From: a virus
Length of the DNA stretch: 29,040 nucleotides
Reading direction: 5' to 3' (one strand)
Virus record (IMG/VR): IMGVR_UViG_3300048672_000951
Span: 1 to 29,040 of that record
A program made the position numbers and the translations under genes. The first letter of the stretch is position 1. The number at the start of each line of letters is the position of its first letter. Of the stretch, positions 1 to 29,040 are shown one piece after another. Below the pieces are notes generated by a model that did no database searches, was not told where the DNA came from, and saw only the letters and a program-made list of their open reading frames with translations.

Positions 1-50
1 GTTTTTAGGCTGTGGACTTTTGATCCCCCCTACCCTTGGGTCTCCTCGGG

Positions 51-419
51 TCAGCGATGCCAGCCGCCGCCATCTTCTGTGGCGGTCTTATGGTCGTGGC
101 ATGGTTTGCAAAGGGGTTGCCAGTTGTCGTGATCCCAGAACAGATCCTTGTCGCCCTTGTGCGGCTTGATGTGGTCAACCACAGTGGCCACAACGACTTC
201 GCCTTTATCACCATGCGCCTTGCACAGTGGGTGGGACTTCAGGAAACCTACGCGAGCACGTTGCCAGGCAACGCTGTAGCCACGCTCATGTGCAGAGCCA
301 CGCCTTGCGTCGTGGGCCTTGGCTTCCAGTCGTTTGTGGGTCTCGCAGCGTGCAGTGCCATCGCGTACCAGTACACCGCAGCCGGGATGGTTGCAGGGTT
401 TGGGGGCAGCGCGTGGCAT
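51..419 (-). CDS. HNH endonuclease, terminase-associated type
   Basis: 122 aa. Zinc-binding Cys pairs frame an HNH core: C9 and C14 with C25, a Cys at 66, then D82-H83 (in VVDHIKP), N99 (DNW) and CxxC at 104-107 followed by H108. This is the short HNH type found immediately upstream of the small and large terminase genes in many cos-type phages, where it helps the terminase cut DNA at packaging. The direction (leftward) and its position at the window edge predict terminase just beyond base 1. No Shine-Dalgarno is obvious before the ATG at 419. A 292-base gap rich in hairpins separates it from the Q-like gene. The domain call is firm; the packaging role is inferred from family context. Confidence 0.9.
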   Translation of the reverse strand: MPRAAPKPCNHPGCGVLVRDGTARCETHKRLEAKAHDARRGSAHERGYSVAWQRARVGFLKSHPLCKAHGDKGEVVVATVVDHIKPHKGDKDLFWDHDNWQPLCKPCHDHKTATEDGGGWHR

Positions 420-564
420 ATGAAAATTGCTACCAGAGACCAGCGGTCCGTAGCGTTACGCACTTACCGAGGATTGCGCAACCTGATGATCTCGCCTCGG
501 TTGATACTGTCTGATGTACGTGAAGCCTACTGATGCGTTCGCAGGGCGGCACTCCCACTGCTGT

Positions 565-583
565 GCATAACTCCGTGTTATGC
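565..583. repeat. Perfect 7-bp inverted repeat
   Basis: GCATAAC, five bases TCCGT, then GTTATGC. It lies in the gap between the Q-like gene and the HNH gene, about 150 bases before the HNH start. It could be an operator or an RNA hairpin in the late leader. Function unknown. Confidence 0.5.
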
Positions 584-592
584 GTAGTCGCC

Positions 593-632
593 TAAAAGAA
601 AAGCCCCTGCAAGTAGTGGCCTGCAGGGGCTT
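593..632 (-). terminator. Rho-independent terminator at head of late operon
   Basis: An 11-bp perfect stem (601-611 with 622-632, AAGCCCCTGCA paired with TGCAGGGGCTT) is followed on the minus strand by TTTTCTTTT. It sits between the Q-like antiterminator gene and the first gene leading into terminase. This matches the lambda tR' position, where Q-modified polymerase must read through. Confidence 0.85.
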
Positions 633-637
633 AGCGG

Positions 638-671
638 CTGTGCAATCAGTGGGGATACACGAATTGCACAG
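638..671 (-). promoter_or_regulatory. 9-bp inverted repeat just upstream of the leader terminator
   Basis: CTGTGCAAT (638-646) pairs perfectly with ATTGCACAG (663-671) across a 16-base loop. In the leftward transcript it would fold immediately before the terminator hairpin at 601-632. It could be an RNA antitermination element or a protein-binding site for late control. No clear -35/-10 pair could be assigned nearby. Confidence 0.45.
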
Positions 672-711
672 CTTGGCAGAAATGTACAAGAAGTTTCTAT
701 GTGGAATAACT

Positions 712-1107
712 CTATTTTCGCTGGGCTGCCATCTTGGCTTTGGCCGCATCCTTGTCATTGAACCAGCGCTTGAGTACTACGTCTGCATCGCACAGGTTCT
801 GGCTGACCGTACTCTCTGCGCGGCCCATCATGCGGGCCACCTTATGGCGCGGCATATCCTTGGCATAGGTCAGTACCACAGCCTGGTGCAGGTGCGACTG
901 GGTGAACTGCAGCGACTTCACCGCATCGTCCGTCTCGCTCGCTTCAATGCTCTGCACTGGTACCGCACTGTCACTGCTACGGGCAGACGGCACACCCATA
1001 CGCACAAAGGCCGATTGCTTGGGATAGCCCAGCGCCCCACTCTCTGACTGCTGGCACCAGCGCGCCCAGTTTTCCAGCCGTTGCTTTACCCAATCAATGC
1101 GTGCCAT
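712..1107 (-). CDS. Q-like late antitermination/activator protein
   Basis: 131 aa from the ATG at 1107, chosen because GGGAGG lies about 7 bases upstream; the reading frame remains open further upstream but without a good start. The N-terminus (MARIDWVKQRLENWARW) is typical of phage antitermination Q-type proteins. The C-terminal half contains a helix-turn-helix of sigma-region-4 flavour (around MPRHKVARMMGRAESTVSQNL). It is the last gene of the leftward early transcript and is followed by a strong terminator and then by late genes, as in lambdoid phages. The family is recognised from motifs and position; whether it antiterminates or activates is inferred. Confidence 0.7.
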   Translation of the reverse strand: MARIDWVKQRLENWARWCQQSESGALGYPKQSAFVRMGVPSARSSDSAVPVQSIEASETDDAVKSLQFTQSHLHQAVVLTYAKDMPRHKVARMMGRAESTVSQNLCDADVVLKRWFNDKDAAKAKMAAQRK

Positions 1108-1423
1108 TGCCTGCCTCCCGAAGTGCGTCAAGCTGTGCCTGACTGAAACCATAAATGCACGCGTGTGCACAACTAAACCCCGCCATGGCCCAGGCCACGT
1201 CCTGCTGAATATCAGGCAGGCTGAAAGGCGTGCCCACCACATAACCGCGCTCCATGGCCCAGAAGCAATTGGGCTCACCACTTACACCCCGGCGCACCAA
1301 CTGATTCACCCCGCCATTCAATCGGGCCTGCTTGTCCTGAATGTCTTTGTACGTTGCGGGCATGTGCTGCTTGATGATGGCCAGCTGCTCACCCGCGTCT
1401 TGCTTTGCCGTCCTAGTGTCCAT
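1094..1423 (-). CDS. Conserved hypothetical phage protein upstream of Q
   Basis: 109 aa from ATG 1423 (AAGG nine bases upstream; a TTG three codons earlier is possible). It contains a stretch around IKQHMPATYKDIQDKQ and a central block (RGVSGEPNCFWAMERGYVVGTPF) that recalls hypothetical proteins placed next to Q in betaproteobacterial and pseudomonad phages. It overlaps the Q-like gene start by 14 bases, so translation is probably coupled. No known domain; no function proposed. Confidence 0.75.
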   Translation of the reverse strand: MDTRTAKQDAGEQLAIIKQHMPATYKDIQDKQARLNGGVNQLVRRGVSGEPNCFWAMERGYVVGTPFSLPDIQQDVAWAMAGFSCAHACIYGFSQAQLDALREAGNGTH

Positions 1424-1432
1424 ACTGTCCAA

Positions 1433-1650
1433 CCTTTTCTATAGAGGTAATAGGTGAGAGAGAGTGCATGCTCACGGGCGCGAGCGCGGGTATGTGCCTG
1501 CCTGCTTGTGCCTGCCCGCCTTGCAATAAGGCGCTGGGCACTGGTTCAAATCCAAGGTGGCAATGCAGCAGCTTCAACCCCCTCAACTGGGCTATTGAAG
1601 GCACTGGCGGGCTCTATACAAACCCCCGGCCACCTTGGACACCTGGACAC
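1433..1650. other. Intergenic stretch without a convincing gene
   Basis: Lies between the primase and the hypothetical gene at 1094-1423. Open frames on both strands have poor starts and composition like shadow frames. A short hairpin (GCCTT/AAGGC) occurs near 1530. A tRNA-like GGTTCAAATCC is present, but no tRNA can be folded around it. Confidence 0.4.
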
Positions 1651-1815
1651 TCAAGTCATAGGCGCATGCACTGACATCCCCGCCACAGCGCCGCAATGGG
1701 GGCGCAGCGCACCTCCCAGCCCTTCGGGCACACCACTGCCAATCTTGCGTCCTGTGGTGTTTGAAGCACGGCGCGTTTCAGCCAGCCGTGTGTTGATGAA
1801 GTTAGAACGGTGCAT
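1651..1815 (-). CDS. Possible small protein overlapping the primase stop
   Basis: 54 aa from ATG 1815, whose first codons overlap the primase stop in another frame, an arrangement common for coupled phage genes. The sequence (ending GMSVHAPMT) is not recognised. It fills part of an otherwise empty 370-base gap, which is the main argument for it. It may be spurious. Confidence 0.3.
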   Translation of the reverse strand: MHRSNFINTRLAETRRASNTTGRKIGSGVPEGLGGALRPHCGAVAGMSVHAPMT

Positions 1816-4633
1816 CGTACCCATCCGTATCGCTGGCCACCGGTGGCACAGCGCCCTGAGCAGGCGCAGCAGGGGTATCAGGCACACTGGCCTGCATCTC
1901 CTGCGTGTCTTCCTGTGTGGGCCAATTGCGGGGGCGCATATAGCCATTGGCCCGCACCCCGTTGATTTGTTTCTTGACCTTATCCCAGCCTTGGTGATCC
2001 AGCCAGCCGCGGATCTGGGCTTCCAGTGCAGGACTGCTCTTGGCAGCATCCACACCCAGAGCCAGGCACAACTGCGCCACGGTCACAAAGTCAGTCAGGT
2101 CATTCACCACGGCGCCAATGCCCGTTGGCAACGGTGCACGGGTCAGCACAGCAAGCAACTCACCCTGCACTGCCGTCTCTACCAGGCGGCTTTCCTGCAT
2201 GGGCTTGAACAGGCGGTCTTCCTGATCTTGAGTCGGCACATACACCGCACCCTGCTGATACAGCACAAAGGCCTCTGCCAGCAGCTGGTCGCGGTACTTG
2301 ATCAGCCACTCGGTATTGATACGGTTACGCACCGGTATCGGCCAGAAGCGACGATTGCCTGTACGGTCTCGCAGGTAAGTGTTCTCATTGGTGGTACCCA
2401 CCAGCACACACTGGCGGGGAAACTCGCTGAGTGTCTGCCCATAGGCCTCACGGTAGCGGTCCATCTTGCTGCTGATGAAGGCCTTGATAGCGCCCACCTC
2501 AGCCTTGCTGAAGTGCGTCATCTCGGCAATCTCATACACCCACAGGCCTTGCACCTGCTCTTGGGCTTCCTTGCCACGGCCCACCTCAAAAGGCGTGTCG
2601 CTATAAAACCCTGCACCGGCCAGCGCTTCCACCATCGTGCTCTTGCGCAGGCCACCAGCGCCTTCCAGCACCGGGCAGTAGTCAAACTTGCAGCCGGGCT
2701 CCATCACCCGGTTCACCATGCCCAGCAACCAGCAGCGGCCCACCACTTCCAGGTATTCGGCCATGGCCTTGTTAATCGTGGGCTGCTGTTCATTACCATC
2801 GGCATCCATCCACACCACTGGCCGCTCACCCAGCACCTGAATGAGCCACTTGCCCAAGCGCGTTTTGCCATCCCATTCCAGCCCTGCCAGATACTCACGA
2901 ATGGGGTGAAACCGCCGTGTGTGCGCTACCGTCTGAATGGCCTCCTGCAACGCCGCACGGGCAATGCTGGGCAGGCCGTAGGTGTCAGTCAGGTACTTAC
3001 CCAGCAGCAAGTCGACCGCGTTGGTCACGTTTCCGGCCTTGCTGTGCGGCCATGGCCATGGCACCCGCGCCTGCACGTTGTTGCTCAGCTCGTTGTAGGC
3101 CAGCACATCGCACAGCGTCAGGTCATTCTCAAGGATGGCGATCACCATCTTGCGGCTGGCCAACCAACGCTTGTTGATACGGTCGTAGTAGTGGATCAGC
3201 CAGCCCGGTATGGCGTAGCGCCCCACCATGAAGTTGCCCGCCCCATCACGTTCCAGCTCAGGCTCAGGCTTCGCGGCCTTTTCCTTTTTTGCAGGCGCAG
3301 GGAACGCAATGACTTGCCCTCCAGTGCCAACGGGGCCATCGATTTTTTCAGCCTCACCGGCTTTGGTGGGTGACAAGGGAATAGCCTGCCCAAAGAAGGA
3401 CAGCACACGGTCAAAGTCCCAGCCATCCACCTCGATCGCGTCTGCACAGTCCCAGCCGTCAGCCACTGTGCCTGGTGCAGGTATGGGCAGCAGCTGCACG
3501 GTGCAGCCCTGCGTATCGTGCAACATGGTCCCAATGCCCAACATGGCCACCATACCCACCTGCTTGTGCTCTGGCAGCAGCGGCATCTGATTTCTGGCCA
3601 GATCCAGTGCAGTCTCAACAACCAGGGCGCGATCGGCATCTGTGATCGTGCCACCAATGGCTTCCAGTTGGCTCAGAGCCTGTGCCGTGACGGACTCTTG
3701 TGTGCTCTTGGGCAGCTGCTCCCGCTTGCCATCGCAATCAGGCCATGCCATCACCGTGCAGCCAGCCAGCCAGTGCCAGCTGGCCTTCTTCCATGCCTTG
3801 CTGCCACCTACCCAGCCACACACCACATACACTCCCGGGGCGCCGACATCCAGCAGCGCCTGCAGCACATCCGCCTTGCGCTCACCCTCCACCAGCACCA
3901 CGGTCTGCCCCTTGGGCGACTTGCCCGCAGGAAAGTACAGCGGCCGGGGCTCGTCCCATGTCTTCCACTTCCAGGCGCTGGTTCCATCCCGGGCACTGGT
4001 GCACCAGGTGTAAGGCAATGTTTCTTTGCCGCCGTCGCTCTTTTTGAAGCGCACCACGTAGCCATACAGCGCATCGTTGATCCAATAGGCCGCTGTGTGC
4101 GTGATGTCTTCGGCCTTGCGATACGGGTGCCAAAACGTGGCAGCAGGCGCATGCTCAGGTATGGGGGCCACTGTGGCCCAGCCTTCATCATCGCGGTGTG
4201 GCTTAGTGGCGTTGTCTGCCACGGGTGCAGGCACAGGTGCAGGGCGTGCGGGTTGGTTGGCATCAGGCTTGGCACGCATCACACCAGCCACGTCTTCCAG
4301 CCCAAGGTTACGGGCCAGCTCTACCGCCGCCGCACCATTGTTCATTCCATGAATAGCCGCATACAGACTCAGCAAATCGCCGCCCTTATGCTCCCCACCA
4401 TGGTCTTGCCAACACCCCGCCTTCGCACCCTTCATGCAAATGCTCAGCGACGCTGTTTTCTCACTGCGCCAAAAGCTATGCACAAAGTATTCGTTGCCCT
4501 GCATCTTGCCGTCTGGCAGCCATTGGCCCACCAGCGAATCAATGCGGCCCAGCAAGGCATCGGCAAGCGCTTCAAATTTAATAGGGGGCAGTGGGCCACG
4601 CCCGTTGCCGCCGGGCGGCTTGTGGTCATTCAT
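1802..4633 (-). CDS. Primase/VapE-type helicase replication protein
   Basis: 943 aa. The N-terminus (about 45-110) resembles CHC2-type primase zinc-finger domains (WRSEKTASLSI, GCWQDHGGEHKGGDLLSL). A TOPRIM-like region follows: VLVEGERKAD near 246-255 and the acidic AWPDCDGKR near 296-304. The C-terminal half is a VirE/VapE superfamily 3-like ATPase: Walker A EGAGGLRKST near 657-666, Walker B-like WVYEIAE near 698-704, sensor LVGTTNE near 744-750 and an arginine-rich RDRTGNRRFWPI near 755-766. It would prime and unwind at the phage origin. It follows two small DNA-binding proteins in the same leftward operon. Firm as a replication primase/helicase; the precise origin is not visible. Confidence 0.93.
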   Translation of the reverse strand: MNDHKPPGGNGRGPLPPIKFEALADALLGRIDSLVGQWLPDGKMQGNEYFVHSFWRSEKTASLSICMKGAKAGCWQDHGGEHKGGDLLSLYAAIHGMNNGAAAVELARNLGLEDVAGVMRAKPDANQPARPAPVPAPVADNATKPHRDDEGWATVAPIPEHAPAATFWHPYRKAEDITHTAAYWINDALYGYVVRFKKSDGGKETLPYTWCTSARDGTSAWKWKTWDEPRPLYFPAGKSPKGQTVVLVEGERKADVLQALLDVGAPGVYVVCGWVGGSKAWKKASWHWLAGCTVMAWPDCDGKREQLPKSTQESVTAQALSQLEAIGGTITDADRALVVETALDLARNQMPLLPEHKQVGMVAMLGIGTMLHDTQGCTVQLLPIPAPGTVADGWDCADAIEVDGWDFDRVLSFFGQAIPLSPTKAGEAEKIDGPVGTGGQVIAFPAPAKKEKAAKPEPELERDGAGNFMVGRYAIPGWLIHYYDRINKRWLASRKMVIAILENDLTLCDVLAYNELSNNVQARVPWPWPHSKAGNVTNAVDLLLGKYLTDTYGLPSIARAALQEAIQTVAHTRRFHPIREYLAGLEWDGKTRLGKWLIQVLGERPVVWMDADGNEQQPTINKAMAEYLEVVGRCWLLGMVNRVMEPGCKFDYCPVLEGAGGLRKSTMVEALAGAGFYSDTPFEVGRGKEAQEQVQGLWVYEIAEMTHFSKAEVGAIKAFISSKMDRYREAYGQTLSEFPRQCVLVGTTNENTYLRDRTGNRRFWPIPVRNRINTEWLIKYRDQLLAEAFVLYQQGAVYVPTQDQEDRLFKPMQESRLVETAVQGELLAVLTRAPLPTGIGAVVNDLTDFVTVAQLCLALGVDAAKSSPALEAQIRGWLDHQGWDKVKKQINGVRANGYMRPRNWPTQEDTQEMQASVPDTPAAPAQGAVPPVASDTDGYDAPF

Positions 4634-4640
4634 AGTGTGG

Positions 4641-4970
4641 CTACCTTGCCCAGTCGGCCATGCACTGGCCTAAGTCAACAAAGCCCTGACTACCGTCTTC
4701 GGCATCCTGAACGTCTGGCACAGCCTCAGTGGCGGGTGGTGCATATTCAGCCACCGGGCGGTTGCGGTAAGTCACCCGCCGCTCACCCACCACATGCAAG
4801 TGGCCGGCGCGTGTCATCTTGGGCACCAAGGCGCGGGCCACGGTGTAGCCCACTTGGCTGCGGTGCACCATCTCCAGCAGCGTGGCACCGCGCCCACTGG
4901 CTGCATATTCACAGCGCAGCGCCTGGGCTGCTTGCAGCAGTGCCAGGTGGGGCTCGCTCACTGGCCTCAT
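4641..4970 (-). CDS. Winged-helix-like small replication-module protein
   Basis: 109 aa. Residues 25-70 (GATLLEMVHRSQVGYTVARAL, then a basic strand GERRVTYRNRP) look like a winged helix. The C-terminal 30 residues are acidic. It starts with an ATGA overlap with the preceding gene's stop and ends 7 bases before the primase start, so all three are translated as one unit. It may help recruit the helicase to the origin or act as a regulator; this is inference from position. Confidence 0.7.
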   Translation of the reverse strand: MRPVSEPHLALLQAAQALRCEYAASGRGATLLEMVHRSQVGYTVARALVPKMTRAGHLHVVGERRVTYRNRPVAEYAPPATEAVPDVQDAEDGSQGFVDLGQCMADWAR

Positions 4971-5341
4971 GCAGCACCACCTGACAACATCACCCGGCGC
5001 AGCGCCTTGATGGTCTCCTGTGCCTCATCCAGCTGGCGTTGCACTTCAGAGCGCGTTTTGCGCAGGGTGTGCAGGTCATAGCCACGCTGGTGCAGCATCC
5101 ACAGTAGCGGTGCGTCGTTGCCACATTCGTCCATCAGTTTGACCAACTTGGGCCATACCACACCCTCAGTGCCACTCTGCCAGCGGCTGAACTGCGCCTT
5201 ATCCACCCCCAAGCGGCTCTGCAACTCTTTGTCCAGGCCAAAGCCCGCCAGGTCAGCACACAGCTCAATCGCAGCCCCCAGGGAATGCTTGCGGCCTATC
5301 TCTTCGGGGTTTATTTCTACGGGTAACGACACTTGGTTCAT
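4967..5341 (-). CDS. HTH regulator or replication-initiation accessory protein
   Basis: 124 aa from ATG 5341 (GAGG four bases upstream; a TTG four codons earlier is less likely). The central helix-turn-helix (LDKELQSRLGVDKAQFSRWQSG) has the Cro/CII-like pattern and is followed by a long C-terminal helix with heptad character (LRKTRSEVQRQLDEAQETIKAL) suited to oligomerisation. Its place between the cro-like gene and the replication genes equals that of CII in lambdoid phages. CII identity is a hypothesis; a direct repeat of the CII-site type lies just upstream. Confidence 0.75.
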   Translation of the reverse strand: MNQVSLPVEINPEEIGRKHSLGAAIELCADLAGFGLDKELQSRLGVDKAQFSRWQSGTEGVVWPKLVKLMDECGNDAPLLWMLHQRGYDLHTLRKTRSEVQRQLDEAQETIKALRRVMLSGGAA

Positions 5342-5356
5342 ATGGCCTCGCAACTT

Positions 5357-5380
5357 TGTTGAGAGCTGTTGAGTAGCTCA
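5357..5380. promoter_or_regulatory. Direct repeat TGTTGAG with 10-bp period
   Basis: TGTTGAG occurs at 5357-5363 and 5367-5373, giving TTGA-N6-TTGA, the same geometry as the lambda CII site TTGC-N6-TTGC. An overlapping inverted repeat (GAGCT/AGCTC) also runs through it. It lies between the minus-strand HTH gene and the plus-strand gene at 5483, so it could control either. Confidence 0.35.
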
Positions 5381-5482
5381 AAAGGACAAAAAAAACGACG
5401 ATCAGCACCATGCAAAGAGAAAACCCCGCTGGCTACACTGATGGCTCTCACACACACCAACTTCACCAGGGGGTTACTCAAC

Positions 5483-5698
5483 ATGGAAAACATAGAGGCC
5501 ATCAAAACGCTGCAAGCCAAAGTGACAGCTTTAGAAATTGCAGTGAAAGTGCTTTACGCATACGCCCCACTACAGGCAAAGGACGACCTGAAAGAAATTG
5601 GCGATGGCTATCTCGATCAGGTGTTGGCACTGCCCATGAGCGAGTCGCATCTAGGGCTTCTTTCACAATCCTTGAGCGCTCTGCATCGGAAATCCTAG
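5483..5698 (+). CDS. Small coiled-coil hypothetical protein
   Basis: 71 aa from ATG 5483 (AGGGGG about nine bases upstream). The N-terminal half (ENIEAIKTLQAKVTALEIAV) is an amphipathic helix with heptads. It lies on the plus strand between two minus-strand regulators, so leftward transcription from the cro side would be antisense to it. Not recognised. Composition and ribosome site support it moderately. Confidence 0.55.
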   Translation: MENIEAIKTLQAKVTALEIAVKVLYAYAPLQAKDDLKEIGDGYLDQVLALPMSESHLGLLSQSLSALHRKS

Positions 5699-5706
5699 AG
5701 ATCATC

Positions 5707-5979
5707 CTAGACCCCCTGCACTGCTACGTTTTCCGTAGCTGCTTGCGCAATGTGGGCAGGGGCTTGGGCCAGTTCTGGCCAGTATTTTGGCCATGTGTCG
5801 GGCCATATCTCCTTGCGAGTGACGGCCCCATGCGTTGCCAATTCGATGGAAGCACCGTATTGCATAGGAATGCCAGAGGTCTTCCAGTACGAAATGTTCT
5901 GCTGAGTAACACCAATGGCCTCAGCCAGCTTGGACTGACTTCCCGCAGCCTTCGCCGCACGTTCAATCAACTCTTTCAT
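5707..5979 (-). CDS. Cro/YdaS-like HTH regulator
   Basis: 90 aa from ATG 5979 (GGAG nine bases upstream; an upstream ATG at 5994 lacks a ribosome site). The first 50 residues form a compact HTH: IERAAKAAGSQSKLAEAIGVTQQNISYWK, typical of YdaS/Cro family proteins. The C-terminal region is Trp/Pro rich. It is divergent from the CI-like gene across an operator-bearing gap, the standard place for Cro. It is the first gene of the leftward early operon. Confidence 0.88.
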   Translation of the reverse strand: MKELIERAAKAAGSQSKLAEAIGVTQQNISYWKTSGIPMQYGASIELATHGAVTRKEIWPDTWPKYWPELAQAPAHIAQAATENVAVQGV

Positions 5980-6000
5980 ATGAATGCACTCCATGGAAAC

Positions 6001-6063
6001 TACAAGCTAGTTTGTAACACGATACAAGCCAATTTGCAACGGCTTATTACAAAATCATTTGTA
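6001..6063. promoter_or_regulatory. Three repressor operators between cro-like and cI-like genes
   Basis: Three 16-bp sites of form TACAA-N6-TTGTA occur at 6001-6016, 6023-6038 (TTGCA in the right half) and 6048-6063, with centres 22 and 25 bp apart, about two helical turns. The third abuts the cI-like start codon. A leftward promoter fits over them: TTGCAA, 17 bases, TACAAA on the minus strand, with one operator over each box. Seen directly; the identity of the binding proteins is inferred. Confidence 0.85.
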
Positions 6064-6548
6064 TGAAAAGTTACACGGAGCGGCTTGCCTGGGCGATCAA
6101 ATGCGCTGGGTTTGACCCCACCAGGGACCAGTCACGCATAGCTGCGCTGATCGGCAAACCCTGCAAACCCCAGAATATTCAACACCTGCTGAACCCGGAC
6201 AATGCAGTGGAGCACAGCAAATACACCCTCGATCTCGCGCAGGTGTTGGGCTGCGACCCATTCTGGCTTGGCAAAGGAATTGGCATACAACCAACACTCA
6301 TGGAGGGTGTCACAGCGGCTATCAGTTACCAATACAACCCAAGTAGTGCTGTGCCCATGGTGGCATCACCGCCTCCCCCCGTTTACCTATGGCCATTCAA
6401 GTCGTTCACGTTTCAAGAGTACGATCGACTAGCCCCGGAAATCAAACAAAGCTTTGAGAATGTGATCGCGGCCAGCATAGTGAATCGCAGCGATACAGAA
6501 AAACAGGAAGCGCCCGCGAATACACCCGCAAATGTTAGGTCAGCATGA
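6063..6548 (+). CDS. CI-like repressor without an S24 protease domain
   Basis: 161 aa. The N-terminal 65 residues are an HTH domain (QSRIAALIGKPCKPQNIQHLL, then a second half ending DPFWLGKG). The C-terminal part is a Pro-rich linker and a short region (WPFKSFTFQEYDRLAPEIKQSFENV) seen in related repressors. A LexA/CI-type protease would need about 100 more residues with Ser/Lys catalytic residues; none are present, so SOS self-cleavage is unlikely. No Shine-Dalgarno precedes ATG 6063 and an operator ends on the start codon, so the mRNA may be leaderless, as for lambda cI from PRM. Confidence 0.82.
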   Translation: MKSYTERLAWAIKCAGFDPTRDQSRIAALIGKPCKPQNIQHLLNPDNAVEHSKYTLDLAQVLGCDPFWLGKGIGIQPTLMEGVTAAISYQYNPSSAVPMVASPPPPVYLWPFKSFTFQEYDRLAPEIKQSFENVIAASIVNRSDTEKQEAPANTPANVRSA

Positions 6549-6647
6549 CACGTTCAGCGGGCAAGTTTTTTGTTTTGCCACTTATAAAAACAACCGGGCA
6601 AGAGTCGTTTGGAATCAGTATGAAAGCCAAACTTAAAAGGGATTCCA

Positions 6648-7130
6648 ATGGCATTGATAGCGTGCAAAGAGTGTAAAAAACAAATCAGCAATGAGGCTAA
6701 AAGCTGCCCATCGTGTGGGGCAGCGGTACCACAACCCATGTCCCGGTGGAAGATTCTGATTCTAGGTATCTTCACCATTTTCGTCGCTAAGTGCGTCTTT
6801 ACGGACAAAGTAGAAGCCCCACCTCCCAGCCCGCCATCTGCAGCTGAAGTTGCCGCCAAGGCCAAGCGTGAGGCAGAGTTCCAGTTTGGCATATTGGCTA
6901 CCAAACTTGTTAAAAATAGCCTCAAGAATCCCGCATCGTTTCAGTTTGTCGATGCAGGTGTTGTTGACGGCGGTGCGCTGTGTCTCACTTACCGCGCCAC
7001 CAACAGTTTCAATGCCATCATCACCGACCAAATTGCCATAAAACGCAATTTGCAAAAGGGCGACTGGAACAAAGAATGCGGCGGCAAGTCCGTCCCAGAT
7101 ATGAACCATATCAAGCGATTTATTGACTAA
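6648..7130 (+). CDS. Membrane-anchored zinc-ribbon protein, lysogeny region
   Basis: 160 aa; AAGGGA lies just before ATG 6648. A short N-terminal zinc ribbon has CxxC at 6-9 and 20-23 (KSCPSCGA), followed by one transmembrane segment (about 34-50), a Pro-rich linker and a soluble C-terminal domain (about 75-160) with two Cys. It lies directly after the CI-like gene and before the next operator cluster, so it is likely expressed in the lysogen. A role in superinfection exclusion or host modification is plausible from position only. A TATAAA element at 6583 may belong to its own promoter, but no good -35 is seen. Confidence 0.75.
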   Translation: MALIACKECKKQISNEAKSCPSCGAAVPQPMSRWKILILGIFTIFVAKCVFTDKVEAPPPSPPSAAEVAAKAKREAEFQFGILATKLVKNSLKNPASFQFVDAGVVDGGALCLTYRATNSFNAIITDQIAIKRNLQKGDWNKECGGKSVPDMNHIKRFID

Positions 7131-7151
7131 CTTGTAAATGAAAATCCAAAC

Positions 7152-7190
7152 TACAAATTTATTTGTAGACAGATTACAAATTAGTTTGTA
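7152..7190. promoter_or_regulatory. Two repressor operators on the rightward early promoter
   Basis: Two 16-bp palindromes, 7152-7167 (spacer ATTTAT with its flank) and 7175-7190, share the TACAA-N6-TTGTA form of the 6001-6063 sites, centres 23 bp apart. Both are perfect in the outer five bases. They overlap and lie inside the promoter at 7166-7194, so the same repressor should silence the whole rightward operon. Confidence 0.88.
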
Positions 7191-7194
7191 ATAT
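7166..7194 (+). promoter_or_regulatory. Rightward early promoter (PR-like)
   Basis: -35 TAGACA (7166-7171), 17-bp spacer, -10 TAATAT (7189-7194). The second operator fills the spacer and touches the -10. The first gene, with AAGGAG at 7224-7229, begins about 40 bases downstream. Confidence 0.7.
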
Positions 7195-7235
7195 TCACTC
7201 CACGCCGCCACAAACAGGCGGTCAAGGAGTGAATC

Positions 7236-7655
7236 TTGCAAACCACCACCCAGAGCCCACCAAGGGCACGCAAGCAGGCCACAGCGCCATTCAGCACAGC
7301 AGCCGCTAAGCTGATTGAACAAATCCAGACTGAGGCCCGTGCGCAACTGCTGGCCGACCTCAGCGCCAAAGATGCCGTCACCGTTCTGCATGGCTTCGAT
7401 GCAGCCAGCCGGTTATTGGAGTTCTACGCCGAATCTGTCTGGATCACCGATAAACATGGCAACCAGTTGCGTATGCACCGCAACCGCATGCTGCCTGAAT
7501 CATGGGCTGACAGCCCAAGCATGCGTGCAAATTGGAACCCCAGCCATTGGATTGGCTACCAAACGCTGATAGACACCAATGGCAATGCGTGGGAACGCTC
7601 TATTCCCGCCCATGTCTGCGACGACTTCGGCAACCTGGTGCAGGTGGCCATATGA
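7236..7655 (+). CDS. First early gene, hypothetical
   Basis: 139 aa using TTG 7236, supported by AAGGAG six bases upstream. Begins basic (PPRARKQATAP), then a helical segment (AAAKLIEQIQTEARAQLLADLSAKDAVTVLHGFDAA), then a mixed region with many Trp. No domain recognised. As the gene nearest the repressed promoter it would be made earliest after infection or induction. Confidence 0.7.
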   Translation: MQTTTQSPPRARKQATAPFSTAAAKLIEQIQTEARAQLLADLSAKDAVTVLHGFDAASRLLEFYAESVWITDKHGNQLRMHRNRMLPESWADSPSMRANWNPSHWIGYQTLIDTNGNAWERSIPAHVCDDFGNLVQVAI

Positions 7656-7795
7656 CCTACCGCGAAGCCTTCGACCACCTGGGCAACCCTATCGCCCGCC
7701 CACGCCGCCAGCCCATTGGTCACACCGTGCTGCAAGTGGCTGGCCTCATTGCAACCATTGTGGGCCTGTGCATGCTTGCCTGGTACAAGCCATGA
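7652..7795 (+). CDS. Small single-pass membrane protein
   Basis: 47 aa. ATG overlaps the previous stop (ATGA). The C-terminal half (VLQVAGLIATIVGLCMLAWY) is a transmembrane helix; the N-terminus is basic. Function unknown; the coupled start and membrane segment support it as real. Confidence 0.65.
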   Translation: MTYREAFDHLGNPIARPRRQPIGHTVLQVAGLIATIVGLCMLAWYKP

Positions 7796-8055
7796 CTGCA
7801 GCTGCCACCACAGAAAAGCGCAGCCATAAGCGCCGCGCACAGCCCGCTCCAGAACCCATCCTGACCGAGGCCCAAGCTGCAGCCCTGCACACCGCTGCCC
7901 AAGGCCTTGCCCACCGCGCCCACCTGGCACCCCGCATTGGCAGCGATATGTACCTGCGCAACCACTACCGCACGGGCGATGGTGAAGTGGTGCAACCCCT
8001 GCGCCCCGGCTCTGATCTGGCCATGGCTATACCCAGCCGGGGGTATCGCACATGA
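7792..8055 (+). CDS. Hypothetical basic early protein
   Basis: 87 aa, ATGA overlap with the preceding gene. Lys/Arg-rich start (EKRSHKRRAQP), an Ala-rich helix and a C-terminal region with DMYLRNHYRTGDGEVV. Not recognised. Confidence 0.6.
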   Translation: MTAAATTEKRSHKRRAQPAPEPILTEAQAAALHTAAQGLAHRAHLAPRIGSDMYLRNHYRTGDGEVVQPLRPGSDLAMAIPSRGYRT

Positions 8056-8180
8056 AAACCCACTACCGCATGCGCCGCCGCCCATGGCTGCTTGACTTGG
8101 CTTTGGCTGTGCTGGGCTTCTTTCTGGCATCCATTGTGGCCAGCATCGTCACGCTGGTGTTCTTTGGGGTGCAGCTGTAA
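8052..8180 (+). CDS. 42-aa membrane protein
   Basis: 42 aa, ATGA overlap. The basic N-terminus MKTHYRMRRRPW precedes one strong transmembrane helix (about 14-38, ALAVLGFFLASIVASIVTLVF). It is too short for most gene finders but is coupled on both sides (its TAA overlaps the next ATG). Function unknown. Confidence 0.6.
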   Translation: MKTHYRMRRRPWLLDLALAVLGFFLASIVASIVTLVFFGVQL

Positions 8181-8545
8181 TGCACACGTCTGCACACCCC
8201 CCACAACTTGCCAGCTACACCGGCCTGCTGTTAGAGCGCCCCCAGGTGCGCACTGCCCTGCTCGATGCGGATGGCCACAACGTGCCTGTGCTTTGTCTGC
8301 ACCTTGAGCTGGACAACGCCACACATAACCATGTGCATGCCGAGCAGTACTTCCCCACCGGCGCCCATGCCCAATGCCAAGCCGCTGCAGCCCGCTTCAA
8401 AAAAGGCCAACGCGTCACCGTGGAAATGCCCCTCATCTCTCACGTCATCAAGGGCGTAGCCGCCCATATCCATACCCACAAAGACCCCTCTAACCAAGCC
8501 ACCCCAACCACACCAACCCAGGAGCCAACTTCATGCCCCGCATAA
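8180..8545 (+). CDS. Conserved early protein, possible OB-fold DNA binder
   Basis: 121 aa, start in a TAATG overlap. The middle part (VRTALLDADGHNVPVLCLHLELDN, then KKGQRVTVEMPL) has a beta-rich layout and resembles hypothetical proteins found in early regions of betaproteobacterial phages. The layout could fit an OB-fold, as in PriB/SSB-like proteins, but key residues cannot be named. The tail is Pro/Thr-rich (NQATPTTPTQEP). Confidence 0.6.
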   Translation: MHTSAHPPQLASYTGLLLERPQVRTALLDADGHNVPVLCLHLELDNATHNHVHAEQYFPTGAHAQCQAAAARFKKGQRVTVEMPLISHVIKGVAAHIHTHKDPSNQATPTTPTQEPTSCPA

Positions 8546-8775
8546 CTATCACCCTGGAAGACACCCCCGCAGGCGGTGTCTCCATCAAGACCGATTTCAC
8601 CCCCGCCATTGGCCAACCCTGCAGCGCCGCCCAAGCCGCTGCACTGGACATCATTGGCCGCACCAAACGCGAATGGGGAATGACCCCCACCGGCACCAAA
8701 TCCCCATTGCTGGCCGAGGTTGATATCGATGCCGTGCACCGCACCCGCGACCATGTTGTAGGAGCCGCACTGTGA
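8533..8775 (+). CDS. Conserved hypothetical early protein
   Basis: 80 aa, overlaps the previous gene by 13 bases, with GGAG upstream of ATG 8533. Begins with a beta-hairpin-like PRITITLEDTPAGGVSIKTDF and then a helix (SAAQAAALDIIGRTK). This layout recurs in early operons of related phages. No function known. Confidence 0.65.
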   Translation: MPRITITLEDTPAGGVSIKTDFTPAIGQPCSAAQAAALDIIGRTKREWGMTPTGTKSPLLAEVDIDAVHRTRDHVVGAAL

Positions 8776-9155
8776 ACCTCACTCTAGCCACACTCCCAGT
8801 ACTCAATTCCCCTCTTGAAAACGGCACCTTTGCCGGCCTGACCACCCGCCCCGATGGAACGCACTGCGCGGTCGTATTGCTGCCTGCGCACATAAGCAAC
8901 ATCACCTGGAAGAAAGCTATCGACTGGGCTGCAGAACAGGGAGGCGAGCTACCCAGCCGCCCAGTGGCCTCCCTGCTGTTTGCCAACGTCAGAAGCCTGC
9001 TCAAAAGCGACTGGCACTGGACCCATGAGGTCTATAAACACAACGCCTCCTACGCCTGGGGTTGCGGCTTCGGCGACGGCTACGTCGGCAACGACCGCCA
9101 CGAGAGCTTTGAGGGCTCAGCCGTTGCCGTCCGCTTGATTCCCATCACCGCTTAA
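8772..9155 (+). CDS. DUF1566/Lcl-like protein with variable C-terminus, copy 1
   Basis: 127 aa from GTG 8772 (GTGA overlap, TAGGAG upstream). C-terminal residues resemble the C-type-lectin-like DUF1566 fold: TWKKAIDWAAEQGGELPSR, WHWTHE, NASYAW, and a closing SFEGSAVAVR. Between SYAW and SFEG lies a 15-codon window (9060-9104) that differs strongly from copies 2 and 3. Its body is only a diverged relative of the other two, and the N-terminus is shorter, yet the last 84 bases including the intergenic gap are identical to those of copy 2. Ligand and role unknown; the fold is inferred from motif pattern. Confidence 0.8.
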   Translation: MNLTLATLPVLNSPLENGTFAGLTTRPDGTHCAVVLLPAHISNITWKKAIDWAAEQGGELPSRPVASLLFANVRSLLKSDWHWTHEVYKHNASYAWGCGFGDGYVGNDRHESFEGSAVAVRLIPITA

Positions 9156-10148
9156 TCCTTCAATCCTTTTTTGTCACTGGAGCCAACTATGTCCGCCATC
9201 ACCCTTGAAGCCATCGAGGCCAAACAAACCGAACTCAGCCAGCTCATTGCCAAGTTCAAAGAGCAGCCCAAGCCCACTGTCACCTACATCGAAATTGAAG
9301 GAACCACCATTGCACTGCAACCAGGAGAGCGCTATGCCGGTGTGGTGCTGGACAGCGATGGAGACATTGTTAGCCACCTGGTCGTAATGGCCCAGCGCCC
9401 CGATAAGAAATTGACATGGCAGGCCGCTATGGATTGGGCCGAAAGCATTGGCGGATCACTGCCCGATCGTCAAGAGCTATCCCTGATCTTTGCCAACTGC
9501 AAACCGCACTTGGAAGCCGCATGGAACTGGTCCCATGAAACCCATGCAGATGACGCCTCCTACGCCTGGCTTTGCTACTTCCGCGACGGCACCATCGGCC
9601 ACGACCACAAGAGCTTTGAGGGCTCAGCCGTTGCCGTCCGCTTGATTCCCATCACCGCTTAATCCTTCAATCCTTTTTTGTCACTGGAGCCAACCATGTC
9701 CGCCATCACCCTTGAAGCTATCGAGGCTAAGCAAACTGAACTCAGCCAGCTCATTGCCAAGTTCAAAGAGCAGCCCAAGCCCACTGTCACCTACATCGAA
9801 ATTGAAGGAACCACCATTGCGCTGCAACCAGGCGAGCGCTATGCCGGTGTGGTGCTGGATAGCGATGGAGACATTGTTAGCCACCTGGTCGTAATGGCCC
9901 AGCGCCCCGACAAGAAATTGACATGGCAGGCCGCTATGGATTGGGCTGAAAGCATTGGTGGGTCACTGCCCGACCGTCAAGAGCTATCCCTGATCTTTGC
10001 CAATTGCAAACCGCATTTGGAAGCTGCATGGCACTGGTCCCATGAAACCCATGCAGACGACGCCTCCTACGCCTGGTATTGCTACTTCGGCTACGGCTAC
10101 ATCCTCAGCTACCTCAAGAGCTTTGAGGGCTCAGCCGTTGCCGTCCGC
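9104..10148 (+). repeat. Tandem 507-bp repeat with conserved 3' block
   Basis: The segment 9104-9187 (end of copy 1 plus spacer) is identical to 9611-9694 (84 bp), and 9611-9641 matches 10118-10148 (31 bp). Copies 2 and 3 align along their whole length at a constant 507-bp offset. The repeats could expand or shrink by recombination. Confidence 0.9.
9189..9662 (+). CDS. DUF1566/Lcl-like protein with variable C-terminus, copy 2
   Basis: 157 aa from ATG 9189 (GGAG at 9179-9182; an in-frame TTG at 9171 is unlikely). N-terminal helix (EAIEAKQTELSQLIAKFKEQ), then a lectin-like domain: TWQAAMDWAESIGGSLPDR, WNWSHE, ASYAW, SFEGSAVAVR. The variable window is 9570-9608, between TGG and AAG codons. Body nearly identical in protein to copy 3. 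Such domains in other phages are binding proteins diversified by retroelements, usually on tails; here the gene is in the early operon, so its binding partner is unclear. Confidence 0.82.
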   Translation: MSAITLEAIEAKQTELSQLIAKFKEQPKPTVTYIEIEGTTIALQPGERYAGVVLDSDGDIVSHLVVMAQRPDKKLTWQAAMDWAESIGGSLPDRQELSLIFANCKPHLEAAWNWSHETHADDASYAWLCYFRDGTIGHDHKSFEGSAVAVRLIPITA

Positions 10149-10157
10149 AGCGTCTGA
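9696..10157 (+). CDS. DUF1566/Lcl-like protein with variable C-terminus, copy 3
   Basis: 153 aa from ATG 9696. Same architecture as copy 2, offset by exactly 507 bases. Before the variable window there are 17 base differences from copy 2: 16 silent third-position changes and one Asn-to-His. In the window (10077-10115) eight of 13 codons differ, all at positions 1 or 2. The end is different: after the shared GCCGTCCGC it closes in Arg-Ser-Val instead of the longer LIPITA tail. Confidence 0.82.
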   Translation: MSAITLEAIEAKQTELSQLIAKFKEQPKPTVTYIEIEGTTIALQPGERYAGVVLDSDGDIVSHLVVMAQRPDKKLTWQAAMDWAESIGGSLPDRQELSLIFANCKPHLEAAWHWSHETHADDASYAWYCYFGYGYILSYLKSFEGSAVAVRSV

Positions 10158-10191
10158 ATCCTTCAGTCCTTTAATCCTTTGATTAGTAGTC

Positions 10192-10341
10192 ATGCTCAGC
10201 CATCAGGGTGAGTGCAAGTCTGTAGCGGATTGGGCGCGTGATATTGGCATCAATGCCAATGTCATCCGGCAACGCCTCTATCTCGGATGGGATACAGCAC
10301 GGGCACTCACCACACCCGTTATGAATCGAGGTCACAAATGA
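10192..10341 (+). CDS. 49-aa HTH-like protein
   Basis: From ATG 10192 (a stop lies just upstream, so no longer version exists; the ribosome site is weak). The sequence SVADWARDIGINANVIRQRL then LGWDTARALTTP matches the small DNA-binding module (WARExGIxxxxIxxRLxxGWxxxxALTTP) often seen at the ends of phage HNH or regulatory proteins. ATGA overlap with the next gene. It may be a stand-alone relic or a small regulator. Confidence 0.65.
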   Translation: MLSHQGECKSVADWARDIGINANVIRQRLYLGWDTARALTTPVMNRGHK

Positions 10342-10550
10342 CCCGCCGCAAGACCGTGCATGTGGCACTCAGCCGCCTGCAAGATATGCCCACAGCCGAT
10401 CTGCACCAAAGCGCCAACAGCTACTTTGGCCTGCTACGCCAAGCCACCCATAGCCACCACGACCGCACCCGTATTGCCAAGCTCATGCTGCAGCGTGGGC
10501 ATGTGGTCAAGGGTGACTTCACCAAGATTTATAGGAGGAAATCGGCATGA
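10338..10550 (+). CDS. Hypothetical His-rich early protein
   Basis: 70 aa, ATGA coupling at both ends. Basic, with HQSANSYFGLLRQATHSHHDRTRIAKLMLQRG, predicted helical. Not recognised. Confidence 0.6.
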   Translation: MTRRKTVHVALSRLQDMPTADLHQSANSYFGLLRQATHSHHDRTRIAKLMLQRGHVVKGDFTKIYRRKSA

Positions 10551-11215
10551 CCAAGAGCCGCGGCATATTGCCACCAAAGATATTTTGGACCGATGCTGAA
10601 AAGGCACTCGTGATCCAGCTCTACCCCAACACTAAGAATTCTGAAATTATCCGCATCCTCGGACGCCATACTGAAAAGTCTGTCTGGGGCATCGCAAAGA
10701 AGTTGGGTGTTAAGAAGTCGCCAGAGTATCTGCGTGTGATGGGTGGCTACCTTGATGGCCACCGGGGTGCACAGAAGAGATTTCAACCAGGCCATACACC
10801 ATGGATCAAGGGAAAGAAGCTGCCAGGCTGCACAAGTTCCACCAGCTTTGTAAAAGGCCAGCGCCCTTCAAATTGGATGCCCGTCGGGTCTCACCGCGTT
10901 AACTCAGAAGGCGTACTAGAGCGCAAGATCAAGGAAGGCAATAACGGCGCGCTGAATTGGGAAGCTGAGCACCGACTGGTCTGGAAGGAAGCCAATGGCG
11001 CTATCCCCCGCAATCACTGCATCGCTTTCAAGCCGGGTCGCTTCACCAACAAGCTTGAGCTCATCACGCTCGATGCCATCCAGTTGCTCAGTCGCAAGGA
11101 ATTAATGCTGGAAAACAGCATCTGGAAAAAGAGTCCCGAGCTTGCACAGCTGTACCAACTCAAAGGACAAATCACCCGCCAAGTAAATCGAATTAAGGAG
11201 TCACAAAATGCGTAA
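10547..11215 (+). CDS. HNH_3-type endonuclease with N-terminal HTH
   Basis: 222 aa, preceded by a strong AGGAGG. N-terminal HTH of the GcrA/SANT type (FWTDAEKALVIQLYPNTKNSEIIRILG). The C-terminal half carries an HNH_3-like core: EAEHRLVWKEANGAIP, HCIAFKPG, then KLELITLDAIQLLSRKEL. This combination is common for free-standing phage homing-type endonucleases. Base composition is more AT-rich than its neighbours, which suggests separate acquisition. It is nonetheless coupled to both neighbours (ATGA before, 8-base overlap after). Confidence 0.82.
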   Translation: MTKSRGILPPKIFWTDAEKALVIQLYPNTKNSEIIRILGRHTEKSVWGIAKKLGVKKSPEYLRVMGGYLDGHRGAQKRFQPGHTPWIKGKKLPGCTSSTSFVKGQRPSNWMPVGSHRVNSEGVLERKIKEGNNGALNWEAEHRLVWKEANGAIPRNHCIAFKPGRFTNKLELITLDAIQLLSRKELMLENSIWKKSPELAQLYQLKGQITRQVNRIKESQNA

Positions 11216-11492
11216 CCCCCACATTGACCAGGTGCGCCAGTCGCTCCTGGATACCCTATCCGACCTGCGCAACAAAGAGCAGCCCATGGACATCGAGCGC
11301 GCAAAGGCCGTGGCTCAGGTTGCCAGCGTCTTGGTGGACACCGCCAAGGTAGAAAACGAATACCTGAAGATTACCGGCCAGGACAACAGTTCGTTCCTGG
11401 AGCAGTCGGTTGACGATAGCCAGCGCATTACCACTGTCGCCAGCCCATTCCCACAGGTCGGCAATATCACTCGCCACCGGCTTCAGGGGTAA
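11208..11492 (+). CDS. Conserved hypothetical early protein
   Basis: 94 aa, AAGGAG before ATG 11208. The helical ERAKAVAQVASVLVDTAKVENEYLKITGQ motif is shared by hypothetical proteins in many proteobacterial phage early regions. No function known. Confidence 0.7.
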   Translation: MRNPHIDQVRQSLLDTLSDLRNKEQPMDIERAKAVAQVASVLVDTAKVENEYLKITGQDNSSFLEQSVDDSQRITTVASPFPQVGNITRHRLQG

Positions 11493-11495
11493 GTC

Positions 11496-11738
11496 GTGGA
11501 CAAAGCAACCAAGCCCGTAAAGCTCCAATCCAACATGCGTGGCGGCTGGCGCGACGTTTTGGAGTTTGATGCTTCCGATCAGGAAAAGACCGACGACATC
11601 ATGACCTGCGCAGAGCATCTGTTCCAGGAAATCGATGGATGCAAGCTACGGATCATCGTTCTAGGACAAACGGCACCGCTGATGAACTGGACGTATGCGA
11701 ATGGATGGCGCGAGTGGCGCACGGGGGCTGCAGCATGA
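11496..11738 (+). CDS. Hypothetical early protein
   Basis: 80 aa from GTG 11496 with AGGGG upstream. Mixed charge, ends WTYANGWREWRTG. Not recognised; coupling to the next gene by ATGA supports it. Confidence 0.6.
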   Translation: MDKATKPVKLQSNMRGGWRDVLEFDASDQEKTDDIMTCAEHLFQEIDGCKLRIIVLGQTAPLMNWTYANGWREWRTGAAA

Positions 11739-11953
11739 CCTTTCCCCACTGCTCAGGCCTCAAGTCCGAAGGCTTCTGCGCCAAGACTGGCCAGTGCGCG
11801 CTGTACCGCAAATGGTGGGAAGGTCACAAGACAGAGATGGTGCTGTGCCAGTTCAAGAAATATGACCGCTTCACACCCATGAAGCTGGAGGCCGCAATGC
11901 CCCAACCCGTTCAATCCCTGCCCATCGGGCGCACTTTGGACCTATTCGCATGA
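11735..11953 (+). CDS. Small Cys-containing early protein
   Basis: 72 aa, ATGA overlap. Four Cys (TFPHCSG, GFCAKTGQCALY, VLCQF) suggest a metal site. The C-terminus is Pro-rich and ends DLFA. Not recognised. Confidence 0.6.
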   Translation: MTFPHCSGLKSEGFCAKTGQCALYRKWWEGHKTEMVLCQFKKYDRFTPMKLEAAMPQPVQSLPIGRTLDLFA

Positions 11954-12468
11954 GCCGCAACAAAAAACCCCGCAAGGCCTACCGCCCCCGCCCAGTCACC
12001 GCCGAGACCATGCGCCTGGTCATGAGCAACGTGCAGATACCGCCCAAGGCCGATCGCGATGAGGTGACCAACTACCTCACCCGCGCCATCAAGGCGCTGC
12101 GTGAAGGCCGCGCCACTGAGCTGGACTGGTCTATTGCTGCAGGTTCCGTCGAAACTGCCGCCAAGATCGAGGCCGGTGGCATCGTGTGCGGTATCGAACA
12201 TCTGATACTGCCCGCCGATACCGCCCTGCAAGCCATCTACTTCCGCGCCAAGCGCATTGGCAATGGCCACTGGCTAAGCCCCACCCTCTACGGCGCGGAA
12301 ATCAATGCGCTGGACGACCTGCTATTCGCCCACACGCTGCAGCTCAGCAAACTCAGCCGCGCCGAACTCTTGGCTGTGCTGGACAAAGCCGCCAAACAAG
12401 TCACTGCTGATGGCCATGTGGCCACCGTTGTCACCGATATCGAAACCCTTGGAGGAATTGCAGCATGA
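11950..12468 (+). CDS. Conserved hypothetical early protein
   Basis: 172 aa, ATGA overlap. Basic start (SRNKKPRKAYRPRP), then a mainly helical protein with internal EINALDDLLFAHTLQLSKLSRAEL. Resembles uncharacterised proteins of betaproteobacterial prophages; no domain named. Confidence 0.7.
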   Translation: MSRNKKPRKAYRPRPVTAETMRLVMSNVQIPPKADRDEVTNYLTRAIKALREGRATELDWSIAAGSVETAAKIEAGGIVCGIEHLILPADTALQAIYFRAKRIGNGHWLSPTLYGAEINALDDLLFAHTLQLSKLSRAELLAVLDKAAKQVTADGHVATVVTDIETLGGIAA

Positions 12469-12809
12469 GCCAATCCGAATACGCCACTGCTGATGAAACT
12501 GCAGCTGTCATCACCCGCAAAGCCACCCCCAATGAAACATGGCTTGAAGCCCAGCTGCAACGTATCAATCCCTACCTTGGCGACACTGGCAGTGGAGACG
12601 GTTTGCGTGAAACTGAGTTGCTGGCCTACCAGCTGAGAGACGAAATCACTACCCTCAAAGGCGAGGCCAATGTGATGCGCATCCTGCTTGAAAAGTGCCT
12701 AGACGTAATCGCCACTATCGACCCTGATGATCACGATGAAGCCAAGCGCCTCAAGAAACTCACTGACGCGGTGAAGGCTGTCACAGAAGCTGTGGTGGTG
12801 CGCACATGA
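12465..12809 (+). CDS. Hypothetical coiled-coil early protein
   Basis: 114 aa, ATGA at both ends. Central and C-terminal helices (YQLRDEITTLKGEANVMRILLEKCL) have heptad spacing. Acidic overall. Function unknown. Confidence 0.65.
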   Translation: MSQSEYATADETAAVITRKATPNETWLEAQLQRINPYLGDTGSGDGLRETELLAYQLRDEITTLKGEANVMRILLEKCLDVIATIDPDDHDEAKRLKKLTDAVKAVTEAVVVRT

Positions 12810-13369
12810 CCCACCCCATGCAACCCGAAATCCTCACCGCAGCCGGTGACTACTTCAACCTGGTCAACCCCCGCCAGAGCAATATCGACATCACTACCAT
12901 CGCCCATGCGCTCAGCCACCTGTGCCGCTTCACCGGCCACACGCGCACGTTTTACAGCGTGGCCCAGCACAGCGTGATGGTCAGCTACCTGGTGCCGCCC
13001 GAAGACGCACTGGCAGGCCTGCTACACGATGCCACTGAAGCCTATGTGGGTGACGTGGCTGCACCGCTCAAGCAGATGCTGACCGACTACCAAACGATAG
13101 AGCGCGGTGTTGAAAAAGCAGTATTCACCCACTTTGGCCTGCCCACCAGCTTGCCCGCCAGCGTGAAATATGCCGACCGTGTAGCGCTGGCCATCGAAGC
13201 CCGCGACCTCATGCCCGCTATCGACCACGTATGGGACATCGTGCGCGGTATCGACATCAGCACTATGCCCACCATCGAACCCTGGGCACCCCACAAGGCC
13301 AAGCGCGTGTTTTTGGAGCGCTACAACAGCCTGGTGCTATTGCAAGCATTCGGAGACATAGCAGCATGA
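12806..13369 (+). CDS. HD-domain phosphohydrolase (YfbR-like nucleotidase)
   Basis: 187 aa. Metal-binding HD pattern: H55 in YSVAQHS, H74-D75 in LLHDATEAYVGD, and D124 in KYADR. The order and spacing fit YfbR-type 5'-deoxynucleotidases and related phage HD proteins. It would hydrolyse nucleoside monophosphates or related nucleotides and so change the dNTP supply during infection. Coupled by ATGA on both sides. Family firm; substrate not determinable. Confidence 0.85.
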   Translation: MTHPMQPEILTAAGDYFNLVNPRQSNIDITTIAHALSHLCRFTGHTRTFYSVAQHSVMVSYLVPPEDALAGLLHDATEAYVGDVAAPLKQMLTDYQTIERGVEKAVFTHFGLPTSLPASVKYADRVALAIEARDLMPAIDHVWDIVRGIDISTMPTIEPWAPHKAKRVFLERYNSLVLLQAFGDIAA

Positions 13370-13542
13370 CCCAAGACATTGTTGTCAACGCCGCACTGAT
13401 GGCACTGGACAAAGTGGAGCGCCAAGAAACTGCGCTGCGCCTTGCACTCGAATCACTCAAGCTGTCTTTGTTCGATGTGAGCGAGCAAGCCATCAAGCAA
13501 CGCCATGAAGCCAAGTGCGCCGTGGAGGAAGCCCTGCAATGA
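13366..13542 (+). CDS. 58-aa helical protein
   Basis: ATGA overlap at both ends. Fully helical: ALDKVERQETALRLALESLKLSLFD with heptads. Not recognised. Confidence 0.6.
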   Translation: MTQDIVVNAALMALDKVERQETALRLALESLKLSLFDVSEQAIKQRHEAKCAVEEALQ

Positions 13543-13781
13543 CCACTATCGAACTGCACTGCGAGATCCGCGCCCGCTCCGAGCTGGCCGTGTTGATCTT
13601 CGACGGCCACAAAACCGTCTGGATTCCCCGCAGCGAGATCATCGCTATGGCTATACATGAGGGAACTACCGGCGACCCCCACGCCACACTCACACTGCCA
13701 GACTGGCTGGTGCGCGAGAAGGGCATCAATACCGACCAGCGCGACGACAGCACCGCGGATCTGTTTGGAGGTGCAGCGTGA
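13539..13781 (+). CDS. Hypothetical early protein
   Basis: 80 aa, ATGA overlap. Beta-rich core (TIELHCEIRARSELAVLIFDG) followed by an acidic end (DQRDDSTADLFGG). Sits directly upstream of the excisionase-like gene. Function unknown. Confidence 0.6.
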   Translation: MTTIELHCEIRARSELAVLIFDGHKTVWIPRSEIIAMAIHEGTTGDPHATLTLPDWLVREKGINTDQRDDSTADLFGGAA

Positions 13782-14182
13782 ATACTCTCAAACGCGGCCT
13801 CACCCATGCCGAGGCCATGGAATACGTGGGCGTGAAGCGCCGCACCTTTGACGAAGTATGGCGTCCACAGCTGGTGGCTATGCGCCAGGGCGCGTGCGTG
13901 GTGTTTGACCGGCTTGATCTGGATCGCCTATTCGACCGCTTCAAACAAGAGGCCTCTGGCCAGCCCGACGCGGCCAACGATTCGACAGGCCAGGCGTTGC
14001 CGGCGCACAATGGCGACCGGAACGAACGGCCCATCAAACCGAAAGGAGAACATATATGGGCCAAAACACACGGGGAATCTATCCCCAAAAAAACGGGCTC
14101 TGGCAAGTCGACAAGTGGAAGTGGTCTACTCGATTTTTCCAGCGCGGCTTTGAAAGTTATGACGAAGCGGAACGCTGGCTGA
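13778..14182 (+). CDS. Excisionase-like HTH protein
   Basis: 134 aa from GTG 13778 (GGAGG upstream, GTGA overlap). The first 60 residues (GLTHAEAMEYVGVKRRTFDEVW, then a beta wing and FDRLDLDRLFDRF) have the winged MerR/Xis pattern. It directly precedes the integrase and overlaps it by 127 bases in another frame, so only the N-terminal domain may be under its own selection. A role in directing excision is inferred from position and HTH. Confidence 0.72.
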   Translation: MNTLKRGLTHAEAMEYVGVKRRTFDEVWRPQLVAMRQGACVVFDRLDLDRLFDRFKQEASGQPDAANDSTGQALPAHNGDRNERPIKPKGEHIWAKTHGESIPKKTGSGKSTSGSGLLDFSSAALKVMTKRNAG

Positions 14183-15234
14183 TCAAGCAGCTGGGTGACA
14201 AACGCGAGGCCGTGGTCCACGGCGTGCGCACCACCTATACGTTTGACCAGGCAGCAGCCCACTACGTCAGCCTGCATGCCGACAAGGCATCGATCGAGAC
14301 CGAGATTTACATGCTCACCAGCGTCATGCCCTACATCGGCACACTCGCGCTGCACCAGGTGCACGATGGCACGCTCGCGCCCTTCCAGACCGCAAGGTTG
14401 GCTGAAGGGCGTGCACACAAGACCATCAACTTGGCGCTGGGCGTAGTGCGCCGTATCCTCAACCTGGCGGCTACCAGCTGGCGGGATGAGAGCGGCAAGA
14501 CGTGGCTGGAGCAGGTACCCAAGATCACACTGCTACCCCTGGTTGGTCACCAGCGCGAACCGCGCCCGATCACCTGGGGCGAACAGCGCACCCTGCTGCC
14601 CAAGCTGCCAGACCACCTGGCACGCATGTCGCTGTTCACCTTGAACACTGGCGTGCGTGATGACGTGGTCTGCAGTCTGCGGTGGGAGTGGGAGATCAAG
14701 GTGCCCGAGCTCGGCATATCGGTGTTCGAGGTGCCACGGGAGCACGTCAAAGGGCGCAAAAAATCGCGGGTGGTGATCTGCAATAGTGTGGCGCAGTCGG
14801 TCGTTGAATCTGTACGTGGCCAGCATGAGGACTACGTCTTTGTGTACCGGCGCGAACGGGTAAAAAACACCGACAAAGCGCCCAAGATGCCCTATCGACC
14901 CATCGGGACCATGAACAACACCGCCTGGCAGACAGCACGCAAGGCCGCTGGCCTGGGCGATCTGCACGTGCACGACCTGCGCCACACCATTGGCATGCGT
15001 CTGCGCGAGGCGGGTGTGGCCGAGAGCACTATCTCCGACATCCTGTGGCACAGCACCAAGACCATGACCCAGCACTACAGCGTGGCGCAGATCGTGGAGC
15101 TGCACCAGGCGCTGGAGAAAGTGAAGGACGACGCAGGCCGGTGGAACAAGAGCCTGGCGACTCTCAGGCGTGAGCAAGAAGCGGCACTTCGGGAGGCCAC
15201 TCCCGCAAAAGTCCCGCAGGTGAAAGTAGCGTAG
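14056..15234 (+). CDS. int: Tyrosine integrase
   Basis: 392 aa from ATG 14056 (AAAGGAG eight bases upstream). An Arm-binding-type N-terminus (IYPQKNGLWQVDK), a core-binding domain and a catalytic domain with R201 (NTGVRDD), a Lys near 235 (KGRKKSR), H306-x-x-R309 (HDLRH), H332 (WHSTK) and the nucleophile Y341 (QHYS). All catalytic residues are present. Forty-four bases after its stop lies the att core made of tRNA-Arg, and an 18-bp repeat found again beyond the core lies inside its last codons. It integrates and, with the excisionase, excises the phage. Confidence 0.95.
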   Translation: MGQNTRGIYPQKNGLWQVDKWKWSTRFFQRGFESYDEAERWLIKQLGDKREAVVHGVRTTYTFDQAAAHYVSLHADKASIETEIYMLTSVMPYIGTLALHQVHDGTLAPFQTARLAEGRAHKTINLALGVVRRILNLAATSWRDESGKTWLEQVPKITLLPLVGHQREPRPITWGEQRTLLPKLPDHLARMSLFTLNTGVRDDVVCSLRWEWEIKVPELGISVFEVPREHVKGRKKSRVVICNSVAQSVVESVRGQHEDYVFVYRRERVKNTDKAPKMPYRPIGTMNNTAWQTARKAAGLGDLHVHDLRHTIGMRLREAGVAESTISDILWHSTKTMTQHYSVAQIVELHQALEKVKDDAGRWNKSLATLRREQEAALREATPAKVPQVKVA

Positions 15235-15243
15235 AAACGAAAA

Positions 15244-15271
15244 ACCCCTCAGATATCGCTATCTGAGGGGT
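15244..15271. terminator. Bidirectional hairpin after integrase
   Basis: Perfect 12-bp stem (15244-15255 with 15260-15271), loop TCGC. The run of A on its left gives a T tract on the minus strand; ATCGTTT follows on the plus strand. It should stop read-through from either side near the att site. Confidence 0.8.
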
Positions 15272-15277
15272 ATCGTT

Positions 15278-15322
15278 TGGTGCGGCTGGCAGGAATTGAA
15301 CCCACGACCCCTTGGTTCGTAG
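15278..15322 (-). other. attP core: 3' half of tRNA-Arg(ACG)
   Basis: Read on the minus strand: anticodon loop CTACGAA (anticodon ACG), 3' anticodon stem CCAAG, variable loop, T arm with TTCAATT loop, acceptor strand CAGCCGC, discriminator A and CCA (15278-15280). The D arm and 5' acceptor half are missing; identity stops at the anticodon loop. This is the core a phage carries to rebuild the tRNA gene on integration. Phage genes on both sides make it attP. Confidence 0.85.
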
Positions 15323-15386
15323 TTTTGCAGCCGTTGTTAAGTGATTGATTCATAAGGGGTCGGTGCCGTTCGTTCCAACTGATTGT

Positions 15387-15491
15387 GCACTGTATTGCGC
15401 TGACTTTTGAGGGTCACTCCCGCAAAAGTCCCATGTGTCATTCAAATCTCAAAAATAGGAATACTGTATGCTTTTGCAGTGTATTGCACTG
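15387..15491. repeat. Imperfect 16-bp direct repeat beyond the att core
   Basis: GCACTGTATTGCGCTG at 15387-15402 and GCAGTGTATTGCACTG at 15476-15491 (two mismatches). The second is also an inverted repeat (CAGTG-TATTG-CACTG). Likely protein-binding sites for excision/integration or an operator of the next gene. Confidence 0.5.
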
Positions 15492-15592
15492 TTTACAAAC
15501 TCAAGAAAGACGGCCTGCCGCTGGAGCGTGAGGCTGCGAAAGCCAATGGAATATATGGCCGGCTGCAGCTTACCCGCAAGCGTGCCACCGGA

Positions 15593-15790
15593 ATGCCTGC
15601 GGTAGAGGCCATGCTGCTGAGCGACAGTGGCGCCCAGCTCATGTGCATATCCAGCGCAGAGGTGCGGCGCATTGATGGCGATGGTGTACTTGTGCGCGGT
15701 ATGGAACAACACCCTGCAAGCGTTGTTGTTCCACAAGTCTGGTGGTGTGTTATCGACCAGCCAAACGAAAAAAAGCCCCCCACCCCGTGA
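15593..15790 (+). CDS. Small conserved-looking protein next to attP
   Basis: 65 aa from ATG 15593; the frame is open upstream to a TTG at 15407, so the start is uncertain. The part RRIDGDGVLVRGMEQ followed by VPQVWWCVI looks like small beta-rich proteins found beside phage integrases in betaproteobacteria. Its 3' end lies inside the late terminator (15768-15802). A longer minus-strand frame here is judged a shadow. Function unknown. Confidence 0.45.
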   Translation: MPAVEAMLLSDSGAQLMCISSAEVRRIDGDGVLVRGMEQHPASVVVPQVWWCVIDQPNEKKPPTP

Positions 15791-15802
15791 GGGATGGAGG
15801 GC
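15768..15802 (-). terminator. Terminator of the late/lysis operon
   Basis: 12-bp stem with two G-U pairs (15775-15786 with 15791-15802), loop GTGA, then seven T on the minus strand. It lies 47 bases after the Rz stop and ends the late transcript before attP. Confidence 0.88.
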
Positions 15803-15848
15803 ATGAAGGCCGTGAACCTTGGCACGGCGGGAGACAACTGCAAATGGG

Positions 15849-16376
15849 TTATGGAAGCGATCTGATCGTGTACGCGTCTGCACGGCAGCTCGCATACGCC
15901 ACATTCACTTCATCGGCCTCGCGGGTGAGCTGTTGAAGTAGTCCACCAAGCTCTGCTGAAAGTAGCCCGCCGGTTTCGGCTGGGTGGTCTGCACGATCAC
16001 TGGGGGCGCTGGCAGCACTATCCGAGGTGCTACCACCACCTGCCCCACATCCGGTGCCGTGGGGGTCGCGCAGCCGCCCATCATGGCCAGCAGCAATGCG
16101 CTGTAGGCGATCAGACAAATCAGACACAGTTTTTTGATGACTAGCATCTTGTCGCTCCTGGTCGTTTTTCAGTTCGGCAAGCGCTTGTTCAGCGCTGCGG
16201 GTTTTTTCGGTCTCGCTGGCCAGCAGGGCAGCAGCGTCGGCTTTCAGTTGAGTGATGGCCACTGCGTCTTTGGCCCACTGTCGATCGGCACCGCGCTGCT
16301 CTATGGCCTGCTCACCCATATACAGCAGCACCAGCAGGGCCAGCACAGCGGCGATCTTGATAAGCACATTGGTCAT
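15849..16376 (-). CDS. Rz-like inner-membrane spanin
   Basis: 175 aa. A single N-terminal transmembrane helix (about 4-20, LIKIAAVLALLVLLYMG) with cytoplasmic start, then a long periplasmic coiled coil (AEQALAELKNDQERQDASHQ). This is the layout of i-spanins, which span the periplasm and fuse the membranes at lysis. ATGA coupling with the gene before it. The Rz1 partner is nested in another frame. Last gene before the terminator. Confidence 0.85.
   Translation of the reverse strand: MTNVLIKIAAVLALLVLLYMGEQAIEQRGADRQWAKDAVAITQLKADAAALLASETEKTRSAEQALAELKNDQERQDASHQKTVSDLSDRLQRIAAGHDGRLRDPHGTGCGAGGGSTSDSAASAPSDRADHPAETGGLLSAELGGLLQQLTREADEVNVAYASCRADAYTIRSLP
15905..16147 (-). CDS. Rz1-like outer-membrane lipoprotein spanin, nested in Rz
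   Basis: 80 aa, completely inside the Rz gene in a different frame. Signal sequence ends in a lipobox MMGGC (Cys26), followed by a Pro-rich periplasmic part (APRIVLPAPPVIVQ). Short Pro-rich lipoproteins embedded in Rz are the hallmark of o-spanins. Confidence 0.85.
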   Translation of the reverse strand: MLVIKKLCLICLIAYSALLLAMMGGCATPTAPDVGQVVVAPRIVLPAPPVIVQTTQPKPAGYFQQSLVDYFNSSPARPMK

Positions 16377-16582
16377 AGGGCTCCCCAGTGGGTTGGTTTC
16401 GTGTCTTGATAGTCGCCCTTGAGCGTGTTGAATACCAAGAAAAATGCCCTGTGCATTCCACTCGCTTCCAAGTCGCGGCCTTGGCTTTCATACTGCTCGT
16501 GCTTGTCCTTCAGTTTGCGAAGTGCAATCTTTTCCACAAGCAAAAATTCGGGCTGATCGATATCGGTGGTGATACGACTCAT
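16373..16582 (-). CDS. Small hypothetical lysis-region protein
   Basis: 69 aa, ATGA overlaps at both ends. Charged and helical (LVEKIALRKLKDKHEQYESQG). No signal peptide or membrane helix. Not recognised. Confidence 0.65.
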   Translation of the reverse strand: MSRITTDIDQPEFLLVEKIALRKLKDKHEQYESQGRDLEASGMHRAFFLVFNTLKGDYQDTKPTHWGAL

Positions 16583-16974
16583 GGGCAGCCCGGCCCCATA
16601 TCGTTACCGCCGTACACCTTGCGCTCAAATCGGTCTTTGCAATAGTCCGCTGCGCAGCTCTTGCCATCGTCTGGTAGCCATGCCATGTTGTAGACCGCAT
16701 CGCGGCCACCACAGGCCAGTGGAATCACATGGTCGATAGCCCAGCCGGGGCAAGCACCTTTGTGCAGGCCTGTGCTGGGGCATGCCCACATCTTTTTGAA
16801 TGCGTTGATGACCTTTGTGCTGCGCAACGTCTTGCCCTCGGCATCGCGCACCACTTCACCTGCATAGCGGTAGTCAATGATGGGGTCCAATGTTTGCGCT
16901 TTGGCTTGACCATTGAAGATGACAAAGCCCCAAATCAGGGTCAGCACCACAATCAAATAAGCCTTGGTGTTCAC
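16579..16974 (-). CDS. Exported HNH nuclease-like protein
   Basis: 131 aa from GTG 16974 (GGAGG upstream, GTGA overlap). A clear signal peptide (YLIVVLTLIWGFVIF, cleavage likely after AKA) precedes an HNH-like core: C65, C75, D81-H82 in AIDHVIPLACGG, N96 in VYNMAWLP. Six Cys in the mature part may form disulfides or a metal site. It sits between endolysin and spanins. An exported nuclease in a lysis cassette could degrade DNA in the periplasm or at lysis; this is inference. Confidence 0.78.
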   Translation of the reverse strand: MNTKAYLIVVLTLIWGFVIFNGQAKAQTLDPIIDYRYAGEVVRDAEGKTLRSTKVINAFKKMWACPSTGLHKGACPGWAIDHVIPLACGGRDAVYNMAWLPDDGKSCAADYCKDRFERKVYGGNDMGPGCP

Positions 16975-17504
16975 GCCAATACCTCCATCGCTACGTCATA
17001 CAGTGCCACCCGCTCAGCCTGGCCATTCAGGCCGCCATTGATGATGCGGGTGATCTTTTCAAAGTGGCCAGCGTCTGCCAGCTCATTGAGGCCGTGGCAC
17101 TGCCAAAACCACATGGCAGTGCGCATGGCGTATTCAGGCTGTGCCACCAGCTCAGGCGCATTCACAAAGTCAGTGGCCAGCGCTGTGCTGGCACGCTGGT
17201 AATTCGCCCGGCCCGTGAGCTGAATGAGGCCACGGCCACGGTACTTAAAGCCATCGCCTGGAAATACATTGCCAAGGTCTGAACGGCCTTCATACCGGGC
17301 CTGTGTAGGTGTGGGCCCCCACAGCTCAGTCAACCAGCGCAGGCCGCCGCTCTCATGGCCCACTTGCGCCAAGAATGCAGCCATGCGGTCGGGAGTAGTA
17401 ATGTCAAAGTCAGGCGCTGCCACTTCAATAACCGGCGCAAACACAGTGGCACGGTCCAGCCGGGCATTGGTAGCGCGGGCAAGGTCTTCGGGGGATAGCG
17501 TCAT
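16971..17504 (-). CDS. Endolysin, glycoside hydrolase family 19
   Basis: 177 aa, GAGGG upstream of ATG 17504. GH19 (chitinase-like) signatures: QVGHESGG with the likely catalytic Glu51, and YRGRGLIQLTGRANYQ near 88-103. No signal peptide, so release depends on the holin-like proteins encoded just before. It would cut the peptidoglycan glycan strand. Confidence 0.9.
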   Translation of the reverse strand: MTLSPEDLARATNARLDRATVFAPVIEVAAPDFDITTPDRMAAFLAQVGHESGGLRWLTELWGPTPTQARYEGRSDLGNVFPGDGFKYRGRGLIQLTGRANYQRASTALATDFVNAPELVAQPEYAMRTAMWFWQCHGLNELADAGHFEKITRIINGGLNGQAERVALYDVAMEVLA

Positions 17505-17507
17505 GCG

Positions 17508-17831
17508 TCAGCCCTCTTTCACACGGGTGCGAATAATCAACGTAGCAAACCCTGCCAGCACCATTGTTTCGGCCAGCGTGGGCGCTTCCAGGTGCATCAG
17601 CAGCTCGTAGTGGTCTTGCGGCAGACCCATAGCTAGCAGTAGTGGCGTGGCGACGGCACCACCGGCGCCTATCGCCAGCAGTGTCCAAGCCAATGCCTTG
17701 AGACCATCCACCACGCGCTTGTGTGCAGATAGGTCCGGTGCGAATGGTGCAGTGCGCTCCAGCTTGTTCAATGCTTCGGCCAGCACAATGAAGCCCGCCA
17801 GCCAGTGGGCGATTTGCAGTGCGGCGCTCAT
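17508..17831 (-). CDS. Holin-like membrane protein
   Basis: 107 aa with two or three hydrophobic segments (about 8-20, 46-68 and 87-101: ALAWTLLAIGAGGAVATPLLL, MVLAGFATLII), ending in basic residues. Coupled (ATGA) to the preceding membrane gene and followed by the endolysin. A holin or holin partner by size, topology and place. Confidence 0.65.
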   Translation of the reverse strand: MSAALQIAHWLAGFIVLAEALNKLERTAPFAPDLSAHKRVVDGLKALAWTLLAIGAGGAVATPLLLAMGLPQDHYELLMHLEAPTLAETMVLAGFATLIIRTRVKEG

Positions 17832-18232
17832 GGTGTTGGGCTCCCTACAGGTGGGTTTCCAAACTTCGCTATCAGTATCAGCAGCACGCGCTGCGCACCA
17901 CCGCCAACGCCAAAGGCAGCACTCAGAAGCAAGGCGTCTGGCAGGCTGGCCAGCAGCAATGCAAGCGGCGTGAGGTAGCCCGCTGTGACACTGCTTGCCA
18001 CTGCGACAAACATGCGCTTGAAGGTGGTGCGAAGCAGCTCTTGCCAGGTGTCACCAGACGATGGCACTGAGTTGAGCAAGATGATGGCGACCAGTGAGCC
18101 TGCAAAGCCTGCCACCAATACGTCAGCACGCAGGCCCAATGACACGCCAAAGGCAGAAATCAGCGGCACAGACAGGCCAGCAGCGGTGTAGGTAGCCACT
18201 GCAGCAGCAGTGGTTGACGTGGGTTCTGGCAT
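17828..18232 (-). CDS. Holin-like membrane protein
   Basis: 134 aa, AAGGAG before ATG 18232. Three to four hydrophobic segments (LSVPLISAFGVSLGL, VLVAGFAGSLVAIILL, and a long one around YLTPLALLLASLPDALLLSAAFG). First gene of the lysis cassette after a terminator. Either this or the next gene is the holin; the other may be an antiholin. Confidence 0.65.
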   Translation of the reverse strand: MPEPTSTTAAAVATYTAAGLSVPLISAFGVSLGLRADVLVAGFAGSLVAIILLNSVPSSGDTWQELLRTTFKRMFVAVASSVTAGYLTPLALLLASLPDALLLSAAFGVGGGAQRVLLILIAKFGNPPVGSPTP

Positions 18233-18268
18233 GGGTCTCCTTGAGGTTCTCTTGTTAAAAATGGGCGT

Positions 18269-18292
18269 AAAAAAAGCCGCTGGTGGGCGGCT
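18269..18292 (-). terminator. Terminator hairpin before the lysis genes
   Basis: AGCCGC (18275-18280), loop, GCGGCT (18287-18292), then a T7 tract on the minus strand. It shares AAAAAAGCCGCT with the hairpin at 21281-21304. Confidence 0.8.
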
Positions 18293-18333
18293 TGGTGATC
18301 TCGTGGTATGTTTCTAAAAAAAGGGATGGATCG

Positions 18334-19263
18334 ATGAAAATAATAATTTTTATACTGATGGTTGCAGCATTAACTTCTGCTTGTGGTGGGGGTGATACAC
18401 AAACCAGTGCTGCGCCGATATTAGCTACCCCAATAATTCCTGAAAATATTGCCACTTGGGGAGACTCGCTTACCGCTGGAGACGGCGGTACACCTTACCA
18501 AAATCAACTTGCATTGCTGCTTCCCAATCGGACGATCCACAACGGTGGCGGATCTGGACAGGGTTCGACCAGCATTGCCGTTCGTCAAGGCAGCATCCCC
18601 CTTCAAATCTCAGTGACAGGAGACGTCATTCCCGCAATAGGTGAAGTAAACCTGACATCCACGACTGCAAAGACTGGTACGTTCAACTACCGAGACCCCG
18701 GAAAACTTTTTGGCACGTTGTCTGGAGTTCACGGATACATTGAACGAATCCCCAATCCAGACTCGGCTATCACGGCGCTGCGCTTTATTCGTGATGATCA
18801 AGCCGGATCGAATACTGCGTCGCCCGGCAATAGCACTTACACCGTTGACACTCTTGGCCGCGACAGTTGGATCAATATTTTCTGGATGGGGAATAACAAC
18901 ATCCCCGATTCGACAACCGTTAAGAGCGACATCGCCACTGCAGTTGGGTTTCTCAAAGCAACCCACAAGAAATATATTGTTATGTCCATCACGAACAACA
19001 GTTCGCGGATTAAAGGCACTGCTGATTACCAAATCATCATTGACCTGAACCAATACCTTGCGACCCGATATCCTGACAACTATTTGGATATCCGCTCTTA
19101 CCTGGTCAGCCAGTATGACCCCACCAATTCCCAAGATGTTCTCGACTTTCAAAACGACCTCACCCCATCATCTCTGCGTGTCGATGGAATCCACCTAAAC
19201 ACTAAGGGATATGGATTAATTGCGAAGCGAATTTCAGAGTTCATACTGGCTAAAGGCTGGTGA
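18334..19263 (+). CDS. SGNH/GDSL hydrolase lipoprotein (moron)
   Basis: 309 aa from ATG 18334 (AAGGGA upstream). Signal sequence with lipobox LTSAC (Cys17, Gly at +2, so outer-membrane sorting expected). SGNH blocks: WGDSLTAG (Ser44), GGGSGQGST, GNNN in place of the usual GxND, and DGIHLN near the end with the catalytic Asp and His. It is the only plus-strand gene in the late half, more AT-rich than its neighbours and opposed to the tail fibre gene (4-base gap). Probably an esterase removing acyl groups from a surface polysaccharide, made in lysogens. A TGGTATGTT extended -10-like element near 18305 may drive it. Confidence 0.82.
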   Translation: MKIIIFILMVAALTSACGGGDTQTSAAPILATPIIPENIATWGDSLTAGDGGTPYQNQLALLLPNRTIHNGGGSGQGSTSIAVRQGSIPLQISVTGDVIPAIGEVNLTSTTAKTGTFNYRDPGKLFGTLSGVHGYIERIPNPDSAITALRFIRDDQAGSNTASPGNSTYTVDTLGRDSWINIFWMGNNNIPDSTTVKSDIATAVGFLKATHKKYIVMSITNNSSRIKGTADYQIIIDLNQYLATRYPDNYLDIRSYLVSQYDPTNSQDVLDFQNDLTPSSLRVDGIHLNTKGYGLIAKRISEFILAKGW

Positions 19264-19267
19264 TTTT

Positions 19268-21259
19268 TCAAATATCAGCTGATGCACGAACTATCCCCGC
19301 ACCAGTGGAAAGTACCCATGCACCCTTACCCTGAACAATCGTGAACTGAGCTGGCCCGAACGCTGTTCCAGTCGCATCAACTCCCCGCACATCCAGAGTA
19401 AATGCCCCCGTAGTTGTATTGCGAACAAACCACAGTTTCGGCGTAAAGCCCTGAAAGTAGACTGTTCTAGCGCTAGTCAGTACCCCGGAAAACTCAAGCA
19501 CTTGCGCAGTAAGCCTTGTGTCATTTTTCAAGTTCATTGCACCTGTTCCCGATACATCAATGGTGCTGTATCCAGAACCCGTATGGAATAGTGAACCCGC
19601 TCGCACTGGGTCTTGCGTAGATGCATTTCCCGTCTGCTCCTGGTAAGGCGATGGTGTAATGAAACCCCAGAACGGCCACTTTGCAATATAGATACCGATT
19701 GCACGTTTTGCCTGAGTGTCAAAGTGAATGCCATCACCAACCCATCCAGATTTTTGGCGAAGAAGTGCGGGATTAGTTGGGTCACGCACTACCTTGTCCA
19801 GATCGAGGACTAAATCAAACGTCTGCTTTATCCACAGGTTTAGCGCTTGACGCATTGCCTCATAAGCAGTGTTTGCTTGAATGCTTGATGTAGGTGTACA
19901 GGTGCAAATAACTGGAGTCATACCGTCAGTTACGGACTGATCTCGCATCCACAAAATATCTGTCTGAATATCAGCAAGCAACCTGCCTTGCACGATGTCA
20001 TTGATGCCGCCCTGAATGATGGCGTGTGATGCATTCACGGCTAACGGAGTCATGTCCGTAACCCAACGTGAACGCATATTTGCTGTAGTGTTTCCACCTA
20101 CGCCACGGTTGAAGAAGGGCACGTTAAGTTGGCCTTCTGCCCATCGCGTCCATTCAGTGGATGATGCAAGATCAACACTACCAGCAGCGCCTTGCACAGT
20201 GGAATCACCAATAACTGCAACACCCATTTTTGTTGCATCAGGAACTTGCTCAATCATGAACCCGCCAATGCGTAGATCAATTGATACTGAGCTGCGATTC
20301 AATGCGAACCAATAAGGATCATTGTTTGGGCCAGCGCCTAGTGCTACCGCTGGGTTAGGCATTAAATCTAACTTCCCAGTAGTGGTGGCCTGTGCGAGTG
20401 CCCAGATACGCCTTACAGTTCCATCTACCAAACGTGCGTTGTGGCCGTTATCTCCACCGGCAGATAGGTTTCGCATCCATACAAATTTCTCAGTGTCCCC
20501 AACGCTTAAAACATAGCAAGAAATTAGGTATTTCTTTCCAGCCGTTAAGATAACTCCAGTTCCTACTAAATTTGCATTAGATGCAGAGTAAAAATTACTC
20601 CCATATATCCTTTGCATCAGGATATTTTTGAAAGTCACCGATCTTGTTGTGTCCTTCGTCGCATTGATGACGCTCATATTTGTAATATTTGTCGAATACG
20701 AAATCAAATTCCGAATCGCACCAAGCTGCAAATTCCCATTGATATGCAATGCACCATTGCTATAGCCAAGGCCGATTGAATCCTGCAAATAGTTGAGTGG
20801 CTGTAAAAGAAAAGCGGGGTCTTGTGAAAGATCAGTCAAACCGGAATCTAGGTTTCGCAACTCAGCTTGTAATTGAATAGATGGAACTCCTATTCCCAAT
20901 GGCTGATAGCCAACCAATGTTGCACCGGTTGAAGATGCCAAATCTTGCTCAATAACACCTTGGTACACGCGCCACTTGCTTGCAGTGTCAGTTGCAAATG
21001 CTGCACTGGAGGTATGCGAGACAATACAGACGTACCAGGTGCCCGCATTGCTCACCAAGTCTTTGATCAAGTAGAGGGTTGCAGTGACCCATGCCCCCCG
21101 GTTATTGATGGCCGCAAGGCCACCAAGTAAACCAGCCATAGTTGCTTTTGTTGTGCCCAGTCGATCTGTTGATGTAGCCAATGTAGACGTAGCAATTTCA
21201 GCAATATGGTCTACATCCAGCTTGGCATTTTCCAGGTCAGCAATAGAAATTCCGGTCAT
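19268..21259 (-). CDS. Tail fibre/spike with SGNH hydrolase domain
   Basis: 663 aa from ATG 21259 (weak GAAAGAA upstream; TTG 21280 possible). The N-terminal 130 residues (LENAKLDVDHIAEIA, GTWYVCIVSHTSSAAF, WRVYQGV) are a phage fibre attachment region. A beta-rich part follows, then an SGNH domain: VIGDSTVQG near 350, GVGGNTT, QGGIND near 420 and DGIHFDT near 510. The C-terminus is a short beta-rich cap. It probably removes O-acyl groups from the receptor polysaccharide during adsorption. AT-richer than the tail genes upstream. Confidence 0.88.
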   Translation of the reverse strand: MTGISIADLENAKLDVDHIAEIATSTLATSTDRLGTTKATMAGLLGGLAAINNRGAWVTATLYLIKDLVSNAGTWYVCIVSHTSSAAFATDTASKWRVYQGVIEQDLASSTGATLVGYQPLGIGVPSIQLQAELRNLDSGLTDLSQDPAFLLQPLNYLQDSIGLGYSNGALHINGNLQLGAIRNLISYSTNITNMSVINATKDTTRSVTFKNILMQRIYGSNFYSASNANLVGTGVILTAGKKYLISCYVLSVGDTEKFVWMRNLSAGGDNGHNARLVDGTVRRIWALAQATTTGKLDLMPNPAVALGAGPNNDPYWFALNRSSVSIDLRIGGFMIEQVPDATKMGVAVIGDSTVQGAAGSVDLASSTEWTRWAEGQLNVPFFNRGVGGNTTANMRSRWVTDMTPLAVNASHAIIQGGINDIVQGRLLADIQTDILWMRDQSVTDGMTPVICTCTPTSSIQANTAYEAMRQALNLWIKQTFDLVLDLDKVVRDPTNPALLRQKSGWVGDGIHFDTQAKRAIGIYIAKWPFWGFITPSPYQEQTGNASTQDPVRAGSLFHTGSGYSTIDVSGTGAMNLKNDTRLTAQVLEFSGVLTSARTVYFQGFTPKLWFVRNTTTGAFTLDVRGVDATGTAFGPAQFTIVQGKGAWVLSTGAGIVRASADI

Positions 21260-21280
21260 ACGTTCTTTCGTAGTAAACAA

Positions 21281-21304
21281 TAAAAAAGCCGCTCAAAAGC
21301 GGCT
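21281..21304 (-). terminator. Terminator hairpin between TipJ and tail fibre genes
   Basis: 7-bp stem AGCCGCT/AGCGGCT, loop of four, then TTTTTTATT on the minus strand. Only about 20 bases separate it from the fibre start, too little for a promoter, so fibre expression needs read-through. Confidence 0.85.
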
Positions 21305-21332
21305 GGGTAAATGGGGCTAGCGTGGTAGCGGG

Positions 21333-24098
21333 TTAGCTGATCACGCTGTCACGGGCGGGCACGGCGGTGTTGTCATACAGGTAGTAGTCGGGGCTGTAGT
21401 TCACAGCTTTGATGTTGCAGTACTGCTGGTCGCTCAGGTCTATCTCTTGCACCAGGTAGGCCATGGCGCCGCGTGCGGTGTCGGCAGCAAAGCTGTAGAT
21501 GGTGCGAATGCCGTCCACCCCATTGGTGGTGACGATGGCCTCACTGGGCAGGTTTTGCAGCAGCACTTGCTTGTTCGTGGGCCCCGCAGTGACCGGAATG
21601 CTGTGCAGTGACCCATCGCGGCGCATCAACACCAGGCTGTGCGGCTGGCCAGGGGTGAACTCCACCCGCTGGCTCAGGGTGAGCAGCAGGCCCACTTGGT
21701 CCACCACTTCGCCGTCGTAACTCTTGAAGCGGGTGTTGTCCACCACATCAATGCGTGCATTGGGCAGCAGCGACCGGGCATCCAGCGTGGTGGTGGTGTC
21801 GATAGAAATGCGCTGGTGCATGAGCTTTTGGTACTCGCGGTTGGCCCGCTTCCAGGCTTGCGCAAAAGACCGTATGCCCACAATCTCATACTTCTTGAGT
21901 TTGCTGTAGCTGCCATCCAGCGGCAGGGTGATGGTTTCGCTCTGCTTGGTGTCGGGGTCGCTGTAGACAAACTCCACGCCGTCGTAGTCTGCATCGCTGG
22001 CAAATTTGCGGGTGATGGTTTCGGCGTTGGGCTTTTTGTTGCGGTGGGTGAATAGCGCGGTAGATGCGGGCTGCAGCTGGTCCAGTGCCAGGCGTATCTT
22101 GCCGTTTTGGCGGTAGGCAATGCAAAAGCCGGCATTGGCTATGAGTGCCAGCGTTTCTTCAAAACTGGTGTTGTCTGAGTCAAACGTGTAGTTGAACTGG
22201 CCGCACTCTGCGTGCCAGGCATCGAGCTGCTGTTGCACACCCCATATCTGCGCCATGTCCACTTCGGTGGCCAGATCACGCGCACCGATCTTGGGATCCA
22301 CACTCACCGCGGCAATGATGTCGCACAGCTTCGAGCTGGTGTGCAGCATGCCGCTGGCCAAGTGGCCGTCAGCCGACAATGTGGCACTGAAGCTGGTGCC
22401 GTCATAGGTGGGTATCTTGCGCGATGCCACACAGTTCAATTGCCGGGCCTTCACCGCCGTTGCGCGAGACGTAGCCTGCGTGATGGTGTGGATGGTGGTC
22501 TTGTTGCCAAACTCTGTTTTGCTCACCGGGCTGATGCTGTACAGGTCTGCCCACTTGATTTCATCCATTACGGTGCCTGCAAAGGCATAGTCATATGGCG
22601 TAGTGCGGCGCATGCGCACCCGTGCGGGGCCCACCCAAGAGGTGATGTGCTCCAGCGTGTCGGCCTTCTCGTCGGTAGCAGCGCCAGTGAGCGAGCCAGA
22701 CACTGTTTCCACTAGGCCTGTGGGTACCAGCGCGAGGCTCAGCTGCTCGATATAGACCGTGAAGGCTACCGTGGTGCCAACCTTGCCCCCGTTGTCTTTG
22801 TACATGCCTTGGGGCGCGATGACGTTGCACCACACCTCAGTGCGGTCGGGGTTGTTCAGGGTGATCCAGTCGGTGTAGTCGGTCACACCCGCCAGCGGGA
22901 TGGAGCAGGTGTGGTTGGCAATGACCGACTTCCAGCCCAGCGTGCTGGCGGCCGACAGGCGAATGAAGCCATCCCCCACTTCAATGATGGGATAGGTGCC
23001 CGTGTAGTTGCGGGTCACGCCGAAAGTGGCGTTGATGGTGGACTCATTTACCAGCGAGCCAGACACGGTGACGACATTGGAACTGGGCTTGGTACTGATG
23101 GTAAAGGTGCCGTTGTTGGCCGCATTGGCAAAGCCGCTGGTGGTGAATGTGTCGCCCACCTGCAGATGTACAAACAGCGACGCTGCAGCGGTATCGGTAA
23201 ACGATGAACCTGCCGCCGCCACTGTGATGGCGCCGGGCCCGGTGTAGGCCGTAAAGTCGGTCATGGTGACCGCAACGCTTGCGCCCACGGTAGCCACCGA
23301 GTTGAAGTTGGGGTTGCGCAGCACCTGGGTGATGATGCCGCCGCCCACATCAGGCGTGAAGGTGTAGACCGCATCCGCTGCCTGCACTTGGTTGAGTGCC
23401 TTGAGGGTGATGCCATCCACCTCGATCGCACGGGCAGCGGTCAGCACATCGTCAACAATGGCTGCGCCAATTTGAAGCATGGGGGCATGGCCACTGTTTG
23501 GACTGGTAAATGGTGCGTACACCGATGCGCTGGCCCCTGCAATCTCGCTGATCAGCGTGTCACCGTCACGCAGCTCTGCAATGTCGTAATAGCCCCGGCC
23601 CACACAGTAGTAGCCGTACTCATATTTTTTGTCGGCAATGTACTTGGTGTAGGTGGGCATCATCAGCGACGGGGTGCTGAGCACGGTGCCATAGATGTCT
23701 TCCACCCGCTCCAGCATGCGCACTTTGTTTTGGCGCGATGCCAGGGCGTTGTTGGGGCTTTGCTGGGTGCGGTTGACGTTGCCCGGCATCTCTGGCTTGG
23801 GCACCAGCGACACAACGATGATGGCGCTGACGATAGCCACCGCCGCGATGATGAGCCAGCTCACCGGGTCCAGCCCGCCGGGGGACTGCAAAATGGTGTA
23901 CTCCGCACTCTGCGCGTTCAAGATGGCTTCGATATTGCCGGTGATTTCGGTCTCTGCACTAGGTTCACCCGCAAACACTTGCACGTTGACGGTAGGCACA
24001 TCACCATAGTGCTGCAGCAGCCATTCGCCCAGACTCTCAGCCTGGAACACTTGGGGTGCCACCACAGCCAGCGGGTGCTCATACAGGGTGATTTTCAT
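21333..24098 (-). CDS. TipJ-family host-specificity tail protein
   Basis: 921 aa from ATG 24098 (ATGA overlap). A hydrophobic stretch near 80-105 (WLIIAAVAIVSAIIVVSLVP), then the typical tail-tip region (ASRQNKVRMLERVEDIYGT, YYCVGRGYYDIAELRDGD), then a beta-domain insertion (around TSGFANAANNGTFTIS) and conserved central parts. It forms the tail tip through which DNA passes and the fibre attaches. Size and layout fit lambda J-type proteins. Confidence 0.88.
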   Translation of the reverse strand: MKITLYEHPLAVVAPQVFQAESLGEWLLQHYGDVPTVNVQVFAGEPSAETEITGNIEAILNAQSAEYTILQSPGGLDPVSWLIIAAVAIVSAIIVVSLVPKPEMPGNVNRTQQSPNNALASRQNKVRMLERVEDIYGTVLSTPSLMMPTYTKYIADKKYEYGYYCVGRGYYDIAELRDGDTLISEIAGASASVYAPFTSPNSGHAPMLQIGAAIVDDVLTAARAIEVDGITLKALNQVQAADAVYTFTPDVGGGIITQVLRNPNFNSVATVGASVAVTMTDFTAYTGPGAITVAAAGSSFTDTAAASLFVHLQVGDTFTTSGFANAANNGTFTISTKPSSNVVTVSGSLVNESTINATFGVTRNYTGTYPIIEVGDGFIRLSAASTLGWKSVIANHTCSIPLAGVTDYTDWITLNNPDRTEVWCNVIAPQGMYKDNGGKVGTTVAFTVYIEQLSLALVPTGLVETVSGSLTGAATDEKADTLEHITSWVGPARVRMRRTTPYDYAFAGTVMDEIKWADLYSISPVSKTEFGNKTTIHTITQATSRATAVKARQLNCVASRKIPTYDGTSFSATLSADGHLASGMLHTSSKLCDIIAAVSVDPKIGARDLATEVDMAQIWGVQQQLDAWHAECGQFNYTFDSDNTSFEETLALIANAGFCIAYRQNGKIRLALDQLQPASTALFTHRNKKPNAETITRKFASDADYDGVEFVYSDPDTKQSETITLPLDGSYSKLKKYEIVGIRSFAQAWKRANREYQKLMHQRISIDTTTTLDARSLLPNARIDVVDNTRFKSYDGEVVDQVGLLLTLSQRVEFTPGQPHSLVLMRRDGSLHSIPVTAGPTNKQVLLQNLPSEAIVTTNGVDGIRTIYSFAADTARGAMAYLVQEIDLSDQQYCNIKAVNYSPDYYLYDNTAVPARDSVIS

Positions 24099-24460
24099 TT
24101 GGCCCAAAACTCCACGACTTCATAGGCATCGCGCACGACGCTCAGTTCTTCATACACGGTAAGGTTGGGCTGCGCGTGCAGCACCTTGCCAGCGAAGTAA
24201 ATGCCACAGTGGTGAATGCCTATGCGCTCAAACTTGGAGAGCAGAACGATGCAATAGTCCACCGGCGCTTCTACCTTGGCAAACCCATGGGCGCTTTTGT
24301 GAATGGCCAGCCGGAAAGCTGCAGCCATCTCGCGCACCGAGCGGTTCACCGTTTTGTAGTCCACCGCCACGGCTTGTAACTCGGTGGCATACACGTCGGC
24401 CACCAGCTCCCAGCAAGGCTGGGGGCCATAGGTCTTGGCCAGGTAGGTATTCACGTTCAT
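24095..24460 (-). CDS. NlpC/P60-like tail assembly protein
   Basis: 121 aa. Catalytic pattern of C40 peptidases: Cys16 in QPCWELVADVY and His in HHCGIYFAGKVLHA. In lambda-like phages this corresponds to the K-type protein that processes peptidoglycan or assembles the tip. ATGA coupling on both sides. Confidence 0.85.
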   Translation of the reverse strand: MNVNTYLAKTYGPQPCWELVADVYATELQAVAVDYKTVNRSVREMAAAFRLAIHKSAHGFAKVEAPVDYCIVLLSKFERIGIHHCGIYFAGKVLHAQPNLTVYEELSVVRDAYEVVEFWAK

Positions 24461-24948
24461 AAAAAGCCTCGCAGCATGGGGATCACCTTGGGCACATACA
24501 GCTCACCCGTGCGGGTGATGTTCAAGCGGGGTGACACGGCCTTGATTTGTGCCCCGCCCTTTACCCATGACACCGACTCCACCTGCAGCGTGGCCATGCC
24601 TTGGTGGTTGACCAGATCGTCACTGAGGTATTCGCGGTAGACCACGCGGGCCTTCTCAGCGGTGTACAGCGGCACCAGGTCCATTTGCTCGCGGAAGATG
24701 TCCATATCGTCCACCAGGCCCAGGCGTATGTCGTACACCTGGTCCAGATTGCCGGGGGACCCCGCCAGCGTGATTTCGATGTTGGCAGGTGTCATGGTGA
24801 AGCCACCCGCCACGCCGACATAGGGCTCACGCCATAGGTGCCAGGTGCTCATGGCGCTGTGCGATATCTCTAGCGTGCGAATGGGGTGCACATTTTGCGG
24901 AGCGCTGGCGTAGAACACGCGCAGGCGCTGCTCAAGGTCTACGCTCAT
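24457..24948 (-). CDS. DUF1833-like minor tail protein
   Basis: 163 aa. Central block PANIEITLAGSPGNLDQVYDIRLGLVDDMDIFREQMDLVPLYT in pieces, matching the DUF1833 layout of tail-tip proteins next to NlpC-like genes. ATGA coupling. Comparable in position to lambda L. Confidence 0.78.
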   Translation of the reverse strand: MSVDLEQRLRVFYASAPQNVHPIRTLEISHSAMSTWHLWREPYVGVAGGFTMTPANIEITLAGSPGNLDQVYDIRLGLVDDMDIFREQMDLVPLYTAEKARVVYREYLSDDLVNHQGMATLQVESVSWVKGGAQIKAVSPRLNITRTGELYVPKVIPMLRGFL

Positions 24949-25424
24949 AGCACGTTAGTCTCCACAGTGGCAAAGCTGGCAATGCGGGCCAGCAGCTCAT
25001 TGGTGGCAGCACCGTTGGTGTTGTACAGCTCCACCAGGGCCAGGGCTTCTTCGGTGTTGAGTGCGTAGGCGCGGCTTTCGGCTTCCACCACAAAGCTCAC
25101 CACCATGGCAATGCCGCCCGTGCGGCTGGCCTGGTAGCTGTCGGGCATGATGTTGCAGCTGTGCTGCTCTGTGCCAAAGCCAGAATCCAGCGGCATGTCG
25201 AAGGCAATAGCACCTTTTTTGATGACCTGGTGGTAGAAGGCTGTCCAAACGCTGAACTGCAGCTTGTCCAGAATCAGCGTCACGCTGAACTGGCTTAGGC
25301 CACGGTCATAGTCCAGACCAAAGCGGGCGGCACCACCGGCTACATCGGTACGCATGACACCGCCAGGGCCGCCGTGGCTGTAGGCGGCCACAGTGGGCTT
25401 AAAGCCATTGGGTAGGGTAGGCAT
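24945..25424 (-). CDS. Minor tail protein
   Basis: 159 aa, start ATG 25424 with a weak ribosome site. Begins MPTLPNGFKPT and contains a beta-rich N-terminal half (RGLSQFSVTLILDKLQFSVW) and a helical C-terminus. Position between tape measure and DUF1833-like gene equals lambda M. Sequence family not firmly named. Confidence 0.72.
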   Translation of the reverse strand: MPTLPNGFKPTVAAYSHGGPGGVMRTDVAGGAARFGLDYDRGLSQFSVTLILDKLQFSVWTAFYHQVIKKGAIAFDMPLDSGFGTEQHSCNIMPDSYQASRTGGIAMVVSFVVEAESRAYALNTEEALALVELYNTNGAATNELLARIASFATVETNVL

Positions 25425-25436
25425 AGTCTGTGGTTC

Positions 25437-27602
25437 TTATCGGCTGCGCTGCACGGCATAGCTGCGGCCCATGGCGCGGCTGGTGCGGCTGTTGGGGTCG
25501 GATAGCTGTGCGGCAGTTTGGGAAACCGCCTCTTGAATGATCAGCGCCCGCTCGGTTTGGCTGATACGCTGCTCTGTCACCTGCCCGATCTTGGCGCTGG
25601 TGTTGTTGACAATGGTGAGTGTCATGGGGGCATTGGAGGCACCGCCCAAGGCGCTGTTGGGGATGATGGTGCCGCTGCCTGTGGGCTTGAAGATTTCAGG
25701 GCCTTTTTCACCCACAACGAAGGCACCACCGCCCCACACCGCACCGCCTTTTTCCCGCATGCCTGCGATAGCCATGCCTGCAACCATACCTGCGCTGGCA
25801 TAGCCCGTGGCGCGGATCATCATGGCCATGGGAATGCCAAAGATGCCTGCCTGTGCACTGGCCTTGGCTGCTGCCACCTCGGTATTCAGCAAAATCTCGG
25901 CTACTGCAATGGCCTTGCTCGCCAGGAAGACGGCCTTGCCCAAGTCGGACTGGTCTTGACCCGATTTTTGCAGCAGACCATAAAGCTGGTCAGCCGTATT
26001 GCCCATCATGGCCAGGCTTTGGAGGTCATGGGACGCCTGCATGTCGGCAAGGGCTTGCTGATGGCGGGCGTTTTCCTGCTCGATCAACTCATTGGCGAGC
26101 GCCACATTTTCCAGCTTGGTATCGTGAAAGGTTTGCAGCTCGTCAAGAATCATTTCATGGGCTGTGCGCTGCTGTTCTTCCTCAGTCATCAGGCTGATAC
26201 GAATGCGGGCCACATTGCCTTCATTGCGCTGCACTGCACGGGCTTGGTCTGCCAGGCGCTTTTGCGTTGCGGCTGCGTCTGCTTTTTCTTGGTCGGCAGC
26301 TTCTTTCTTGGCATCGATCATCTTTTGCAGCGCAATGGCCTGGTCTTTGTAGACCTGTGGAAACTTGCTCAGATTCATCTGGTATTCCAGCACCGCGGTG
26401 CCAGACATGCCAAACGTTTCTGCCTGCTCTTTGAGCTTGGCTACAAAGCGCTGGGCATCTTCTTCCAGCTTTTCAGCCTCTGACTTGCCTTTCTTGCCAG
26501 CGGTAGCGCCAGCCTTTGGTAATGCAGGGGCAGACGGCTTGCGCGCGGCGGGTGTGCCATCTGGCTGCACGGTGGGGGTGCGATCCAGAATGCCCGCAAT
26601 GAATTTGTCATGCTCGGCGCGTGCCCTGGCAGCATCGGCCTTCATGGCATCACTGATGGCGCTGAAGCCTTTTAGATCACCAGAGGCCAGGGCTGCCAGC
26701 TGGGCTGCCATGCCGCCAATCTCAGTGCCAATGCCCTTGAACACAAAGGCAACCTCAGAGCCCACTACGACAAAGGTTTCCAGCACAGTGCGGGCCGCAT
26801 TGGCGGCCACACTGAAGCCGTTGGATTGCTCGGCTGCGTTCAGGGTCTCGCTGGCCACTGCCTGCAGCACTGGCAACAAAGCGGCCGTCAGCGTATTGGC
26901 AAAGCTCTGTTGCTGTACATGCAGCTTGCCCAAGGTGTCGTTGAAGTTGTCAGACGCGCCCGCCAACTCGGTGGTGACGCCGCTGTATTGCTTGGCATAG
27001 TCAATGTTGGCGCGCATGGCTTCGCCACCTTCATTGAGCACGGGGATCTGGTCGGCACCTGATTTGCCCATCAAGGCCATGGCAATGGCTACCTTCTCAG
27101 GGCCATCGGCATAAGTGGTGAACTTGTCGGCCATCTCGGCCATGACGACATCAGCAGTCTTGAGGTTGCCAGAGGCATCTTTGACGCTGATACCCAGTGC
27201 CTGGAATGCAGCGGCCTGTTCGTTGCCTCCCTGCCCGGCCTCTGCAATGGACTTGTTGAGCTTGCCTGCAGCGGCCACTATGCCGTCCAGACTGCCACCG
27301 GCCATGCTGGCTGCCAAACCCAGACCGTTGAGGGTTTCGACTGCAATGCCGGTCTTCTGCGACATGTCGCGCAGACTGTCTGCTGCATCAATGCTGCCAC
27401 GCACCAGGTCAACAAACAAGCCAACCGACAGCGCGCCGGCAATACCTTGCGCCATGCCCACCAACAGGTCACGCGTGACGTTGGCACTGCGCTGCATTTG
27501 CTGCATGGCCTGTTCTGTCTGATAGGCAGCCTTGCCCATGTCAGATGTGAACTTAGCCATATTAGCTTCAAGCGAGACGACAAGCGAACCTAGTGCGGCC
27601 AT
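25437..27602 (-). CDS. Tail tape measure protein
   Basis: 721 aa. Helical throughout, with hydrophobic segments (LLVGMAQGIAGALSVGLFVDLV and around YASAGMVAGMAIAGM) and a Lys/Glu-rich middle region. Gly-rich C-terminal block (EKGGAVWGGGAFVVGEKGPEIFKP) of the type common in tape measure proteins. It follows the G/G-T frameshift pair as expected. At about 0.15 nm per residue a tail near 108 nm would be predicted. ATG 27602 is about 10 bases after a terminator T tract. Confidence 0.92.
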   Translation of the reverse strand: MAALGSLVVSLEANMAKFTSDMGKAAYQTEQAMQQMQRSANVTRDLLVGMAQGIAGALSVGLFVDLVRGSIDAADSLRDMSQKTGIAVETLNGLGLAASMAGGSLDGIVAAAGKLNKSIAEAGQGGNEQAAAFQALGISVKDASGNLKTADVVMAEMADKFTTYADGPEKVAIAMALMGKSGADQIPVLNEGGEAMRANIDYAKQYSGVTTELAGASDNFNDTLGKLHVQQQSFANTLTAALLPVLQAVASETLNAAEQSNGFSVAANAARTVLETFVVVGSEVAFVFKGIGTEIGGMAAQLAALASGDLKGFSAISDAMKADAARARAEHDKFIAGILDRTPTVQPDGTPAARKPSAPALPKAGATAGKKGKSEAEKLEEDAQRFVAKLKEQAETFGMSGTAVLEYQMNLSKFPQVYKDQAIALQKMIDAKKEAADQEKADAAATQKRLADQARAVQRNEGNVARIRISLMTEEEQQRTAHEMILDELQTFHDTKLENVALANELIEQENARHQQALADMQASHDLQSLAMMGNTADQLYGLLQKSGQDQSDLGKAVFLASKAIAVAEILLNTEVAAAKASAQAGIFGIPMAMMIRATGYASAGMVAGMAIAGMREKGGAVWGGGAFVVGEKGPEIFKPTGSGTIIPNSALGGASNAPMTLTIVNNTSAKIGQVTEQRISQTERALIIQEAVSQTAAQLSDPNSRTSRAMGRSYAVQRSR

Positions 27603-27611
27603 GATTTACCC

Positions 27612-27645
27612 ATAAAAAAACCCACCGAGGTCACCCTGGTAGGTT
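27612..27645 (-). terminator. Terminator-like hairpin before tape measure gene
   Basis: 8-bp stem (27619-27626 with 27638-27645, one G-U pair) and a T7 tract on the minus strand. The G-T stop codon lies in its loop region. No promoter fits between it and the tape measure start. Confidence 0.75.
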
Positions 27646-28352
27646 TGGTTTGATACCAAAAATTGCGGCCTTGATAAGCTGGCTTTGCGCAACTGGGTCA
27701 TCTAGCTCCAGCATCTCATCGGCTGCACTGCCAGAGGCCTCATCCTTGGACCAGTAGATGAAGTCCTGCGCCAGATAGGGCTCAGGCCTTGCCTCTACAT
27801 TGCGGTGGGTATTTGCCACCAGGGCGCAGGCTGTGCCATGGCGCAGGTCTGCAATGGTGTCGCCGAATGGCTCGATCTGGTAATAAGCCAGCCACTCGGT
27901 GAACTCGTCACTGCTGATCTCGCGCTGCGCCTGCTTTACGGACTTGCCAAGCTCTTTGGCGAGCCGGAACCAGAATCGACGCTCTGGCCGCTCACGGAGT
28001 TTTTTTCGGCAGCCTCCACTGCGCCAGAGCCCAGGCCGTTGATGCGCATGGCAACCGCTGCCGGTGCGTCCAGACTGGCAGCTGACTTGGCTTGCAAGGC
28101 AGCCATGTCTTGCGTAGTGAACAGGCGTGTGCCCTGCTCGTCCACACAGGTGGCCACCAACAGAGCGGCGCTGAACTTGCCGACTGGCACACCTGCCTCA
28201 CCATTGGTGCTGGCGATTGAGGTGCGGAATTCGTCGCGTTCTTCACCGGTCATGGTGCGGATGCGCACGGTACCGCCCCAGGCGGGGACGTCAACATCTT
28301 CATGCTTGAGGTCAGGTGCGCCCAAGATGGCGCTTTTGCTGAGTAGGCTCAT
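27631..28352 (-). CDS. Tail assembly chaperone G-T fusion by -1 frameshift
   Basis: About 240 aa: residues 1-117 from the G frame, then after slippage at 27999-28005 the -1 frame continues LRERPERRFWFRLAKELG, AQREISSDEFTEWLAYYQ, EPFGDT and so on to the stop at 27631. The RFWFRLAxELG...SxEFxEWxAYYxxEPFG pattern is the T-domain of phage tail chaperones. No separate start is needed for T. Comparable to lambda gpG-T. Confidence 0.88.
27936..28352 (-). CDS. Tail assembly chaperone G
   Basis: 138 aa, unshifted product. N-terminal half (DVPAWGGTVRIRTMTGEERDEF) is typical of G-type chaperones of siphophage tails. The 22 residues after the slip site are Ser/Gly-rich (NSVSGQSVDSGSGSPK) with no sign of conservation, as expected for a frame used only to reach a stop. 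Follows the tail tube gene with a short gap. Confidence 0.85.
   Translation of the reverse strand: MSLLSKSAILGAPDLKHEDVDVPAWGGTVRIRTMTGEERDEFRTSIASTNGEAGVPVGKFSAALLVATCVDEQGTRLFTTQDMAALQAKSAASLDAPAAVAMRINGLGSGAVEAAEKNSVSGQSVDSGSGSPKSLASP
27999..28005 (-). promoter_or_regulatory. -1 programmed frameshift site (A AAA AAC)
   Basis: Codons GAA AAA AAC give the canonical slippery heptamer A AAA AAC. The -1 frame entered here stays open to 27631 and encodes the T-domain, with no stop between. Confidence 0.9.
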
Positions 28353-28355
28353 GGC

Positions 28356-28991
28356 TTAGGACCAGACCACTGGGCCGCTGATCTTGGTATCGACCGAGCC
28401 TTTGAGCACGGCATTGACCGCGCCACTGGTGGGGAAGGTTTTGACCAGGGCATTGAAGGTAGCCACCGAGGTGTCGGGCAGGGTCAGCTTGAAGCCGGTC
28501 AGGGCACCAGATGTGCGGGCTGCGCGCAGAGCGATCTGGCCAGCATCGGTCTTGGTCAGGTTTTTGATTTCGAAGCCAAACTTGCCTTCGTCTTTCAGCC
28601 CGGAAATGTATTCCATGGCGGTGCTATCCAGATCAGTGGTGTCCAGCTCGGAGGGTGCACCATCGAAGCCGCTGAAGCTGATCAGGCCATTGATCTTGGT
28701 GTAAGTGGCTGGTGTTGCAGTGCCGCCAGAGGTGTAGGTCAGGCCGGTGGTGTTTGCGTCCAACAGCGCAAAGGTGTCGGTAGTTTTGTTGGACACTACA
28801 TGCGATGTGCCGTTAAGCGATGACATGGTGCCAACGATGCCCGCCAGAGTGACTACGTCGCCATTGTTCAGGCCGTGGGCTGCACTGGTGACGATGGCCG
28901 GGAAGCCCACCGTGATGGCGGTAATGGTCTTGGCACCACCGGTGCCGGTGGCGATTTGCAGCGTGCTGCCTTGAGCTGAGATTCCAGACAT
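28356..28991 (-). CDS. Major tail tube protein
   Basis: 211 aa, AAAGGA before ATG 28991. A tail-tube fold is suggested by LISFSGFDGAPSELDTTDLDST, ISGLKDEGKFGFEI and the C-terminal NAVLKGSVDTKISGP. Inserted near 25-90 is a beta domain (VTSAAHGLNNGDVVTLAGI, then TTGLTYTSGG), a small module common in phage structural proteins. Immediately followed by the chaperones, as in lambda V-G-T-H. Confidence 0.88.
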   Translation of the reverse strand: MSGISAQGSTLQIATGTGGAKTITAITVGFPAIVTSAAHGLNNGDVVTLAGIVGTMSSLNGTSHVVSNKTTDTFALLDANTTGLTYTSGGTATPATYTKINGLISFSGFDGAPSELDTTDLDSTAMEYISGLKDEGKFGFEIKNLTKTDAGQIALRAARTSGALTGFKLTLPDTSVATFNALVKTFPTSGAVNAVLKGSVDTKISGPVVWS

Positions 28992-29008
28992 TGAAGGTCC
29001 TTTAAAGT

Positions 29009-29028
29009 AAAAAATCCGCTTGGAGCGG
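29009..29028 (-). terminator. Weak terminator-like hairpin before tail tube gene
   Basis: CCGCT/AGCGG stem with a 3-base loop followed by T6 on the minus strand. Only about 17 bases separate it from the tail tube start codon. Confidence 0.55.
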
Positions 29029-29040
29029 GCGGGTTGGGGA

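Follow-up and report, generated by a model that had tools for sequence, protein, structure and literature searches.

The three tandem genes at positions 8772 to 10157 of the virus record IMGVR_UViG_3300048672_000951 are, in all likelihood, the target array of a diversity-generating retroelement (DGR) whose machinery is gone apart from a remnant of the reverse transcriptase (RT). We base this reading on sequence comparison: the template repeat (TR), Avd and an intact RT are absent, while a fragment of an HNH gene, an RT stub and the usual downstream HNH gene are present. The window analysed is the whole of that IMG/VR record, a linear fragment of 29,040 b that represents an incomplete contig without head genes; the array and the features that follow it are all on the + strand. 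Target gene 1 (8772..9155) is an ORF for a C-type-lectin-like DGR variable protein of 127 aa, a short form without the N-terminal helix, and its orthologues adjoin Avd-TR-RT in about 20 contigs. Gene 2 (9189..9662; 157 aa), encoding an N-terminal helix and a C-type lectin fold, is a tandem duplicate of gene 3 (9696..10157; 153 aa), whose tail after VAVR is unlike that of genes 1 and 2, a divergence that parallels the RT-proximal target gene of relatives. The units of this 507-nt duplication (9098..9604 and 9605-10111) are 94% identical, and because the breakpoint falls inside a variable repeat (VR), it probably arose by unequal recombination between VRs. Of the codon changes between genes 2 and 3 outside the variable window, 16 are synonymous and 1 is non-synonymous (two altered C-terminal codons being excluded from the count), as opposed to 0 synonymous and 8 non-synonymous changes inside it (Fisher P = 8e-6).

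The original prediction, made from the letters of the sequence, held that each gene contains a variable window between TACGCCTGG and AGCTTTGAGGGC, that 10 of 13 aligned codons vary among the three copies at positions 1 or 2 only, and that the third base is constant throughout; coordinates, flanks and codon pattern were all confirmed, with some corrections of detail. The first window is longer by one codon than the other two (spacing 510 vs 507), the extra codon being located in the AAC run, and an 11th variable codon (GAG/AAG/AAG) lies immediately 3' of windows 2 and 3 as originally drawn. The last slot reads CGC/CAC/CTC or CAC, so that its template must be CAC rather than AAC; CAC occupies this slot in the TRs of relatives as well. 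The variable repeat cores accordingly span 9060..9104 (15 codons, including the one extra AAC-type codon and AAG>GAG), 9570..9611 and 10077..10118. Each is followed by an invariant 3' part (9105..9134, 9612..9641 and 10119..10148), 30 nt that are identical in all three copies, occupy the position where an IMH element is expected, and are homologous to the 3' parts of relatives' TRs. The extra AAC-type codon of the first VR is perhaps a product of slippage in AAC runs during reverse transcription. One-codon length differences like that of 9060-9104 also occur in L055, L104, L124 and L127.

A template that accounts for these windows is present in the nearest relative by gene tree (L026, on the same contig as L059), where a TR upstream of the RT reads AAT TGC AAC TTC AAC AAC GGC AAC ATC AAC AAC AAC CAC AAG AGC. 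Its core matches, except for CAC in the last slot, the template that had been deduced from the codons, AAT TGC AAC TTC (AAC/AGC)x2 GGC AAC ATC AAC AAC AAC AAC. With this relative's TR standing in for the phage's own, windows 2 and 3 each differ from the core at 11 sites, 11/11 at adenines (P = 7e-6 each), and window 1, after removal of its extra codon, has 13 mismatches, all at A. TR/VR pairs with A-only core mismatches, the TR lying just upstream of the RT, were recovered in 31 of the 34 related loci tested; because the finder was built to seek A-biased pairs, it is the layout of the cassettes and the scarcity of core changes at bases other than A that carry weight. On the MAG contig L006, two homologous target genes are followed by Avd (above the bAvd cut-off), TR and RT (RVT_1, E 8e-14), two further scans returned additional loci in which tandem target genes precede Avd and RT, and the same target family is carried by phages Magia, Shewanella QDWS and others. 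The TR/VR pairs and complete cassettes of these relatives support the DGR-type origin first proposed for the windows, and support their assignment as VRs of a Magia-type phage DGR, in which tandem small C-type-lectin target genes are followed by Avd, TR and RT.

Magia itself (L007) offers a close comparison, in that its target genes are likewise small and lectin-fold and its DGR block, like the present locus, lies on the integrase side of a temperate phage; Magia retains Avd, TR and RT, whereas in this record nothing but an RT stub accompanies the target genes. The genome announcement calls the system a potential DGR and names genes 47 and 57 only (PMC7883833). Magia has a third target in gene 46 (L007:11995-12459), which carries the annotation hypothetical and whose core departs from the Magia TR at A sites only. 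EBPR siphovirus 1 gp4 (L009:1937-2350) belongs to this target family too and has a VR-like window; its 54-kb record, like the present one, has no RT, but the gene is present in one copy and no stub was seen beside it, compared with three copies and an RT stub in this record. Among the database entries, OK094664.1 (Shewanella phage vB_Sb_QDWS) and OP650936.1 ('Hujiaoplasma phage zrk29-1') are both 47,902 long and gave identical match statistics despite unrelated stated hosts; one of the two host labels is probably wrong.

The lectin-like fold that had been predicted for the targets was borne out by structure modelling. An AlphaFold2 model of the gene 2 protein has a C-type lectin fold (pLDDT 93.8), with the Lcl C-terminal domain 8q4e as top Foldseek match (E 7e-5) and Z of 12-13 to 8oks and 8q4e. 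The Legionella Lcl and Bdellovibrio Bd2740 domains are the closest structures among the matches listed, and Mtd and TvpA are not among the 50 PDB matches listed. The score against Lcl_C / DUF1566 (PF07603) is 29.4 bits, below the Pfam gathering cut-off of 34.9; despite this, the model supports kinship of the target proteins with that family. The variable residues (128-141) sit in the last beta-hairpin region of the model, and the VR lies at the C-terminal end of the C-type lectin fold.

Of the template and RT, for which a search had been proposed at the outset, both were found in the loci of relatives and neither in this record. Only the three VRs match when the whole 29,040 b are searched for a TR, RVT_1 is absent, and there is no Avd, the sole ORF between gene 3 and the RT stub being the HNH fragment; the relatives' Avd passes the bAvd cut-off. 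The record therefore has none of the components of a complete functional DGR (an RT with YxDD, a TR near it, Avd). Homology to the relatives' last target gene extends past gene 3 to about 10180, after which a predicted 49-aa HNH fragment (10192..10341) occupies the place of Avd-TR-RT. It is the C-terminal DNA-binding part of a homing-type HNH endonuclease, lacks the HNH catalytic motif, and is 65% identical to the C-terminal region of a 220-aa HNH-type ORF in L066; phage HNH endonucleases have this region near the C-terminus. The stop of this fragment and the start codon of the RT stub share an ATGA overlap. The stub (10338..10550) comprises the last ~68 codons of a DGR RT, equivalent to residues 305-372 of the L006 RT. 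Its DNA is 87% identical to the 3' end of the L006 RT gene (over 204 nt) and 82% identical to L059, and the catalytic YVDD (RT residues 245-248) is lost. Its reading frame is uninterrupted by stops or frameshifts; relative to L006, 14 codon differences are synonymous and 6 are non-synonymous. Directly after it comes a predicted HNH_3-type endonuclease gene (10547..11215; HNH_3 E 0.0023, below the Pfam cut-off), whose product is 70% identical to that of a gene at the same RT-HNH junction in L052, where the RT is intact. In all, about 1.5 kb (Avd, TR and RT residues 1-304) has been replaced by about 0.16 kb. We infer that this loss was recent, which fits both the uninterrupted RT stub and the identity of the three VR tails. 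Neither an exact 30-mer of the VR tail nor an exact 26-mer of the HNH/stub junction occurs in another viral contig of the set searched, outside which records very near this one may fall. In 399 Burkholderiales genomes the inferred TR found its best match in the MAG of L006 (85%), followed by three weak partial matches, none of them clearly this phage's own TR, and a plasmid search gave no match.

To place this loss in context, a profile search of IMG/VR returned 313 related stretches, and the best 80 of 313 were taken as loci. RT-bearing loci number 52, and 25 rows, this record included, have no intact RT downstream (22 distinct, as three pairs are near-identical contigs); four loci that were truncated by contig ends or had an RT at another place on the contig (L095, L097, L112, L115) were set aside from the RT-less count, and L083, L090, L093, L096 and L130 are ambiguous for RT status in the same way. 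Roughly a quarter to a third of the arrays sampled are thus without an intact RT. Stubs or fusions of Avd or RT remain at the syntenic place in L054, L055, L058, L065, L066, L074, L081, L088, L089, L098, L117, L121 and L123, as well as in this record. In a tree built from the target-gene scaffold with the VR removed, which is weak because it has few columns, 19 changes of the RT-less label are counted (16 once the ambiguous loci are dropped), at least 7 of these changes being forced by well-supported branches, and RT-less labels are no more clustered than in shuffles. Loss of the DGR core therefore recurs in this phage family, the RT-less arrays being scattered over the gene tree.

The vacated place is often taken by HNH genes. 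Among the 25 RT-less loci, 10 have an HNH gene or fragment no more than 1.7 kb past the last VR, compared with 2 of 52 RT-bearing loci that have an HNH of the same two kinds anywhere within 6 kb (Fisher P = 1e-4), a contrast that is partly circular for six loci, because the profiles were built from those RT-less loci themselves; the independent matches are this record, L088, L089 and L096. In seven of the ten (L065, L066, L080, L096, L098, L117, L121) the HNH starts right after the target gene, and in L066 and L121 the HNH-type ORF runs into the last RT residues (TKIYRKK, TKTYRIK). The cleanest case is L098, where, relative to its sister L105, a 0.47-kb HNH gene replaces 1.6 kb from the stop of the last VR to the RT 3' end, between flanks that are 88-89% identical. 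L088 has the identical RT breakpoint (L105:8041/8042) and a different 5' boundary, Avd being kept in L088 and not in L098, which suggests either that the 3' part of the RT has a favoured site for cutting or insertion, or that the two descend from a common ancestor. From these junctions, we read the HNH-occupied sites as candidates for intronless homing, or for HNH insertion followed by deletion, and infer that homing endonucleases may have displaced the DGR core. Beside HNH genes in RT-less loci, the ORFs at L066:6968-7783, L121:7289-7948 and L089:6488-7513 are, judged by eye, candidate members of the phage Ash family.

Our overall account, which we consider likely, is as follows. Avd and RT would formerly have transferred TR sequence to the VRs while randomising the bases at A, and mutagenesis would have gone on after the duplication of genes 2 and 3, since their VRs differ at A sites only and their scaffolds almost only synonymously. 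An HNH homing endonuclease gene would then have invaded the RT region, either through cleavage repaired from a relative that carries HNH or through an insertion and a subsequent deletion, and the invasion would have removed the mutagenesis core and left the lectin genes as a fixed repertoire of three putative binders, an outcome presumably reached many times in this phage family. Against the role given to HNH in this account, all that this record has of the gene at the vacated place is a C-terminal fragment, and HNH is absent from many RT-less relatives, so that plain deletion also works here. Several RT-less loci without HNH (L054, L055, L058, L123) have deletions, and plain deletion is therefore a second route of loss; moreover, HNH genes are found elsewhere in RT-bearing relatives too. 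It is a real possibility, short of being probable, that the DGR origin and loss are as described but that the core went by simple deletion, with HNH genes merely frequent lodgers. Invasion by HNH is favoured over this by the concentration of HNH at the vacated place, by the clean replacement in L098 vs L105, and by the L088/L098 breakpoint, shared in spite of different 5' boundaries.

An unlikely alternative to loss is that the array is still active, with TR, Avd and RT supplied in trans from the missing part of the phage, another prophage or a co-infecting relative. As the record is only a contig fragment and its head genes are absent, an RT could lie elsewhere in the phage or host; VR tails are identical in all three copies; two relatives, L095 and L115, have their RT several kb from some of their VRs; and target genes remote from the RT are known in Treponema denticola (PMC4891356). 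The A-signature is also sharp in RT-less relatives: in VR cores extracted by an HMM-based method, differences at positions 1-2 and position 3 stand at 324:6 in RT-less and 1222:11 in RT-bearing loci. However, the RT stub sits at the syntenic place with the usual downstream gene after it, which argues that a resident RT was lost, and RVT_1 is absent from 19 of 19 RT-less records searched, which reach up to 66 kb; whole-record searches of 26 records found an intact RT only in L095 and L115, both among the loci set aside. VR tails are, in addition, about twice as diverged in RT-less as in RT-bearing loci (14/224 vs 24/880 codons, P = 0.02, near-identical contigs being counted separately). A sharp A-signature combined with more diverged tails fits either many young losses or activity in trans.

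It is less probable still that the junction of the third VR, HNH fragment and RT stub is an assembly chimera and that the real phage has a complete DGR. Assemblers can be confused by VR/TR repeats and no second record with this junction was found among the contigs searched, but both ends of the junction lie outside VR/TR repeat sequence, the HNH fragment runs into the stub ORF through an ATGA overlap, and equivalent HNH-RT-stub junctions occur in L065, L066, L098, L117 and L121. We give equally little credence to a more speculative variant, in which HNH and DGR core would be alternative cassettes of one locus: HNH enzymes with specificity for conserved RT/TR sequence would displace the RT time and again, and the form with HNH and tandem VRs would itself be functional, diversifying lectins by break-induced VR recombination between co-infecting phages rather than by mutagenic reverse transcription. 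Finally, an origin without any DGR, through ordinary diversifying selection or through recombination between paralogues, as might be considered for lectin-like proteins, which are often under diversifying selection, is hardly conceivable given the unchanged third position in 13 codons, the restriction of all changes vs the template to A, and the orthologous loci with complete DGR cassettes.

The mechanism behind the windows is the known DGR mechanism. Its prototype is Bordetella phage BPP-1, in which A-directed mutagenic retrohoming from TR to VR diversifies a protein with a C-type lectin fold, with Avd as accessory. The loci described here resemble the BPP-1 DGR (PMC3091744, PMC8144416) in the A-directed TR-to-VR signature within a C-type lectin fold and in the Avd of relatives' cassettes; they differ in that BPP-1 has one target, the tail protein Mtd, while this record has three small stand-alone proteins outside the tail operon, which indicates that phages diversify such lectins outside the tail as well. 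Persistence of VR-bearing target genes without a DGR core has a precedent in Treponema denticola, where isolates are reported to have orphan target genes without RT and TR (PMC4891356). Those orphans are on bacterial chromosomes, and the passages considered describe no RT stub or HNH replacement, whereas here the loci are in phages, and the place vacated by the core repeatedly contains RT stubs and HNH genes. In the open literature we found no report of recurrent DGR core loss in one phage family, nor of homing endonucleases or HNH genes replacing the DGR core, and the present loci point to homing endonucleases as agents of its removal. DGR surveys usually start from the RT, and target genes without one are therefore easily missed. 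DGRscan allows for target genes in contigs without RT (PMC4159848). Recent activity was estimated for 50-75% of DGRs, highest in viruses, by Roux et al. (PMC8144416). Our survey suggests that phage hypermutation machinery is often lost and that RT-less lineages are young, since RT-less arrays lie at tree tips and retain the signature; given frequent loss and young RT-less lineages, selection for RT retention might be measurable directly.

Two further features of the record were observed away from the array. Judged from ORF translations only, 18283-19263 encodes an SGNH-type esterase with a lipoprotein-like N-terminus, and the tail-fibre-like protein beside it (19268-21280) is also SGNH-like; Magia has an annotated SGNH esterase in its tail/lysis region. 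Just past the integrase gene there is a 30-nt near-repeat (83%) at 15186-15215 and 15403-15432, possibly related to an attachment site.
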